DNA from: Desulfobacteraceae bacterium Eth-SRB1
Lineage (GTDB): Bacteria > Desulfobacterota > Desulfobacteria > Desulfobacterales > ETH-SRB1
Length of the DNA stretch: 64,000 bases
NCBI GenBank assembly: GCA_004193555.1
Contig: RPGP01000001.1
Location: forward strand, 918,790-982,789
Reading direction: 5' to 3'
Of this stretch, positions 1 to 64,000 are shown piece after piece; position 1 is the stretch's first letter, and each line of letters starts with the position of its first letter. A program made the position numbers and the translations under genes. The notes under the pieces are model-generated. The model did no database searches. It was not told the DNA's origin and saw nothing but the letters and a program-made list of their open reading frames with translations.

Positions 1-168
1 ACTTTTCAAACAGTGGAAGATAAGCCTTTGTGCCGATAATTACGGAAACATGTCCTGGCAGAATAAAGCCGTCTATTTTCACATCTTTTGTTTGCATCAG
101 GGCATCAAGGGCAGGAGGAACTGTTTTGTGGGCTGAAAAAACAAAGAAATTTTTGACCTTTGACCTTT
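1..168 (-). pseudogene. Exact partial copy of hypD
   Basis: These 168 bases are identical to positions 39260-39427, inside the intact hypD of this window. The match stops at 168/39427 and may extend left of the window. The piece encodes an internal segment of the HypD Fe-S maturation protein and has neither start nor stop of its own. The junction lies at a doubled GGTCAAA (minus strand), so microhomology could have mediated it. An assembly chimera is a real alternative because no base differs. Confidence 0.9.
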
Positions 169-395
169 GCCAGCATGCGGGCAGCAAGATCGGGATACTC
201 TTCGGGATCAAGCCCGCATTCGGAAAACTCTTCTTCAAATCTCATTTTCCGGGAATCATCTAACAAATCTAAAATATATTCGTTTACCCTTGCCATTTCA
301 TCTCTCAATGTATAGCAGAGTATGTTCATGGTTCCCTCATCCAAGGTAAAATAGCGGTCTAAGTGCCGCCGCAGATATAAAGTACACTTTTTCAA
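105..395 (-). pseudogene. Hypothetical protein N-terminus fused to the hypD fragment
   Basis: A 96-codon frame reads leftward. About the first 75 residues (395 down to about 170) are acidic, helical and look genuinely coded, with stretches such as DEMARVNEYILDLLDDSRK and ECGLDPEEYPDLAARMLA. After residue 75 the frame runs into the duplicated hypD sequence in a foreign frame, so the native C-terminus is missing. I do not recognise the family. It is most simply a truncated gene left by the rearrangement that brought in the hypD piece. Confidence 0.45.
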
Positions 396-402
396 GGCAG
401 AG

Positions 403-702
403 GTGGAATTCAGCGGCTGGTCAGCCAGACATGTGGCTGAGAGAATATGGAGTCCTGATCAGAAAATCGTTAAAAAAGCTGATGGAAAAATAAGACTTAT
501 CTTCAGTTCTTCATCCGAGTACGAGCTAACAGGATGGGTGCTTTCCTTTGCGGATGAGGCAAGAGTGGTTAAGCCAAAGTGGCTGGTGGAGGAGATAAAG
601 AAAACATTAGGGAGGATGCAAGAAGTTTATACGAGAAGCAGGAGTTGTCCAAAAATGTCTGTTACGAAGATGTTATCCCGGGAAGAGAAAGAGAAGGTCT
701 GA
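403..702 (+). pseudogene. C-terminal fragment of a WYL-domain transcriptional regulator
   Basis: The frame encodes the tail of a WYL/WCX regulator, visible as VAERIWSPDQKI, DGKIRLIFSSSSEYELTGW and VLSFADEARVVKPKWL. WYL proteins bind ligands or nucleic acids through this region and normally carry an N-terminal helix-turn-helix and the WYL core, both absent here. The frame opens directly after the hypothetical remnant, with no plausible own start. Coding quality falls after about position 600. A second copy of the core of this tail (478-590) lies at 2881-2993 on the other side of hipBA. Confidence 0.7.
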
Positions 703-841
703 AGGGCTCTGGCTTTAGATTGAATGAGCTGTTGCTGGTGACGAGAGATACTGATAAAGAACTGGACAGGATAAGATTCGTCCCCATGGCATTTACGGTT
801 CATTAAATAATCGTTGATTTAACGGTTAAATAGAACTATTC
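703..841. other. Non-coding decay tail
   Basis: A second frame (about 690-806) reads on past the WYL fragment and ends in residues such as ELDRIRFVPMAF, which could be a remnant of another protein. I cannot assign it and see no start signal. Confidence 0.3.
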
Positions 842-956
842 ATTACCGAACGGGAATAACTTATTGTTTTTCTGTGTGAAATATCAAAATATTCCCGTTC
901 GGTAATTTATCTTGAATTAAAAGTGTGCGAAGCATAAATATTCCCGTTCGGTAATA
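842..956. promoter_or_regulatory. Three copies of a 17-bp operator-like motif upstream of hipBA
   Basis: The motif TATTCCCGTTCGGTAAT occurs at 891-907 and 939-955 in the forward sense and at 842-858 as its reverse complement. Its core is a small dyad, CCG-AA-CGG. The copies lie 230-340 bp upstream of hipB. HipB-type antitoxins autoregulate by binding repeated operators, so these are candidate HipB sites. A family A repeat separates them from the gene, so they could instead belong to a lost neighbour. Confidence 0.5.
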
Positions 957-960
957 TTCT

Positions 961-1125
961 GAGACCTTTGAAAAATGATCAATTTTGTCCAAGTTCAAGG
1001 AAGGCGAAAATTTTAACCACAGGAATATATTGAATATTTCGAGAATTAAAATTTGAGCTTGACGCCGACACGAAGTGAAGCATCAGCGCTCAATCGGGCA
1101 AAAGGGGGCGTTTTGCAAAGGTCTC
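961..1125. repeat. MITE-like palindromic repeat, family A, full copy
   Basis: A 165-bp element with terminal inverted repeats: it begins GAGACCTTTGAAAAA and ends TTTTGCAAAGGTCTC. Related copies lie at 32435-32576 and 63026-63103, with right halves at 42053-42093 and 61879-61928. It has no coding capacity and resembles a non-autonomous element mobilised in trans. Confidence 0.85.
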
Positions 1126-1183
1126 ATTCTATAGTAAACGGAAGGATTCACCGGTTATTTTTTTGGCAGCAGGGAGATAGATT

Positions 1184-1444
1184 GTGGACACAAAAACATT
1201 AATATTGGGTCAAAAAAATAAGAAAACCTGGATTGAAATTCATAACCTGAAGGCCATTGGTCAGATGGTTCGTAAAAAGCGTAAGAAAATGGGAATGACA
1301 CAGGCTGAAGCTGCCGGGCTTTGTAATGTTGGCGCCCGTTTTATGTCCGAACTGGAAAACGGAAAAGCTACCATGCACTTTGATAAAATCATGAAAGTTT
1401 TAAGAAGTTTTGGTTTTATTATCGGTATTAGTGAAAGGTTGTGA
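1184..1444 (+). CDS. hipB: HipB-like XRE-family antitoxin
   Basis: An 86-residue protein with a Cro/CI-type helix-turn-helix at about residues 27-80: IGQMVRKKRKKMGMTQAEAA, then FMSELENGKATMHFDKIMKV. It should bind and neutralise HipA and repress the operon through operator DNA. The start is GTG at 1184, preceded by AGGGAGA. The stop overlaps a possible GTG start of hipA (GTGA at 1441-1444), the tight coupling usual for hipBA. Length and motif order fit HipB. The three repeated motifs at 842-956 are candidate operators. Confidence 0.9.
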   Translation: MDTKTLILGQKNKKTWIEIHNLKAIGQMVRKKRKKMGMTQAEAAGLCNVGARFMSELENGKATMHFDKIMKVLRSFGFIIGISERL

Positions 1445-1449
1445 TAGCC

Positions 1450-2694
1450 ATGGCAAGGTTAGCTATATATTTGCATGATGAGTTTGTTGGATACCTTTGG
1501 CTGGATGAAAAAAGGCGTTTTATTTTCCAGTATGACAAGAATTATATGAATTATCCTGATGCCATGCCTCTATCTCTCTGTTTGCCATTGCGGGAAGAGC
1601 CTTACATTGATGATATCGCAAAGCCATTTTTCAGCAATTTGCTGCCGGAGGGTGAGATCAGAGCCCGAATTTCGAAAATTAAACATATTTCAAAGCAAAA
1701 CGATTTCAAACTGCTGGAAGCAATTGGCGGTGAGTGTGCCGGAGCTGTCTCTATTCTTCCCCAAGTTGCTGCTCCGGGCGGTGAAGAAGAATATTTATTG
1801 CTGCCTGATCAGGAAGTTGAGCAGCTCATGGAAGAAAATGCCGTAAAGCCTATTTTGATTATAAAAGATGAGTTGCGTCTTTCTTTGGCAGGCGCTCAAA
1901 ATAAAATTCCAGTTTTTATAAATAACAACAATTTTTATTTGCCGGTTGGAATTGCGCCGAGTTCCCATATTCTTAAGCCCCAAAATCTATATTTTGAGGA
2001 TATGGTTCAAAATGAATACTTTTGCATGTTGCTTGCCGAAGCAGTTGGATTGCCGGTCCCGCGGTCTTTTATATGGAAAGGCAAAAAGTATATTGCATAC
2101 ATAGTGGAACGCTATGACAGGGTAAAGAAAAAGGACGGAAGCCTTACACGAATTCACCAGGAGGACTTATGCCAGGCGCTTGGCTGTATGCCTGATCAAA
2201 AATATGAAACTGAAGGCGGACCAGGGTTGACCGATTGTTTCCGTCTGATCGAAACATATAGCATAAATCCTGTTTTAGACAAGCAAGCCTTGATAAAATG
2301 GCTAATATTCAATTGTTTCATCGGCAATGCAGATGCACATGGGAAAAATTTGTCATTTATCAGGACTGGAGGAGGAGGCATTCGCCTGGCGCCCTTTTAT
2401 GATTTGATTTCAACCAGGGTTTATCCTGAGCTTTCCTCGAAAATGGCAATGAAAATCGGCACGGAAAACCGTTTTGACTGGATTGTTGAGAGGCACTGGC
2501 TGCGGCTGGCAGATCAACTCGATTTGAAATTTGTATATCTTAAACAGGTGATAGAGGAAATTGCATATACTTTTGAAAAAGTTTCGACTAAAATTGCTGA
2601 TAAATTAATTGATGAGTTTGACGGCAATAAAACTGTTCTAAAAATTTGTAATATTCTTTCAGATTACATAAAGCATGTAAGGCATTTTCTATAG
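1450..2694 (+). CDS. hipA: HipA-like serine/threonine kinase toxin
   Basis: HipA kinases phosphorylate glutamyl-tRNA synthetase or other targets and cause growth arrest or persistence; autophosphorylation on a P-loop serine inactivates them. The protein has the HipA N-subdomain (MARLAIYLHDEFVGYLWLDE), the P-loop region SLAGAQNKIP, the kinase loop NCFIGNADAHGKNLSF and the metal-binding APFYDLIST. Counted from the alternative GTG at 1441, the autophosphorylation-type serine is residue 148, the catalytic aspartate 298 and the DFG-like aspartate 321. I prefer ATG 1450 because AAGG lies at 1435-1438 and the family N-terminus starts there. About 414 residues, close to E. coli HipA (440). All key residues are present, so it looks active. 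Confidence 0.93.
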   Translation: MARLAIYLHDEFVGYLWLDEKRRFIFQYDKNYMNYPDAMPLSLCLPLREEPYIDDIAKPFFSNLLPEGEIRARISKIKHISKQNDFKLLEAIGGECAGAVSILPQVAAPGGEEEYLLLPDQEVEQLMEENAVKPILIIKDELRLSLAGAQNKIPVFINNNNFYLPVGIAPSSHILKPQNLYFEDMVQNEYFCMLLAEAVGLPVPRSFIWKGKKYIAYIVERYDRVKKKDGSLTRIHQEDLCQALGCMPDQKYETEGGPGLTDCFRLIETYSINPVLDKQALIKWLIFNCFIGNADAHGKNLSFIRTGGGGIRLAPFYDLISTRVYPELSSKMAMKIGTENRFDWIVERHWLRLADQLDLKFVYLKQVIEEIAYTFEKVSTKIADKLIDEFDGNKTVLKICNILSDYIKHVRHFL

Positions 2695-3062
2695 CGCTGA
2701 GAAGATACAGACCTTTTTTAATGAACTACCCCGCAAGCGGCACAGAATTAACCTCTACAGATTTCGCATTTAGGGGGTTATGATATATGATCCCCTTGCA
2801 CTTCAAGTGATTATAGTAATCTGTCCCGTAGCTCCGGCATATGGTACTGGGGTAATCTGCAAAATCTGTGAAATAAAAAGGCTGATGGAAAAATAAGACT
2901 TATCTTCAGTTCTTCATCCGAATACGAGCTAACAGGATGGGCGCTTTCTTTTGCAGATGAGGCAAGAGTGGTTAAGCCAAAGTGGCTGGTGGAAAAAGTA
3001 AGTCAAACCATCAAGAAGGTTGAATGCTCTTATTGCAAAGAATTTGAAGAAGGTAAAAATTA
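2695..3062. other. Gene-free stretch with a second WYL-tail fragment
   Basis: The stretch is non-coding apart from the WYL-regulator fragment at 2881-2993, which continues in frame to about 3050 with residues like VEKVSQTIKKVECSYCKEFE. No promoter or RNA gene was recognised. Confidence 0.6.
2881..2993 (+). repeat. Direct repeat of the WYL-regulator tail
   Basis: This 113-bp segment matches 478-590 at a constant offset of 2403 with about four differences. It encodes the same DGKIRLIFSSSSEYELTGW segment. The two copies are in the same orientation and bracket the operator motifs, the family A repeat and hipBA. The differences are mostly at codon third positions, so the copies were once coding. 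Confidence 0.85.
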
Positions 3063-3405
3063 TTGGCTGAGAATAAAATTGTTAATGCTGACAAGCTCCA
3101 GGGTCTTATTTATACCATTCGGGATGTTCAAGTAATGTACGATAGTGATTTAGCTGAGTTGTATGGCGTGGAAATAAAAAGGCTTAATGAACAAGTAAAA
3201 AGAAACAGGGAAAGCTTCCCTGAAGAGTTTATGTTTCAAACTCACTGATGAAGAGTTTGCATCTCTATGGTCGCAAAATGCGACCCATAAAAACCGGCAG
3301 AGGCAGGCATCGAAAGTATCTACCCTATGTCAGAACAAGGGGTAGCGGGTTAAACATAGACCTGGCACTTTTCTTTTACATAACCGTCCCAGAAGCATCT
3401 ATACA
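3063..3405 (+). pseudogene. ORF6N-domain protein, frameshifted remnant
   Basis: The first frame (TTG start at 3063) gives an ORF6N/KilA-N-like N-terminus: IYTIRDVQVMYDSDLAELYG, then KRLNEQVKRNRESFPEEFMF. ORF6N proteins are phage-type DNA-binding regulators or antirepressors. The family sequence continues in a second frame from about 3240 (LTDEEFASLWSQNAT) and in a third from about 3300 (GRGRHRKYLPYVRTRGSGLN), so at least two frameshifts break the gene. The C-terminal half is absent, and the reading meets the IS110 remnant near 3400. Confidence 0.8.
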
Positions 3406-3860
3406 GGCTTTTCCTGGCAACAGCACAAAAACAACGAAGGCATGAGAAACTTATAATCTGAAGAACGTCCCATAGGCTCCCCCAGAGTGCTGATTACTCG
3501 CGGATCCTTAATGTCCGTTTTTCCGGTATCATTGGTCTCAACCACTCTAAACTTTTTCACACTTTCCGCATTGACGTAACAGGTCAGACAGCTATTGCGT
3601 CTTGCTGTACGGAGCAGGCTGTTTTGATACTGACCGGTTGGTTCACAAACAATCCGCAAGTTGTTCATCCCATGCTCTTTGGCAATGTTTTGGTATTTTA
3701 TTATTCGCCTTTGGATAACATCGGTACGATTGCTACAGATGTCAGTATATTCCCTGCTATCAGCAGCAAAAAAGAAGTTCAAATTGTCTTTGTGAACATC
3801 TACAGATATATCCATAACCTGATTTAAATTGATTTTTTCGGCAATGTGTGTGATTTTCAT
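3399..3860 (-). pseudogene. IS110-family transposase, truncated
   Basis: 153 residues read leftward. The N-terminal DEDD domain of IS110 transposases is visible: MDISVDVHKDNLNFFF (first acidic residue), NLRIVCEPTGQYQNSLLR, VKKFRVVETNDTGKTDIKD. IS110 enzymes are usually 300-400 residues and end in a transposase_20 domain with a catalytic serine; that half is missing. A ribosome-binding site (AAGGAG) precedes the ATG at 3860. The rightmost IS sequence survives and the left end was lost where it meets the ORF6N remnant, so it is inactive. Confidence 0.85.
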
Positions 3861-4104
3861 TACGGCTTCTCCTTTTGATGTAAAATTATTTGATATGATT
3901 TAACAAATTAGATATTATAGCCAAATTTAAAGGAGAAGCCATCTTTTTGATTTTGACTAATAGTATATTGAGATTGACTGGGCAAAGCCGTGCCGCTTTT
4001 CGAAAGGCGGCATTTGACCGATAGTTTTTACCTTTATCATAGTTTTTCGGTTATCGTTGCCCAGCCACTCAGCTTGACGAGCCACAGAAATAGAACACTG
4101 ATAC
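3861..4104. other. Non-coding stretch with an inverted repeat by the IS110 remnant
   Basis: GGCTTCTCCTTT at 3864-3875 is the perfect complement of AAAGGAGAAGCC at 3929-3940. The left arm is also the ribosome-binding region of the transposase gene on the minus strand. A second pair, GACTGGGCAA near 3976 and TTGCCCAGCC near 4059, flanks a small GC-rich hairpin. This may be the terminal non-coding region of the IS element. Confidence 0.5.
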
Positions 4105-5061
4105 TTGAATGCCAAAATGATAAATAACGAGTTAAAAAAAATAGGTCTTAAAAGAACGACCCACGAATTAGTTTCTCATCTCTGTGATCAAAAATGGGTT
4201 TCAGAAGATGAAATCACTGAGCTTGATGCAGTAGTAAGCCATTGGCTGCAAAACCCTGTCTCCACAGTGCCATTTCTTACCAATTCAATAAAAAATGAAT
4301 GTAACAGGTTTGTTAATAAGTTTAATGAGAAGCAAATTGAAAACGGTCTTTTAAATTGTGTGCGTGACCCTCATGAACCATACCAGCTTACCCTGAATTT
4401 TCTTTTTGATGATTTACCGTTTCCTCCACCTTTGGCTTGGGATTTTACATTTATAGATTTATTTGCAGGAATAGGCGGTATTCGTATAGCCTTTCAAGAA
4501 GCAGGTGGAAAATGCGTTTTTACCAGCGAATGGGATAAATTTGCCAAGCAGACCTATGAAGCTAATTTTGGAGAACATCCCTACGGGGATATCCGAAAAA
4601 TAAACAAAAGTGAGATTCCCGATCATGATGTGTTGTGTGCAGGATTTCCCTGCCAGCCTTTTTCTCTTGCGGGTGTTTCTAAAAAAAACTCATTAGGCCG
4701 GAAACATGGATTTGAGGACAAAACGCAGGGGACACTGTTTTTTGAGATAAAAGAGATCCTTCGGATAAAAAGGCCTAAAGCCTTTATGCTGGAGAATGTC
4801 AAAAACCTTGTATCACATGACAAGAGAAAAACATTTGAGGTTATTCGCCACGCTTTGGAAGACCAACTTGGCTATGTCATGAACTGGAAAATCGTAGATG
4901 GTGGCAGATGGGTTCCTCAACACAGGGAACGAATTTTTATGGTTGGTTACGATCCGAAGCAGATCAGCGTTGATAAGCAGGAAATCATAATACCGGAAGG
5001 CCCAGATGATGGGTATGCTTATCCAGAACTCAAGTCCATAATCAAAAAGAAAGCGGCGTAA
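4105..5061 (+). pseudogene. dcm: Dcm-like cytosine-C5 methyltransferase lacking its 3' third
   Basis: Dcm methylates the inner cytosine of CCWGG. Motif [16 protein letters not shown], motif IV with the catalytic cysteine [20 protein letters not shown], motif [10 protein letters not shown] and motif [16 protein letters not shown] are all present and very close to E. coli Dcm. After motif VIII the protein ends in an unrelated tail ([12 protein letters not shown]) at 318 residues; E. coli Dcm has 472. The target-recognition domain and motifs IX and X are missing, so it should bind neither CCWGG nor cofactor properly. The start is TTG 4105 or ATG 4117, with no clear ribosome-binding site. The missing end is replaced by the two genes that follow. 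Confidence 0.85.
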
Positions 5062-5071
5062 GGATTTTGAA

Positions 5072-5404
5072 ATGAATACGCGTTTTAGTTATCTGTACCG
5101 CGATGCAAGTAATTACAAAAAGTATAGCGAGGTCATTTTTTCAGGAAGCTTAAAATTTGAGCAGCTTTTACCTTTCCTGAAAGATAAAACATTTTTTATC
5201 CCCTCTGAAATTGGCTTAGATGATTTACAGGGAAACGAATGGTCTTTTGATGACCATGTCTGGCATGAAATTGAAAACATTCAACCTACGCCAAATACGC
5301 CAACGGTTAATATTAAAGCCATGCAAGTGCTCGAAAGATTTAAAGTCGCTTACAAAGACGGATGGAATGAGTACGCTGTTATGAAACGTAAGGGGCTATT
5401 ATGA
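5072..5404 (+). CDS. Hypothetical protein partnered with an HNH nuclease
   Basis: 110 residues, no recognised domain. It is acidic to neutral with aromatic-rich stretches (SYLYRDASNYKKYSEVIFSG, WSFDDHVWHEIENI) and no membrane segment. It starts at ATG 5072 after AAGGA and overlaps the next gene by 4 bp (ATGA at 5401-5404), so the two are translationally coupled. The pairing suggests a partner or immunity-like protein for the nuclease, but that is inference from position only. It lies exactly where the dcm 3' end should be. Confidence 0.7.
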   Translation: MNTRFSYLYRDASNYKKYSEVIFSGSLKFEQLLPFLKDKTFFIPSEIGLDDLQGNEWSFDDHVWHEIENIQPTPNTPTVNIKAMQVLERFKVAYKDGWNEYAVMKRKGLL

Positions 5405-6150
5405 GTAATGTAACCCGGAAACCGTGGACAAGGGAAGAACTGATACTTGCAATAAATCTTTATTGTAAAATTCCTTTTGGAAGAATTCATGTTCGGAATC
5501 CAGATATCATTAAACTATCAGAACTGCTAAATCGGACTCCAGGTTCTGTGAGCTACAAACTTGCAAATTTTGCCAGTATAGACCCTTCATTGGATAGAAA
5601 AGGTGCTTCAAATGTTAGCAAACTTGATAAAGAAGTTTGGAACGACTTTTATAATGACTGGGAAAAAATGGCATTTGAAAGCGAACAAAAAGCGTTTGAA
5701 ATTTGTGGCAAAAGGATCGGCGAGGCAGAGAAAATTGAAATTCCTGAAGGAAAAACAACAGAATCAATTATCAAAACCAGAGTTAACCAAAGTTTTTTCA
5801 GAAAAATGATTTTGTCTTCTTATAACTCAAAATGTTGTATTACCGGATTGCCTGTGGAAAAATTACTTGTCGCAAGTCATATTATTCCATGGGCACAAGA
5901 CACTCAAAATCGCCTAAACCCGCAGAATGGATTATGCTTAAATGCTTTACATGATAAAGCATTCGATATCGGATTAATAACAATAGATGAATCATATTGC
6001 GTAGTTATATCTACTGAGATTCGTAATCTTAATTCAACCAAGGCAAAAATGATTCTAGATTATGAAGGGATAACTATGACCATGCCAAACCGTTTCATTC
6101 CCAGTCAAGAGTTTTTGAGTTATCATAGAGAGAAAATTTTTATCTCTTGA
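5401..6150 (+). CDS. HNH endonuclease, restriction-like
   Basis: 249 residues. The N-terminal 90 residues (RKPWTREELILAINLYCKIP, LLNRTPGSVSYKLANFASID) look like the DNA-binding region found in a group of HNH restriction-type nucleases. The HNH domain lies at about 125-205: FRKMILSSYNSKCCITGLP, LLVASHIIPWAQDTQ, NPQNGLCLNALHDKAFD. The histidines and asparagine of the beta-beta-alpha-metal fold are all present. It should cleave DNA, possibly modified or foreign DNA. It is coupled to the 110-residue gene upstream. Its stop (6148-6150) overlaps the remaining EcoRII reading frame, so it sits flush against a truncated restriction gene. Confidence 0.85.
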   Translation: MSNVTRKPWTREELILAINLYCKIPFGRIHVRNPDIIKLSELLNRTPGSVSYKLANFASIDPSLDRKGASNVSKLDKEVWNDFYNDWEKMAFESEQKAFEICGKRIGEAEKIEIPEGKTTESIIKTRVNQSFFRKMILSSYNSKCCITGLPVEKLLVASHIIPWAQDTQNRLNPQNGLCLNALHDKAFDIGLITIDESYCVVISTEIRNLNSTKAKMILDYEGITMTMPNRFIPSQEFLSYHREKIFIS

Positions 6151-7277
6151 CATGTGGCCATCAGGCTGGTCTTTACTTGCCCCGTATTTTCTTTCAGGTG
6201 GTACTCCCTGAAATTTGCACAACTGAAAAATACAATCCAGATGCTTGGATAGAAGAATGCTATTTCCCCGCCCAAGGAGATTCTATCAAAAAGTTGCGTG
6301 CGATTTACTACAACTCAAAGTATTTCCCCGAATGAGGGTTAAAAAAGAAATACGATGAGTTCCGGCTGACTCGCTGGGGTGGCAGTTCTTCTCCTGCTCA
6401 GGATATTGAGAATACAGGAAGTATCTGTATTTTTGCGGTTGGAAGAGATGAAAGTAAAATTCAATCTGTTGCTTGGGTTGCGTCTTCTGTTGAAGAGGAA
6501 GATTTGATAGAAAACTGGCTTGGTTGCGAAGTTGAGCCCGGCAGGTTTCAGATGCGTAATTATGTACCGCAACCAGAGAAGGAGTTGATACTACCAGAAG
6601 AGTGGTTCAAACACTTTCCCACTGGAAGAGAAATTTTCAATTTCGTTCTGCAGGCATTGCCAAGGAACAAATGGGTAAAGTCAATAGACGCACTTCTACT
6701 TAAACGCAGAGAGTTTGAGTTCGAAGTATTTCAAAAAATAGAAAATGCTGATGTGTTGCCACAAATCGGAAATGGTTTCCATGCTGTCGAAGAGTTTATA
6801 AAATATGCTCATTCAGTTTCAAATCGGCGTAAATCACGTACAGGAATATCTCTTGAGTTGAACCTCGAATCAATTTTTGTTGATGAAAAACTGGCCTTTG
6901 AAACTCAGGCTATAACCGAGAACAGGAAAAAACCTGATTTTCTGTTTCCCTCTGGGGAAGCCTATCATGACTCGAATTTCCCAAGCACAAAGCTTCATAT
7001 GATGGCTGCGAAAACATGCTGCAAAGACAGGTGGCGACAGGTACTCAATGAAGCCAACAGGATCAGCTTGAAACATCTATTCACCCTTCAGCAGGGTGTG
7101 TCCGGCAATCAGCTCCGGGAAATGAAAGATAATAATGTTGCACTTGTTGTTCCGGCACCGCAAATCGGATCATTTCCGAAGAAATGGAGAAACTCTCTTT
7201 TAACACTTGATAGTTTTGTCCAGCGCATACGAGCACAACAGCTCAATGTTCACGGGTTTGAGCAATGGATAAACTGA
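6147..7277 (+). pseudogene. EcoRII-like restriction endonuclease, 5'-truncated with an internal TGA
   Basis: EcoRII cleaves before CCWGG and needs two sites; its N-terminal domain is the allosteric effector domain and its C-terminal domain is the PD-(D/E)XK nuclease. The frame is one continuous reading, TGA excepted. 6147-6332 gives CGHQAGLYLP to LRAIYYNSKYFPE, then TGA at 6333-6335, then LTRWGGSSSPAQDIENTGS. The C-terminal domain follows: HSVSNRRKSRTGISLELNLE, ENRKKPDFLFPSGEAYHD, KTCCKDRWRQVLNEANRI. Compared with EcoRII, about 33 N-terminal residues are missing. The TGA falls in a variable loop and no GGU-loop hairpin follows, so it is a nonsense change rather than selenocysteine. The isolated catalytic domain could still be made from the TTG at 6504. 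Confidence 0.85.
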
Positions 7278-7693
7278 CTCCCGAGCATAGAAGCTGGAAC
7301 ATGAGCAGAATTCGTTCCGGTAATACGAAACCGGAACTTCTTGTTCGTTCTCTTCTGCATCGGATGGGATACAGGTTCAGACTTCATCGGAAAGACTTGC
7401 CGGGGAAACCTGATATCGTTCTGCCAAAGTACAGAACTGTCATTTTTGTTCATGGCTGTTTCTGGCACAGGCATGAAGATTGTAAATATGCCTATATACC
7501 CAAATCAAGGCGGGAATTCTGGGATAATAAATTCAAAACCAATATTGAAAGAGATAAAAAAGTAAACCAAAAATTAATGAATCTTGGCTGGAAAGTAAAT
7601 ATTATCTGGGAGTGTGAATTGTCTGATGTGAAAGCTGTTGAAAAGAAGCTTGATAATTTTTTCAAAAATAATGCAGAAACAAAGAATGGCTAA
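7265..7693 (+). CDS. vsr: Very short patch repair endonuclease
   Basis: Vsr nicks at T:G mismatches that arise from deamination of 5-methylcytosine in Dcm sites. The 142-residue protein has the full family signature: MDKLTPEHRSWNMSRIRSGN, LHRMGYRFRLHRKDLPGKPD with the catalytic aspartate, VFVHGCFWHRHEDCKYAYIP with the zinc and active-site histidines, and VNIIWECEL. It overlaps the end of the EcoRII remnant by 13 bp. It appears intact although both its methyltransferase and nuclease partners are broken. Its stop overlaps the start of an attC site. Confidence 0.95.
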   Translation: MDKLTPEHRSWNMSRIRSGNTKPELLVRSLLHRMGYRFRLHRKDLPGKPDIVLPKYRTVIFVHGCFWHRHEDCKYAYIPKSRREFWDNKFKTNIERDKKVNQKLMNLGWKVNIIWECELSDVKAVEKKLDNFFKNNAETKNG

Positions 7694-7758
7694 CGAATCA
7701 CCGCACTGGTTTTTTACTCTGCTGCGCCCCGTAAAAACCAGTGACTTCCGCGTTAGCC
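7688..7758 (+). other. Integron attC recombination site, complete
   Basis: GGCTAAC (7688-7694) and GTTAGCC (7752-7758) are perfect complements in the positions of the R'' and R' boxes. Inside them, CACTGGTTTTTTAC and GTAAAAACCAGTG pair except for one extra T, the extrahelical base expected of attC. The loop reads TCTGCTGCGCCCC. The length of 71 bp is normal for attC. The site marks the end of one gene cassette and the beginning of the TIR cassette. No integron integrase gene is in the window. Confidence 0.8.
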
Positions 7759-7781
7759 CAAAATACTAAAGGAGGTAAAAC

Positions 7782-8162
7782 ATGGCTAAGAGAATATTTA
7801 TCAGTTTTGCGATAGAGGATAAGACTTTGCGAGATTTTTTGGTGGGGCAAGCTAAAAACGAGAAATCCCCTTTTGAATTCGTCGATATGTCAGTGAAAAA
7901 ACCGTGGGATTCTGCTTGGAAAACAAATTGCAGACGGAAAATTAAGGGGTGTAATGGTGTTTTGATAATTGTGACAAAGAACACCAAGAATGCAGACGGT
8001 CAGTTGTGGGAAGTTAAATGTGCAAAAGACGAGGGAATTCCTCGTCGTGGCATCTGGGGCTATTCTGATGATAAGCCAAGTAGATTACCATCCGAATTAG
8101 ATGGCGTGAGAATTGTTAACTGGACATGGAACAATATAAAAAACTGGATCGACTCACTGTAA
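7782..8162 (+). CDS. ThsB-like TIR-domain protein, probable antiphage sensor
   Basis: 126 residues forming a single TIR-like domain of the Thoeris ThsB type: MAKRIFISFAIEDKTLRDFL, a central strand GVLIIVTKNTKNADGQLWEV and a C-terminal LDGVRIVNWTWNNIKNWI. ThsB proteins sense infection and make an NAD-derived signal that activates an effector. A textbook ribosome-binding site (AAAGGAGG) precedes the ATG. It is the first gene after the attC site at 7688-7758 and is followed after 37 bp by a TIR-like membrane protein. No ThsA (SIR2-SLOG or Macro-TM) gene is nearby, so the membrane protein is the likely effector. Confidence 0.8.
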   Translation: MAKRIFISFAIEDKTLRDFLVGQAKNEKSPFEFVDMSVKKPWDSAWKTNCRRKIKGCNGVLIIVTKNTKNADGQLWEVKCAKDEGIPRRGIWGYSDDKPSRLPSELDGVRIVNWTWNNIKNWIDSL

Positions 8163-8199
8163 TTTGTTGAATGGTGAAGCCTATCAGCTAATATGAAGA

Positions 8200-9003
8200 A
8201 TGAAGATTTTTGTCATACATAGATTCAAAGACAGAAACGCTGCCAAGATAAGACTGAAGCAGCTTGCAAAGAAATTGTCTTTAGAATTGCAGCCTATATT
8301 TTTGGATAGTTCCGGAGGCGAACAATGGAAAGAAAGTGCAATGAACGCCATAGATGAAGCTGAGGCTGTTATCGTTTTCAATAGGGAGTCATGTGAAGAA
8401 TCAGATAATGCTAAATGGGAAATTGAAAAGGCAAAAGAGGCTGGAAAAGAACTAATCAATATATGCATAAACGTTGACGATGCTGTTTTATCCGATAGAT
8501 TAAAGTCACTTTACAATTTGAATGACGAATTTGAGACCTGTTTTGCTTCAGATAGCAAAGATTATTTCGAGCTATACAAACTGATGTTGGAATCATCAGA
8601 AAGTTTGATTCAAAGAAGACAAAAGACGAATGCCTTTTTTATTACAGTAATTGGTAGTCTCCTTGCTATTGCTGGCCTTTTGGTAAAGACGGGTGCAATC
8701 GATAGTGGGTCATTTGGAATACTGTACGGTTTTTCTGTGGTTGGTCTGCTTCTATGTAATTCTTGGCGGAATCTCATCGATAATTACGGAAAACTCAATA
8801 AGGCAAAATTCGATGTTATTCTGCGCTTAGAAAAAGAGCTGGGGGCACAAATATACTCTGCTGAATGGGTAGCACTTGGGAAAGGAATGAGGCCCAAGAA
8901 ATATAAATCGTTTACTTCTACAGAAAAGAATGTGCCTCTTTATTTCGGTTTATTGATAGTTGCCCTAACATTAATTGCCATAGGTTGGCAAATATGGGGC
9001 TAA
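8200..9003 (+). CDS. TIR-like/RipA-like membrane protein, probable effector
   Basis: 267 residues in two parts. Residues 1-125 look TIR-like: MKIFVIHRFKDRNAAKIRL, FLDSSGGEQWKESAMNAIDE, AEAVIVFNRESCEES, NAKWEIEKAKEAGKELINI. Residues 140-267 have two hydrophobic helices (TNAFFITVIGSLLAIAGLLV, FGILYGFSVVGLLLC), then LNKAKFDVILRLEKELGAQI and AEWVALGKG, and a last helix (YFGLLIVALTLIAIGWQIW). The second half resembles RipA-family octameric membrane proteins. The stop codon is part of the R'' box of the next attC-like site, so the gene ends its cassette. Inference: a signal-gated membrane-damaging effector for the TIR protein upstream. The RipA match is from memory of the family pattern. Confidence 0.72.
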   Translation: MKIFVIHRFKDRNAAKIRLKQLAKKLSLELQPIFLDSSGGEQWKESAMNAIDEAEAVIVFNRESCEESDNAKWEIEKAKEAGKELINICINVDDAVLSDRLKSLYNLNDEFETCFASDSKDYFELYKLMLESSESLIQRRQKTNAFFITVIGSLLAIAGLLVKTGAIDSGSFGILYGFSVVGLLLCNSWRNLIDNYGKLNKAKFDVILRLEKELGAQIYSAEWVALGKGMRPKKYKSFTSTEKNVPLYFGLLIVALTLIAIGWQIWG

Positions 9004-9040
9004 CAAATCGCTGCACTGGATTTTTACTCCGCTGCGCTCG
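8998..9040 (+). other. Left half of a second attC site, truncated
   Basis: GGCTAAC at 8998-9004 is followed by CTGCACTGG, TTTTTACTCCGCTGCGCTC, nearly the same as the left half of the attC at 7688-7758. The right half, which should read GTAAAAACCAGTG and GTTAGCC, is missing; unrelated sequence begins near 9040. The TIR cassette is therefore locked in on its 3' side unless another site is used. Confidence 0.75.
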
Positions 9041-9221
9041 TGTGTCATGAAGAGAGGCGTAAGCCTTTCGTGCTGTATTAAAGATGAGAGTAGGTCTCTC
9101 GGTTCCGGCGACCAGAAGCTGGAATCAAACCGCCCTATGCGGCATTTGTTAAGAGCAACTGGGGGGAGTTAGGGGATGTCCATTGGATTATTGGTTGCTT
9201 TTACCCAGTTCATCCGTGGTT
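9041..9221. other. Non-coding stretch after the broken attC
   Basis: It has short self-complementary pieces (GAGAGGCGTAAGCC, GAGAGTAGGTCTCTCGG, CCGCCCTATGCGG) that suggest a structured RNA or an intron-like remnant. I could not match a domain V or any named RNA. Confidence 0.3.
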
Positions 9222-10155
9222 TCATTTCTCCACCTCTCTGCTGAGTTCCGCCTCTATCTCCTCCACAGTCGGCAGGCTGGATTTCAGGTTGTCCGGCAGG
9301 GCGCGGGTGAGTTCGTACTCGGACACACCGATGGGTTTCTGGATATCGCGCAGGGCGTATTCGGCCAGCACACGGTCTTTTTCCTGGCAGAGGATCAGGC
9401 CGATGGTCGGCTGATCGTTTTCATGTTTGAGCCGATCGTCCACCACCGAGCAGTAAAAGTTCATTTTGCCTGCATATTCCGGTTTGAATACGCCTTTTTT
9501 GAGTTCGATCACCACAAAGCAGCGCAGATTCAGGTGATAAAAGAGCAGGTCAATGTAAAAATCCTTATCGCCGACTTCGATGTGATACTGCCTGCCGACG
9601 AATGCAAAGCCGCGTCCTAGCTCCAGCAGGAATTTTTCAAGGTGCTTGACCAACTCGGTTTCCAGTTCCCGCTCCTGAAACGGTTCGGAAAGTGTCAGAA
9701 AGTCGAAAATATAAGGGTCTTTCAGGGTTTGGTACGCCAAATCGGATTGGGGATCGGTCAGGCGTTTTTCAAAATTGGTCACTACCGCGCCCTGCCTCTC
9801 GTGAGTATTGCTCTTAATCATCAGCCTCAGCACATTCCGGCTCCATCCCTGTTCGATAATCTGATGCATGTACCATAAGCCGGGCAGGCAAGTCTTTTAT
9901 CTTTTCCATGAGCAGGATGTGGTGTCCCCATGGGATTTTCGCAACAAGCTGTTGCAGATTTTCAGAATTCTTGTGGACAGATAATTGTACCACAGGCTGT
10001 GGCAAATTTGCCGAAAGGGTATCTGGAGCTAATTTTGCAACAGGCTGTTGCAAAATTGCGTGGCTGTCATATTCCCGGGCGAATCGAATCATGTAGCCGA
10101 TATTCCGCTTGGAAAATCCCTTTACCTCCGTTAATTCATTACGAATATCACGTGA
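9222..10155 (-). pseudogene. YhcG-family PDDEXK nuclease (DUF1016), frameshifted and 5'-truncated
   Basis: YhcG proteins have an N-terminal helical domain and a C-terminal PD-(D/E)XK domain and are often found in accessory loci. The N-terminal part reads RDIRNELTEVKGFSKRNIGY, REYDSHAILQQPVAKL, LQQLVAKIPWGHHILLMEKI. The second part reads EQGWSRNVLRLMIKSN, FAFVGRQYHIEVGDKDFYID, LLFYHLNLRCFVVIELKKGV, with nuclease residues D and E-x-K. The two parts are in different frames; one extra A near 9870 (CTTATGGTAC where CTTTGGTAC is expected) explains the break. The protein start is replaced by an ATPase fragment, so the gene is both fused and frameshifted. Confidence 0.85.
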
Positions 10156-10281
10156 CATTGCTTTCATTAATAAGGAGCTTTTTCCAATGCGACGTCGCCC
10201 ATAGACTATACCAAGTTCGGCACGATTTGAAGCAATAGCATCTTTTATTATATTTAACTCATATTTTCTTCCAAAAAACAT
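10156..10281 (-). pseudogene. N-terminal fragment of an archaeal-type AAA ATPase
   Basis: Forty-two residues from an ATG at 10281 read MFFGRKYELNII, then GIVYGRRRIGKSSLLMKAM, the Walker A region of DUF234-type ATPases that pair with restriction-like C-terminal domains. Normal members have 400-470 residues. Reading continues in frame into the YhcG remnant at about 10155, giving a chimeric frame. It has its own start region with a perfect inverted repeat (10294-10331). Confidence 0.75.
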
Positions 10282-10293
10282 GAAATAACCATA

Positions 10294-10331
10294 GATCGGC
10301 AAAGATAAAACAAATTCTATCTTTGCCGATC
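10294..10331. promoter_or_regulatory. Perfect 14-bp inverted repeat before the ATPase fragment
   Basis: GATCGGCAAAGATA at 10294-10307 is perfectly repeated as TATCTTTGCCGATC at 10318-10331, with a 10-bp AT-rich spacer. It ends 13 bp upstream of the ATPase start codon on the minus strand. It could be an operator, an mRNA hairpin covering the start, or the scar of an element. Confidence 0.6.
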
Positions 10332-10549
10332 TGTTTTGTTCAACTGTAATTGGAACATCACAATACAAAGATAATTTAATAGAATAGGTGGATATGGAGG
10401 ATGTTGTCAGTACCTTGGCAACCACGGATCAAGCAGAGAAACCCCGCTGGCATAAAACCGTATCCGAAAAAAGGGTTTTTCATTCCGCAATATGGAACAT
10501 CCCTATGCTATGATGTAATAAAACAGGTTAAAGGAGACCAAAATATAAC
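10332..10549. other. Gap without a recognised gene
   Basis: No frame in this stretch resembles a protein family. A ribosome-binding-like AAAGGAGA lies at its right end, ahead of the small frame at 10550. Confidence 0.4.
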
Positions 10550-10687
10550 ATGCTTAAAGATATTTCTGTCACGCTTTATGAACCCAACTACAGCAGGACT
10601 AAGCCAAAATCTTTAGAGAATAAAATGATAAAACTGTTTCAGATATTTGAAGATTCAATATTAAATCAGGATTCAACATGGCGTTAA
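10550..10687 (+). CDS. Small hypothetical ORF, 45 residues
   Basis: A short frame with an upstream AAAGGAG at 10531-10537, about 12 bases before the ATG. It encodes a charged peptide beginning MLKDISVTLYEPNYSRTKPK and ending ILNQDSTWR. No domain, signal peptide or membrane segment is recognised. It may be the start of a truncated gene, since hypF begins to converge on it nine bases later. Real translation is uncertain. Confidence 0.3.
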   Translation: MLKDISVTLYEPNYSRTKPKSLENKMIKLFQIFEDSILNQDSTWR

Positions 10688-10695
10688 ACTATATT

Positions 10696-12975
10696 TCACC
10701 CATTACAAGCCGCTGCCGCAACCATTGCCTGACCAAGGGAGATGCCACCGTCATTGGCGGAAACCTGTGTGTGAGTAAAAACCTGGAATCCCTTTTCTTC
10801 AAGCTTTTCCATTAACCCGGATAAAATAATCGAATTTTGAAACACTCCACCGCTCAGAGCAATGCGATTAAGGCCGCTTTCTTTTCTTATAACGTCACAT
10901 AATTCTGAAAATAGTTTAATAACAGTAGCATGGAATTTACTGCTGATATCTGAAGGATGGACCCCTTTGCTCATGTCATTGACCACGCCGCATACAATTG
11001 GCTGAAGAAGGATTTTGTGCATATCCCCTGATATCCATTCAAAATCATAGGTTTTATTTGTATTTTTTTCCACTAACATTTCCAGTTCCATGGCGGCCTG
11101 GCCTTCAAAAACAACATAATTCCTGATCCCGATTATCGCCGCTATTCCGTCAAAAAAACGGCCCAGACTTGATGTGGATGGAGAATTTATCTGTTTTGAA
11201 ATCATCTCAACTATAAACCGTATCTTGTTTTCATCAATTTCTTTAAGCACTGGAAGGTCAAGGCTATACAACTCTTCGCCAAAAGCATCATAAAGATACG
11301 AAACAGCCATTCGCCACGGCTCCTTTATTGCCGTCTCGCTTCCGGGCATAGGAACATATGACAGATGAGCTGCGCGTTCGAATCGCTTATCTTCGGAAAT
11401 CAGTATTTCTCCTCCCCATATGCTGCCGTCGGTTCCATAACCTGTGCCGTCAAATGAGAGCCCTATTACCGGACCATCCAGGCGGTTTTCCGCCATACAG
11501 CTTACAATATGTGCGTGGTGATGCTGGACCGGAACTTTTTTAATGTTTTGCTGTTCCAGGGCATAGATAGTGCTCAGATAATCAGGATGAAGATCATGGG
11601 CAACAATCACAGGATCGATATCGAGTATTCGCTTCATATGCCTTATGGTCAACTGATAAAACTCATATGTTTCCTGATTGTCGAGATCGCCGATATGCTG
11701 GCTTATAAAGGCATTATTTCCTTTTGTAAGGCAAATTGTACTTTTTAACCCTCCACCGCAGGCAAGTATTTGAGCAACCTTTTTTTTCAAAAAAACAGGA
11801 ACGGGAATATACCCCCTTGATCGACGTATAAACCTGGTATCACCGGCTGTATATTTTACTATTGAATCATCACTTCGCAGGTAAATATCCCTGTTATGTA
11901 TCAAAAAATAATCCGCAATTTTTGAAAGCCGCTCAAAAGCATCTTCATTGTCAATACAAATCGGCTCTTCACTCATGTTACCACTGGTCATAATTAGGGC
12001 GGTAAAATTGTGGCTCAGCAAAAGATAATGAAGAGGCGTATAGGGAAGCATTACGCCAAAATATCTGTTTCGCGGTGAAACCTGCTTTGAGAGAGAATTG
12101 GGTTCCTTCTTTTTCAATATAACAATGGGACGATGGAACGACTTCAGGAGCTCTTCCTCTTCAGGTTGCACATACGCATATTTACGAATATGTTTAATAT
12201 CGCAGGACATTATTGCAAGAGGTTTTTCCTCGCGATGTTTTCTGCTCCTGAGCGTAGCAACTGCATCATTGTTTGCGGCATCTACTGCGAGATGAAATCC
12301 ACCCAGGCCTTTAATTGCAACAGTATAACCTTGCTTTAAAAGCTCTGCGGTTTTCTCAACAGAATTTCGGGCATCAAGTTTTTTCCCGCTATTATCATAT
12401 AAGGTAACATGAGGACCGCATTCTTTGCAGGCATTGGGCTGTGCATGAAATCTCCTGTTTTCGGGATCATCATATTCATCCTGGCACATTTTGCACATTT
12501 TAAAATGTTTCATCGAGGTTTTTGGACGGTCATAGGGGATATCTGAAATAATGGTATATCTCGGGCCGCAGTTTGTACAGTTTATGAATGGATATTGAAA
12601 GCGACGATCGTCCGGATCGAACAGCTCCCTGAGGCAGTCATCACAAATAGAGACGTCAGGCGAGATAAGGGTCGAACAAGCTGCCTGGCCAATACTTTGC
12701 TCGATGGAAAATTTTTTGAAGCCTTTAACTGTTTCAGGATAAATCGAAGTGTCTGTGATATGGGCTAACGGCGGGCTTTTTTCAGCAAGATCCCGGCAAA
12801 ATGATTCAATATTATCTCTAATTCCTTCTATATGTATAACTACACCAGATGAGGTGTTTGAAACATCACCTTTTATTTCATATTGGCTTGCCAGCTTATA
12901 AACAAATGGCCGAAAACCAACTCCCTGCACTATACCGTTAATATTCAGTTTTTTAGCAACATAATCGTATGTCAT
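10696..12975 (-). CDS. hypF: [NiFe]-hydrogenase maturation carbamoyltransferase HypF
   Basis: HypF converts carbamoyl phosphate to carbamoyl-AMP and carbamoylates HypE, the first step toward the CN ligands of the NiFe site. Domain order is complete: acylphosphatase (GIVQGVGFRPFVYKLA), two zinc fingers (CDDCLRELFDPDDRRF with CTNCGPRY; CKMCQDEYDDPENRRF with CKECGPHV), a YrdC-like domain (AIKGLGGFHLAVDA, LRSRKHREEKPLAIM) and a Kae1-like domain (VQHHHAHIVSCMAENRLDGP, LSGGVFQN). The frame is open to 13026, but ATG 12975 (MTYDYVAKKLNINGIVQGVG) matches the family start and gives 759 residues. hypC and a hydrogenase protease lie just upstream in the same direction. hypA, hypB and hypE are not in the window, and hypD is 26 kb away. 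Confidence 0.95.
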   Translation of the reverse strand: MTYDYVAKKLNINGIVQGVGFRPFVYKLASQYEIKGDVSNTSSGVVIHIEGIRDNIESFCRDLAEKSPPLAHITDTSIYPETVKGFKKFSIEQSIGQAACSTLISPDVSICDDCLRELFDPDDRRFQYPFINCTNCGPRYTIISDIPYDRPKTSMKHFKMCKMCQDEYDDPENRRFHAQPNACKECGPHVTLYDNSGKKLDARNSVEKTAELLKQGYTVAIKGLGGFHLAVDAANNDAVATLRSRKHREEKPLAIMSCDIKHIRKYAYVQPEEEELLKSFHRPIVILKKKEPNSLSKQVSPRNRYFGVMLPYTPLHYLLLSHNFTALIMTSGNMSEEPICIDNEDAFERLSKIADYFLIHNRDIYLRSDDSIVKYTAGDTRFIRRSRGYIPVPVFLKKKVAQILACGGGLKSTICLTKGNNAFISQHIGDLDNQETYEFYQLTIRHMKRILDIDPVIVAHDLHPDYLSTIYALEQQNIKKVPVQHHHAHIVSCMAENRLDGPVIGLSFDGTGYGTDGSIWGGEILISEDKRFERAAHLSYVPMPGSETAIKEPWRMAVSYLYDAFGEELYSLDLPVLKEIDENKIRFIVEMISKQINSPSTSSLGRFFDGIAAIIGIRNYVVFEGQAAMELEMLVEKNTNKTYDFEWISGDMHKILLQPIVCGVVNDMSKGVHPSDISSKFHATVIKLFSELCDVIRKESGLNRIALSGGVFQNSIILSGLMEKLEEKGFQVFTHTQVSANDGGISLGQAMVAAAACNG

Positions 12976-13091
12976 GGCATTCTTGCGGGAGTAATCAGTG
13001 TGTGAACAAAAAGTTCGTTCAAACACGATTTTGGATTGGGATAACGAGATTCAGGGTTTTCGTTCAGGCACTAATTAGCAGCGGTGCGCTG

Positions 13092-13331
13092 TTAGCTGTC
13101 ATCATTTACTTTGTCAACAAGGGAGGCTGCTTCTTTGAGCAATAGTAAAGTTTCCATGGCAACAGTTTCATCGATTTTATGCAAAGCAAAGCCGGCATGA
13201 ACGATGACATAATCTCCAACCTTTGCATCCTCAAGGAGCAGCAGGCTGGTTTCCCTTTTAACACCGTCAACATCTATTGTGCCCATATTATTTTCAATTT
13301 TTATTATTTTAGAAGGAATCGCGAGACACAT
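13092..13331 (-). CDS. hypC: Hydrogenase assembly chaperone HypC
   Basis: HypC (79 residues here) carries the Fe(CN)2CO unit with HypD and delivers it to the large-subunit precursor. The required N-terminal MCLAIPSKI with Cys2 is intact. The OB-fold core GTIDVDGVKRETSLLLLED and VGDYVIVHAGFALHKIDE are typical. The start codon abuts the stop of the protease gene (13331/13332), so the two are co-transcribed. An in-frame upstream start is unlikely because Cys2 must follow the removed Met. Confidence 0.96.
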   Translation of the reverse strand: MCLAIPSKIIKIENNMGTIDVDGVKRETSLLLLEDAKVGDYVIVHAGFALHKIDETVAMETLLLLKEAASLVDKVNDDS

Positions 13332-13823
13332 TCAGTTGCTCCTTTTTTTATAGGAAACTTCCAGACGGTCGAGTTCAGCCAGCACCATGTTTATTACAGG
13401 ATCGATTTTTGTCTGGATTTGCGGGGTCAAGTCAATGCTAACTGAACTAATATCTTCCGGTTCTACGCCAAGTATAACGGTTTCCGGAACCTTATCAAGA
13501 GCCTGACACAGGGTTAATGCTTCAAGAAAATCGATTTGATGAAGAGAATTTTTTGCCCTGATGCGTTCCGGTATCTGATCACCTTCCAGGCGATAGAGAG
13601 ACCCAACCTCTTCTTTATTCCGGATGACATCAACAACGATAAGCTGGTCAGCTTCTGAAATTACACCGAGAAGGCTGATGCCCAGAACACCGCCATCCAC
13701 AATCGAAACATTATCAGGAAACTCATAAAGCTCCTGCAATTTTTCTATAACGTGTATGCCGAAACCTTCATCGCTGCAAAGCATGCAGCCGACGCCTAAG
13801 ATCATAATTCGCTGTGAGTTCAT
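13332..13823 (-). CDS. Hydrogenase maturation endopeptidase, HybD/HyaD type
   Basis: This protease removes the C-terminal tail of the large subunit after nickel insertion. The 163-residue protein has the family start MILGVGCMLCSDEGFGIHVI, the metal-binding SIVDGGVLGISLLG aspartate region, LIVVDVIRNKEEVGSLYRLE and SLHQIDFLEALTLCQ. Its expected substrate is the HydB encoded just upstream, whose tail after DPCIACAVH is 15 residues. It follows hydB after 192 bp that include a strong hairpin. The usual GxGNxLxxDD is GVGCMLCSDE here, a modest deviation. Confidence 0.92.
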   Translation of the reverse strand: MNSQRIMILGVGCMLCSDEGFGIHVIEKLQELYEFPDNVSIVDGGVLGISLLGVISEADQLIVVDVIRNKEEVGSLYRLEGDQIPERIRAKNSLHQIDFLEALTLCQALDKVPETVILGVEPEDISSVSIDLTPQIQTKIDPVINMVLAELDRLEVSYKKRSN

Positions 13824-13953
13824 ATTTGAAATATTACCAATAATATTTATAATATCAGATTAATATGATATAATTCAAAGATTAGTATGATTTTTAATAT
13901 CAGGCAATTACACTCAAGGGTGAGATATGTTAAACAGGTTTGGTATAGAAATG

Positions 13954-13997
13954 AATTTCCCCCTTAGCCTCAATTAAATGAGGCAAAAGGGGGAAAT
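13954..13997. terminator. Hairpin between hydB and the protease gene
   Basis: AATTTCCCCCTT pairs with AAAAGGGGGAAATT, and inside it GCCTCA pairs with TGAGGC. The stem is long and GC-rich at its centre. No long U tract follows on the minus strand, so it is more likely an mRNA-processing or partial terminator hairpin that sets hydAB levels above those of the maturation genes. Confidence 0.6.
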
Positions 13998-14015
13998 TAT
14001 ACAAAAAACCTTAAT

Positions 14016-15665
14016 TTATAATATCTTGATCTTATAAACCTGGTTAGAATCAGGATCAATGATATGAACGGCACAGGCTATACAGGGATCAAATGAATGA
14101 ACTGTTCGCAAGACCTCTACCGGACGTTTTGGATCTGCAATCGGTGTTCCGATAAGAGCTTCTTCTACCGGCCCTAACTTGCCTTTTTCACACCTGGGTC
14201 CGAGATTCCAGGTTGAAGGCACAACATATTGATAATTTTTAATCTTTTTATTCTCAATTTTAATCCAGTGACCAAGAGATCCTCTTGCAACGTCATTTAA
14301 GCCCACACCCATGGCGCTGTCAGGCATTGTCCAGGGCTGATAGGTTTTAGTATCACCGCTTTTAATATTTCCAACCAGCTCCATAACCCATCCTTCCATG
14401 GCGTCGCCAATTGCGATTGTCTCAAGGCCCCTCGCTGCTGTTCTGCCAAGAGTGGAAAACAGCGCACCAACAGGAATGCCAAGTTTCTTAAGGGTGCTGT
14501 CAACCACGGCTTTTATATCTTTTTGTCCTTTTGCATAGGCTACAAGCACTCTTGCAAGAGGACCGACCTCGCAGGGTTCGCCTTCATAGCGAGGCGCCTT
14601 GATCCAGGAATATTTTCCACTGCCCGGTCTGTATTTTGGATCTTCCTTAAGAGGTCTGGTTTCGCCCTTATAAGGATGTTTTGGGCTGCCTTTCTCATAC
14701 CAGGAACGGGTAACATGCTCAGTAACCTTATCCTGCTCTGCCATTTTCACGCCGCCAAGATTCTGTTTCATTATCACGCCTCTTGGCATGTAGAGGCTTT
14801 CAGGCTCTTTAGAGCTTAAAGGAAGATCGCCCCAGGCCAGGAAATTACTGGTTCCGCCGATTGCGCCCCAATCCTTATAAAACGAGGCAACAGCCAGTAT
14901 ATCAGGAATATATACATTCTTGACAAATTCCTGAGTCTCTTTCCAGATATACAGGAACTCGGCTATACGATCAGGAGTAAGGTCCTTTACCGATGTTATT
15001 CCTCCGACAACAAGCGACTGTAAATGCGGATTCTTTGCGCCGAATATTGCGTGCATCCTGACAGCCTTGGCTTGCAAACGAAGGGCTTCGATATAGTGCG
15101 CTGAAGCCATCAGGTTTGCCTCGGGCGGCAGTTTATATGCAGGATGTCCCCAGTATGCATTATTCAAGGGGCCAAGCTGGCCGCTGTCAACAAAGGTTTG
15201 AAGGCGCTGCTGAACACTCTTATAATATGCTGAGCCGCCCCATGGAGCATTGCTCACATTTTCGGAAAGAATTGCTGTTTTTTTAGGATCGGCAGATAGT
15301 GCGCTTACAATATCAACCCAGTCCAGTGCATGAAGATGATAAAAATGAACAATGTGATCATGCTGGTACTGTGCGCCATGAAGAAGATTTCTCATTATAC
15401 GTGCATTTTTCGGAATTGTAACGCCAATTGCGTTTTCGACTGCCCTCACCGAGGACAAAGCATGTGTATAAGTTCAGACCCCGCAGGATCGCTGGACAAA
15501 ATGCTGTGCATCCTGTGGATCGCGACCCTTAAGAATAAGTTCTATGCCTCTGAACATCTGGCCTGAACTCCAGGCATTTGTGACTTTGCCTCCTGCCACT
15601 TCTACCTCAATTCGCAGGTGGCCCTCTATTCTGGTAATCGGATCTATTGTAATTCTTTTAGCCAT
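14016..15665 (-). CDS. hydB: [NiFe] hydrogenase large subunit with selenocysteine at residue 64
   Basis: The gene is one 549-residue reading frame interrupted by TGA at 15474-15476. The first part ends RSCGV, then TGA, then [18 protein letters not shown]. The family motif is RxCGxCTxxH, so the TGA replaces the second (bridging) cysteine and should be read as Sec64; Cys61 is the other N-terminal ligand. An 8-bp hairpin with a GGU loop starts about 16 nt after the TGA, as in bacterial SECIS elements. The C-terminal ligands Cys528 and Cys531 in DPCIACAVH are ordinary cysteines, unlike classical NiFeSe enzymes. His534 is the expected cleavage point before a 15-residue tail. It is the periplasmic H2-uptake type (group 1) with the Tat-exported small subunit upstream. 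Automatic annotation would split it at 15474. Confidence 0.93.
15440..15458 (-). promoter_or_regulatory. SECIS-like hairpin for Sec64 of hydB
   Basis: Read on the minus strand, GTCCTC (15456-15451), loop GGT (15450-15448) and GAGGGC (15447-15442) form a six-pair stem with one G-U. It extends by a U-A pair and a U-G pair on the outside. The GGU apical loop is what SelB reads in E. coli fdhF, and it begins 23 nt after the TGA, within the usual bacterial range. It lies in the coding sequence for LSSVRA. Confidence 0.85.
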
Positions 15666-15715
15666 ATTATCTCCTCCCTTTTTTTCTTAAAAAGGATTGT
15701 TATTTGTTTTTCTGA

Positions 15716-16663
15716 CTACATTTCCTCATAAAACGGGCTCATTTTGTCCCAAAAACCAGGTTCGCTGCATCCAATGCAGGGATGTCCTGCTTCAACAGGC
15801 CAGCTTGTGCCGTCATTGAATTTTGCAATTGGGCAATTATTATAAGTTTCCGGTCCTCTGCAACCCATTTTATAAAGGCAGTAGCCCATGGCCGCTTCTT
15901 TTGAGCCGAACTCTTCCACAAACTCACCATTTTCAAAATGTGATCTTCTTGGGCATTGATCGTGAATAGTCTTGCCATAAGCAAAAAGCGGTCTGCCAAG
16001 AGAGTCAAGAGCCGGGAGTTTGCCAAGAAGGAGATAATTAACCACTGTGCCGACAAAATTAATCGGATTTGGAGGACATCCCGGAATGTTTAATGTTTTA
16101 ATTCCAAGGGCATCTCCAACCCCTTTGTATCCGCCTGGATTAGGTTTGGCGGCCTGAACGCCTCCGTATGCGGAACAGGTTCCCAGACATATTACTGCAG
16201 CAGCCTTGGGACAGACATACTTTGCGATATCAAGGAATGTTTTGCCGCCAACTTTCCCGTAACCGCCGTTGTACTTTGTAGCAATAGCGCCCTCAACAAC
16301 ACAGACAAACTTGCCATTATACTTCTCAACTGCATTGTGAAGATTTTCTTCCGCCTGATGACCTGCTGCAACCATAAGGGTTTCATGGTACTCTACTGCG
16401 AGAATCTCAAGAATAAGTTCGTCTGCTCCAGGATACATGGATCTTAAAAATGCTTCCGAGCATCCTGTACATTCAGCAAAATGTAACCAAATGACGGGCG
16501 GACGCTGTTTCGGAGCTGCAAACACCTCTGCTACCTTTGGAACAAATGATGATGAAAGCCCCATGGTAGCTGTGAGGAGGGTACAGTACTTCATGAAGTC
16601 TCTTCTTGAGACCCCTTTCTTCTCCAGCCTTTTATAAAATTCTTTTTCCTTTTCCATTGGCAC
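15716..16663 (-). CDS. hydA: [NiFe] hydrogenase small subunit, Tat-exported
   Basis: 315 residues. The twin-arginine signal SRRDFMKY at 19-26 is followed by a hydrophobic stretch and cleavage near VFAA, so the heterodimer is periplasmic. Fe-S ligands are visible: proximal cluster ECTGCSEAF, then [13 protein letters not shown] and NIPGCPPNP; distal and medial cluster [46 protein letters not shown]. It transfers electrons from the Ni-Fe(Se) site, most likely to a cytochrome c3 such as the one at 34920. It is first in the operon, with 50 bp to hydB. A ribosome-binding site, GGAGG, lies just before the start; ATG at codon 3 is an alternative. Confidence 0.95.
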
Positions 16664-17071
16664 CTCCTTGATGCTGTTATAAGGTTACAATAAATACTGT
16701 CAGCCAAATATAGCAAACCAATTTAATTCATTCAATAAAAGAAATTTAACTTGATACATAATACAAGTCAAGAAAAATAATGATCTCTTAGAAAAGATGT
16801 TGTTGTAACCTAAGTTGAGCGGTTTTTTGCGAAGAGATGTGCTGAGATCTTGATGCATAAGGATTTGCAAAAACCGCAGGCATACCCGTGGATATGTCTA
16901 AGATTTTTGCGAAGCCTTTATGCGCAAGAGATCGGCGCAGATCGAGTAAAAAACCGCTCAATTTAGGTTTAAGTAAAGATATGGTATTTTTTTCCTGGAA
17001 TACCTTTGATTAGTTTGTAAATAGCTACGAACCAGGGTCATTGCGAGGGTGATGGCCCGAAGCAATCTAAT
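16664..17071. other. Intergenic region upstream of hydAB
   Basis: It should hold the hydA promoter on the minus strand close to 16700, in AT-rich sequence; no clear -10/-35 or -24/-12 pair could be fixed. A family B repeat fills 16807-16969. Confidence 0.5.
16807..16969. repeat. Palindromic repeat, family B, copy 1
   Basis: A 163-bp element starting AACCTAAGTTGAGCGG and ending CCGCTCAATTTAGGTT. The ends pair (GAGCGGTTTTTT with AAAAAACCGCTC). A nearly identical copy lies at 27306-27466 and an inverted shortened copy at 63427-63508. No coding. Confidence 0.88.
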
Positions 17072-18202
17072 TCACCCGCCTAAAAAGCTCCATAAAATTC
17101 CTGCTCCGATTGCAGAACCGATAACGCCGGATATGTTGGGAGCCATAGCATGCATCAGAAGAAAATTTGTCGGGTCTTCAGCCTGCCCGACCATCTGAAC
17201 AACCCGGGCGGAATCAGGGACAGCCGATACGCCGGCAGCGCCTAAAAGAGGATTTATCTTTTTGCGCAAAAAAAGATTCATGAATTTTGCAAAGAGAAGA
17301 CCGGATGCTGTTGCTACTACAAATGATGCAGCTCCAAGGATGAAAATTCCAACAGATTGAGGTGTAAGAAAAACATCGGCCTGTGTGCTGGCTCCAACGG
17401 TTAAGCCCAATAATATTGTCACAGTATCAATAATAGAAGTTCTTGCTGCCTGGGCCAGACGTTCCGCAACCACACATTCCCTTAAGAGATTGCCAAAAAA
17501 AAGCATCCCGAGAAGGGGCAGAGCGGCCGGCGCGATAAAGCAGCAGAGTAAAAAACCGATTACCGGGAAAATGAGCTTTTCCTTCTTTGAAACAATACGT
17601 GGTTCTTCCATGGTTATAAGACGTTCCTTGCGGGTTGTAAGGAGTTTCATAATCGGAGGTTGAATTACAGGCACCAAAGCCATATATGAATACGCCGCTA
17701 CTGCAATTGGCCCGATCAGGTGTGGAGCAAGTTTGCCGGACAGGAAAATTGCCGTTGGTCCGTCTGCGCCTCCGATAATGCCTATAGATGCCGCTTCTTT
17801 TGGAGCAAATCCAAGAGCAAGCGCTCCTAAAAAAGTAATAAATATACCCGTCTGGGCCGCGGCTCCCAACAGCATTAATACAGGACGCGCCAGCAATGTT
17901 GAAAAATCGGTATGAGCGCCTATCCCTAAAAAGATAAGGGATGGATAAATACCGGATGTTACGCCAAAATACAGATAATGCAAAACACTGTTGCTTTCGT
18001 AAAGTCCAAGTCCCAAGCCTTTGAAGACAGGAACATTGCCGATTAGAATGCCAAAACCGATTGGGATGAGAAGGAGCGGTTCGTAATGCTTTGCTATTCC
18101 GAGATAAATAAATATTATCCCTATCGTAATCATAATGATATGGCGATAGTCGGCCATTGCAAAACCGGTGTTCGAGATAAATTCCATTAACAGATTTTCC
18201 AT
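17072..18202 (-). CDS. Sodium-translocating decarboxylase beta subunit (OadB family)
   Basis: A 376-residue polytopic membrane protein. OadB-type subunits couple decarboxylation of a carboxybiotin carrier to Na+ export. Family hallmarks are visible: GILIGNVPVF near the N-terminus, SLIFLGIGAHTDFSTLLARP, ASIGIIGGADGPTAIFLSGK with the Na+-binding aspartate, and LGAAGVSAVPDSARVVQMVG. The C-terminus LLMHAMAPNISGVIGSAIGA is complete. A gamma-like subunit gene is 23 bp upstream. No alpha (carboxyltransferase) or biotin-carrier gene is present, so the catalytic partner must be elsewhere. Confidence 0.93.
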   Translation of the reverse strand: MENLLMEFISNTGFAMADYRHIIMITIGIIFIYLGIAKHYEPLLLIPIGFGILIGNVPVFKGLGLGLYESNSVLHYLYFGVTSGIYPSLIFLGIGAHTDFSTLLARPVLMLLGAAAQTGIFITFLGALALGFAPKEAASIGIIGGADGPTAIFLSGKLAPHLIGPIAVAAYSYMALVPVIQPPIMKLLTTRKERLITMEEPRIVSKKEKLIFPVIGFLLCCFIAPAALPLLGMLFFGNLLRECVVAERLAQAARTSIIDTVTILLGLTVGASTQADVFLTPQSVGIFILGAASFVVATASGLLFAKFMNLFLRKKINPLLGAAGVSAVPDSARVVQMVGQAEDPTNFLLMHAMAPNISGVIGSAIGAGILWSFLGG

Positions 18203-18225
18203 CTATTAAACCTGACTCCTTAGTT

Positions 18226-18663
18226 TTAAAGCCTAATTATTTTTTTATCGTCTTGATTCCAGAGAAAATAACCTTTTCCGTCAGGAACAATAAATCCAGC
18301 ATTGATCAAATCGTTAATAGTAGAATATGGATGAGACATCCCGTATTTTTCAGAAAGATTAATAAGCCTTGGGAGGGAAAACGGTTCGCCCATCTTATCT
18401 ATTAGAATTCTGCACTGACTGACAGCCCCGTTAACCTTTTCAGATAATGACAGATCGGAACTGTTTGATTCCAGGTTGTTTTTTTTGCGGAATATATTTT
18501 TTATACGCTTAATATAAGTATCCCTTTTATCATAAATTTGAAGGATTTTATGAATCTGAGCAACTGCAATAGAAAGAAGCACAAGGCCTGTAAAGACTAT
18601 TGAGATCCCCAGGGCAGCCATGTGCCAGCCGTTATGCGTTGATATTGCATCTAAACCAAACAA
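18226..18663 (-). CDS. OadG-like gamma subunit of a sodium-translocating decarboxylase
   Basis: 145 residues with one N-terminal membrane helix (MAALGISIVFTGLVLLSIAV) in the position typical of OadG, followed by a charged linker (KRIKNIFRKKNN). The last 70 residues (FSLPRLINLSEKYGMSHPYS, TINDLINAGFIVPDGKGYFL) resemble a small winged-helix-like domain and are not part of short OadG proteins. It anchors or assembles the complex with the beta subunit encoded 23 bp downstream. Confidence is moderate because OadG proteins diverge strongly. Confidence 0.72.
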   Translation of the reverse strand: MFGLDAISTHNGWHMAALGISIVFTGLVLLSIAVAQIHKILQIYDKRDTYIKRIKNIFRKKNNLESNSSDLSLSEKVNGAVSQCRILIDKMGEPFSLPRLINLSEKYGMSHPYSTINDLINAGFIVPDGKGYFLWNQDDKKIIRL

Positions 18664-18679
18664 TTAATATCTCCTGTTA

Positions 18680-18747
18680 AGGAACGGGAACGAGATAATT
18701 TCCCCAACTATGCGCCTGCTTGAGAAAGTTATCTCGTCACCGTTCCT
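18680..18747. terminator. Long inverted repeat between the CNB and OadG genes
   Basis: AGGAACGGGAACGAGATAA at 18680-18698 pairs with TTATCTCGTCACCGTTCCT at 18729-18747 with two mismatches. The right arm covers the stop codon of the cyclic-nucleotide-binding gene. It could be a terminator-like hairpin or a small repeat element. Confidence 0.5.
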
Positions 18748-19157
18748 AAAAATGGCGACCTTTCTGAAATAATCATGTTGATTTTTTTCATTATTTTATC
18801 ACTCAGGGCAGGATCGCTCTTGATAAGACTTAAAAAGTCCTGGCCGGGCATTGATAAAACTTCACCATTGGTAAGAGCTGTTGCGGTTCCTGTATAGTTA
18901 AAGGGTGCAACAACGGTGGAGCATCCTATAATATCACCCTTGTTGTGCAAAGTAATTGCCCTGCCATCGTTAAAACTAACCATAAAGTCGCCGGAGAATA
19001 CAATAAAAAAGGCATGGGCACCATCGCCTCTGCGGGTAATTACTTCACCTTCTGTTACCTTCATTTTGCGCATTAAGGAGGTGAGCTGTTCCATCTCCAC
19101 ATATTTTAAGTCTGCAAGAATGTCTAATGATTCAATTAAGCCTATATCTACAGTCAT
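18729..19157 (-). CDS. Cyclic-nucleotide-binding domain protein
   Basis: 142 residues, one cNMP-binding (CAP-like) beta-roll with the phosphate-binding region FSGDFMVSFNDGRAITLHNK, GDIIGCSTVVAPFNYTGTA and an N-terminal helix. There is no DNA-binding helix-turn-helix, so it is a stand-alone sensor or regulatory subunit rather than a CRP transcription factor. It precedes the oadG/oadB pair in the same direction with 65 bp between. This position suggests control of that membrane complex or of its transcription, which is inference. Confidence 0.85.
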   Translation of the reverse strand: MTVDIGLIESLDILADLKYVEMEQLTSLMRKMKVTEGEVITRRGDGAHAFFIVFSGDFMVSFNDGRAITLHNKGDIIGCSTVVAPFNYTGTATALTNGEVLSMPGQDFLSLIKSDPALSDKIMKKINMIISERSPFLGTVTR

Positions 19158-19287
19158 TATTAATGCTTTCTGTAACTGCTCAGGTTATTAGCCTGAAGGA
19201 TACTGATATCAACCCAACGTCAAAAGCCGTATTCGGAAACAGTATACTTGAATGGTTACGTATTATTGGGTTTTGTGAGTCTTTTCC

Positions 19288-20376
19288 CTAAAAGCCTTCA
19301 GCCTTCAGCCTATCAACCTGAGTATTTACCGGATATTTACAAAAAGGTTCTGTGGAAAAAATCGCAAAAATTGGGAGATGATCCGAATATCCGGCTCCTA
19401 TATGCCTGCCTTTTCCTTTTTTTGCCCTTTGCCAGCGATAAATTGCATTTCCCTTGAACAGATAGTCGGGATCGAATTTATCGAAAGAATTGTCTATATA
19501 TGAAATCCCTTTGTTATTGTAAAGTCCTTTGGACAGGATAATATTATCAGGACTGCCTTTATTACCAAAAAAATTATACGACCAGCGCCTCTTCATATTT
19601 ACTTCAAGCCACAAATTATACAGATATTCATTGCCCGGCTGCATTGTCAGCATTTTTTCATTTACCATTTTAGAACCTGTTATAGTTCTCAGAATATGGT
19701 TGATTCCTGTGATGCCGGCGGTATCGTTTAATTTTTTACTATTCACAAAGGTTTTGTATTCATTGTAGTTTGAATTAAAATCACCGATTAAAACAAAGTC
19801 TTCATCATCTTTTAGTTTGTTGATTGCTTTTTTAAGCGCTTTTGCATAATCTATTCTATGGCTTTCAGAACCTTTTTTTGATTTCCAGTGATTAATAAAC
19901 AGAATAAGGCGCTTACCTTCAATATCGAGGGTTACTTTTAGGATATTTCTGGTCGATTTATTTTTTATCTTAATTTCTTCTTTCTTTATAATCGGGTATT
20001 TTGACAGAACAGCGCACTTAACCGTTACGTCTTTTGAGTCGTCCGCAATTTCAAGATAAGGATAATTTACATTAAAGGCTTTTAACCTGTTTGTTATACA
20101 AACAAGAGATTTTTTAGACTCCACCTCCTGTAAAGACACAATATCAGCGTTGAGGTCTTTTATCACCCTTGCAATATTGGCAATTTTAATATCAAATATA
20201 GCTTTTGTCCAGCCAAAACATGTGTTTGGTATATACTCAGGGTATTCTGTCCCGTCATGTGTAAGATCAAAAAGATTCTGCAGATTATAACTTGCGATTT
20301 TAAAGGTTTTTGCTTCACTTGAAGTAGGACAACAGAGCATAAACAGTAAAATCGTTATGATTGCCGTTTTGATCAT
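19288..20376 (-). CDS. Secreted endonuclease/exonuclease/phosphatase family protein
   Basis: 362 residues. An N-terminal signal peptide (MIKTAIITILLFMLCCPTSS, cleavage near SEA) directs export. The EEP fold follows: FKIASYNLQNLFDLTHDG, metal ligand glutamate in DIVSLQEVESKKSL, LILFINHWKSKKGSE with the catalytic histidine region, DFVLIGDFNSNYNEYK with Asp-x-Asn, and the final GAGYSDHLPIFAIF with the catalytic Asp-His. All key residues are present. It is probably an extracellular or periplasmic nuclease or phosphodiesterase. It is monocistronic, flanked by repeats. Confidence 0.88.
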   Translation of the reverse strand: MIKTAIITILLFMLCCPTSSEAKTFKIASYNLQNLFDLTHDGTEYPEYIPNTCFGWTKAIFDIKIANIARVIKDLNADIVSLQEVESKKSLVCITNRLKAFNVNYPYLEIADDSKDVTVKCAVLSKYPIIKKEEIKIKNKSTRNILKVTLDIEGKRLILFINHWKSKKGSESHRIDYAKALKKAINKLKDDEDFVLIGDFNSNYNEYKTFVNSKKLNDTAGITGINHILRTITGSKMVNEKMLTMQPGNEYLYNLWLEVNMKRRWSYNFFGNKGSPDNIILSKGLYNNKGISYIDNSFDKFDPDYLFKGNAIYRWQRAKKGKGRHIGAGYSDHLPIFAIFSTEPFCKYPVNTQVDRLKAEGF

Positions 20377-20794
20377 TACCTGCCCCCAGATTCCTGATGA
20401 ATTTGATTTTTTAAGAGGCCCTCAAATTTGATGAACTCGTAAAAAGTCCAAACTTTTCATTTTGACCACAACATACAGTGCTATTGGCCTTTATTATACC
20501 CAATATATTGTGGCGAGAAATCGATTTTCCGACTTTTTACGAGACCATCAAATTTGATAGCTTCCTAAAAAGTCGAAAAACCACTTTTTACGAAACGTGT
20601 GAAGTGTTGGGCGTTAAGAGCTTGATATGACAATTAAATGTTTTATCTTAACACCTAACACTTAACACTTGATGAATTTGACTTTTTACGAATTCATCAA
20701 TGTTATGGCAAGATTTTTTCTTATTTTAGTTGAATCTAAAAAAAATATTTAATAAATACTTTTATTATAAATTTTGTTTTGAGGAGGAAAGATC
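20377..20794. repeat. Cluster of family C repeats ahead of serA
   Basis: TTGATGAACTCGTAAAAAGTC at 20428 onward and its inverted partner GACTTTTTACGAGACCATC at 20531-20549 frame one element; a second with the same ends runs to about 20700 (GACTTTTTACGAATTCATC). The ends are the family signature also found at 22833-23000 and 38680-38808. The serA promoter must lie in the AT-rich 20700-20780. Confidence 0.7.
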
Positions 20795-22375
20795 ATGAAG
20801 GTTTTAATCAGTGATAATCTTGGCGAGATCGGGGTTAAAATGTTTCAGGAAGCAGAGGGAATCGATGTTGATGTTAACGTGGGATTGCCACCGGAAGAAC
20901 TGAAAAGCATCATCGGGAACTATAATGCTCTGGTCATCCGAAGCGCAACAAGGGTCACGGAGGACCTTCTAAAAGCGGCTGCGAATCTGAAAGTTGTTGG
21001 ACGTGCGGGGATCGGTCTTGATAATGTTGATATACCGGCGGCTACAAAACGGGGTATCGTTGTTATGAATACACCTGAAGGCAATGTTGTGACTACTGCC
21101 GAACATACTATTGCCCTGATGCTGTCATTAACGCGCAATATACCTCAAGGAACGTCCTCATTAAAAGAGGGCAGATGGGATAAGAAAAAACTGCAGGGTA
21201 AAGAGCTGTTTAAAAAAAATCTCGGTGTTATCGGTTTTGGAAAAATCGGTTCTATTGTAGCTGATCGCGCGCTGGGGCTGAAAATGCAGGTAATTGTTTA
21301 TGACCCTTTTATTACACCTGAACGTATTGAGAAGGCCGGATATAAAAGTGTTTCTCTGCCCGAATTATACCGGCAGGCCGATTATATCACAATGCATGTT
21401 CCAAAGCTAAAGGATACAATCGGTTTGATAAACAAGAAGGCCTTTGATCAGATGAAAAAAGGAGTTATGATTATCAATTGTGCTCGAGGCGGTATAATTA
21501 ATGAGGCTGATCTATATGATGCCATGAATTCAGGCAAGGTCGCAGGGGCTGCATTAGATGTTTTCGAGACCGAACCCCCTGCCGGCTCACCTCTTCTTAC
21601 ACTTGACCGGTTTATCTGCACTCCGCATCTTGGCGCTTCTACACGCGAAGCCCAGACAAATGTAGCTGTTGCAGTGGCCGGCCAGATAATTGACTATCTA
21701 AAAAATGGAACTATTGTTAATGCTGTGAATGTTTCATCTGTTACAGGCGAACTTCTTATAAAGCTTGGCCCGTTTTTGTCGCTTGCGGATCGGATGGGTT
21801 GTCTGCAGGCTCAGCTTTCCAGGGGACCTATAAAGGAAGTACTTATTGAGTACACAGGGGATTTCCAGGACATTGATCTTGCGCCCGTCTCAACCGCGGT
21901 ATTAAAAGGTCTCCTTACCCCGATGCTCAAAGATAATGTGAATTTTGTCAATGCGCCGGTTATTGCAAAAGAAAGAGATATTAAGGTTAAAGAAACCTTC
22001 AGCTCTGAGTCTGAGGATTATCTGAACCTTATTACTATCAATGTAGTTACTACTGAAACGACAACCACTGTAGCTGGCACTGTATTCGGCAAAAAAGATG
22101 TCAGGGTTGTAAAAATAGATAATTTCCGTCTCGAAATGATTCCATATGGAAATCTGACCCTGATAAATAATGTTGACAGGCCGGGCGTTATAGGCAGTAT
22201 CGGGGCTGTTATTGGCGAGCATGACATTAATATCGCCCAGATGCAGGTCGGTCAGGAAAAGGATGGTGAAAAGAATATCGTATTTCTTAGAACCGACATA
22301 CCGATTCCAGGGGAGGTTCTTGAAAAACTTCGTGGTTTGGAGATGGTTAATTCAGTAACACATTTCGAGCTTTAA
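20795..22375 (+). CDS. serA: D-3-phosphoglycerate dehydrogenase
   Basis: SerA oxidises 3-phosphoglycerate to 3-phosphohydroxypyruvate, the first step of serine synthesis. The 526-residue protein is the long type. It has a substrate-binding domain (GRAGIGLDNVDIPAATKRG), a Rossmann domain (GVIGFGKIGSIVADRALGLK), the catalytic region (INCARGGIINEADLYDAMNS, FICTPHLGASTREAQ), an ASB domain from about 320 and a C-terminal ACT domain (GVIGSIGAVIGEHDINIAQM) for serine feedback. GAGGAGG precedes the ATG. A DUF1844 gene follows after 22 bp. Confidence 0.97.
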   Translation: MKVLISDNLGEIGVKMFQEAEGIDVDVNVGLPPEELKSIIGNYNALVIRSATRVTEDLLKAAANLKVVGRAGIGLDNVDIPAATKRGIVVMNTPEGNVVTTAEHTIALMLSLTRNIPQGTSSLKEGRWDKKKLQGKELFKKNLGVIGFGKIGSIVADRALGLKMQVIVYDPFITPERIEKAGYKSVSLPELYRQADYITMHVPKLKDTIGLINKKAFDQMKKGVMIINCARGGIINEADLYDAMNSGKVAGAALDVFETEPPAGSPLLTLDRFICTPHLGASTREAQTNVAVAVAGQIIDYLKNGTIVNAVNVSSVTGELLIKLGPFLSLADRMGCLQAQLSRGPIKEVLIEYTGDFQDIDLAPVSTAVLKGLLTPMLKDNVNFVNAPVIAKERDIKVKETFSSESEDYLNLITINVVTTETTTTVAGTVFGKKDVRVVKIDNFRLEMIPYGNLTLINNVDRPGVIGSIGAVIGEHDINIAQMQVGQEKDGEKNIVFLRTDIPIPGEVLEKLRGLEMVNSVTHFEL

Positions 22376-22397
22376 TTTTTTGAGGAGATTACAGACA

Positions 22398-22811
22398 ATG
22401 AAGGAAGAAGATAAAGGGTTTGTTATTAAAGACCGCAGGATTTTCGCTGAAGAAAAGCAAGAAAAAGGGGGAAAAGAGGATAAAAAGGAATCTGCCGGAG
22501 AGGAAGTTAAAGATCAGGCGCAAAAAGAGACTGCTCCGGAAGAAAAACAGGAGCCGGAGATTCATCTGCCGGAAATAAATTTTCCCACTTTTATTATTTC
22601 TTTGAATGCATCTGCTCTTGTACATCTTGGAGCAATAGAAGATCCGGTGGCCGGCAAAAAGGTAAAAAACCTGCCAATGGGGAAACAGACGATAGACATT
22701 TTAAGCATGTTAGAGGAAAAAACCAGGGGTAATTTATCCAAAGAAGAAGAAAATATGTTGAAACATATTCTTTATGACCTGAAAATAATTTATGTTAAGG
22801 AAAAGGAATAA
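22398..22811 (+). CDS. DUF1844 domain protein
   Basis: 137 residues. The first 60 are lysine- and glutamate-rich and probably disordered. The DUF1844 core follows: INFPTFIISLNASALVHLGA, KNLPMGKQTIDILSMLEEKT, LSKEEENMLKHILYDLKIIY. The function of the family is unknown. I chose ATG 22398 because GAGGAGA lies nine bases before it; an open frame extends six codons further to a TTG. It is likely co-transcribed with serA. Confidence 0.9.
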   Translation: MKEEDKGFVIKDRRIFAEEKQEKGGKEDKKESAGEEVKDQAQKETAPEEKQEPEIHLPEINFPTFIISLNASALVHLGAIEDPVAGKKVKNLPMGKQTIDILSMLEEKTRGNLSKEEENMLKHILYDLKIIYVKEKE

Positions 22812-22832
22812 CGCGGTATAGCTGTTTTAAAA

Positions 22833-23000
22833 TTGATGGTCTCGTAAAAAGTCAGAATTCAGCCGATATGTCATTTCGACTGCAGGGAAAAATCTTATCT
22901 TTTCAACAGGTTGCAGTAAGATTTCTCCTGTCGTTGAAACAAGTATTTCTCGTTTCACTCGAAATGACAGGCCGGATGGAATTTTTACGACGCCATCAAA
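22833..23000. repeat. Palindromic repeat, family C
   Basis: Ends are TTGATGGTCTCGTAAAAAGTC and TTTTTACGACGCCATCAA. Inside is a further pair, TGTCATTTCGA and TCGAAATGACA. A 168-bp non-coding element, related to 20427-20700 and 38680-38808. From 23001 to 23152 I see only AT-rich sequence. Confidence 0.8.
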
Positions 23001-23152
23001 ACCCAATAATTACAAAATATTATTGGTGTGATTTTTGCTTGGGAGACTTTAGTAAATGTTTTGCTAAATGATTATCAAACAATTGACATTGAACGTTTTA
23101 TTTGGGATATAAGAAAAAAATAAATTATTAAAAAAATAAAAGGAAACAAACT

Positions 23153-23974
23153 ATGGACATGCCCAACACAATGGCCGGCATAGAGCCGGTCAGGCTTACA
23201 CTCGACAGCACATTTAAGTTCAAATGTCATAAAGAGATAAAATGTTTTACCAAATGTTGCAGGGGTATTAATATTATACTGACACCGTACGACATTATCA
23301 GGCTGAAGAATCGCCTGAAGCTTTCATCAGAAGAATTTTTAGCTATTTATACTGAGCCTCAGCTTTTAGAAAAAACCGATCTTCCTGTTGTAACATTAAA
23401 GCTCTTAGACGATGATTCGTCTGATTCAAAAGAAAAGTTATGCCCCTTTGTCAGGAAGGATGGCTGTATTATTTATGAAGACAGACCTACCACATGCCGA
23501 TATTATCCGCTTGGCGTTGCTTCACTCAGTCACAAAGAAGGGGCGGACGATGAAGGATTCTATTTTTTCGTTCATGAATCTCACTGCCTTGGGTTTGAAG
23601 AGGATAAGGAATGGACAGTTCGTGAATGGCGCAAGGATCAGGGGGTTGATATCCATGATGAAATAAACGCCGAATGGACCGACCTCGTTGTCAGAAAGAG
23701 ATCCTTTCCGAAAAATGTAATGTTAACGGAACAGAGCAAGAAGATGTTTTTTCTTATAAGTTATAATACCGATAAATTTAAGAAATTTATCTTTGAGAGT
23801 TCATTTCTGGATAGATATAAAATTGATGGCGACACTGTAGAAAAGATAAAAGAGGATGAAATCGCCCGTTTGGAATTTGGGATTAACTGGTTGAAATCGC
23901 TTCTTTTTAAGAACGAAAGTGAAGAACTGTTTGAGATGAAAGAAAATGCCGGAGTTGCAAAAAAAACTTCATGA
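23153..23974 (+). CDS. YkgJ-family cysteine-cluster protein
   Basis: 273 residues. YkgJ (CxxxCxxCC) proteins bind a zinc or iron-sulfur centre through cysteines such as FKCHKEIKCFTKCCRG near the N-terminus, and CPFVRKDGCIIYEDRP plus CRYYPLG at about 100-125. Their biochemical role is not settled. The signature ILTPYDIIRLKNRLKLSSEE after the first cluster is typical. About 100 residues of C-terminal extension have no recognised domain. GGAAAC lies ahead of the ATG. It is monocistronic. A second, different YkgJ protein lies at 43066. Confidence 0.85.
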   Translation: MDMPNTMAGIEPVRLTLDSTFKFKCHKEIKCFTKCCRGINIILTPYDIIRLKNRLKLSSEEFLAIYTEPQLLEKTDLPVVTLKLLDDDSSDSKEKLCPFVRKDGCIIYEDRPTTCRYYPLGVASLSHKEGADDEGFYFFVHESHCLGFEEDKEWTVREWRKDQGVDIHDEINAEWTDLVVRKRSFPKNVMLTEQSKKMFFLISYNTDKFKKFIFESSFLDRYKIDGDTVEKIKEDEIARLEFGINWLKSLLFKNESEELFEMKENAGVAKKTS

Positions 23975-24038
23975 CAACAAAATGATGCATGATGCCGGAA
24001 AATCAGGCTTCCGATATCATGCATCACATAATACCATT

Positions 24039-25073
24039 CTAATATTCCTCGTAGCACAACCCTTTCCTGCTTGAAAGGCTGTTCAAACGTTCATCTATAT
24101 CAACGCCAAAGAAATCGGATATAGGTTTTAATATTTCCGGGTTATCAGACTGTACTTTCCGGGCTGTTTCAATAACTTTTTCCAGCCCACTTACTGTCAT
24201 TTTACCCAAAGGCTGTCTGCACCCTCCTGAAGGCATGCCAAGAATTGACATAAGAGTCTTGATGCCAAGCGGATTCCTGGCCCTGCATACAACCTCTCCA
24301 TAAGCTGTTTTTTCATTTGTTTTAATTGTTACAAGCCCGAAAAGAGGTCCAAGGGCGGATAATATCTTTTTGGCTTCAGCCTGATTTCCCTGCTCAAGAA
24401 GCTTGACCATTTCTGCAACAGGTCCTGGAGCAACATTAGAAGCAACAGAAACAACACCCGATGCCATTATTTCAGGATCTGTCATCATTTCAAAGGTCAG
24501 GCCGTCGTCGCCGGAAAGTATGGTAAAATCCGCTCCGCAACAGGCTCTTGTATGTTTCATGTTTTCAATGCTTCCGGTAGCTTCTTTTACCATGTTAACA
24601 TTATCAAAGTCCCTGTTAAGAATTGCAAGATCTTCCGGGAGTAACTGTGCGCCGGTCCTGCCGGGAATTACATAGGGGATAATCTGCACGTCAGGGAAGG
24701 CTCTCGCAACAGGCGCAACATATTCCCGCCGGATTTCAAGAGAGCTTGGCCCATTATAATATGGATCTACAAGCAACAAAGCTTCAACTCCGGTATCAAC
24801 GGCATGTTTTGATGATTCAAGTGTCTCTTTTGTATTATTGCTTCCGGTTCCCGCTATGCAGATACATTTTCCCCGTGTTTTTTTTGCCACATCTTCAATG
24901 ACTTTGTTATGTTCGTCCCATGTCAAGGTCGGACTTTCACCTGTAGTTCCAACAGCCAGGATTCCGGTTATTCCGTTTTTTATCTGGAAATCCGCAAGTT
25001 TTCCAAGACCTTCATAATCAACAGTATCATTAATAAATGGTGTTACAAGCGCTGTAAAACATCCCTTAAACAT
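24039..25073 (-). CDS. DapA-family aldolase (dihydrodipicolinate synthase-like)
   Basis: DapA condenses pyruvate with aspartate semialdehyde for lysine and diaminopimelate; relatives use other aldehydes. The TIM barrel is complete: LAVGTTGESPTLTWDEHNKV with the Thr-Thr pair, the catalytic tyrosine at 134 in IIPYVIPGRTGAQL, and the Schiff-base lysine 163 in MVKEATGS. It is 344 residues, about 50 longer than usual, with a C-terminal extension. The motif YYNGPSS replaces the usual YYNKPSQ, so the substrate could differ from that of true DapA. It is 17 bp downstream of a small hypothetical gene, so the two form an operon. Confidence 0.88.
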   Translation of the reverse strand: MFKGCFTALVTPFINDTVDYEGLGKLADFQIKNGITGILAVGTTGESPTLTWDEHNKVIEDVAKKTRGKCICIAGTGSNNTKETLESSKHAVDTGVEALLLVDPYYNGPSSLEIRREYVAPVARAFPDVQIIPYVIPGRTGAQLLPEDLAILNRDFDNVNMVKEATGSIENMKHTRACCGADFTILSGDDGLTFEMMTDPEIMASGVVSVASNVAPGPVAEMVKLLEQGNQAEAKKILSALGPLFGLVTIKTNEKTAYGEVVCRARNPLGIKTLMSILGMPSGGCRQPLGKMTVSGLEKVIETARKVQSDNPEILKPISDFFGVDIDERLNSLSSRKGLCYEEY

Positions 25074-25090
25074 AATTCCTCCTATAATTA

Positions 25091-25423
25091 TCAGCCGCCG
25101 CCTGTGCCTCTTCCTTCAATATCTCTACCTGCAAGAGGGTTATAAAGCTTTATAATCGCCACCTTCATTACATCTAACATCTTTATATCCATTATGACAT
25201 TCATTAAGGTGTTTTCTCCTTCTTCAGGGAGCACACAGGCATTTGAATCGTCAAAGGTTAAATCCGGGAACCCCTTTACAAGCTTTTTTTTCTCCTTTTT
25301 TGTAACTTCAACCTGGAGCGCCTTTTTGCCGTCTATCTCCTTAACCTCGCCGGACAATCCCGCTCCATCAAGCTTCTTTAATTTCTCATCATCTAAAAAA
25401 ATATTAATGTAAAAATCCGCCAT
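25091..25423 (-). CDS. Hypothetical protein, 110 residues
   Basis: Not recognised. It is lysine- and acid-rich, predicted alpha/beta, with MADFYINIFLDDEKLKKLDG at the start and a glycine-rich tail (GRDIEGRGTGGG). No signal peptide or membrane helix. AGGAGG precedes the start. It sits 17 bp upstream of the dapA-like gene and shares its direction, so it is probably co-expressed with it. Confidence 0.75.
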   Translation of the reverse strand: MADFYINIFLDDEKLKKLDGAGLSGEVKEIDGKKALQVEVTKKEKKKLVKGFPDLTFDDSNACVLPEEGENTLMNVIMDIKMLDVMKVAIIKLYNPLAGRDIEGRGTGGG

Positions 25424-25850
25424 TTGATTACCTCCTGTTTGCTGTTAATTAACTCCTAACTTCCTGATTAACAAAAATTTTAAAAATATGATAACTTTTC
25501 TTAACCGCCTATAAATATTTTCAGTTTTTATATTAAAAATTTTAATTTCTGTCAAGAATCTTCTCACAGCTCTGGAGATTTGACATAGCGCAGATTCAAT
25601 CGGAAGTGATGTTGCTACCGGCAATTTGCCTTTTGAACTTTACGTTATATCTTGTATGTTGAATGATTGATGTGCTATATTTTATTAAATAATGCCTGTC
25701 CGAAAAGTTTGGTTTTTGGTAGGTTGGGTTGAGCGTAATCAGTTAGGTTGGGTTTCGCACCTCAACCCAACCTACGAATATCAAGCAATTACCAAATCGC
25801 GAAACAGCATAATATAGCTTTTTACGAAATTGTCAGGAGTAACAGTTTTA
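25424..25850. other. Divergent intergenic region with a family D repeat
   Basis: Promoters for the leftward 25423 gene and the rightward ycaO gene must lie here, but none is clear. A palindromic element (25719-25775) with GTAGGTTGGGTTGAGC at one end and CAACCCAACCTAC at the other sits in the middle. It is extended by a conserved tail to about 25799 that recurs near 36690. Confidence 0.6.
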
Positions 25851-27164
25851 ATGGAATTCCAAAATTGCGTCAGAAACAAATATGGCAAGTGTGATTTTCC
25901 GTCCAATACGATCAGCAGAATAAAAGACGGGTTACGAAAATTAAATCTTGAGGTTGAGTACTCCAGCTTTCGAGTATCGGACAACATTTACTGGGGGCGG
26001 ATATGGATTGATTCAATAAGGATAGTCTGTAATGGAAAAGGCATTACCCCGGAGCTTGCGGAGGCCAGCGCATACGCAGAACTGGCTGAACGGTTCAGCG
26101 CTGGGCTGTTCTATCCGGTTTTTGAAGAACGGGTTAGATTCAACATCCCGGCCCTTTACAATGAAGAAACCAACAGGTTTCTTCATTTTGAATGGATGGA
26201 GGGATATTTATATGCCCACCAGGATAATTTGAAGGAAAACGTTCTAAGAATAGAAGACCTGCTGGCAAACGAAAGCCATTTAACGGATAAGGACATTGAG
26301 CATATCAAAAACAGCCGGATGGCCAGACATTGGGTTGACGGTTTTTCAATAGTTCATGAAGAGACAGTAAAAATTCCTGTCAATTTTGTTGCATATATTC
26401 ACGCTTCTAACGGGATGGCGGCAGGAAATACCATCGAAGAGGCGATGCTTCAGGCCTTATGTGAAATATTTGAACGTCATGTCCAGATACAGATAATTAA
26501 ACCTGAAAAAACAGTTCCATCAATTGATTTGGATTCTGTGGACAATGGCGTCATAAAGGATATGATCAAATTTTATCAGGAAAAGAATGTTGATGTAATA
26601 ATCAAGGATCTTTCTCTTGATGGACTGTTGCCCTGCATAGGCGTCCTGTTCATCAACCACAATTTGCCTCCTGATCGACTGGAACATAAAATACTGATAC
26701 CGGGCGCATCTTTCAACCTGGAGGAAGGTCTGACAAGATGTTTTACAGAAAGCATGCAGGGCCGTGAAACTCTACTGACCCCCCGTCCGCAGTTAGATAA
26801 ACCGCTCGTCCATCGATCTAAGGTTGGCAATTATTACCTGTTAATGAAATGCGGTATTTCGCCTAAAGATATTTCATTTCTTGAGCAGGGAGAATTCGTT
26901 GCTTACAGGAACAGTAAAATCAAGAATATTTTTGGCGAAATTGAGGAAATCAAGAGAATATGTAAACTGTTAAATACCGATTGCATAATATTAGATCACA
27001 CCCATCCGGTATTGGACTTTCCAGTAGTAAGGGTAATTATTCCACGTATTTCTGACTTTTTACCTTTCTTGACTCAGGACATTCTCGTATCTGAATCAAC
27101 AAGACCGTCTTCTGCGTGGCGTGGAGCAAGGTTCAGCAAGACAATGCAGAGTTTTTTTAAATAG
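25851..27164 (+). CDS. YcaO-like cyclodehydratase-family protein
   Basis: YcaO enzymes use ATP to activate peptide backbone amides, giving azolines or thioamides. The 437-residue protein has the YcaO ATP-binding pattern: GKGITPELAEASAYAELAER near residue 70, GMAAGNTIEEAMLQALCEIF with ERH following near 195, and KILIPGASFNLEEGLTRCFT near 285. It lacks a fused TPR, but a TPR gene follows (27505). The open frame begins at a TTG (25830); ATG 25851, with AGGAG upstream, is preferred. No precursor peptide or partner E1-like gene was seen nearby. Confidence 0.87.
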   Translation: MEFQNCVRNKYGKCDFPSNTISRIKDGLRKLNLEVEYSSFRVSDNIYWGRIWIDSIRIVCNGKGITPELAEASAYAELAERFSAGLFYPVFEERVRFNIPALYNEETNRFLHFEWMEGYLYAHQDNLKENVLRIEDLLANESHLTDKDIEHIKNSRMARHWVDGFSIVHEETVKIPVNFVAYIHASNGMAAGNTIEEAMLQALCEIFERHVQIQIIKPEKTVPSIDLDSVDNGVIKDMIKFYQEKNVDVIIKDLSLDGLLPCIGVLFINHNLPPDRLEHKILIPGASFNLEEGLTRCFTESMQGRETLLTPRPQLDKPLVHRSKVGNYYLLMKCGISPKDISFLEQGEFVAYRNSKIKNIFGEIEEIKRICKLLNTDCIILDHTHPVLDFPVVRVIIPRISDFLPFLTQDILVSESTRPSSAWRGARFSKTMQSFFK

Positions 27165-27174
27165 CAGACCAGAG

Positions 27175-27466
27175 GAGCTTGTCCGAAAATTTGGTCTCGC
27201 TTTCACACTTTTTCGTTACGGACATAATTTTCGGACAAACTCCCTGGCAATTCCGTTTTTTCTTGACATCAGGATGGCGCCATAATAACCAGAAAACATA
27301 ATAATACCTAAGTTGAGCAATTTTTTGCGAAGATATGTGCTGAGATCTTGATGCATAAGGATTTGCAAAAACCGCAGGCATACCCGTGGATATGTCTAAG
27401 ATTTTTGCGAAGCCTTTATGCGCAAAAGATCGGCGCAGATCGAGTAAAAAATTGTTCAATTTAGGT
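27175..27466. repeat. Inverted repeat (27175-27242) plus family B copy 2 (27306-27466)
   Basis: TTGTCCGAAAATTTGG and CATAATTTTCGGACAA form a hairpin after the ycaO stop, which may serve as a terminator. The family B element at 27306-27466 begins ACCTAAGTTGAGCAATTTT and ends AATTGTTCAATTTAGGT. Compared with copy 1, GG has become AA on the left and CC has become TT on the right, so pairing is kept. Confidence 0.85.
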
Positions 27467-27504
27467 AATAGTTCAGCCACCAGGCACAAAGAAAGGATAT
27501 AATT

Positions 27505-28128
27505 ATGCAACAAGCAAAAAATGCGAAAGAATATATCGCTGCACAACGATCTGCAATAGCTTCAAATCCTGAATGCGGCATGTCCCATTACAACCTTGCT
27601 GTTGCCCTTCTGGGCATTAAAGAATATGGGGAAGCTGAAAATGAGCTTCATGCCGCAATCGATTGCACCCCAAATCTTGCTGAAGCATTTGTACAGTTGG
27701 GCGGGCTTTGTTTGCAGCGCGGGGACCTTGACGGTTGTCTTGAATACAACAAACACGCAACAAAGGTAAGGGCCGGGTTTTCTGAAGGTTATGGAAATAT
27801 AGGTTTTGTGCAGCTTCAGATGGGAGATGTTGACGAAGCCATCAGATCGCTTCAAAAGGCTATTGTATATAATTCCAAATTCTCACAGGCTTATGCTACA
27901 CTGGCAAATGCTTATTTGATGAAAGGGTTGATTAAAGAGAGTATTATAACAAATCTTAAAGCCCTTAAGCTGGAGCCTACCTTTGCTATCGCACACAATA
28001 ACCTTGCAATAGCCTATCTTGAGAATAAAGAATATGACCTGGCAGTCAAGCATTGTGATAAAGCGATTGAGCTTGGTTATGAAGTGGCTCCTGAAATTTT
28101 AAAAGAGATAGAAACACACCGAAAGTGA
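27505..28128 (+). CDS. TPR-repeat protein
   Basis: 207 residues, almost entirely tetratricopeptide repeats. About five units can be seen, for example GMSHYNLAVALLGIKEYGEA, AEAFVQLGGLCLQRGDLDGC, SEGYGNIGFVQLQMGDVDEA, SQAYATLANAYLMKGLIKES and AIAHNNLAIAYLENKEYDLA. TPR proteins are interaction scaffolds. AAAGGA lies before the ATG. There is no signal peptide, so it is cytoplasmic. It lies between ycaO and a kinase-like gene, all in one direction, and could present a client protein to YcaO. Confidence 0.9.
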   Translation: MQQAKNAKEYIAAQRSAIASNPECGMSHYNLAVALLGIKEYGEAENELHAAIDCTPNLAEAFVQLGGLCLQRGDLDGCLEYNKHATKVRAGFSEGYGNIGFVQLQMGDVDEAIRSLQKAIVYNSKFSQAYATLANAYLMKGLIKESIITNLKALKLEPTFAIAHNNLAIAYLENKEYDLAVKHCDKAIELGYEVAPEILKEIETHRK

Positions 28129-28265
28129 TTGGTCGAGTGGGAAATTAGTCGAGTAGTCGAGTGATCGAGTTGGGAATCGGGAACAGAGAACGATGGTAGG
28201 GCCGCCCTACGTGGCGGCTGTTTTCTCAAAGCATCCAGCAACCAGCAACGAGTAACCAGCAATCA
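28129..28265. repeat. Low-complexity GAGT/AACCAGC repeats
   Basis: GTCGAGTAGTCGAGTGATCG and AGCAACCAGCAACGAGTAACC are short tandem-like words. The second type also makes up the insertion in cobB (33796-33868). The first type recurs at 36885-36935. Confidence 0.7.
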
Positions 28266-29444
28266 ATGCCCCTTAAACCGCAATTCAAGTATTTTCTTTA
28301 CCGGTCAGATAATTTAATACAGAAAAACAGCAAGCTCTGGGCGATCCCCCTCCCAACAACAAGAAAACAACCTCAGAAAGCAACCGGCATTTCTGTCACC
28401 TGTGGAGACTACTTTAGCGCTGTCCATTCTTTTCTGGAACAAAACAGATTTGAAATCCTGACTTCCGCCTTTTCCAAGAGCATTAATCGTCAGATAATTC
28501 CTGAAGAAATCGAAGAAATTCGAGTTTGCCTGATAAAACACGGGGAATTTTATCATCCGTCCCTGATTGAAGCTGTTTTGAATAAACATAGTTATAAGTT
28601 TGTTGTAAATGTTGCAATATCCGTTACGGGCAGGGATTGTATCGAAAGAGAATACAGCTCTCTTAAAAGGCTGGGTAATGATTTTTCATCTTCATCTATT
28701 CCAGAGATTTATGGCTATGGAGAAGCCCGTGTCAAGAAAAGCAGGCATACGATGAGTATGTTCCTCGGTGAATGGTTTGAGGGTTTTAATGAGTTTCATA
28801 TTTCCCATGATGGGTCGGATAATAAATACAAAGTATTAGTCTGGGATTCTGAGAAGGGCAACTATTTTCTTTCTCCTGATAATACCCTGGAACTATACAG
28901 ACAGGCAGCCATGATTCTGACCGGTTATTATGATATTGAAACCTTTGAGCAGATATTTCCATGGCATCATGCTGCCGGAGACTTTGTCGTAAGGCTGCAA
29001 AACAGTGAGGCTGAACTAAAGCTTATAACGGTCAGGCAATATGCACCCATGTTTGCAAAAGAAAGGGATGAAAATACAGGCAGGGATGTTGAAATGATAT
29101 TAGAGGCATTACTGGTATTTTTATTAAACCTTTCAATCAGGATGCGGTTAGACAGGCTAAATGGAGTGGGTGACATTGTGTGGTCTGACGACATTGCCAT
29201 TCAAGGAACCCTGAAAGGTTTTTTCCAGGGTTTGCGCCGGAAAGATTCAACCGGTTTGTTTTCTGATTCTTTTGATACTTATTTCCATGATTATCTATTA
29301 TCATCCTGTACAGAGAAGGATTTTTATGATTTATCATCAGCTATTGTTAATTCATACAATCCATTAGCTCCGGAGATCTCTGTGATAAGACAGAATATAA
29401 AAAAGCACGCAGAGGTTCTTTTTAATGCCTTAACCAGCATATAA
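28266..29444 (+). CDS. Hypothetical protein, kinase-like fold suspected
   Basis: 392 residues, no firm family. The layout recalls the protein-kinase/aminoglycoside-phosphotransferase fold. There is an N-lobe-like FVVNVAISVTGRDCIEREYS and SSLKRLG with a conserved glutamate, then IPEIYGYGEARV, a hinge-like MFLGEWFEGFNEFHIS, and FPWHHAAGDFVVRLQ in the position of a catalytic loop. No classical DFG or HxD is certain. It follows the TPR gene in the same direction after a low-complexity spacer and precedes dsrAB. The possible link with YcaO and TPR is inference from order alone. Confidence 0.6.
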   Translation: MPLKPQFKYFLYRSDNLIQKNSKLWAIPLPTTRKQPQKATGISVTCGDYFSAVHSFLEQNRFEILTSAFSKSINRQIIPEEIEEIRVCLIKHGEFYHPSLIEAVLNKHSYKFVVNVAISVTGRDCIEREYSSLKRLGNDFSSSSIPEIYGYGEARVKKSRHTMSMFLGEWFEGFNEFHISHDGSDNKYKVLVWDSEKGNYFLSPDNTLELYRQAAMILTGYYDIETFEQIFPWHHAAGDFVVRLQNSEAELKLITVRQYAPMFAKERDENTGRDVEMILEALLVFLLNLSIRMRLDRLNGVGDIVWSDDIAIQGTLKGFFQGLRRKDSTGLFSDSFDTYFHDYLLSSCTEKDFYDLSSAIVNSYNPLAPEISVIRQNIKKHAEVLFNALTSI

Positions 29445-29906
29445 AGTGTTAGTTGTTAGGTGTTAACTATATGATTAAACATATAATTCTTTTAACATGG
29501 CCCCTGACAACTGACCACTGATTACTGATGAATTCGACTTTCTACAAATTCATCAATAATTGTTTAGTACGCACAATATATGGAACATTTTACAGGTTAA
29601 TCCTCAAGATAAAGTGGTAAAATTCGGAATGAATATTTTATTCTTCATAACCTTATGAAACCGGTCTTTTTTTATTGACAATAAACAGAATTAATTTTAA
29701 AAGCACTATGTTATTATAGATGTGTTGATAATTTTGACTTTTTACGAACTCATCAATGTTAATACAGCATTAAGCTGCCAAAATAAAATTATAAAAAATA
29801 TATAACTGCAAAGTGAGAGGAGGTGACCACAAAAACTCTGAATGTGACAGTTAATTGTATTTTATAGTCAAAACGGCGAATTTTCTAAACTAATGGAGGT
29901 AAAACA
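29445..29906. other. dsrAB upstream region
   Basis: Family C-like ends occur at 29528-29557 (GACTTTCTACAAATTCATC) and 29733-29757 (GACTTTTTACGAACTCATC), with AT-rich sequence between. The dsrA promoter should lie in 29760-29890. GGAGG lies nine bases before the dsrA ATG, and another AGGAGG at 29819 has no matching gene. No palindromic operator was obvious. Confidence 0.5.
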
Positions 29907-31223
29907 ATGGCAAAATTTGAAACTCCTTTTTTAGACCAGCTTGAAAGCGGGCCATGGCCGAGTTTTGTGTCCGATCTGAAGCAGGAGGCTGAAGCAAGGG
30001 CAAAAAATGAAAAAAATATTGAATACCAGATCCCTCAGGATTGCTGTGATGACCTTCTGGGCGTGCTTGAATTATCCTATAAGCACGGCAGGACTCACTG
30101 GAAACACGGTGGAATCGTTGGTGTATTCGGTTATGGAGGCGGAGTTATAGGAAGATATTGTGACCAGCCGGAGATGTTTCCCGGTGTTGCGGCTTTTCAT
30201 ACTATGCGCGTCAACCAGCCTTCAGGTAAATTTTATACTGCAAAATATCTTGAAGAACTCTGCGAACTCTGGGAACGCCGCGGAAGCGGTCTTACAAACA
30301 TGCATGGCGCAACCGGAGACATTGTTTTTCTTGGAACAACAACACCGCAGCTTGAAGAAGTCTTCTGGGAATTGGGACATAACCTGAACCAGGACATCGG
30401 CGGCTCCGGTTCAAATCTGCGTACTCCTTCCTGCTGTATAGGACAGGCGCGATGCGAATTCGCCTGTTTTGATACGCAGGATATTTGTCACGATCTTACA
30501 AATGAGTATCAGGATGAGCTTCATCGTCCTGCATTTCCGTATAAGTTTAAATTCAAATTTGACGGCTGCCCCAACTGCTGTGTGGCATCCATTGCACGAT
30601 CCGATCTTTCCTTTATCGGCACATGGCGTGATGATATACGCATCGATCAGGAAGCTGTTAAGGCTTACGTCGGTGGAGAAATACCGCCAAATGCCGGAGC
30701 TCATGCAGGCCGCGACTGGGGTCCGTTTGATATTCAGAAAGAGGTTATAGATCTTTGCCCCACTAAATGCATGAAGTATGAAGATGGAAAGCTTGAAGTC
30801 AACACACCTGAATGCACAAGGTGCATGCACTGTATTAATGTCATGCCGAAAGCTCTCAGGGTTGGCAATGACAAAGGCGCCTCTCTTCTCGTCGGCGCCA
30901 AGGCTCCTATTCTTGATGGCGCGCAAATGGCCACTCTTCTCGTTCCTTTTATCAAGATTGAATCGCCTTATACTGAAATCAAGGAAACAGTAATTGAGCC
31001 TATTTGGGATTGGTGGATGGAAGAAGGCAAAAACCGTGAACGTCTCGGTGAATTAATCAAACGTGAGGGTATGCAGAAGGTACTTGAGGTAACCGGTTTT
31101 AAGGCAGATCCGCGAATGATTCAGGAACCCCGGTCAAATCCGTATATATTCTGGAAAGAGGATGAGGTTCCAGGCGGTTTTCAGCGTGATATTAACGAAT
31201 TTAGAAAATTTCATCAAAGATAG
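29907..31223 (+). CDS. dsrA: Dissimilatory sulfite reductase alpha subunit
   Basis: DsrAB reduces sulfite to a DsrC-bound trisulfide in the last step of sulfate respiration. The 438-residue subunit shows the siroheme-[4Fe-4S] ligands in [17 protein letters not shown] and [17 protein letters not shown], and an inserted ferredoxin domain with [20 protein letters not shown] and [21 protein letters not shown]-like substrate residues and the N-terminal [19 protein letters not shown] are typical. It is cytoplasmic. dsrB follows after 13 bp. It is the bacterial, reductive type because dsrD is adjacent. Confidence 0.98.
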
Positions 31224-31236
31224 GAGGGGAATAATC

Positions 31237-32382
31237 ATGGCATTTATATCTTCAGGATACAATCCAGACAAACCGATGGAAAACAGGCTTACTGACCTCG
31301 GTCCGAGACATTTTGCAGAATTTTACCCTCCTGTTGTTGCAAAAAATAAGGGTAAATGGCTGTATCATGAAATTCTGGAACCTGGCATTTTGGTTCATGT
31401 CGCAGAATCAGGCGATAAGTGTTATACAATTAGAGTAGGTGGATGTCGTTTCATGAGCGTAACCCATATTCGCGAAATTAATGAAATCGCAAACAAATAT
31501 TGTGATGGATACTTAAGGTTTACGACCAGAAACAACATCGAATTCATGACTGATAAAGAAGAAAACGTAAAACCCTTAAAAGAGGATCTTCTTAGCAGAA
31601 AACATCCCGCAGGGAGTTACAAATTTCCAATCGGTGGAACCGGCGCAGGTATTACCAATGTCGTGCACACACAGGGATGGATTCATTGTCATACACCTGC
31701 CACTGACGCATCAGGGACGGTAAAAGCAACCATGGATGCGCTCTTTGATCAATTTACCGAGATGAAGCTTCCTGCAAAGCTTCGAGTATCCATGGCATGC
31801 TGTCTGAACATGTGCGGCGCGGTTCATTGCTCTGACATCGCAATTTTAGGCTATCACCGCAAACCACCGATGATCGATCATGAATATATCGACAAGATGT
31901 GCGAAATTCCTCTCGCTATTGCCGCATGTCCAACAGCGGCTATTAAACCGACCAAAATTGAGATAGGCGGCAAGGAACTGAAGACCGTTTCGATTAAAGA
32001 GGAAAAGTGCATGTACTGCGGCAATTGTTACACAATGTGTCCATCTATGCCTCTTGCTGATACTGAAGGCGACGGAATAGTGCTGATGGCCGGCGGTAAA
32101 ATTTCCAACAGGATAGACGCGCCGAAGTTCTCAAAGGTAGTTGTGGCCTTTATTCCGAACGAACAGCCACGCTGGCCTACCATGACCGATACAATTAAGA
32201 GAATAGTCGATACTTACTCAAAAGATGCCAATAAGTATGAACGTCTCGGCCAGTGGGCTGAAAGAATCGGATGGGAAAGATTTTTTGAAAAATGTGAACT
32301 TGAATTTACCCATCATCTTATCGATGATTTCCGCGATCCTGCTTACTATACATGGCGTCAGACAACAAACTTTAAGTTCTAA
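31237..32382 (+). CDS. dsrB: Dissimilatory sulfite reductase beta subunit
   Basis: 381 residues, partner of DsrA in the alpha2beta2 enzyme. Siroheme and cluster ligands lie in [20 protein letters not shown] and CPTAAIKP, and the ferredoxin domain is [20 protein letters not shown]. The N-terminus [20 protein letters not shown] begins at ATG 31237 with AGGAGGGG upstream; the frame is open further upstream inside dsrA, but that is not a start. The protein ends [12 protein letters not shown], as usual for DsrB. A strong hairpin follows at 32399. Confidence 0.98.
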
Positions 32383-32398
32383 ACAGATAGTTTTAACC

Positions 32399-32427
32399 GG
32401 CAGGGAACACAAACCGTGTTCCCTGCC
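32399..32427 (+). terminator. Perfect hairpin after dsrB
   Basis: GGCAGGGAACAC (32399-32410) pairs perfectly with GTGTTCCCTGCC (32416-32427) around a five-base loop. Only a short T run follows, so it probably protects the dsrAB 3' end or terminates partially before dsrD. Confidence 0.75.
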
Positions 32428-32434
32428 TTGAATA

Positions 32435-32576
32435 GAGACCTTTGAAAAATGTTCAATTTTGTTCGAGTATAAAGAAGGCGAAAATTTCAACCGGAGGAAT
32501 ACATTGAGTATTTCGAGGATTGCAATTTGAGCTTGACGCAGTAATCGGGCAAAAGGGGACGTTTTGCAAAAGTCTC
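32435..32576. repeat. Family A repeat inserted between dsrB and dsrD
   Basis: A 142-bp copy: starts GAGACCTTTGAAAAATG, ends ACGTTTTGCAAAAGTCTC. It lies between the dsrB hairpin and the dsrD ribosome-binding site, inside what is normally a compact operon. Confidence 0.88.
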
Positions 32577-32597
32577 GAATAGAAAAGGGGCATGATA

Positions 32598-32837
32598 ATG
32601 GATCAAGCTGAAGCAACCGAAAAAATTGTTGCAGCGCTGAAAAAGAAAGCAAAAACAAAGTCAAAATTTTATTTTAATGACCTCGCTAAAATACTTGATG
32701 AAAAGCCCAGGGCTGCAAAAAAGTTTATTAACCTGATGGTAACAGATGGAATTCTTGAGTACTGGTCAAGCGGCAGCACCTCGATGTATGGGCTTAAAGG
32801 GGCCGGAAAACAGTCTGCTGGCGAAGGCGAGGACTAA
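32598..32837 (+). CDS. dsrD: DsrD, winged-helix activator of sulfite reductase
   Basis: 79 residues, the usual size (78 in Desulfovibrio vulgaris). DsrD is a winged-helix protein found with reductive dsrAB and described as an allosteric activator of DsrAB. The sequence KSKFYFNDLAKILDEKPRAA, KKFINLMVTDGILEYWSSGS and TSMYGLKG matches. Either ATG 32592 or 32598 can start it; AAAAGGGG lies just before. A family A repeat separates it from dsrB. Confidence 0.95.
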   Translation: MDQAEATEKIVAALKKKAKTKSKFYFNDLAKILDEKPRAAKKFINLMVTDGILEYWSSGSTSMYGLKGAGKQSAGEGED

Positions 32838-32899
32838 AAGATTTTCAATTTGAGACTTTTTTGATATTTTGCGCTGTAATAAAAAATAGATTTTATTGT

Positions 32900-32958
32900 G
32901 TGGCATAAGGCGTAAGGCATTTTATTTTTATAATTTTGCGTCTTATGCCATTTCTTTT
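32900..32958 (+). terminator. Rho-independent terminator after dsrD
   Basis: TGGCATAAGGCGTAA pairs with TTGCGTCTTATGCCA with two near-matches, and TTTCTTTTT follows. This closes the dsrABD transcription unit; cobB then needs its own promoter. Confidence 0.75.
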
Positions 32959-33104
32959 TGAATTGCCTCGCAGCTTCTACAAGCTGCAGGGTTCTTCAAC
33001 ATGCAATATAAACTTGAATCCTCAGTTTAGCATCAAGGCCTTTTGCCTTTATGTTTCAATCAACCGTAAACTGTGAACCGTAAACTGTGAACAGCTACAA
33101 ATAC

Positions 33105-34523
33105 ATGAACATTCCCAGAATTATTATCGCGGCTTTGCGGGGAGGAGCCGGGAAAACCATACTATCGATTGGTATTATTGCCGCATGGACTAATCTTGGG
33201 AAAAGAGTAGTTCCTTTCAAAAAAGGTCCCGATTATATTGATGCAGGCTGGTTAGCGCTTGCGGCAGGCAGACCCTGCTATAATCTGGACACCTTCATGA
33301 TAAAAGAAGAGCAAGTCCTTAACTCATTCCTTTCACATTCCATAAACAGAGATATTGCGGTTATAGAAGGAAACCGTGGCTTATACGACGGCTTAGATGT
33401 TGAGGGAAGCACAAGCACAGCAGAGCTGGCAAAGCTGCTTAAAGCTCCTGTTGTTTTGTGTATTGATTGCACAAAGACCACAAGAACTATGGCTGCGGTT
33501 GTTTCCGGCTGCATCCGGTTTGATCCGGATGTTAAGATAAGCGGGGTTATATTAAACCGCATTGCCGGGCCAAGACATGAAAATATACTCCGCAAAAGCA
33601 TAGAGCATTACTGTGGTGTGCCTGTATTAGGCGCTGTGCCTAAATTAGGCAGGCAGAATTTTCCTGAAAGACACATGGGGCTTATTCCAACTCCCGAACA
33701 TGACTGGGCAAACGACTCAATAGAAACCGCCTCTCAAACAGCATCGAAATATCTTGACCTTGACGCGATAGAGAAGATCGCAAACGAATCCTCCCGAGCA
33801 ACGAGCAACGAGCAACGAGCAACGAGTAACCAGCAACGAGTAACCAGTAACCAGCAACCAGCAACCAGAATAGGCATATTCAAAGATTCAGCATTCCAGT
33901 TCTACTATCCTGAAAATATTGAGGCGCTTATTTCATCAGGGGCCGAGACTGTATTTATCAGCCCATTTACAAGCGATTCAATTCCACCGGTTGATGCATT
34001 ATATATTGGCGGCGGATTTCCGGAAACACATGCAGAGGAACTAACGCAAAATGTAAAATTCAGACAGAAATTAAAGGCGCTGGCAGAGGATGGTCTTCCA
34101 ATATATGCTGAATGCGGTGGCTTGATGTATCTTGGTGAAGAACTTGTGCTGGATGGAAAATTATACCCCATGGCCGGTGTTCTACCGATTGTTTTTGGCC
34201 TTTCTAAAAGACCGCAGGGACACGGATACACAATCATTACAGTAGAAAGAAAAAATCCGTATTATGAAGTCGGCGTCGAGATCAAAGGCCATGAGTTTCA
34301 CTATTCGCAGGTGTTAAAATGGCTTGGGGATGATAATGATCTCGCGTTTAACATGAAAAGGGGAGCCGGTTTTATTAACAAAAGAGATGGCATCTGTTAT
34401 AAAAACGTTCTTGCAACTTATACCCATATCCACGCTCTTGGCACACCTTCCTGGGCAGAGGCCCTGGTTAACAATGCAATTACTTATAGTAAGCGTTCAC
34501 GGAACGCTGAAATTAGAAATTAA
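33105..34523 (+). CDS. cobB: Cobyrinate a,c-diamide synthase (CobB/CbiA, DsrN-like)
   Basis: This enzyme amidates cobyrinic acid; in sulfate reducers the gene near dsrABD is called dsrN and is thought to amidate siroheme for DsrAB. The N-terminal dethiobiotin-synthetase-like domain has the P-loop ALRGGAGKTILSIG and KKGPDYIDAGWLALAAGRPC. The C-terminal class I glutamine amidotransferase has AECGGLMYLGE with the nucleophile cysteine, YIGGGFPETHAEEL, and HEFHYSQV. ATG 33105 (MNIPRIIIAALRGG) is the family start; the frame opens at GTG 33087. Residues near 231-254 are an inserted low-complexity repeat between the domains. Confidence 0.93.
   Translation: MNIPRIIIAALRGGAGKTILSIGIIAAWTNLGKRVVPFKKGPDYIDAGWLALAAGRPCYNLDTFMIKEEQVLNSFLSHSINRDIAVIEGNRGLYDGLDVEGSTSTAELAKLLKAPVVLCIDCTKTTRTMAAVVSGCIRFDPDVKISGVILNRIAGPRHENILRKSIEHYCGVPVLGAVPKLGRQNFPERHMGLIPTPEHDWANDSIETASQTASKYLDLDAIEKIANESSRATSNEQRATSNQQRVTSNQQPATRIGIFKDSAFQFYYPENIEALISSGAETVFISPFTSDSIPPVDALYIGGGFPETHAEELTQNVKFRQKLKALAEDGLPIYAECGGLMYLGEELVLDGKLYPMAGVLPIVFGLSKRPQGHGYTIITVERKNPYYEVGVEIKGHEFHYSQVLKWLGDDNDLAFNMKRGAGFINKRDGICYKNVLATYTHIHALGTPSWAEALVNNAITYSKRSRNAEIRN
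33796..33868 (+). repeat. In-frame tandem word repeat inside cobB
   Basis: Words such as GAGCAACGAGCAACGA and GTAACCAGCAACGAGTAACC are repeated about nine times. In the cobB frame they read RATSNEQRATSNQQRVTSNQ. The same words occur in the non-coding spacer at 28225-28262. The insertion lies in the linker between the two CobB domains and keeps the frame. Confidence 0.85.
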
Positions 34524-34856
34524 GTAACTGTTTAGCTTTTTAAAACGAATTCAAACTTACGGATTTGTTGTGAACCGCAGAATATCGAACAAGGAATTAT
34601 GAATGTCGAAGTAAGGTATTCTATCATTTTTATTATTATAAAAGATAGAGCGCAGCGATTCCATAATTCATCATTCGAAATTCCCTGTTCGATATTCAAA
34701 TAATACTTGCTTGACTCAGCAATATTTGTCTCGTTTGACTCAGATGACTCGTTCCCACGCTCCTGCGTGGGAATGCATACCTGCTTTCCCCAAAATTTCC
34801 AATTTCAAGTTGTAGGTTGGGTTGAGCAAAGCGAAACCCAACATAAGTCTGTTGCA
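34524..34856. repeat. Repeat-filled intergenic region
   Basis: Three palindromic elements: 34580-34697 with ends GAATATCGAACA and TGTTCGATATTC; a hairpin TTCCCACGC-TCCT-GCGTGGGAA at 34752-34773; and a family D unit at 34812-34842 (GTAGGTTGGGTTGAGC ... GAAACCCAAC). No gene was seen. Confidence 0.75.
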
Positions 34857-34903
34857 ATAAAAAAACAGGGCAAACATCTAACAGATGTCCGCCCTGTTTT
34901 TTT
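34857..34903 (-). terminator. Terminator of the cytochrome c3 gene
   Basis: AACAGGGC and GCCCTGTT enclose a second pair, ACATCT and AGATGT. A run of seven T's flanks each side, so it can act in both directions. It lies 17 bp after the cytochrome stop. Confidence 0.88.
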
Positions 34904-34919
34904 AACTTTTATTTACAGG

Positions 34920-35384
34920 TTACCTCTTTTTTTTTGGATGGCACTTTGAACAGGTTGTAGGCGCTGCTTTTGTGCCGCTTTTTTTGTTGAATTTCTTATG
35001 GCAGCCCTTGCAGTTGTAATGCAATGCCTCGGCGTGATAATCCAGTCTTTGCTTTTTATTAAGCTTTGGAGCGCCCTTTCCCTTTGGTCTTTCGCTTGGT
35101 TTTTTATGGCACTCAATGCAGTTTTGAACCTCATCACCCATTTTCAGATTATTAAGCGGTTTGTTGTTTGCATCATGGTGACATTCTCCGCAGCCTGCCT
35201 TGTATTCCTCAGCATGCTTCTTGTGGGAAAAGGTAACTATACCCTTTTTATGTTTAGAATACGCCTTGTTATCCATCTTGACAACATCAGGCACCGTGGT
35301 TCCCGCATAAAGACCGGTTGCGAGGAACAAAGCAGCAATACCTATAATACCTACAAATACTAAATATTTTTTATTCATATACAT
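34920..35384 (-). CDS. Tetraheme cytochrome c3 (class III cytochrome c)
   Basis: 154 residues with an N-terminal signal (KYLVFVGIIGIAALFLATGLYA), so it is periplasmic. Four heme-binding motifs are visible: CGECH, CIECH, CKGCH and CSKCH, all CxxCH. Extra histidines (SHKKHAEEY, YHAEALHY) can be the distal ligands. Cytochrome c3 takes electrons from periplasmic hydrogenases and formate dehydrogenases and passes them to membrane complexes such as Qrc or Tmc. AGGAGGT lies six bases before ATG 35384. It is monocistronic with a clean terminator. The HydAB enzyme of this window is a plausible donor. Confidence 0.93.
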   Translation of the reverse strand: MYMNKKYLVFVGIIGIAALFLATGLYAGTTVPDVVKMDNKAYSKHKKGIVTFSHKKHAEEYKAGCGECHHDANNKPLNNLKMGDEVQNCIECHKKPSERPKGKGAPKLNKKQRLDYHAEALHYNCKGCHKKFNKKSGTKAAPTTCSKCHPKKKR

Positions 35385-35505
35385 GTTTCACCTCCTTCCA
35401 TTATTCATTATATGAATTTATTAAAATATTAATTTTCATTACAGTTAAATCATTTATCAAGCAAAAACAATTTTGTCAATGATAAAGAAAATGTTTGAAC
35501 ATTCT

Positions 35506-36258
35506 CTAATTATTCTCATCATCCTTATTCGATTTTTTTTTGCCAAAAGCCCTGGCTCCTAAGATGCTTATTTCATATAAAATCATCAAAGGCAGCGCCA
35601 TCATAACCTGAGTTACAACATCCGGCGGTGTTATTATGGCAGCGCCGACAAAAAACAGAATCAGGGCGTATTTTCTGTTTTTTTTCAAAAAGTCGACTGA
35701 AACTATGCCTAATCTGGCCAAAAATGTAATGACGATGGGGAGTTCAAAAACAAGTCCAAAGGCAAGAAGCAGCTTAGCGGAAAAACCTAAATATTCCTTC
35801 ATTGATGGAAGAGCCTGTATGCTGTCAGAGGCAAATCCAAGAAAAAATTTAAATCCAAAGGGGAAAACAACAAAATATCCAAAGAGGGCGCCTCCTATAA
35901 AAAAAAAGGAGGAAAGAAAAACTATAGGAACAAGAAGACCTCTTTCCTTTTTATATAAACCCGGAGCAAGAAACATCCAGAATTCATACAGGATAACCGG
36001 GGCAGCCAGCATAATACCGGACAGAAGAGCTACTTTTAGATAAGTAAAAAAAGCCTCGGGAAGACCGGTGAATATAAGCTTGTCACCTGTTCCCATTGCA
36101 GATATCAAAGGATGAGCTAAAATATCAAATATTTTTTCCTTAAAACCGTATGAAAGAACAAACCCTATACCGATAGCTATAAAACAGGCGACAAGACGCT
36201 TTCTGAGCTCTTCGAGGTGGCCGGTAAAAGGGATTTTCTCAGACTCATTTTCAGTCAT
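35506..36258 (-). CDS. tatC: Twin-arginine translocase subunit TatC
   Basis: 250 residues with six membrane helices. TatC with TatB recognises twin-arginine signals and, with TatA, exports folded proteins such as the hydrogenase HydAB. Family signatures: [20 protein letters not shown] with the conserved glutamate, [20 protein letters not shown], and [16 protein letters not shown]-like motifs; C-terminal [20 protein letters not shown]. It overlaps the tatA/B stop by 8 bp, so the two are coupled. Confidence 0.96.
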
Positions 36259-36592
36259 CTTTTAAAGATCCTTTATCCTCTTGCTCTTTTGGTTCTTTTT
36301 CGCTTTTTTTATCATTTGAAGATGCTGAAACCTTCTGATCTTTATCGTCAAAACCAATATTATTTACATCTACAGCTTCCTTGATATCGTGATTCATTTC
36401 ATCAAAGACTTTTTTTACATCTGTCAATTCATTATCTACATTTATTGATTCTTTTAATTCACTTGTAGCCTTCTTAAATTCGCGCAAAGCACGGCCCAGG
36501 GATTTTGCAAGCTCCGGAAGTTTTTTTGGGCCAAGAACTATAAGGGCTACAGCCGCTATTAAAATCATTTCAGGCATACCAATGCCAAACAT
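36251..36592 (-). CDS. TatA/TatB-family translocase subunit
   Basis: 113 residues: one membrane helix ([20 protein letters not shown]), the amphipathic helix ([20 protein letters not shown]) and a long acidic tail. The GPKKLPEL hinge is diagnostic. In deltaproteobacteria one such protein can serve as TatA, TatB or both; the length and acidic tail are closer to TatB. It overlaps tatC by 8 bp. Confidence 0.93.
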
Positions 36593-36939
36593 ATAACTAC
36601 TCCTAAACTAAAATAACTAAGGTCTGAACGAAAACCCTTGGCGCATGATTTGTTGGGTTTCGCTTACTGGAATCATATTTTGGTAATTACTTGATATTCG
36701 TAGGTTGGGTTGAGGCGCGAAACTAAGCGAAGCCGGTGCTCAACCCAACCTACAAGAAATCGGACTTTTTGTTCAGCCATTACCTACTTATTTCTCAGAG
36801 AATTGTCAAGACTGATAGACTTGTATGGTGCAATAAAATAGGACGGCTTTAGCCGCCAGCCAAAGCTGCACAGATCTTGACCCCTCGACTACTCGACTAC
36901 CCCGCCGTGCTCGCGCACTGTCGCGGCAGGTCGACTAAT
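36593..36939. repeat. Intergenic region with family D repeat and word repeats
   Basis: The family D palindrome at 36710-36753 (GTAGGTTGGGTTGAGG ... CAACCCAACCTAC) is preceded by TTGGTAATTACTTGATATTC, which also flanks the copy at 25719. CTCGACTACTCGACTACCC at 36886 belongs to the same word family as 28130-28170. No gene. Confidence 0.75.
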
Positions 36940-38145
36940 TTACGGTTTTAGAATAAGAAAGTACAGTTTGCCCAGATGTTTCATGTGGCCGGCGGCGATT
37001 TCAGCATATAACCCGTTTCCGTAAAACAGGTCTGCTCGGCCAGGGCCTTTAATTGCTCCACCAGTGTCATGGTTTAGAACAAAACGCTTGAAATTTCTCC
37101 AAATATGAATCTGTCCTGAGCCGTCGATTAAAGGTTTTTTAGTTTCAATAAATGCCAGAGCTCCTGCTGGTAATATGCGCCTGTCCAGAGCTATGGATCT
37201 TCCCGGAGTCAATTTGACATTAAGGCAGCCAAGTGGCCCCTCCTTTTCAATTTTAAAAAATATATAACTTGGGTTGTAATTTAAAATTGTCTTAAGTTCT
37301 TCAGGATTATCATTTAAATATGAGCGGATTTTTTGCATTGACATCTGCGATCTGGAAATTTTTCCATTCTCAATAAGCAGTTTTCCTATACTGCGGTATG
37401 GCCGGCCGTTTGTAGCATGATAATGAACATTAATTATTTGACCACTATCAAAGTAAATTCTTCCTGACCCCTGGATTTGAAGAAAAAAGAGATCAACCGG
37501 ATCATTTACCCAGGCAATTATTTCGGTTTTTCCTTTAAGAGAACCTTCATAATCGATTTCATTTCGTTCATGATAAGGCACAAATGCCTGATCAAAATAT
37601 CTTCCGATTATTTTTTCTCCTTTAAAACGTGGCGAAAACAATGAAAGGTCAACAGTGATCAGATCGTCAGGACGGGCATAAACCGGGAACCTGTATTCAT
37701 TAGTTTGCCTGAGACTTCCCTTTAAAACCGGTTCATAATACCCTGTAAAGAGTACCTGCCCGGGCTTACTGCCTCCGATAGACTTATAAACCAGGTAGTT
37801 AGACCTGACAAATCGGTTTAAATTCTGCTTTGACGGTTTGGTTTGAATATAATTTTTAAAATGCTTTAGAGACTCAATCATGTGGGTGGCGCTGAAAAAG
37901 TCGTTTCCAAACTTAAACTTTTTTGAAGGGGAAACCAGTTTGAAATATGAAATACTATTGCAAATGCCGCACTCCAGTTCATCATATCCCATGTCGTCTG
38001 AAAAGACCGGATATTCTGATAATGGAATACGATGTAAAGCTGTTTTTTCGGAAATATCAGGCTGTATTTTGTAAGCAGCACATCCAGCCATAAAAAGGAA
38101 AAACAAAATGGCAATAAGATATATGCGGGGATTAAAAAAAGGCAT
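36940..38145 (-). CDS. mltA: Membrane-bound lytic murein transglycosylase A
   Basis: 401 residues. A lipoprotein signal (FFLFMAGCAAY, lipobox cysteine at about 22) anchors it in the outer membrane. MltA cleaves the glycan strands of peptidoglycan. Visible regions are VLFTGYYEPVLKGSL, EIIAWVNDPVDLFFLQIQGS, the active-site neighbourhood ATNGRPYRSIGKLLIENGKI, and the C-terminal 3D domain FVLNHDTGGAIKGPGRADLF with its aspartates. It is complete. moaC lies 22 bp upstream in the same direction. Confidence 0.95.
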   Translation of the reverse strand: MPFFNPRIYLIAILFFLFMAGCAAYKIQPDISEKTALHRIPLSEYPVFSDDMGYDELECGICNSISYFKLVSPSKKFKFGNDFFSATHMIESLKHFKNYIQTKPSKQNLNRFVRSNYLVYKSIGGSKPGQVLFTGYYEPVLKGSLRQTNEYRFPVYARPDDLITVDLSLFSPRFKGEKIIGRYFDQAFVPYHERNEIDYEGSLKGKTEIIAWVNDPVDLFFLQIQGSGRIYFDSGQIINVHYHATNGRPYRSIGKLLIENGKISRSQMSMQKIRSYLNDNPEELKTILNYNPSYIFFKIEKEGPLGCLNVKLTPGRSIALDRRILPAGALAFIETKKPLIDGSGQIHIWRNFKRFVLNHDTGGAIKGPGRADLFYGNGLYAEIAAGHMKHLGKLYFLILKP

Positions 38146-38167
38146 AAGTATTATCGGTCAAGATAGT

Positions 38168-38659
38168 TTAAAGTTTTCTTTTAAAGACGCCGCTTTTTCC
38201 GCCCGACTTTTCAAGCAGATAAATATCCGAAATAACCATTTCTTTATCATAAGATTTGCACATATCATAAATGGTAAGCGCTGCCACAGAAGCTGCTGTC
38301 AGAGCTTCCATTTCAACACCTGTCCGGCCCAAAAGCCTTGCTGAAGTTTCGATCCTGATAGAACTTGCTGCTTTATCAGGGAAGAAATCAACAGATATAT
38401 GTGTGATATTCAGGGGGTGACACATGGGGATTAATTCATGGGTCTTTTTTGCCGCCATAATACCGGCAATGCGGGCTGTTTCAAGAACATTTCCTTTTTT
38501 GACTGCTTGATTATAGATCATTTCAAAGGTTTCTGAACTCATTGTAACAACACCCTGTGCAACGGCAATTCTGTCGGACGGCTGCTTGGCTGTTACATCA
38601 ACCATCCGCACATGTCCTTTATCGTCAATATGTGTAAAGTCTTGCATTTCAAACTCCAA
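38168..38659 (-). CDS. moaC: Cyclic pyranopterin monophosphate synthase
   Basis: MoaC makes cPMP in molybdopterin biosynthesis from the MoaA product. The 163-residue protein has FTHIDDKGHVRMVDVTAKQP, the substrate-binding THELIPMCHPLNITHISVDF, and TGVEMEALTAASVAALTIYD with MCK after it. The active-site lysine and the histidines are present. It is complete in length. It is probably co-transcribed with mltA. A family C repeat separates it from hypD. Confidence 0.96.
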   Translation of the reverse strand: MEFEMQDFTHIDDKGHVRMVDVTAKQPSDRIAVAQGVVTMSSETFEMIYNQAVKKGNVLETARIAGIMAAKKTHELIPMCHPLNITHISVDFFPDKAASSIRIETSARLLGRTGVEMEALTAASVAALTIYDMCKSYDKEMVISDIYLLEKSGGKSGVFKRKL

Positions 38660-38679
38660 TTTTTACAAATTTAACTATA

Positions 38680-38808
38680 GATGGCTAAGTAAAAAGTTTC
38701 ATATACAAGGCGTAGTGATTTTTCAGGATCGAAGGCATACATATAGTATGTTAAGAGTCTGAAAAATCACTGCAACGCAGTAGATGGGACTTTTTACTAC
38801 GCCATCAA
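38680..38808. repeat. Palindromic repeat, family C
   Basis: Ends GATGGCTAAGTAAAAAG and CTTTTTACTACGCCATC; the internal pair AGTGATTTTTCAG and CTGAAAAATCACT forms a strong hairpin. The right end overlaps the stop of hypD. Confidence 0.85.
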
Positions 38809-39896
38809 CTATTGTGATATCTATAATATGCTGCACAGGTTCCTTCGCTGGAAACCATACACGGGCCAACCGGATCCATTGGTGTGCAGACCTTTTTATA
38901 TAGAGGGCACTCGGGAGGTATCTTCAAGCCTGTAAGAATCTCGCCGCAGGCACATCCCTTGGGGTCTTTTGATTCAGGCGCTGAAAATTCAATCATTTTT
39001 TCCGCATCAAAGGCGGAAAACTTTTTCCTGATTCTTAAACCACTTTTGGGTATTACCCCTAAACCGCGCCAGGCAACGTCAACTGTCTCAAAAACATCCT
39101 CCATGATTTTTTGAGCCTTTTTGTTTCCATCAAATGTTACGGCCCTTGGATATCCATTAATAAGTTCCGGGGCGCTTGATTCTATCTGTTCAACAAGTAT
39201 TGATATCGGCTGCAATATATCCGACGGTTCAAAACCGGCAACCACGCATGGTATTTTATACTTTTCAAACAGTGGAAGATAAGCCTTTGTGCCGATAATT
39301 ACGGAAACATGTCCTGGCAGAATAAAGCCGTCTATTTTCACATCTTTTGTTTGCATCAGGGCATCAAGGGCAGGAGGAACTGTTTTGTGGGCTGAAAAAA
39401 CAAAGAAATTTTTGACCTTTGACCTTTTTGATTCAATTATGGTTGCCGCTATGGTTGGAGCTGTTGTCTCAAAGCCCACGCCTAAAAAAACCACTTTTTT
39501 GTCAGAATGCTTTCTTGCGATTTCGAGAGCGTCAAATGTGGAATAAACAACGCGGATATCCCTGCCGTTTGCCCGCTCCTTTTGAAGGGATGAATCTGTT
39601 CCGGGGACCTTAATCAGATCCCCAAAGGTAGTAACAATGACATCATCTGCCCTGGCAAGCCCTATAAAGGCATCGATTTCCTTCTGTGCTGTAACACATA
39701 CGGGACAACCTGGGCCGGAAAGAAGCGAAATGGTGTCCGGAAGAAGCGAACGGATTCCGCTCTTAAAAATAGACATCGTATGGGTGCCGCACACCTCCAT
39801 CAAGCGCACATTTGTCTTGCTAACCCTTTTTATCCTGTCAACTATTGAAGTTGCAATTTCCTGATCTCTGTATTCTTCAAGATGTTTGATTGTCAT
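38805..39896 (-). CDS. hypD: Hydrogenase maturation factor HypD
   Basis: HypD, a [4Fe-4S] protein, assembles the Fe(CN)2CO unit with HypC and HypE. The 363-residue protein has the conserved thiol region CGTHTMSIFKSGIRSLLP, GPGCPVCVTAQKEID, VVFLGVGFETTAPTIAATI, FFVFSAHKTVPPALDALM, LPGHVSVIIGTKAYLPL, and the C-terminal cluster cysteines GCACGEIL, CPLYKKVCTP and CMVSSEGTCAAYY. It is complete and alone, 26 kb from hypF and hypC. The segment 39260-39427 is duplicated exactly at the left edge of the window. Its stop lies in a family C repeat. Confidence 0.97.
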   Translation of the reverse strand: MTIKHLEEYRDQEIATSIVDRIKRVSKTNVRLMEVCGTHTMSIFKSGIRSLLPDTISLLSGPGCPVCVTAQKEIDAFIGLARADDVIVTTFGDLIKVPGTDSSLQKERANGRDIRVVYSTFDALEIARKHSDKKVVFLGVGFETTAPTIAATIIESKRSKVKNFFVFSAHKTVPPALDALMQTKDVKIDGFILPGHVSVIIGTKAYLPLFEKYKIPCVVAGFEPSDILQPISILVEQIESSAPELINGYPRAVTFDGNKKAQKIMEDVFETVDVAWRGLGVIPKSGLRIRKKFSAFDAEKMIEFSAPESKDPKGCACGEILTGLKIPPECPLYKKVCTPMDPVGPCMVSSEGTCAAYYRYHNS

Positions 39897-40041
39897 TTTA
39901 TCTTCCGTTAATATGTGGTTTTTTAGTAATAAATTAAAAAATAATCATGAAAACACGAAACGAAGAAAGCGCGAAACAGAAAAAATGTAAAATTTACTTG
40001 CGCCCGACGTTTGTCCACGTTAGCTAACATCATTTTCTTTG
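39897..40041. other. Short spacer, nothing recognised
   Basis: AT-rich sequence with GAAACGAAGAAAGCGCGAAA low-complexity words. It should contain the hypD promoter on the minus strand. Confidence 0.4.
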
Positions 40042-40242
40042 TCAACAAAAGTGGCTGCCTAAAATCTTATATATTTGCCCGCTATGAATTTTCTTAACCT
40101 CAGCTTCATCCTGCAATGCCTGTATCAATGATTCCCTGTATCTTTCCGTCTGTGTCGGGAATTCATTTGTGAAACTAATTTCCCAAGATCGCTCTGCCTG
40201 ATCACGGCTGAAAAGCAAAGAATCAACTTCATCTGCTATCAA
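40042..40242 (-). CDS. Small hypothetical ORF, possible remnant
   Basis: 66 residues, unrecognised: MIADEVDSLLFSRDQAERSW and YRESLIQALQDEAEVKKIHS. It overlaps the end of a decayed deaminase copy by 4 bp. It may be the tail of another protein joined during the same rearrangement. No ribosome-binding site is clear. Confidence 0.3.
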   Translation of the reverse strand: MIADEVDSLLFSRDQAERSWEISFTNEFPTQTERYRESLIQALQDEAEVKKIHSGQIYKILGSHFC

Positions 40243-40556
40243 AACAGTCTCTTTATAATATACTGGAATCGTTCAGTTTGAATTTTTAAGAGTTCTAAAA
40301 TAATGTTCATTTTGAGCATTGGCTCATTTAAAATGAAAAAGATGGGTTCTGTGCCGAGCCCTACTATAACTCCTTGTTTAAGCATTGCCGGAACAGGCGC
40401 AACACCTGCCCCTAATTTCATGCTGCTTCCCGGATTGTGAGATACCTTTGTGACGGAAATGCCGATAACCGGATTTTCGACAACCTCCATAGAATCGGAC
40501 ATTGTCAGCAGGAAGCCGCCGGTTATCAGAAGGTCAAGATTATATCCGTTACCCAT
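40239..40556 (-). pseudogene. Internally deleted copy of the SAH/MTA deaminase
   Basis: The frame starts like the intact gene next door (LDLLITGGFLLTMSDSMEVV) and then jumps to the internal active-site region (KVSHNPGSSMKLGAGVAPVP, LKQGVIVGLGTEP). In the intact protein those pieces are about 250 residues apart. The metal-binding HxH and the GLGTDG aspartate are lost (GLGTEP), so it cannot be active. It is a tandem duplicate that decayed by deletion. Confidence 0.8.
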
Positions 40557-40562
40557 CTGTTA

Positions 40563-41891
40563 TCAACCGATTCCAAGGCTTTTTTTGATCCCAAGAGCGA
40601 TCTCTTTCACCTTTTTCATAACTTCGGACTCATTAATCGTTAAAAGCCGTCTGTCTTTCATAACAGTTTTTCCATTTATAATAACTGTGGATACATCAGA
40701 CCCGCTTACCGCATAAACAAGGTGAGAATAAGGATTATACATCGGGGTAAGGTGTGGTTTGTTCAAATCTATGGTAATGATATCAGCCTTCATTCCAGCC
40801 TTTAGAGAACCTGCAAGATTTTGTATTCCAAGGACCCGTGCGCCATTACAGGTCGCCATACGTGTAACAGTATGCGCAGACATGACTGTTGGATCAAGGC
40901 GTTCAACCTTCTCGAGCTTGGCTGCCGTATCCATCTCTTGAAGCATGTCGAGGTTATTATTACTGGCACACCCGTCCGTTCCAAGCCCAACAAGAATCCC
41001 ATGGTCTAACATGCTGGATATAGGAGCAACACCCGAGGCAAGCTTCATATTGCTTTCAGGATTATGAACAACCTTGCATCCGCTGTCTGCAAAGATTTTT
41101 ATATCCTCTTCGTCCATGCAGACGCAGTGAAAGGCAAAGAATCGCTCATTAAGATAACCAATATCTTTCAGGAAACTGGTTGCCCTTTTACCAAGTTTTT
41201 TTCTTAATTGTTTTGCTTCTGCTTTGTTTTCCAGAAAATGGGTAGCAATCGGAACATTATACCGGTCCGCCAAAGCCTTGGCATCTGTAAGAAGAGAGGG
41301 GGAACATGTGTATAATGAGTGGGGTTCAACCATGATGTTGATCAGCGAATCATCCGCCCATTTTTCAATGAGCGTTCTGGTATATTCCAGACCTTCAGCC
41401 GGTGTTTTAACATTGGGCGATGGAAAATCAAAAAGAACCTCTCCAAGAAGGCATCGCATGCCTGCCTCTTTTGCGGCCATTGCTGTTTCGTCTTCAAAAA
41501 TGTACATGTCACAGAATGTTGTTGTTCCTGATTTGATCATTTCCGCGCATGCCAGCAGACTTCCCCAAAAGGCCAGTTCTGTATTCACATTTTTAGCCTC
41601 GGCAGGAAATATATAATCGTTTAACCAGTCCATCAGTTCAATGTCATCCGCTATTCCTCTGAAGCAGGTCATTGCTGCATGGGTGTGGCTGTTAATAAGT
41701 CCCGGCATAATCAGATGATTTGTTGCGTCTATAATTTCTCTGGCTATATATTCTGCCTCGATTTCCTCCCGTTTCCCTACAGCAATAATATTTTCACCAT
41801 CAATGGCAACAGCGCCGTTTTCAATTACAGCTTCATTTTCATCCATCGTAAGCGCCAGCCCATTGGAAATTATAATATCAACTGCAGTCAT
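40563..41891 (-). CDS. mtaD: S-adenosylhomocysteine/5-methylthioadenosine deaminase
   Basis: An amidohydrolase that deaminates SAH or MTA to the inosine compounds. The 442-residue protein has the metal ligands in LINSHTHAAMTCFRGIADDI (HxH), SLYTCSPSLLTDAKALADRY, ATHFLENKAEAKQ with the third histidine, FFAFHCVCMDEEDIKIFA, and VGLGTDGCASNNNLDMLQEM with the aspartate. ATG 41891 (MTAVDIIISNG) is preferred; TTG 41900 would lie very close to the GGGAG site. A decayed copy lies immediately downstream. Confidence 0.92.
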   Translation of the reverse strand: MTAVDIIISNGLALTMDENEAVIENGAVAIDGENIIAVGKREEIEAEYIAREIIDATNHLIMPGLINSHTHAAMTCFRGIADDIELMDWLNDYIFPAEAKNVNTELAFWGSLLACAEMIKSGTTTFCDMYIFEDETAMAAKEAGMRCLLGEVLFDFPSPNVKTPAEGLEYTRTLIEKWADDSLINIMVEPHSLYTCSPSLLTDAKALADRYNVPIATHFLENKAEAKQLRKKLGKRATSFLKDIGYLNERFFAFHCVCMDEEDIKIFADSGCKVVHNPESNMKLASGVAPISSMLDHGILVGLGTDGCASNNNLDMLQEMDTAAKLEKVERLDPTVMSAHTVTRMATCNGARVLGIQNLAGSLKAGMKADIITIDLNKPHLTPMYNPYSHLVYAVSGSDVSTVIINGKTVMKDRRLLTINESEVMKKVKEIALGIKKSLGIG

Positions 41892-42142
41892 ATTCTTCAA
41901 AGCTCTCCCTTTCTATATATATTAAATTTAAGTTTCGCACCCTTGATTTCTATCAACATCAAGACGGTAAGGGTTGAAAATAACATTTTTACAGCGAAAT
42001 CATTTGCTTATATTTTGTAAACAACATCTAAGTGCAACATAGATTATGATCAGGCGCAGTAATTGGGCAAAAGGGGACGTTTTGCAAAGTCTCATATTAA
42101 CCTTCTCTTTGATTCTTATCTCTCGACTTTTTTACGACGCCA
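41892..42142. repeat. Intergenic region with partial family A (42053-42093) and C ends
   Basis: The right half of family A appears (GCGCAGTAATTGGGC, then GGGGACGTTTTGCAAAGTCTC). A family C end, GACTTTTTTACGACGCCATC, follows at 42127-42146 and overlaps the stop of the next gene. The mtaD promoter lies around 41920-41990. Confidence 0.7.
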
Positions 42143-42862
42143 TCAAAGTTCGTCTAAATATTTGTCCCGATATTGTATAAAATCTTTATAAATCCGGTAA
42201 TGCTCTGTCTCTTCGTAATCAATCCGCTTAATAGGTGCCGAGTCAAAACTGTAAATCCTTGCGCGAGGGCATGCCATAAGAATCGGAGAGTGCGTTGCAA
42301 TGATAAATTGAGCATGTCCTGCTTCGCTTATACTCTTCAGTACTCTAAGCAACTCTAACTGACTCTTTGGTGAAAGAGCCGCCTCCGGCTCATCTAAAAA
42401 ATAGATCCCTTTGATTTGGTATCGAGATTTAAAAAATGATATCAGGGATTGGCCGTGGGATTGGGTTATCAGGGATTTTCCGCCGAAGTATTTGAACAAC
42501 CCGGGATTTGTTACTGCCCATTCGTCCAAGAGTTGAGTGAAATGCCGGAATATTTCGGATGCGAAAAATGATCCCGGCACGGGGCCATCGGTCCACTTGA
42601 CATCAACAACCTTATATAGATCATCCTCATATGGATTCAAATCAACCCGGGTCCTTTGAACTTCTTCCCATATATGAATACCGCACCTCCGGCATATAGC
42701 CTTCAGCAATGTAGATTTTCCTGTGCCGTTTTCTCCTGCAAAGCAGGTCACTGGTGAAGTAAATGAAATTTTTCCGGTTTCATGGAAAATATTCAGATTA
42801 AAAGGATAATGTTCGCTGGTTGGGTATTTATGAGGACAAAGCGTGACGCTCTCAAGATGCAT
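42143..42862 (-). CDS. AAA-family ATPase, ABC-ATPase type
   Basis: 239 residues: Walker A FAGENGTGKSTLLKAICRRC at about 41-60, a signature-like region GGKSLITQSHGQSLISFFKS, Walker B IKGIYFLDEPEAALSPKSQL and the switch histidine in FIIATHSPILMACP. It is a short soluble ATPase of the AAA_23/OLD-adjacent type that reads LDEPEAALSP as SMC-like proteins do. No partner gene is next to it, so it stands alone. The function is unknown; some relatives belong to defence modules, but nothing here supports that directly. Confidence 0.88.
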   Translation of the reverse strand: MHLESVTLCPHKYPTSEHYPFNLNIFHETGKISFTSPVTCFAGENGTGKSTLLKAICRRCGIHIWEEVQRTRVDLNPYEDDLYKVVDVKWTDGPVPGSFFASEIFRHFTQLLDEWAVTNPGLFKYFGGKSLITQSHGQSLISFFKSRYQIKGIYFLDEPEAALSPKSQLELLRVLKSISEAGHAQFIIATHSPILMACPRARIYSFDSAPIKRIDYEETEHYRIYKDFIQYRDKYLDEL

Positions 42863-43065
42863 TTTGGTATTCCTCGTACTATGGACAAACTTCCAGCTAA
42901 CTCAATGATTTTTTGCGAGCAACAGCTTATCCCTTGGTTTTTGTTGTTTTTTAATATAACATCATTTTTAATTAAAAAAGCAAGAATTTTATCTTCATAA
43001 TAAGCCCGGAAAACTTCTGGATCAGGTGCGCGATGTAATAGACATAAAACACTACGGAGAAGTAA

Positions 43066-43746
43066 ATGGAAATGGACAGCAAAATATCTGTGTTAGATAA
43101 GATTTACGGAATTTATAATGATTTTGCCTGCGACCTTGACGTGGCATGCAAAAGATACTGCGCCGGTTGCTGCACTCGCAATGTCACGATGACAACGCTT
43201 GAGGGGTATAAGATCGTTGAACATATAATATCAAACGGGAAAACGAATTTGTTTAAAAATATTCGGAAAGATATAGATAAAAAGCGTTTCCAGCCAAAAC
43301 TGACCACAAACGCTCTTGCGGATCTTTGTGTTTCCGGAAAGGACATACCTGACGAGGAAGGCGATTGCAAATGGGGGGCATGTCCTCTTTTAACGGAAAA
43401 TGAATGCCCGATATATGCGGTGAGGCCGTTCGGGTGCAGGTGTTTTGTTTCAACAGTAATCTGTGGGGAAAAAGGATACGCTGATGTTGATCCTTTTGTT
43501 ATAACTGTAAACAATCTCTTTTTGCAGTATATTGAACATATCGATTTCCATGGCTGTTCGGGCAACCTGAGCGATGTGCTGCTTTTTTTAAAATCAAAAG
43601 AAACGCTCGAAAGTTACAGGGAAGGTTCATTGAATTTCACGGATAGCGGGTTAAGCTCAAACCGCTTAATACCTGTATTATTGATACCGCCTGAACACCG
43701 GCTCAGGATACAGCCGATACTTCAGAGACTAAAGTGCCTAAAGTGA
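43066..43746 (+). CDS. YkgJ-family cysteine-cluster protein
   Basis: 226 residues. Cysteine clusters CKRYCAGCCTRNVTMTTLEG at about 29 and CKWGACPLLTENECPIY plus RPFGCRCFVSTVICG at about 105-140 fit the YkgJ/zinc- or Fe-S-binding family. GGAGAAGTAA lies before the ATG. It has only weak similarity to the YkgJ protein at 23153. Its last residues LKCLK and the stop codon are encoded by the first units of a family E repeat, so the C-terminus was altered or extended by the repeat. Confidence 0.82.
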   Translation: MEMDSKISVLDKIYGIYNDFACDLDVACKRYCAGCCTRNVTMTTLEGYKIVEHIISNGKTNLFKNIRKDIDKKRFQPKLTTNALADLCVSGKDIPDEEGDCKWGACPLLTENECPIYAVRPFGCRCFVSTVICGEKGYADVDPFVITVNNLFLQYIEHIDFHGCSGNLSDVLLFLKSKETLESYREGSLNFTDSGLSSNRLIPVLLIPPEHRLRIQPILQRLKCLK

Positions 43747-43973
43747 GCTAAAGTATATTAAAGTGCCTAAAGTTAAGGAATGCGCCTTCGGCGCTGCCAA
43801 TTTTAATTTTTTTCACCATAATCCCGCCAAGGCGGGACTCACTGTGTTTCTACCTGCTGCGACGGGCGCGAGCACGGCGGGTCTGAACTTATAATCAAGC
43901 CCTGAAAATCTATAGCTCGCCGAAGGCGTACCACAACTTTAGGCACTTTAGCTCACTTTAGGCACTTTTTACT
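43733..43973. repeat. Palindromic repeat, family E, copy 1
   Basis: Tandem units of the type CTAAAGTGCCTAAAGTGAGC on the left match inverted units ACTTTAGCTCACTTTAGGC on the right. The centre holds GCGCCTTCGGCGC and a GC-rich stretch. A related copy lies at 49440-49587. It sits between convergent genes. Confidence 0.85.
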
Positions 43974-43978
43974 TATCG

Positions 43979-44524
43979 CTATTTAATTATCCATTCAACC
44001 GCATGATATAAATTTTTGGCCACAAAATCGGGGAAAATACTTCTTTCCGACAGAATCTTTTCAGTTATTGCTCCGTTGCCGGTTTTGACAAGAATGCTCC
44101 GGCCGCATCCAGCGTTACGTGCACACTCAATATCCTTTGCGCTGTCCCCCACCATGACCGAGTCTGCAAGATCGATCCGGTATTTTTTTTTGGCCATATA
44201 AATCAGGCCCGGCTTTGGCTTGCGGCAGTCGCATTCATCTTCGGGTATGTGGGGGCAATAAAATATATCCTTTATCTCTCCTCCCTCTGATTTAACAGCC
44301 GACTTCATCATGGCGTGAATATATTCAAGGTCTTCTCTTGATACCATATTGCGGTTTATCACCGACTGGTTTGTAATGATAATTGTGGTAAACCGGTTTA
44401 AAGTCAGAAGCCTGATTGCCTCAATACTCCCGGGAAGGAATTCAAATTCATCCCAGCTTGTTATATAATCTGTATCCTTGTTTATTACCCCGTCCCTGTC
44501 TAAAAAAACAACTCTTTGCAGCAT
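43979..44524 (-). CDS. gmhB: D-glycero-beta-D-manno-heptose 1,7-bisphosphate 7-phosphatase
   Basis: GmhB removes the 7-phosphate during ADP-heptose synthesis for LPS core. The 181-residue HAD phosphatase has VVFLDRDGVINKDTDYITSW with the nucleophile aspartate, TTIIITNQSVINRNMVSRED, the zinc loop CPHIPEDECDCRKPKPGLIY, and VMVGDSAKDIECARNAGCGR. All catalytic and zinc residues are present. It ends ten bases before rlpA in the same direction, so it is probably in one operon with rlpA and lon. Confidence 0.94.
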   Translation of the reverse strand: MLQRVVFLDRDGVINKDTDYITSWDEFEFLPGSIEAIRLLTLNRFTTIIITNQSVINRNMVSREDLEYIHAMMKSAVKSEGGEIKDIFYCPHIPEDECDCRKPKPGLIYMAKKKYRIDLADSVMVGDSAKDIECARNAGCGRSILVKTGNGAITEKILSERSIFPDFVAKNLYHAVEWIIK

Positions 44525-44533
44525 TGTCCATCA

Positions 44534-45298
44534 TCACTCTGCAACAGCAAAGGCTCCTTTAAACCCGTCTTCAATAAGATCATTTTCATACTCTATTGCC
44601 TTTTCCAGGGTTGAGCAGCGACCCAGACGCACCCTGTAAAAGGTCTCATATCCATTGTTAAAGCTAATAATATGAACATGCATGTATTTTTTGTCGAGTT
44701 TTTGCTTTAATTCTTCGGCATTACTGCGATCGCTGAAAGCTCCTATCTGAACAGTAAAATTACCCTTATAATAATCAAGCGGAACATAGGATCTGATGGT
44801 TCCCTTTTTTGTTTTAGATTGCACAGGTGTGCCAAGAGCCGTTATTTTAACAGGAGCGGTGCCTGGGCCGACCACTCCGAGTTTTTTTGCCGCAGTATAG
44901 GAAAGATCGATGATCCTGCCCCTGACAAATGGCCCGCGATCATTGATGCGGACATCGATCTTCCTGTTGTTTTTTAGATTATGCACCCTGACATAGGTTC
45001 CAAGGGGAAGGGTCTTGTGAGCGGCTGTTATGGCATACATATTGTAAATTTCACCATTTGCTGTCTTTCTGCCGTGAAACTTTTTGCCATACCATGATGC
45101 CTTCCCGCGCTGGCTGAAACCATGCGAATGAGGAACAGGCTGGTACCACTTTCCCAAGACTTTATAGGGTTTCGGATATCCCGCTGGAGCAGGCGCCGGC
45201 TTTCCCGTTGAACAACCATGAATAATTAATAACAGGCTGCAAACAGTCAGGAAACCACAATAAAAATATAGACTCTTTTTGTTTTTAATTGCCGCCAT
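44534..45298 (-). CDS. rlpA: RlpA-type lytic transglycosylase with SPOR domain
   Basis: 254 residues. The lipoprotein signal ends LLIIHGCSTG (lipobox cysteine about 29). The double-psi beta-barrel follows: FSQRGKASWYGKKFHGRKTA, NGEIYNMYAITAAHKTLPLG, VRINDRGPFVRGRIIDLSYT with the catalytic Asp/His residues. The SPOR domain (YKGNFTVQIGAFSDRSNAEE) at 180-254 binds denuded glycans at the septum. RlpA cleaves such glycans during division. It is complete. Confidence 0.93.
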   Translation of the reverse strand: MAAIKNKKSLYFYCGFLTVCSLLLIIHGCSTGKPAPAPAGYPKPYKVLGKWYQPVPHSHGFSQRGKASWYGKKFHGRKTANGEIYNMYAITAAHKTLPLGTYVRVHNLKNNRKIDVRINDRGPFVRGRIIDLSYTAAKKLGVVGPGTAPVKITALGTPVQSKTKKGTIRSYVPLDYYKGNFTVQIGAFSDRSNAEELKQKLDKKYMHVHIISFNNGYETFYRVRLGRCSTLEKAIEYENDLIEDGFKGAFAVAE

Positions 45299-45321
45299 TT
45301 ACCTCTTAATCCCTTAATCCC

Positions 45322-47673
45322 TTAAGTATTATTTAGCGCAATTTTTAGAACATCAAGCATCTTGTCAATAAAGTAAAAACGGATTTCATTCCGGACTTTT
45401 TCCGGTATATCCTCCAAATCCTTCTGGTTCCACTTTGGCATGATAAGAGTCTTAATTCCTGCGCGATGTGCTGCAAGAACCTTCTCCTTTATACCTCCAA
45501 CCGGCAGCACCTCCCCTCTCAGGGTAATTTCACCGGTCATGGCAAGATCTTTTACGATTGTTTTGTCGGTCAGCAGGGAGGATAGAGCGGTAAGTATCGT
45601 AACACCGGCAGAAGGTCCATCCTTAGGTATGGCTCCTGCAGGCACGTGTATATGTATGTCGTGTTTGTCAAAAAAATCTTCGCCAACCCCTAACAAACCG
45701 GCATTTGACCGAATAAAGCTTAAAGCTGCAGTTGCCGATTCCTTCATGATATCCCCTAACTGACCGGTTAAGGTTAACTTCCCTTTTCCTTTCATGGCTG
45801 TGGCTTCAACAAAAAGCAACTCGCCTCCTGCTTGAGTCCAGGCAAGCCCCATTGCCACACCAGGAGTCAAAGTTCTTGCGCTGACCTCTGATGCAAAGCG
45901 CACAGGTCCAAGATAACCCGAAACATTCTTAACCCTGATTGTAACGGGCTCCTTATTTCCTTCCGCTATCCTGGTTGCCACTCCCCTGCAAATATTTGCT
46001 ATTTCCCGCTCCAGATTTCTCAAGCCTGCTTCCCGTGTATAACCCGAGATAATCCTGTTTAAAGCGCCTTTTGTGAAAGAGATCTGAGAAGCCGCAAGAC
46101 CGTGAGCCTCGCGCTGGCGGGGTATGAGAAACCGGGTTGCGATCTTTATTTTATCATCCTGCGTATAACCTAACAGCTCCAGCACCTCCATCCTGTCTCT
46201 CAGGGCAGGAGGTACGGTATCAAGGATATTTGCAGTAGTAATGAACATGACATTAGACAGATCAAACGACACGTCTAAGTAATGATCTGTAAAGGAAAAA
46301 TTCTGCTCCGGATCCAGAACCTCTAACAAAGCCGATGAAGGATCCCCCCGGAAATCGCTCCCAAGTTTATCTATTTCATCCAGCATGAAAACAGGATTGT
46401 TTGATTCCGCCCGTCTGATTCCCTGGATAATCCTGCCGGGAAGGGCTCCTATATATGTGCGGCGATGGCCCCTGATTTCAGCCTCATCTCTCACGCCTCC
46501 CAGGGAGATATGGATAAATTTTCGTCCTAAAGCCCGGGCAATGGAGCGCCCAAGTGATGTCTTCCCTGTGCCCGGAGGGCCGGCAAAACACAGGATAGGC
46601 CCTTTAGACTCAGGTTTAAGCTTCCGCACGGCAAGGTATTCTATAACCCGTTTTTTGGGTTTTTTTAAACCAAAATGATCCTGATCTAAAATTCTTCTTG
46701 CTTTTTTTATATCAAGATTGTCTTTTGTACTTTCATGCCAGGGAAGGGTTGTCAGCCAGTCAAGATAGGTTGAAGCAACTGTATATTCAGCAGATGACGG
46801 GTGCATTCTGGAAAGGCGGTTAATTTCACGCTCAGCCTCCTTAAGCGCTTCTTCGGGAAGTTTTTTCTCTTTTACCTTGGCAGTGTATTCTTCAACCTCA
46901 ACAGTGGTCTCATCCTTTTCACCCAACTCTTCCTTGATAGCTTTTAATTGCTGACGCAGATAATATTCCCTCTGCTGCTTATCCATACCGCCCTTTACCT
47001 GGGACTGTATCTTATGGCCAAGCTCAAGAACCTCCTGCTGGTACCTGACAAGTCTTGCTACCTCCTTTAATCGCTTTTTAATATCAATAAGTTCCAGAAT
47101 TTTTTGCTTTTCTTTAAGCGTAGAATTAATTATTGAGGCAACCATGTCAGCCAATATCCCAGGCTCCTGTATTGAATTGGCCATGGCCCCGATTTCCTGG
47201 GGCATGCCTGGTGAAAGTTCTACAACCCTGGCGAACATGCTGACTATGTTGGACATGAGCGCATCAATTTCTTTGTTTTTCTCTGTTTTTTCCTTAATAT
47301 GCTCCACCCGGACACGCAGGTAGGGCTTTCCCCCAACAAACTCTGTTACCTTGAACCTCTCCAAACCCTGGACAAGCAGTTGCGCCTTATTGTCTTCTGT
47401 TTTTGCCATTTTAAGAATAAGGGCGCTGGCGCCCACGGAATATAGGTCGGCGGCAGTATAACTGGCTTTTATTGTTCCGCTCTTCGATATTAAAAGCCCA
47501 ATAATACGATCTTTGGACATTGCTTCATCTACCAGTTGAACAGATTCTTTCTGCATTACAACAAGGGGTAAAACCATTTTGGGGAAAAGGGCTGTATCAA
47601 ATAATGGAAGAATTGGAAGAAATTCCGGAATTTTCTGAGCTTTAGATACCACCGGTTGTTTCTGCTCGGTCAT
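45322..47673 (-). CDS. lon: ATP-dependent Lon protease
   Basis: 783 residues: an N-terminal substrate-binding domain (FLPILPLFDTALFPKMVLPL), a AAA+ domain with Walker A CFAGPPGTGKTSLGRSIARA and Walker B NPVFMLDEIDKLGSDFRGDP, and the S16 protease domain with the Ser in IPKDGPSAGVTILTALSSLL and the Lys in GGIKEKVLAAHRAG. Lon degrades misfolded and regulatory proteins. An hsp20 gene is 29 bp upstream in the same direction, consistent with heat-stress co-regulation, although no CIRCE or sigma-32 site was fixed. Confidence 0.97.
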   Translation of the reverse strand: MTEQKQPVVSKAQKIPEFLPILPLFDTALFPKMVLPLVVMQKESVQLVDEAMSKDRIIGLLISKSGTIKASYTAADLYSVGASALILKMAKTEDNKAQLLVQGLERFKVTEFVGGKPYLRVRVEHIKEKTEKNKEIDALMSNIVSMFARVVELSPGMPQEIGAMANSIQEPGILADMVASIINSTLKEKQKILELIDIKKRLKEVARLVRYQQEVLELGHKIQSQVKGGMDKQQREYYLRQQLKAIKEELGEKDETTVEVEEYTAKVKEKKLPEEALKEAEREINRLSRMHPSSAEYTVASTYLDWLTTLPWHESTKDNLDIKKARRILDQDHFGLKKPKKRVIEYLAVRKLKPESKGPILCFAGPPGTGKTSLGRSIARALGRKFIHISLGGVRDEAEIRGHRRTYIGALPGRIIQGIRRAESNNPVFMLDEIDKLGSDFRGDPSSALLEVLDPEQNFSFTDHYLDVSFDLSNVMFITTANILDTVPPALRDRMEVLELLGYTQDDKIKIATRFLIPRQREAHGLAASQISFTKGALNRIISGYTREAGLRNLEREIANICRGVATRIAEGNKEPVTIRVKNVSGYLGPVRFASEVSARTLTPGVAMGLAWTQAGGELLFVEATAMKGKGKLTLTGQLGDIMKESATAALSFIRSNAGLLGVGEDFFDKHDIHIHVPAGAIPKDGPSAGVTILTALSSLLTDKTIVKDLAMTGEITLRGEVLPVGGIKEKVLAAHRAGIKTLIMPKWNQKDLEDIPEKVRNEIRFYFIDKMLDVLKIALNNT

Positions 47674-47702
47674 GGATACCTCCTGATACCGCTACAAAAG
47701 CG

Positions 47703-48149
47703 TTATCCCTCTGCAATCGGGATTGTATATGTCCTGTTAGTAAAAAGTTTGCCGAGCCTTACCTGAAGAAAGCCGTTCGAATATGTTGCTATTACCTTAT
47801 CGGTGTCAACAGGCACCGGAAAAAACAGAACGCGTTCAAATTTGCCATACTGGATCTCGGCAAGCCTGTAGGTGGCATTTTCAACCCTGGGCAATTCAGC
47901 CCGGTTTCCATAAATTTTTACAGCTCTGCTGCTGATTTCAACACCAAGGTTCTCTTTGCTTACCCCTGCGATTTCAGCAAGCACAATTATCTCTTCAGAA
48001 GTTTCATATATATCCATCTGGGGTTTCCATATACATTCGGAAAGAGAAAAAACCGGGTTCATTGATCGAAACATATCATCAATTTTTTCTTCGACTTTTG
48101 GATCTAATTGATTAATATCATCGCTAAATCTTATTTTGATATAGTCCAT
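47703..48149 (-). CDS. Hsp20/alpha-crystallin small heat-shock protein
   Basis: 148 residues with the alpha-crystallin domain at about 42-145: WKPQMDIYETSEEIIVLAEI, AGVSKENLGVEISSRAVKIY, IQYGKFERVLFFPVPVDTDK and the closing VIATYSNGFLQVRLGK. The family A-x-x-x-n-G-v-L motif is YSNGFLQV here. It prevents aggregation of unfolded proteins. It lies directly upstream of lon, 29 bp apart, and likely leads that operon. Confidence 0.93.
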   Translation of the reverse strand: MDYIKIRFSDDINQLDPKVEEKIDDMFRSMNPVFSLSECIWKPQMDIYETSEEIIVLAEIAGVSKENLGVEISSRAVKIYGNRAELPRVENATYRLAEIQYGKFERVLFFPVPVDTDKVIATYSNGFLQVRLGKLFTNRTYTIPIAEG

Positions 48150-48280
48150 TTCCGACTCCGGCTAAAAATTTTATTAAAGTAGGATTTATCTATAATATTT
48201 ATCATCACAGTAACAATTTGTAAAGAAAGATATACAAGTTGCGAGTTGTGTTTTCAGAATTATTGCCGTATTAGAAAGGC

Positions 48281-49441
48281 ATGAAGGGAAAGCGCAAGGA
48301 TTTATTTAAAATTATCATAAGTTTCCAGTACTTTTTATATTTCGGTATAATGGGCATTTTTTTGCCCTATTTTAATTTATACTGCTACCATCTGGGGTTC
48401 AGCGGTTTCCAGATAGGGACTCTGTCTGCCGTAAGAACGGGAGCAACGGTTATATTCCCCTTGTTCTGGGGAATACTTGCAGATCGATTTCAGATAAGAA
48501 AACCGATATATATCTTATGTAATTTTATAAGCGCCTTTATCTGGGCGCTTTATATGTATACTGCCGACTTCTGGTCCATGCTTGTCATTACAACCTGCTA
48601 TGCAATTTTTTATGCGCCGATCATATCCTTTCTCGAAGCATTTACCATTGATATATTAGGCCATGAAAAGAAAAGCTACGGCAGGCTCAGAGCATGGGGT
48701 TCGATGGCCTTCATTATGGTTGTCGTAATCCTTGGCAGAATAATCGATCTCTTCTCTATAGAAGTAATTATCGTGCTTGTCTTTGCCGGATCATTATTCC
48801 AGGCCTTTGTTTCTATAAAAATTCCGGATACTAAAAATAAAAAGCTTTTGAAAAAGAAATCTTTTTCTCCCATTGGAAACATTCTCTTAAACAGACGCTT
48901 AATTATTTTTCTGTTTTGTGCTTTTTTGATGCTTGTAAGCCACGGCGCCTACTATGCATTCTTTTCCATTCACCTTGCAAATTTAGGTTATGGGAGCACA
49001 TTCATAGGAATTACATGGGCTCTGGCATCAACAGCAGAAATAATTGTCATGATAAAATCAGACAGGATATTCAAACGCTTTTCCCTGGAAAATGTTCTGG
49101 TCTTTTCGTTTGTGGTGGCCGCGTTAAGATGGTTTATACTTTTTTCTGCAACATCTACCGCCGTAATCATGCTTACACAAACACTTCATGCAATAACCTA
49201 TGGATCATTTCACATAGCCAGCATTCTTTATATTGACTCACTGACACCGGATGAGGCAAAAACTACGGGACAGGCTGTAAATAATGCCGTAACATACGGT
49301 CTTGGCATGACCGTCGGCTTCTTCATAAGCGGCTGTCTGTATGAAACAATAGGATCATTTGCGCTATTTGCTTTAAGCGGTTTTATTGCCCTTGTGGGAG
49401 GCGTTGTGTTTAAGGGATCGCAGATGATTGAAGACTTATAA
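48281..49441 (+). CDS. MFS transporter
   Basis: 386 residues with about twelve membrane helices. The MFS loop 2-3 motif GILADRFQIRKPIYILCNFI is seen at about 66-85, and a weaker counterpart in the second half. GYGSTFIGITWALASTAEII and the first helices (LYFGIMGIFLPYFNLYCYHL) resemble the LacY/nucleoside-permease-like branch (MFS_1_like). The substrate is unknown. It is divergent from hsp20 and alone. Its stop adjoins a family E repeat. Confidence 0.88.
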   Translation: MKGKRKDLFKIIISFQYFLYFGIMGIFLPYFNLYCYHLGFSGFQIGTLSAVRTGATVIFPLFWGILADRFQIRKPIYILCNFISAFIWALYMYTADFWSMLVITTCYAIFYAPIISFLEAFTIDILGHEKKSYGRLRAWGSMAFIMVVVILGRIIDLFSIEVIIVLVFAGSLFQAFVSIKIPDTKNKKLLKKKSFSPIGNILLNRRLIIFLFCAFLMLVSHGAYYAFFSIHLANLGYGSTFIGITWALASTAEIIVMIKSDRIFKRFSLENVLVFSFVVAALRWFILFSATSTAVIMLTQTLHAITYGSFHIASILYIDSLTPDEAKTTGQAVNNAVTYGLGMTVGFFISGCLYETIGSFALFALSGFIALVGGVVFKGSQMIEDL

Positions 49442-49587
49442 GTGTCTAAAGTGAGCTAAAGTGCCTAAAATGCCTAAAGTTAAGGAATGCACCTTCGGTC
49501 CTGCCAATTGTATGTAAAATAATGGAGCAAAGCGACTCTATAACTTTAGGCACTTTAACATACTTTAGCTCACTTTAGACACTTTAG
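49440..49587. repeat. Palindromic repeat, family E, copy 2
   Basis: Left units GTGTCTAAAGTGAGCTAAAG, right units CTTTAGCTCACTTTAGACAC; the centre has AGGAATGCACCTTCGG. It again lies between convergent genes, where it can act as a two-way terminator hairpin. Confidence 0.85.
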
Positions 49588-49594
49588 TTTGAAC

Positions 49595-51289
49595 TTATTT
49601 CATACACTTTGAAATATAATAACGCGCCTGTTCTGAATCTTTAAGTTTTTGAAAATATGGAATCGCCTTGTTATACTTCCCTAAATTCATATAACTTATT
49701 CCGAGACAGATATGAAGCTGTTCACTGTCCGGAAATTTCTCAATACCGTCTGAAAGGACGCTGATAGATTCCTCGTACAACCCTTTTTTTTGCTTAATGA
49801 TACCCAACCCTAAATATGCTTTATGGTCAGGATAATAACCAAGGGATTTTTGATACAGCCTTTCAGCAACCCCTTCTTTATCCTTTACAGCTTCAATTTC
49901 GGAATAATCACCATAGTCAAAAGTCATTGCCAGTCTTGAACAAAAATCCGAATGCATTTCATGCAATTCTTTATTATCTATCAGTTCGACGTCATCGGCA
50001 AAACCGGAAAGATTCTCGTGAAAATCTGTTCTGAGTTTTTTCCCAAAGGCCAGTATCAATTCTCTGGATAGCGCGGGATCGGTTTCAAAGTACATAATAT
50101 CTTCTACCCGCTTTAACCAGATATTATCTGTCTGCCTGGCTTTCTTCTTAAAATCCGAATAAAGGGCTGTTCCCGGGAATATATCAAGTATGTAAAAAAT
50201 AACGCCAAGCGGTTTGATCTCATGAATCAAATCAATGGTCTCCTGGATTGTATCCCAGTTTTCTCCAGGACAACCATAAATAAAATAGGCACGTGCCAGT
50301 ATGCCGTATTTTGTTGTCAGCGCAAAGGCTCTTTTGATCTGATCGGTTTTAATGTTTTTGTTAAGGAGGTCTCTTATCTTCTCAGAACCGCTTTCCACTC
50401 CATAGCTGATCTGAATGCATCCGGCCTTTCTCATCCAGCATAAAATCTCTTCGCTGATATAATTGACGCGAGAAATTGCTACCCAGACAATTTTAAGGTT
50501 TTTCTTAAGGATTTTTTTACAAACCTCTATCACCAGATCTTTTTTAAACGTAAAAGTGTCGTCTGAAAAATAAAAAAAGGTAACTCCCTTTTCATAAAGC
50601 AGCTCTACCTGTTTGATAAAATAGTCTGCTGAATGGAATCTTACCTTATGTCCCCAAAGCCTGGGGGACCCGCAAAAGGTGCAGTTTCCAGGGCATCCCC
50701 TGGTTAAAGCAACATGTTGATATGTAAAATACTTTGCAGGAATCGGCAATTTGTCAAGATCCTTAATGGCCTCGACAGCCTTTGTCCTGACTACCTTTTC
50801 TCCTTTCCTGAAAGCAATCCCCTTGATATTTTTTATATGTTTATACCTGATCTTGTTGGAATGATATTTTTCAATGCATTTAATTAGATTTAAGAAAGTA
50901 TATTCGCCCTCTCCTATGACAGCAAAATCGATCTCTTTAAAATGCGTTAATAGATGCTTCCATAAAAAGGTGGCGCCAACCCCTCCAAAAACGATCTTTA
51001 CATTCGGATCAAGCTGTTTCGCAATCCGGGCGATCTCTATGCCGCCCCAGCGGTTTGCGTGCAATATGGAAAAACCGATTATATCCGGCTTTTTTACAAT
51101 TAAGGTCTCTTTAATTTTTTGGGGGGTCTTGTTGATATCATGCCAGTTCAGTATTTCTACATCATAATGATCTTCCTTTAAAAAAGCGCCGACATAATAA
51201 AGACCAATCGGCACAAAGCTTACCTCTTCGGCATGGATCCTGTCTTCAAGACAATAGGGATAGATGAGCAGTATTTTTATTTTTGGCAA
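49595..51289 (-). CDS. B12-binding radical SAM protein with TPR tail
   Basis: 564 residues. An N-terminal cobalamin-binding-like domain (PYCLEDRIHAEEVSFVPIGL, IIGFSILHANRWGGIEIARI, IVFGGVGATFLWKHLLTHFK) is followed by the radical SAM core with the CxxxCxxC motif in LTRGCPGNCTFCGSPRLWGH and FYFSDDTFTFKKDLVIEVCK. GVESGSEKIRDLLNKNIKTD is the usual downstream signature. The last 110 residues hold about two to three TPR units (AYLGLGIIKQKKGLYEESIS, LHICLGISYMNLGKYNKAIP). Substrate unknown; relatives methylate or modify complex molecules. It is monocistronic. Confidence 0.9.
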   Translation of the reverse strand: MPKIKILLIYPYCLEDRIHAEEVSFVPIGLYYVGAFLKEDHYDVEILNWHDINKTPQKIKETLIVKKPDIIGFSILHANRWGGIEIARIAKQLDPNVKIVFGGVGATFLWKHLLTHFKEIDFAVIGEGEYTFLNLIKCIEKYHSNKIRYKHIKNIKGIAFRKGEKVVRTKAVEAIKDLDKLPIPAKYFTYQHVALTRGCPGNCTFCGSPRLWGHKVRFHSADYFIKQVELLYEKGVTFFYFSDDTFTFKKDLVIEVCKKILKKNLKIVWVAISRVNYISEEILCWMRKAGCIQISYGVESGSEKIRDLLNKNIKTDQIKRAFALTTKYGILARAYFIYGCPGENWDTIQETIDLIHEIKPLGVIFYILDIFPGTALYSDFKKKARQTDNIWLKRVEDIMYFETDPALSRELILAFGKKLRTDFHENLSGFADDVELIDNKELHEMHSDFCSRLAMTFDYGDYSEIEAVKDKEGVAERLYQKSLGYYPDHKAYLGLGIIKQKKGLYEESISVLSDGIEKFPDSEQLHICLGISYMNLGKYNKAIPYFQKLKDSEQARYYISKCMK

Positions 51290-51473
51290 AATTACTATAG
51301 AACCTTTGAAAATTGAATGTTTTCATCTACATCTCATCGGAGATAAGGACAACGCAAAAATAAAGAATCCTGGCCCAAAGAACCAGGCTTTTCAGGGTAA
51401 AATAAAACGGATTTGAATGTGTCGCAAAGTTGCAAAATGACGAAAGTCATATATTCACTTTTTCCCTTACTCT
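51290..51473. other. Spacer, no gene recognised
   Basis: It contains a short hairpin (CCTGGCCCAAAGAACCAGG) near 51370 and an end resembling a diverged family A element (AGAACCTTTGAAAATTGAAT at 51299). The upstream sensor-kinase cluster ends here. Confidence 0.4.
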
Positions 51474-51914
51474 TTATTCATCCTCATTTATCGAGGAAGA
51501 GGATTTCTCGGTCTTCTTTTTCAGCCGGCTTAGTTCATTTTTCATCTTTTGCCATTCTAACGCCCTGTCAATAGCAATCAATATCTGTTCCTTACGAAAG
51601 GGCTTGGTGATGCAATCATAGGCGCCTTTATGTATAACCTCTTCTGCCGACTCAGCAGAGCCGTAGGCCGTAATGATGAGTATGGGAATATGTTTATCTA
51701 TTTTTCTAACCTCAGTGATGAGTTCCACACCATCCATACTTGGCATCTTGAGATCAGAGATCAGTAGATTGTAGTCTCCTGTTTTAATCAATTCGGGCAC
51801 CTCTAAGGGATTATTGGTGGTAGCAACTTTGTGCTCGGTCTTTTCCGAAATAATCATAGCAAGAAGCGCAAGCATATCAAGTTCATCGTCAACGACCAAA
51901 ATTTGTGCAGCCAT
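51474..51914 (-). CDS. Response regulator receiver protein without output domain
   Basis: 146 residues: one CheY-like receiver. Acidic pocket ILVVDDELDMLALLAMIIS, the phosphorylation aspartate in NLLISDLKMPSMDGVELI at about 55, ILIITAYGSAESAEEVIHKG and the lysine in AYDCITKPFRKEQILIA. A short coiled coil and serine/glutamate tail follow. It lies 35 bp downstream of a histidine kinase, so the pair should signal together. It likely relays phosphate to another protein, perhaps the sigma-54 activator that itself lacks a receiver. Confidence 0.92.
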   Translation of the reverse strand: MAAQILVVDDELDMLALLAMIISEKTEHKVATTNNPLEVPELIKTGDYNLLISDLKMPSMDGVELITEVRKIDKHIPILIITAYGSAESAEEVIHKGAYDCITKPFRKEQILIAIDRALEWQKMKNELSRLKKKTEKSSSSINEDE

Positions 51915-51949
51915 CTTTATTACCTCCTATGCAGGCAGATTGCCTGAGT

Positions 51950-54235
51950 TTAGGTATGGTCCGTCTTTTGTCCACTTTCCAAAGAAGCAACAGGCAAAGA
52001 CACCTTAAAGGTGGTGCCTTTTTTCTCCATGTCCTCTTCTTCGGCTATTGTATCAAAGGTTATTTCTCCGCCATATTTGCTTATTATACCATGACTAACC
52101 GAAAGACCCAAGCCTGTGCCCTCTCCTACCTTTTTTGTGGTGAAAAATGCTTCAAATATCTTGTTTCTGTATTCCCTTTTAATACCATGTCCTGTGTCTT
52201 TGAAAAGAATCTCTACTTTGTTTCCAGAACTATTGAGGTTGGTGGAGATAACCAAAACCCCGCCTCTCTTCATAGCGCCAAAAGCATTGGTGACAAAATT
52301 CATGAAGACCTGTTGCAAGTGTCCTGAATCTCCTCTTGCTTTTGGCAGATTTTCTGTGAGGCGCTTCTCTAAAGTGATATTTTTTGCAATCAAAATATTT
52401 TCAACCACAGAAATCACCTTTTCAATGTTTTCATTGACATCGGCAGAATACTCTATTACCTCGGGGCGTCTGGCATAGCTCAGAATGCTTTCAACTATCT
52501 TTTTACAATTAAGCGCTTGCCTCTCTATGGTTTCGAGAATCTTATGGCTTTTGCTGCCAGTCTCCATCTTTTCCAGGAGAAGATCGCTAAAACCAATTAT
52601 TATCGCCACAGGGCTGTTCAATTCGTGCGCTACACCAGCGGACAATTTCCCCAAGGAGGCCAGTTTTTCCGTATTATACATCTGTTCTTCTTCCAGCTTC
52701 TTCCTCTCTGTAATATTCCTCGAAATTCCCAGGACAGCAAATACCTTGCCTTCCTCATCCTTAAGCGGCACAAAGTTGCTGGAAAACCAATACTCACGGT
52801 TCCCAACCTGCACCGGATATTTTACGTTTACGTTCCTTTCTGTATCAAACACCTCCTCGATAAAACGCACCTGCAACTCCGCGCTCTCTTCAGAAAAAAA
52901 GTCACGTAAAGTTTTGCCGATCAGATCCTCCATCTGCCTGCCGAAAAAATTGGAGATGCATCTATTCATGGACAGGTATCTTCCCTTTTTATCCACAGTA
53001 AAGATCAGGTCCTCTGCGCTTTCTACAAGGGTCTTGTATTTATCCTCTGATTTTTTCAGTTCTTCAAGCGAACTCTTCAAATCGTCTGTTTTCTTCATTA
53101 CCTCTGCTTCCAGTGTCCTGGACCAGCGTCGTTCAAAATTTATGATATACGCACCCCCCAGAATGATAGCAAACAAAATGCTACCCTGGATATAAAACTG
53201 GCGGATGAAGACCGAATGGACCGCGTCTTCAACTTCGCTCAGCGGCGCGACCACCGCCACCGACCAGAAGGATTGAGGGCCCACCCGAGGATGGATAGGA
53301 GCATAGGCGATCAATTTTTTCATTTCGGTTTCTACGCCCCTGTGCCACCCCGAGGTATACCACCCGGTTCCCTCCTTACCTTCGAGCATCTTTTCCTTTT
53401 GAATCGCATTGATCTGGGAAAAAGAAATCTTGGGTTTTCTCATGGCACGGGCATTAAGGGCATCCTTTCCGATAAATTCGTTTTGGGGATGGTAAAGAAA
53501 TATTCCCCTGCTGTCTATAACCCAGGCATATCCGGTCTTGCCTGACCTTATACCTTTGACAGCCTTTTCAACTAAACGTGTAACATCTATCATAAAGAAA
53601 AGCACTCCTGCAAAGTTCCCGGTAGCCACTGGATAAGCCTCATCAACGGATTGCTCATAAGTAGATGCGGCTAAGCACATAATAAGCTTGCCGGGATATT
53701 TTTCATTCTCTTGTGTAATCTCACAGGCATAAATCCTATTCTTGTTTTTTCTTAAATGCGCCCACTTAAAACACTCCATGTCGCAAAAATTACCGTGTAT
53801 CACATGGGACATCCCCAGATCATCAACAATATAGGCGTTTCTGCCGTTGCGGTCTATAAATCTTATTTCGAGGACTCCGTCATCCTTAACAGCGGATAAG
53901 GTGGTATTCATGCGGCTGGCCCAGGATACCTTCTCCAAATATTGAATGGATGGAGAGAGATTTAACAGCAAAAGCTCTCTCTTAATAAAATCCAGGCTGT
54001 TTTCCATCCGATTGGCGGCATACTTTGTTAATACCAGTTGCTGCCGGTTAAAATCTTCAGAGATGATCTCTTTCATCTGTCCAACAGAGAACATGCTCAG
54101 ATAGAAGGCAACTATGAGAAGCGCCATAACAAAAATGCCGGCAAGAACGATAGCCCTTCTTATATTATAGTATTTTTCGGCGAAATATTTTCTTTCTTTT
54201 TTCACTATCCTTAACCTTACCACCCAATTGAGCAA
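51950..54235 (-). CDS. Sensor histidine kinase with Cache and PAS domains
   Basis: 761 residues. Two membrane helices (AIVLAGIFVMALLIVAFYLS at about 30 and IQGSILFAIILGGAYIINF at about 350) frame an extracytoplasmic double-Cache-type sensor domain (GKTGYAWVIDSRGIFLYHPQ). A PAS domain follows (YKTLVESAEDLIFTVDKKGR), then the dimerisation helix with the phospho-histidine in LGKLSAGVAHELNSPVAIII, and the ATPase domain with the N box HLQQVFMNFVTNAFGAMKRG and GTGLGLSVSHGIISKYGGEI. It should sense a small ligand outside, perhaps the anion carried by the SLC13 permease of the same locus. Complete. Confidence 0.94.
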   Translation of the reverse strand: MLNWVVRLRIVKKERKYFAEKYYNIRRAIVLAGIFVMALLIVAFYLSMFSVGQMKEIISEDFNRQQLVLTKYAANRMENSLDFIKRELLLLNLSPSIQYLEKVSWASRMNTTLSAVKDDGVLEIRFIDRNGRNAYIVDDLGMSHVIHGNFCDMECFKWAHLRKNKNRIYACEITQENEKYPGKLIMCLAASTYEQSVDEAYPVATGNFAGVLFFMIDVTRLVEKAVKGIRSGKTGYAWVIDSRGIFLYHPQNEFIGKDALNARAMRKPKISFSQINAIQKEKMLEGKEGTGWYTSGWHRGVETEMKKLIAYAPIHPRVGPQSFWSVAVVAPLSEVEDAVHSVFIRQFYIQGSILFAIILGGAYIINFERRWSRTLEAEVMKKTDDLKSSLEELKKSEDKYKTLVESAEDLIFTVDKKGRYLSMNRCISNFFGRQMEDLIGKTLRDFFSEESAELQVRFIEEVFDTERNVNVKYPVQVGNREYWFSSNFVPLKDEEGKVFAVLGISRNITERKKLEEEQMYNTEKLASLGKLSAGVAHELNSPVAIIIGFSDLLLEKMETGSKSHKILETIERQALNCKKIVESILSYARRPEVIEYSADVNENIEKVISVVENILIAKNITLEKRLTENLPKARGDSGHLQQVFMNFVTNAFGAMKRGGVLVISTNLNSSGNKVEILFKDTGHGIKREYRNKIFEAFFTTKKVGEGTGLGLSVSHGIISKYGGEITFDTIAEEEDMEKKGTTFKVSLPVASLESGQKTDHT

Positions 54236-54413
54236 AGCTCAATCGGGTGGTATTGGGTGTTTGTTGTCAGGTATTAGCCCTTAAGATTCTTTCCGTGATG
54301 CGATTTCCTTATTCAGATAACTTTTTAAAAGTCAGGCGTCAATAAACAATAGTTCTTCAGGCCAAAAGATGCTGGTGAAGCTGCCATGTTCTTGAGCTTG
54401 AGCAGAAATTTGC
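54236..54413. other. Spacer between the two kinases
   Basis: 178 bp with no gene. A short inverted pair, CACCCAATTGAGC and GCTCAATCGGGTG (54221-54250), straddles the start of the downstream kinase gene and could affect its translation. Confidence 0.45.
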
Positions 54414-55565
54414 TCACTTATGAAAATATGAAAAATCGACAGGCAGAGACACAGTAAAGGCAGTTCCTTTGTTCTCTCTGTCATCTTCTTCAGTCACTGT
54501 CTCAAAAGTTATGTCTCCGTCGTACTTGGACACCAGACCATAACAGGCCGAAAGACCCAGCCCTGCCCCCTCCCCCACCTCTCTTGTGGTGAAAAAAGGA
54601 TCAAATATTTCGTTTCTGTGTTCCCTTTTAATACCATGCCCGGTGTCCCGGAAAAGAATTTCCACTTTGTTTTCAGGGCTATTATGTCTGGTAGAAATGG
54701 TTAAACGCCCTCCTCCGTGCATAGCAGTAATGGCATTGGTAATCAGGTTCATAAAGACCTGACGTAAATATTCCGGATTTCCTTTTGCTCTTGGCAGATC
54801 TCCCGCAAAGTTCTTCTCTATAACAATCTTCTCCTTACGCAGGATATCCATAACCATGGAAAGCACCCTTTCAAGATTTTTATTGACGTCAGCAGAATGC
54901 TTGGTTACATTTGAAAATGTGGCAAAACTTATAAGATTTTCAACAATCCGTTTACAATTAAACCCCTGTCTTTCTATGGTCTTGAGAATATCGTAGCTCT
55001 TGGTGCCGCGTTCCGTTTTTTCCAGGAGAAGATCGACAAAACCAAGGATTACCGCCATCGGGTTGTTTAATTCATGCGCCAGACCTGCTGCCAGCTTTCC
55101 CATGGATACCAGCTTTTGCATATTATACAACCGGTCACCAACTTTTTTCCATTTGGTGATGTCCCTTTCCATTTGAATCACCCGGATAATCTCGCCCCGG
55201 TCATCCAATGTCGGATAGGCTATGCTCCTGGTATATGCAACATCATGCCCGCTAAGACGCCTGCGAAGAACATCGGAAATTTCACCTGTTCTGAGTGCAT
55301 CCCGGACGGAGCAAGGATAGTTGTGAGCACAGGGTTTGTCCAAATTGTGAAGAAGCCGATAACAATGTCTGCCAAGTATCTCATGCTTTGGTTTGCCGAC
55401 TCTTTTCGCAAGCGATTCATTTACTCCCATTATTTTGTAATCCGTGTCAACAACCATAATTTTATCTTTGATGCCATCCAAAACACTGACAAGAACCCTA
55501 TTGGCTTCCAGCAATTCTTCCCTTGTGTCCAATTCATGTTCTTTTTTCATGATGTCCTGAAGCAA
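54414..55565 (-). CDS. Cytoplasmic PAS sensor histidine kinase
   Basis: 383 residues, no membrane helix. A short coiled coil leads to a PAS domain (VVDTDYKIMGVNESLAKRVG) that contains four cysteine/histidine residues (RHCYRLLHNLDKPCAHNYPC), possibly a metal or redox site. The kinase core mirrors that of the kinase downstream: MGKLAAGLAHELNNPMAVIL with the phospho-histidine, EYLRQVFMNLITNAITAMHG, GAGLGLSACYGLVSKYDGDI. The two genes are likely paralogues. It follows the PPDK-like gene after 42 bp. Confidence 0.92.
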   Translation of the reverse strand: MLQDIMKKEHELDTREELLEANRVLVSVLDGIKDKIMVVDTDYKIMGVNESLAKRVGKPKHEILGRHCYRLLHNLDKPCAHNYPCSVRDALRTGEISDVLRRRLSGHDVAYTRSIAYPTLDDRGEIIRVIQMERDITKWKKVGDRLYNMQKLVSMGKLAAGLAHELNNPMAVILGFVDLLLEKTERGTKSYDILKTIERQGFNCKRIVENLISFATFSNVTKHSADVNKNLERVLSMVMDILRKEKIVIEKNFAGDLPRAKGNPEYLRQVFMNLITNAITAMHGGGRLTISTRHNSPENKVEILFRDTGHGIKREHRNEIFDPFFTTREVGEGAGLGLSACYGLVSKYDGDITFETVTEEDDRENKGTAFTVSLPVDFSYFHK

Positions 55566-55607
55566 ATCGTGATTTTTGTCTGTTAAAAATCAGGCATCCG
55601 ATTCGGT

Positions 55608-58175
55608 TTACTCGACATAATGTTTATTGATGAATTCCTTGGCATACCAATTTACAACATCATCACTAAACAAAGTCATATCCAGTTGTTTGGTGAATAC
55701 GGTCAACTTAGCCATTATATCCAGTTTTTTCTCGATAGTAATTCTGTCATACTTGGTCACCCTGCCATCCAAGACATCGCCGGTCGTATCAACATAAAAA
55801 TCTATCTTTTCCAAAATTTTCTTTATGAGTTGAGTCCTTCTGGCACGTCTGTCGTGGGATGCCCCGCCACCTCTAAACAAAAAACGGATATAGTTGTCAT
55901 TGATAGAGTCACCTGCATACGCCTCGAGAGTCTGCAGATGATAACCGAGCCTGATACTGAAGTTCATGTATTCTCTGGATACTACAGCAAAGCTGGGTTC
56001 AGAAAAGGCCTTCTCGGGGTTAGGATGCATAGTGGAGCCGGCAATTACACTGAGCAGGCCCTTTACATTTACAGGTGGGGGACCCGGCCATTCTAAGGCC
56101 ATCATCCCTTTTAGAAGAGCCTTCATTGGGATGCAAGCAATCTTGTCGACTGTGATCTTGCCTGAACCGTTTTCCACGCCGCCACCCAGATCTATCACGC
56201 GTATATCAAGAGGGAGCTGGACATGCAGCTTCACGGCCTCGCCCTTCCTGTGTGCACCCTCACCGATTTTGAACATCTCATTCATCGCCACTTCATGGGC
56301 AAACCGGGTTATGTCGTGAAAGGTCTCACAATATTTGGGGCTAAATTGTTCTTTATCCTCGGGATATAGAAGGTTCAGAGGAACTATGCTTTTTAAAACA
56401 CCTCTTAAGGCCTCAAAAACAGGAGTATCCTTGAAAGGGTTCTCTGTTTTTCCTGCCTCGACAAGCTGCTCTATGCGCCCATCATAAATGCTTCCATTAA
56501 TAGCATCAACAGTAATTTCCTGGCCGGGCTTCAAGGTCTTCATAGCTATCTCGGCATTAAGAATGGTGGGCACCCTATACTCCCTGGCAAGCGATGCCAT
56601 GTGGCCTGTAGGGCTTCCTACATCGGCAATAATAGCGCTGGTCTTGTTCATGACAGTCACAAACTTCGGAGAGGTATGTTTGGCCACGAGGACAGCCCCT
56701 TCCGGGAAGCTCTTTAGTTCTTCATCATTGGTAACAAAACATACCTTTCCGGCGCCAACACCCTTGCAGGCAATTTGCCCCTTATCGATCAAAATCTTAT
56801 GGCCGTGTAAAGATCTGGGAACAGGCCTGCTCCGTTTTTCCGCTACAATCCGAAGCGGTCTCGCCTGCAGAATAAGAAGGTTGTCGTTCAAATCAAGCGC
56901 CCATTCTATATCCTGTGGCTTTCCATAGTGTTTCTCAAGCACCAGGGCATATCCGGCAAGGGTGATTACCTGTTCCTCTGTAAGACACGGCATCCGTCTT
57001 ATATAATCCGGCACCCTGGTATCTATTACGCCAGCGTCAAGCCTGCATATGAGCATATCCTGCTGCACGGGTTGGTTTTTTTCCAAAATGGTCCCGGGAA
57101 TATCCCTCGAAACTACATAAGTATGTGGTTCTACTATACCATCAACGGCATATTTTCCCAGGCCCCAAACCCCATTGATTATGATCCCATGCTTTTTTTC
57201 ATCCGTAGGATCACGCGAGTACATAACTCCGCTTGCCTTGGCATCAATCATTTCAACCACACCAACGGCCATGACCATATCTTCTTCCTGGAAGCCTTTA
57301 CTTTTACAATAGAATATGGCCCTTGTGGTAAAAAGACTGGCGATAATCTCAACATATGCTGAGACTACGTCCTCCGGCGCAACGTTAAGTATAGTCTTGT
57401 ACTGCCCTGCAAAGGTAAATTGGGCGTCCTCATGGATGGCGCTGCTTCTGACGGATGCATAGAATTCGCCGGTCCTGTGACCCGCCTTTCTCTCTAATTC
57501 CGATGCGGCATCTGATATGCTTTTTTCTAAATCAGGGGGAACGCGGGCGTTCAGAACCAGATTTTGCGCCTCCTTGCTTACCCTGGTGAGCTCTACCATA
57601 CTGACTGGATCCAGCGAAGCAATACTAATCTTATCTCCTAACTCATTATAATCCATAAATCTCTTGAAGGCATGGGCGCTTATACAAAAGCCCTCAGGGA
57701 CTGGGAGATTAAGCCTGCTTTTGATTTCCCCTAAATTAGCATTCTTGCCACCTACGCTGCGTACCATATCTTTTGTTACATCTTCAAAAGGCATGGTGAA
57801 CTCCGTTACGGGAATCTCGATGTTTTTGGCAAGAAAATTTTTGATTGCAGCGTTAATTTTTTCAAATGCATCATACAGGCCGCTATATTCCCCGTTTGAT
57901 AGGCTGTCGAGATTCTCTATAACACTCTGAACCTTTTCTATCAGAATATTACACTTAGAATCAACATAATGCATGTCAAACATATAATCCCCTGAGAGCT
58001 TTTCCTCCATATCCGCCATTGTCTCCAGGATGGAGTTGTTGTCGGCGAGAAGTTTCTGAAAGCAGTCGTATCTCTCTTTGAATGGCGTTCCATCAGGAGG
58101 AGATGCTTTGGGAATGTCAGCCTTCTTAAACTTGATCTTTTTGAATATGCTTAACAAGCTACGCATTTGACCCAT
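55608..58175 (-). CDS. PEP/pyruvate-dikinase-like protein without the PEP barrel
   Basis: 855 residues. Residues 1-130 are a helical region of unknown type. About 133-450 is the ATP-grasp nucleotide-binding domain of PEP synthase/PPDK (RSVGGKNANLGEIKSRLNLP, YASVRSSAIHEDAQFTFAGQ, PQDIEWALDLNDNLLILQAR). Next is the swivel domain, with its phospho-histidine in ADVGSPTGHMASLAREYRVP (the usual TSHAAI reads TGHMAS). The last 270 residues (YCETFHDITRFAHEVAMNEM, DIRVIDLGGGVENGSGKITV, IRFLFRGGGASHDRRARRTQ) are not the PEP-binding TIM barrel. It may phosphorylate a different acceptor. It lies between CBS genes and the two kinases in one operon-like array. Confidence 0.88.
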   Translation of the reverse strand: MGQMRSLLSIFKKIKFKKADIPKASPPDGTPFKERYDCFQKLLADNNSILETMADMEEKLSGDYMFDMHYVDSKCNILIEKVQSVIENLDSLSNGEYSGLYDAFEKINAAIKNFLAKNIEIPVTEFTMPFEDVTKDMVRSVGGKNANLGEIKSRLNLPVPEGFCISAHAFKRFMDYNELGDKISIASLDPVSMVELTRVSKEAQNLVLNARVPPDLEKSISDAASELERKAGHRTGEFYASVRSSAIHEDAQFTFAGQYKTILNVAPEDVVSAYVEIIASLFTTRAIFYCKSKGFQEEDMVMAVGVVEMIDAKASGVMYSRDPTDEKKHGIIINGVWGLGKYAVDGIVEPHTYVVSRDIPGTILEKNQPVQQDMLICRLDAGVIDTRVPDYIRRMPCLTEEQVITLAGYALVLEKHYGKPQDIEWALDLNDNLLILQARPLRIVAEKRSRPVPRSLHGHKILIDKGQIACKGVGAGKVCFVTNDEELKSFPEGAVLVAKHTSPKFVTVMNKTSAIIADVGSPTGHMASLAREYRVPTILNAEIAMKTLKPGQEITVDAINGSIYDGRIEQLVEAGKTENPFKDTPVFEALRGVLKSIVPLNLLYPEDKEQFSPKYCETFHDITRFAHEVAMNEMFKIGEGAHRKGEAVKLHVQLPLDIRVIDLGGGVENGSGKITVDKIACIPMKALLKGMMALEWPGPPPVNVKGLLSVIAGSTMHPNPEKAFSEPSFAVVSREYMNFSIRLGYHLQTLEAYAGDSINDNYIRFLFRGGGASHDRRARRTQLIKKILEKIDFYVDTTGDVLDGRVTKYDRITIEKKLDIMAKLTVFTKQLDMTLFSDDVVNWYAKEFINKHYVE

Positions 58176-58338
58176 AAACTCACCCTTGCCGGGAATGTGC
58201 TTGAACAGCTATACTGTAAATTAGAGCTTTTTTTATTATGTTTTTATTTACCACAAAAAACATAATAAAATTAGCATTAATTCTAATAACAGCCTGACCG
58301 TTTCAAAAATCGCAATTTATAGTCGCGCAAAATATACT

Positions 58339-58815
58339 TCAAAACCTGAGAATAAACGCTGCAATCTCATGAAATATATCACGCATTTTCACTGCCCCTG
58401 CCACGTTTTCCGACTCCTTAACCGGCAGCAGATCTATATTGTGTTTAAGCATGAGATGGGCTGCTGTCAGGACATGATCTTCGATATCTACAATTATGTT
58501 AAATGGAGTGATAAAATCCTTTATAGGTTTTTTTAACTGGTCAAGATTATGAGTTGATATAAGCTTTTCCCATTCATCAGAAACTTTCTTTGTAGAAAGT
58601 TTTGAGAACCCTGGATGGATATCTCTCAGCATCTCCTTCTGGTCTAAAACACCGATGAGTCCATAAGACTCATCAAAAACCAGAATAGTGTCATGTGCTG
58701 TCTCATAAGAAAAGTTCAACAGAACAACAGCCTCTTCCAGGGTGGCCCAATACGGCATATGGGGATAATCTGTGATGGGAATCATCAGTTCTTTTAGATT
58801 CTTGATTTTAGCCAT
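58339..58815 (-). CDS. Tandem CBS-domain protein
   Basis: 158 residues with two CBS motifs: YPHMPYWATLEEAVVLLNFS with LVFDESYGLIGVLDQKEMLR, and FNIIVDIEDHVLTAAHLMLK with LLPVKESENVAGAVKMRDIF. CBS pairs bind adenine nucleotides and report energy state. Its N-terminal MIPITDYPHMPYW matches the start of the CBS protein at 60503 (VEITEYPHIPYW), so the two are paralogues. Between them lies the SLC13 permease, which they may regulate. Confidence 0.9.
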   Translation of the reverse strand: MAKIKNLKELMIPITDYPHMPYWATLEEAVVLLNFSYETAHDTILVFDESYGLIGVLDQKEMLRDIHPGFSKLSTKKVSDEWEKLISTHNLDQLKKPIKDFITPFNIIVDIEDHVLTAAHLMLKHNIDLLPVKESENVAGAVKMRDIFHEIAAFILRF

Positions 58816-58960
58816 TTTTTAACACTCTTTTTTTCTAAGAAACCCACCCCAGTCCCCCCGTTGTAAAGGGGGGACTTAGGAAATTTTGCAGGTAACCGCA
58901 CAGTTTAACAATTTTAGTCCTTCAAAGCATTTCAAACAGTCGCCTTTACTTTTTCACTTA
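58816..58960. other. Spacer with a C6/G6 hairpin
   Basis: AGTCCCCCC-GTTGTAAA-GGGGGGACT at 58852-58877 forms a strong hairpin between the permease and the next CBS gene. No U tract follows on the minus strand. It may tune readthrough from the permease into the genes downstream. Confidence 0.6.
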
Positions 58961-60490
58961 CTACGGTCTGAGTACCGTTATCGGCATGCCCAGCATCGGC
59001 CAGATCACAAAAACGCTCAGAGCCACTACAGCCATTAGAATAATACTGGCCGGAATGCCGTAAAGAAAAAATTCGCCCGTGCTAAACTGCTTTGAATTAT
59101 ATGCTATGGCGTTCGGGGCCGCGCCCACCAACAGGAGAAAGGGCATGCCCGCTGTTACCAATGACGCATAGAGTATGACCTCTCCGGCCACGCCGAGATA
59201 CGGAGCAATCACCAATGCCACAGGAAGAGAGATGGCGATAGCTGCCACGTTCATAATAAAATTTGTCATGATCATGACAAAAAACGCGATACTCATGACA
59301 AACACGAAGGCGCTGGATTTCTGGAACATGACGAGCCAGTTCACGGCAAGCCATTTGGCAGCGCCTGTTTCCCAGAGGCAAAAGCCTATACTCATGGCGC
59401 CGGCAAACAGGAGAATGATATTCCATGGAATCTCTTCGAGATCTTTAATATCTAGAATCTTGACAAGAAAGAATATCACGGTCGAAAGCAAAACAATCGC
59501 TGTTTTATGAAAGATCTTCAACTCAGGGCAAAAAGACCGTAGCGCCAGGAAAATGATCACCGCGCCAACAATGACTATGGCCATAATTTCATCTCCGGTA
59601 ATCTTTCCCAATTGGGCATTCAGTTGTTTTGCCTTTTTCCTGAGACCGGGAATAGTCTTTTTTTCCGGCTTGAAAAAGATCATGAAAAATCCCCAAAGAG
59701 CGAAAACCATCAGCCAGCCAGGAATAAACATATAGTAGGTCAGTTGAAAAAAACTTATGTCTTTTCCCATGATATCGTTAAAAAAACCGATAGCCACTGC
59801 GCCGCGTGCAGCGCCCAAAAGGGTCACTATGCTCCCTGCTCCGGCCACATAAGCCATGCCCATGAATAACCCCTTACCGAATTTGGTTTGTTTGTCCCCC
59901 TCTCCGTAAAGCGCGTAGATAGCCATAAGGAGTGGAAATATAGTGGCGGCCACAGCGGTGTGCGCCATGATGTGGGTCAAGGCTGCTGTCACCACAAAGC
60001 AGCCAAGGTAAATCATGCTGGTTTTTTCTCCCACAACAACAAGCATCTTATATGCCAGACGCTTTGTCAAACCTGTCTTGGTAAAGACCATGCCGATGAC
60101 TATTGAACCAAAGATAAACATTACAGAAGGGTCCATGAAATCATTAAAGGCTTGCTTGGCGGGCCTTATTAGAAACAGGGCTTGTAACACCCCAATCGTG
60201 AGACTGGTCACGCCGATCGGCACGACCTCAAATATCCACCAGGTGCTGGCTAACAAAAACACGGCCAACGCCCCCTTGGCCGCCTGGGGTAGCGGAAAAT
60301 GCGCTCCCGCAGGGTCAATGGCGTCCGGCCACTGTGGGGCAAAATAGACTACTGCGAATAAAATAATACCTATTGACATAAAAAGCAGTCGCTTCCAGTC
60401 GAATATGGGCTTTTTGGGAGAAATAACTATTTCTTCAGGCATCTCCGGAAGGCCGGGCCCTGTAGCAATCGGTTTTTTCTTTTCAACCAT
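58961..60490 (-). CDS. SLC13/DASS-family anion permease
   Basis: 509 residues with about twelve membrane helices. DASS carriers import dicarboxylates, citrate, sulfate or similar anions with sodium. Family features: WWIFEVVPIGVTSLTIGVLQ, HIMAHTAVAATIFPLLMAIY as the first substrate/Na+ site, and MTNFIMNVAAIAISLPVALV as the second, with LVGAAPNAIAYNSKQFSTGE in the C-terminal half. A 30-residue cytoplasmic N-terminus precedes helix 1. In sulfate reducers some DASS proteins are proposed sulfate importers. Flanking CBS genes suggest energy-dependent control. Twelve bases separate it from the upstream CBS gene. Confidence 0.92.
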   Translation of the reverse strand: MVEKKKPIATGPGLPEMPEEIVISPKKPIFDWKRLLFMSIGIILFAVVYFAPQWPDAIDPAGAHFPLPQAAKGALAVFLLASTWWIFEVVPIGVTSLTIGVLQALFLIRPAKQAFNDFMDPSVMFIFGSIVIGMVFTKTGLTKRLAYKMLVVVGEKTSMIYLGCFVVTAALTHIMAHTAVAATIFPLLMAIYALYGEGDKQTKFGKGLFMGMAYVAGAGSIVTLLGAARGAVAIGFFNDIMGKDISFFQLTYYMFIPGWLMVFALWGFFMIFFKPEKKTIPGLRKKAKQLNAQLGKITGDEIMAIVIVGAVIIFLALRSFCPELKIFHKTAIVLLSTVIFFLVKILDIKDLEEIPWNIILLFAGAMSIGFCLWETGAAKWLAVNWLVMFQKSSAFVFVMSIAFFVMIMTNFIMNVAAIAISLPVALVIAPYLGVAGEVILYASLVTAGMPFLLLVGAAPNAIAYNSKQFSTGEFFLYGIPASIILMAVVALSVFVIWPMLGMPITVLRP

Positions 60491-60502
60491 CTTACACCTC
60501 CC

Positions 60503-61027
60503 TTACTCTACCACAATTTTGGTTAGCTCATTAAAAACATCGCTCATCCGCAGAACGCCTCTTACTTTCTCACCTTCCATCACAGGGATCAGGTTGACGT
60601 CAGCCTGAATCATGATAAAAGCCGCCCTTGGAATAGAATCATTAACGTCAACCTTAGCTTCGACCGGCACCATGACCTCACTCACCGGTTTTTCCGCCTC
60701 CTTTTTGCACCCTTCAGAAAACGTCCCTTCAAGTAGAGCCGAAAGTCCTGCGTAATCGGAGCCTGTCAGACCCTGGTAAGGCGATTTTTCATCCTTTCTA
60801 AGAAATTTCGGCTCAATACCAACAAGAAGTTTCTTGAGTGTCAGAACACCGAGGAGTTGATACTTTTCATCAAACACCAAAACCATGCGATGTATTCCCA
60901 GACCCGATTTCTCATCATAAGTACTGCGAACCAGGAAAATAGCTTCCCTCACACTCAGCCAATACGGAATGTGCGGATACTCAGTTATCTCCACCATTAA
61001 ATCTCCAACCTTCTTGGCATTCGACAT
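60503..61027 (-). CDS. Tandem CBS-domain protein
   Basis: 174 residues with two CBS motifs: YPHIPYWLSVREAIFLVRST with MVLVFDEKYQLLGVLTLKKL, and VEAKVDVNDSIPRAAFIMIQ with LIPVMEGEKVRGVLRMSDVF. GGAGGTGT lies before the ATG. It directly precedes the SLC13 gene with only 12 bp between, so the two are surely co-transcribed. It is paralogous with 58339, and more distantly with 61123. Confidence 0.92.
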   Translation of the reverse strand: MSNAKKVGDLMVEITEYPHIPYWLSVREAIFLVRSTYDEKSGLGIHRMVLVFDEKYQLLGVLTLKKLLVGIEPKFLRKDEKSPYQGLTGSDYAGLSALLEGTFSEGCKKEAEKPVSEVMVPVEAKVDVNDSIPRAAFIMIQADVNLIPVMEGEKVRGVLRMSDVFNELTKIVVE

Positions 61028-61122
61028 GCCACACCTCCTTTAGTAAATCGTTTTGTGTAAATTCAAACAAAGCCCTAATCTACCTAATGTCCATCCACAA
61101 ATAATGGACACCACCTATAAAA

Positions 61123-61647
61123 TCAGCATGCTTTGCTTCCTTTTTTTGATCTGCCCTGTACCCCTGATGCCAGTTCGGCAATATAGGCTGAAATTTCATG
61201 GATGTGAATTATGCCCACCACTTCCTCCTTGCTTGTTGCCGGGAGAAAATCCTCTTGATACTTATTAAGCAAGAAGACGGCCTCCATGAGCATCTTGCTT
61301 TTCCCTATATAAGCTCTGACAGGAGCCATGATTTCTCTAACCCGCTTGTTCATGCCATCAAGGCATTCGCTCTCAAATTGTCCTTCCCAAAATATAGGCC
61401 CACTCTTTTTGGCTCCCTTGAGAAAGCGGGTCGTCAAGCCTAACACCAGATCAGCGGGTTTAACAAACCCCTTGATAATCTCCTTTTCGCCTGGCTCCTT
61501 TCCTACGACAACAAGGCATAGGTGTTTGCCCTCTTTTCTTGTTTTATCGATAAGCAGCAAGGCTTCTTGCACTGTTGCGTCCTCTTTGATGTAAGAATAG
61601 CGATCCAGAGAACGCATAAAATCTTTAACGAGCTTTTCTGAAGGCAT
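61123..61647 (-). CDS. CBS-domain protein, first gene of the locus
   Basis: 174 residues from ATG 61647, which has GAGGGAAA seven bases upstream; the open frame runs 12 codons further but would cover the promoter. CBS-like pieces are DRYSYIKEDATVQEALLLID with CLVVVGKEPGEKEIIKGFVK, and GKSKMLMEAVFLLNKYQEDF with LPATSKEEVVGIIHIHEISA. The start MPSEKLVKDFMRSLDRYSY resembles that of voltage- or transport-linked CBS proteins. It is 95 bp ahead of the next CBS gene and follows the sigma-54 promoter. Confidence 0.88.
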   Translation of the reverse strand: MPSEKLVKDFMRSLDRYSYIKEDATVQEALLLIDKTRKEGKHLCLVVVGKEPGEKEIIKGFVKPADLVLGLTTRFLKGAKKSGPIFWEGQFESECLDGMNKRVREIMAPVRAYIGKSKMLMEAVFLLNKYQEDFLPATSKEEVVGIIHIHEISAYIAELASGVQGRSKKGSKAC

Positions 61648-61678
61648 AGTCCGTTTCCCTCGATATTTTACTATATAG

Positions 61679-61695
61679 AGCAAGAAATATACCAG
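61679..61695 (-). promoter_or_regulatory. Sigma-54 (-24/-12) promoter of the CBS-SLC13 locus
   Basis: On the minus strand the sequence reads CTGGTATATTTCTTGCT. The GG at 61693-61692 and the GC at 61681-61680 are exactly ten bases apart, and TTGCT matches the -12 element (consensus TGGCAC-N5-TTGCW). Transcription would start near 61669, leaving about 22 nt of leader with a good ribosome-binding site before ATG 61647. A sigma-54 activator gene lies divergently next to it. Confidence 0.78.
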
Positions 61696-61791
61696 TTTCT
61701 AAGAGAGGTATTGCCTTGTAATAACTCATTGATATCTATTGCTTTTACTCCTTACAAGCACCTTGCAAAGAACGATTTAGGATATATAATT

Positions 61792-61809
61792 TTGGCAAAT
61801 TATTGCCAA
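61792..61809. promoter_or_regulatory. Perfect dyad, candidate activator-binding site
   Basis: TTGGCAA-ATTA-TTGCCAA: seven-base arms, four-base spacer. It lies about 110 bp upstream of the sigma-54 promoter, the normal distance for an enhancer-binding site, and 180 bp upstream of the activator gene. Confidence 0.65.
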
Positions 61810-61878
61810 CAGCGGCAGAAGTTTGCCGTTTCTACAATGAATTTGTTTGACACTCAGAGACTATTCGTGATAATTATT

Positions 61879-61928
61879 TGCGAAGCGTTAGCGCCTCTTA
61901 AGCGAAAGGGGGCGTTTTGCAAAAGTCT
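61879..61928. repeat. Family A repeat, right half
   Basis: Ends GGGGGCGTTTTGCAAAAGTC as in the full copies; the left terminal repeat is missing. Confidence 0.75.
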
Positions 61929-61989
61929 CGACGCTATACTTGAAGAGTTAGGCTTATAGAACATTCGAGATGTAAGGCTGCAAAAACTT

Positions 61990-63003
61990 GTGAAACTACA
62001 ATCTCTCTCTATAAAGCACCTTGAAAAATCGATCATGCAGGAGTTTATCCTGGGCTCTGATGCGATGCGTTCCATCATGAAGGAGATTGATCAGGTAGCA
62101 AAATACGATGTGAATGTACTCATCATGGGAGAAAGCGGCACAGGCAAGGAACTGCTTGCCAAAATCATTCACCTGCAAAGCCCCAGAGCTGAAAATCCTT
62201 TTGTGCCGGTTAACTGCGGTGTTCTTTCCGGCCTGATGTTTGAGGATAAACTTTTCGGGCACGAAAAGGGCTCCTTTACAGGAGCCATCCGCAGGGAAAA
62301 GGGCTGTCTTGAGCTGGCTGACAAAGGAACTCTGTTTCTCGATGAGGTTGCTGAAATACCACTGGAAAACCAGGTGGACTTTTTGCGTGTACTGGAAGAT
62401 TTCCAATTTATACGGATCGGAGGAAGTGAGCTGATCAAGGTGGACATCCGCCTTATCTCTGCAACCAATAAGGATCTCAGGAATGAGGTAAGGCAGGGGT
62501 CGTTTCGCGATGATCTCTTTTACCGTCTTCACCTGGTTCCTGTATATATACCTCCTTTGAGAGAGAGAATATCGGTTATTCCCAAGATGCTGGATCGCTT
62601 TCTTGATCAATTAGCAACCAATCACAAAAAGCCCAAACCGACGGTGAAATTAGAGGTTATCGATATTTTCTCCCGTTATTATTGGCCTGGCAATGTCAGG
62701 GAATTGAAAAATCTTGTGGAAAGGGTGTTCATTCTTAACAATCAAGATGTGATAAACATAGAACATCTCCCCTCTGACTTCTTGTGGCATTTCAGAGACC
62801 CTCCCCGGATGATGAATCTGGAAGAGGTTAAGCGGTCGGCTGAAACAAAAGCCATTCTAAATGTGCTCCACCGTGTTGGCGGCGATAAAAAACGAGCAGC
62901 CGAAATACTGGACATCAGCCCTCGAACGCTGAGACACAAGCTCAACAAATATAACATAAAGGTGGATCGAAAGGGTGAACCTGTAAGGCAAGATAAAACA
63001 TAG
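61990..63003 (+). CDS. Sigma-54-dependent transcriptional activator without receiver domain
   Basis: 337 residues: a AAA+ domain with Walker A IMGESGTGKELLAKIIHLQS, the sigma-54 contact loop GHEKGSFTGAIRREKG (GSFTGA in place of GAFTGA), Walker B GTLFLDEVAEIPLENQVDFL, RLISATNKDLRNEVRQGSFR and the WPGNVRELKNLVERVFIL motif, then a Fis-type helix-turn-helix (DKKRAAEILDISPRTLRHKL). There is no N-terminal receiver or sensory domain, so activity is set by partner proteins or by expression. GTG 61990 and ATG 62035 are possible starts. It is divergent from the CBS-SLC13 locus, which has a sigma-54 promoter. Confidence 0.95.
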   Translation: MKLQSLSIKHLEKSIMQEFILGSDAMRSIMKEIDQVAKYDVNVLIMGESGTGKELLAKIIHLQSPRAENPFVPVNCGVLSGLMFEDKLFGHEKGSFTGAIRREKGCLELADKGTLFLDEVAEIPLENQVDFLRVLEDFQFIRIGGSELIKVDIRLISATNKDLRNEVRQGSFRDDLFYRLHLVPVYIPPLRERISVIPKMLDRFLDQLATNHKKPKPTVKLEVIDIFSRYYWPGNVRELKNLVERVFILNNQDVINIEHLPSDFLWHFRDPPRMMNLEEVKRSAETKAILNVLHRVGGDKKRAAEILDISPRTLRHKLNKYNIKVDRKGEPVRQDKT

Positions 63004-63025
63004 GAGTCTATCAACCTTATTCCTT

Positions 63026-63103
63026 GAGACCTTTGCAAAACGTCCCCTTTTGCCCGATTACTGCGTCAGGCTCAAACAAAATTGAACATTTTTCAAAGGT
63101 CTC
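63026..63103. repeat. Family A repeat, short inverted copy
   Basis: A 78-bp copy starting GAGACCTTTGCAAAACGTCC and ending AACATTTTTCAAAGGTCTC, with both terminal repeats but a deleted middle. Confidence 0.85.

Positions 63104-64000
<897 letters not shown>

Follow-up and report, generated by a model that had tools for sequence, protein, structure and literature searches.

The window (the whole stretch of DNA analyzed, 64,000 nucleotides) very probably encodes a periplasmic [NiFe] hydrogenase of standard type in which selenocysteine (Sec) takes the place of the second ligand of the L1 motif, the UGA at codon 64 being decoded by means of a hairpin and the Sec bridging Ni and Fe. The large-subunit gene and its ligand codons are located as follows:

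14016-15665, minus strand: hydB-type [NiFe] hydrogenase large subunit, 549 residues with TGA64 read through (PF00374 at E 6.5e-220; top PDB match 1h2a_L at E 1.9e-217).
15474-15476, minus strand: codon 64, an in-frame TGA that aligns with Cys84 of 1h2a_L, the bridging ligand of L1, and is predicted to encode Sec.
15483-15485, minus strand: codon 61, TGC, first L1 Cys (Cys81; terminal Ni ligand), which is TGA in five relatives.
14082-14084, minus strand: codon 528, TGT, first L2 Cys (Cys546; the Sec position in classical [NiFeSe] enzymes).
14073-14075, minus strand: codon 531, TGT, second Cys of L2 (equivalent to Cys549, which also bridges the metals).

Apart from TGA64, the sole stop in the 549-residue frame at 14016-15665 is the terminal codon 550. 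The L1 motif of the large subunit reads RSCGV-U-TYTH, where Cys homologues have RSCGVC, and the L2 motif, DPCIACAVH, carries Cys throughout. The preliminary description had placed a TGA at 15474-15476 instead of the second Cys of RxCGxC, and had read the C-terminal DPCIACAVH as all Cys. Both statements hold, the TGA being in frame on the minus strand as codon 64 and codons 528 and 531 both being TGT. In a search of solved structures, residues 5-549 aligned with 1h2a_L from D. vulgaris Miyazaki F (E 1.9e-217), with residues 61, 64, 528, and 531 matching residues 81, 84, 546, and 549 of that chain. According to the available part of the source, Ni and Fe are bridged by Cys84 and Cys549 (PMC12117559). 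Since residue 64 aligns with Cys84, TGA64 is the codon of a Ni-Fe bridging ligand, which agrees with the position first claimed for it. A separate difference from 1h2a_L was seen at residues 459-462 (window about 14280-14291), where the large subunit has VARG versus APRG, that is, Ala for Pro before Arg.

A codon survey of 169 loci, representing 147 distinct homologous genes, revealed TGA at codon 64 in 63 genes and TGC or TGT in 83, with one gene lacking data; all TGA matches among those listed were taken but only part of the non-TGA ones, so these counts do not represent prevalence. Such an alignment of relatives had been proposed as a check on the codon, and it returned not only the TGA but also a hairpin that tracks it. 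Codon 528 was TGC or TGT in 144 of the 147 genes, the remaining three having no data there. Within the aligned stretch, other stops were absent from 146 of the 147 genes; the exception, a distant gene (L017, 44% identical), has two TAG codons immediately after the His of L2, at the point where the mature protein terminates. No further stop was found in the 63 TGA64 genes apart from a TGA at codon 61, which is present in four of them. This pattern goes well past what chance would give. A wider search of the phylum (395 genomes) added at least five further distinct TGA64 genes (L203, L207, L221, L222, and L223). Genes of the UxxU form, with TGA at both codons 61 and 64 (9 nt apart), amounted to five sequences from three lineages:

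L040 and L044: UxxU genes from Deltaproteobacteria bins.
L063 and L108: UxxU genes from Nitrospirota.
L221: UxxU gene from family f90, in the phylum of the window.

In each of these five genes one hairpin is predicted at SECIS position, within the 40-42 nt that follow codon 64.

The named TGA loci derive from metagenome bins, and TGA is a single base away from TGC and TGT. A sequencing or assembly error or a broken gene, with the TGA as a meaningless truncation, was therefore weighed and appears extremely improbable. Against it stand the recurrence of TGA64 in 63 of 147 genes that have no other stops apart from TGA61, its presence in two single-contig assemblies (G310 and G228, of 6,969,560 and 6,908,045 bases), the low dN/dS downstream of it, and the frozen hairpin described below. 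Specifically, for ten selected close pairs (nine of TGA genes and one of Cys genes), dN/dS ranged from 0 to 0.12 upstream and from 0.025 to 0.11 downstream of codon 64. These low downstream values show that the sequence following the TGA is translated and under constraint. Together, the conservation, the single-contig assemblies, and the signs of purifying selection rule out a broken gene or an error for the family, and confirm, at the level of sequence, that TGA64 is neither an error nor the mark of a dead gene.

The element that would direct Sec insertion lies downstream of the codon:

15440-15458, minus strand: bacterial SECIS-like hairpin of 8 bp, with its GGU loop at 15448-15450.

This hairpin, UUGUCCUC-GGU-GAGGGCAG, forms 8 pairs, with 23 nt between TGA64 and the loop, and occupies exactly the positions at which a GGU-loop hairpin at SECIS distance had been claimed. 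Hairpins and synonymous entropy were compared between 61 TGA genes and 63 Cys genes, all >60% identical to the gene of the window. The 8 stem pairs are formed in 58 of the 61 TGA genes and 7 pairs in the other three; the loop is GGU in 58 and GGC in three, 23 nt from the TGA. Cys genes form at most 7 stem pairs, a number reached by 3 of 63. Codons 71-74 (TCC TCG GTG AGG) showed zero synonymous entropy in the TGA genes (58, 61, 58, and 61 genes counted) and codon 75 showed 0.21, versus 1.5-2.3 bits at codons 71-74 of the 63 Cys genes. The gene-wide means were 1.30 and 1.29 in the TGA and Cys sets, and codons 71-77 were the seven-codon segment of lowest entropy of the gene in the TGA set. The outer stem pair varies (C-G, U-G, U-A, and once C-A), and in one gene (L033) the fourth pair is flipped from U-G to G-U via Ser-to-Ala and Ala-to-Ser changes. 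When read by eye, genes from f90 and Nitrospirota displayed a different stem, with loop CGUGA or CGUGC and G-U at equal distance, and between the stems of these two groups two pairs are altered on both sides.

Among the genes placed on a tree, all 62 rows with TGA carried the hairpin, as did 2 of the 71 with Cys (L183 and L185), by a criterion that was fixed after the TGA genes had been inspected. Across 10 independent contrasts on supported branches, hairpin and TGA went together every time (median p 0.002). Folding energy over the 48 nt after codon 64 did not separate 20 TGA genes (mean -11.9) from 26 Cys genes (-12.2; p 0.89), and the GGU triplet on its own is also common in Cys genes (37 of 63). 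Judged from pairing and synonymous entropy, the hairpin is under selection in TGA genes and has decayed in Cys genes.

The genes selA, selB, selC, and selD, for which the preliminary description had proposed a search, were all found in the genome. Specifically, it holds selA, two selB above the cut-off, and three tRNA-Sec above the gathering score with a UCA anticodon, while its selD contains a TGA of its own, within a UxxK motif, and about 20 nt downstream of this TGA there is a hairpin whose loop is GGA. An in-frame UGA at a conserved site aligned with Cys, a downstream hairpin under selection, and the four sel genes are features expected of a bacterial selenoprotein. SelA exceeded the cut-off in every one of the 62 TGA genomes examined for it (five TGA genes found later are outside this set), in 63 of 68 Cys genomes, and in 1 of 14 controls (E. 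coli). It accompanies TGA without exception but fails to discriminate, since the large majority of Cys genomes also have it. tRNA-Sec exceeded the gathering score in 19 of 20 TGA genomes (among them G010 and G017, apparently one genome) and in 26 of 30 without TGA; in the TGA genome G024 the best match reached 45.9 bits versus a gathering score of 47. This score is not specific, since 5 of 14 control genomes pass it.

We also considered that UGA64 might be read as another residue, whether Trp or Cys through near-cognate read-through or Cys and Sec mixed, the hairpin then doing no more than stall release. Cys is encoded at the site in 83 of 147 genes, and the Sec proposed here is a prediction from sequence. 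Nevertheless, this reading is very unlikely, given that Trp is unable to ligate metals, that the hairpin is SECIS-like in both form and spacing, that the selD TGA of the same genome is likewise followed by a hairpin, and that every TGA genome tested carries SelA. Decoding of UGA64 as Sec is the reading followed here.

Further copies of the decoding genes were observed in genome G000. Locus L195 (contig C40:939500-945000) is a duplicated selB-selC module with two tRNA-Sec of equal score, in which one selB is whole and the other copy is split over two frames. Elsewhere in this genome, a further selB lies at C40:1193695-1195587 and a higher-scoring tRNA-Sec at C1:896596. In several relatives, too, the tRNA-Sec matches fall into two classes of score.

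The large subunit is accompanied by genes for its partner and for hydrogenase maturation:

15716-16663, minus strand: hydrogenase small subunit with a twin-arginine leader, the proximal-cluster motif ECTGC, and, in the stretch for the medial cluster, WPV.
13332-13823, minus strand: HycI-type hydrogenase maturation protease (PF01750).
10696-13026, minus strand: HypF carbamoyltransferase, hydrogenase maturation (PF22521, PF07503, PF17788).

Both subunits display what characterizes group 1 [NiFe] (HynAB-like) enzymes, namely PF00374 with the L1 and L2 motifs in the large subunit, the second L1 ligand being U for C, and an adjoining small-subunit gene whose product has an export leader together with the usual cluster motifs. 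The ECTGC motif, WPV stretch, and leader of the small subunit all recur in 1h2a_S; the first two presumably denote a proximal cluster of ordinary type and a medial cluster of [3Fe-4S] type. HynAB/HydAB of D. vulgaris Miyazaki F (1h2a) aligns nearly end to end with the enzyme of the window in both subunits and shares with it the other three ligand Cys, the cluster motifs, and the twin-arginine leader, but has Cys84 at the L1 bridge where Sec is predicted here. Since the cluster motifs of the small subunit are of the ordinary type, the enzyme looks like a standard [NiFe] enzyme with a selenium bridge rather than HysAB, and is probably oxygen-sensitive.

Membership in HysAB was ruled out, as codon 528 is TGT and the HysA model NF045518 scored 421.5 bits versus a cut-off of 780. 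The best NCBIfam model was NF033181, at 585.5 bits, just below its cut-off of 600. A search of the same genome with P0001, which would overlook hydrogenases of greater divergence, retrieved no Cys-type copy and a single additional site, 26-35% identical. That site is a 450-residue frame without TGA that ends in DPCISCSVH, and by reading it appears to be a group 3-like hydrogenase. Elsewhere in the window, at 7782-9003, two adjacent ORFs were noted whose first residues look TIR-like by reading of the translations.

To our knowledge, natural Sec-containing [NiFe] hydrogenases all place Sec at one terminal L2 ligand. The methanogen enzymes FruA and VhuU and the bacterial FrhA belong to group 3 and have their Sec in the C-terminal motif, not in L1. 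What they share with the enzyme of the window is a Sec in a Ni-Fe hydrogenase motif, in their case UxxC, and the available parts of two selenoproteome reviews, of 2022 and 2026, table FrhA and MvhA/VhuA/VhuU in this form and mention no Sec in L1 (PMC13188914, PMC9312934). HysAB of Desulfovibrio vulgaris Hildenborough and Desulfomicrobium baculatum is likewise a Ni-Fe enzyme of sulfate reducers with one encoded Sec ligand. However, the Sec of HysAB is the terminal L2 ligand (Cys546 equivalent; PMC11212049, available in part), whereas the L2 motif in the window is all Cys and the predicted Sec lies in L1.

No natural L1 Sec was found in the literature on Sec in hydrogenases that we covered, which did not extend to the 2007 Olavius Delta1 selenoproteome, and priority is not certain. 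In that literature, the initial remark that no characterized enzyme was known to have Sec only at this site holds for natural enzymes and falls for engineered ones. In E. coli Hyd-2, each of the four Cys including Cys64 has been swapped singly for Sec, yielding variants that were active but below native, and Sec has also been engineered at the L1 site of Hyd-1, as the available part of that report describes (PMC11212049). The L1 Sec site is therefore new only as a natural one. The C64U variant of Hyd-2 is an active enzyme with Sec at the equivalent L1 position, but it was obtained through laboratory TAG recoding (PMC11212049), whereas the enzyme of the window has a natural UGA and a hairpin conserved in many species. 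In that account of the engineered Hyd-1 and Hyd-2, the marked effects fell on position 546, or on the residue corresponding to it in Hyd-1, and not on 64 (PMC11212049).

The TGA genes probably represent a natural and undescribed class of Ni-Fe-Se hydrogenases with selenium as the Ni-Fe bridge. The class would comprise at least two hairpin contexts (loop GGU/GGC in Desulfobacterales, and CGUGA/CGUGC in Nitrospirota and family f90), as well as UxxU forms with two seleno ligands on Ni, one terminal and one bridging, possibly both under one hairpin. Such hydrogenases would be the natural version of an experiment so far engineered by chemists. The conserved L1 Sec, its close Cys sisters, and the double-Sec forms would provide matched natural pairs for testing selenium ligand by ligand, which bear on catalytic bias, proton transfer, and recovery from oxygen. 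Automatic annotation may cut such genes at the UGA.

In the mechanism that we infer, the hairpin 23 nt past UGA64 would direct SelB and tRNA-Sec to decode this codon in the cell, and the protein would be matured by the HypF and the HycI-type protease encoded in its neighborhood. The Sec selenolate would then sit at the place of Cys84, forming a Ni-Se-Fe bridge that might, as the preliminary description suggested, differ in geometry and affect oxygen tolerance. There it would replace the bridging Cys for which S-oxygenation in the slow Ni-A state has been proposed, a residue that we take to be the equivalent of Cys84, and would thereby ease the reversal of oxidative inactivation. An S-oxygenated bridging Cys in Ni-A has been proposed as the main difference between Ni-A and Ni-B (PMC7324405, available in part). 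Easier recovery from oxidation at precisely this ligand would be the most likely role of Sec64. Its function may be modest, because the engineered effects fell at 546 and all four Hyd-2 variants were below native activity. The cost of selenium would make Cys an acceptable substitute, and this combination of cost and acceptability would explain repeated switches between Sec and Cys.

A quick maximum-likelihood tree was computed for 133 of the 147 proteins with residues 61 and 64 masked; the 14 genes outside it were <48% identical or shorter than 480 residues. Among its 130 inner branches, 61 were well supported. The tree requires at least 17 Sec/Cys changes, versus a mean of 44 with shuffled labels. 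Changes in such number suggest that Cys is tolerated, and UGA insertion is inherently selenium-limited; both points would suit a site that serves mainly as a selenium-dependent expression switch, with little chemical role for Sec. Nonetheless, a UGA would work as a switch anywhere in the gene, yet it was confined to codons 61 and 64, both of which specify metal ligands, and we consider such a switch unlikely and favor Sec64 as a bridging ligand. The near-identity of the hairpin within Desulfobacterales suggests that the Sec codon arose once and was lost many times, or was transferred, rather than arising repeatedly. Most of the Cys genomes tested retain SelA, so losing Sec at codon 64 does not simply mean that Sec decoding was lost. 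Among the columns listed of the 14 most different, the median test showed no significant second-shell co-variation with Sec (p 0.06 for Val67; for Ser463, median p 0.125, range 0.016-0.6). In one gene (L224, genome G581), codons 61 and 64 both encode Cys and yet the hairpin of the TGA relatives is intact, which likely reflects a recent change from Sec to Cys.
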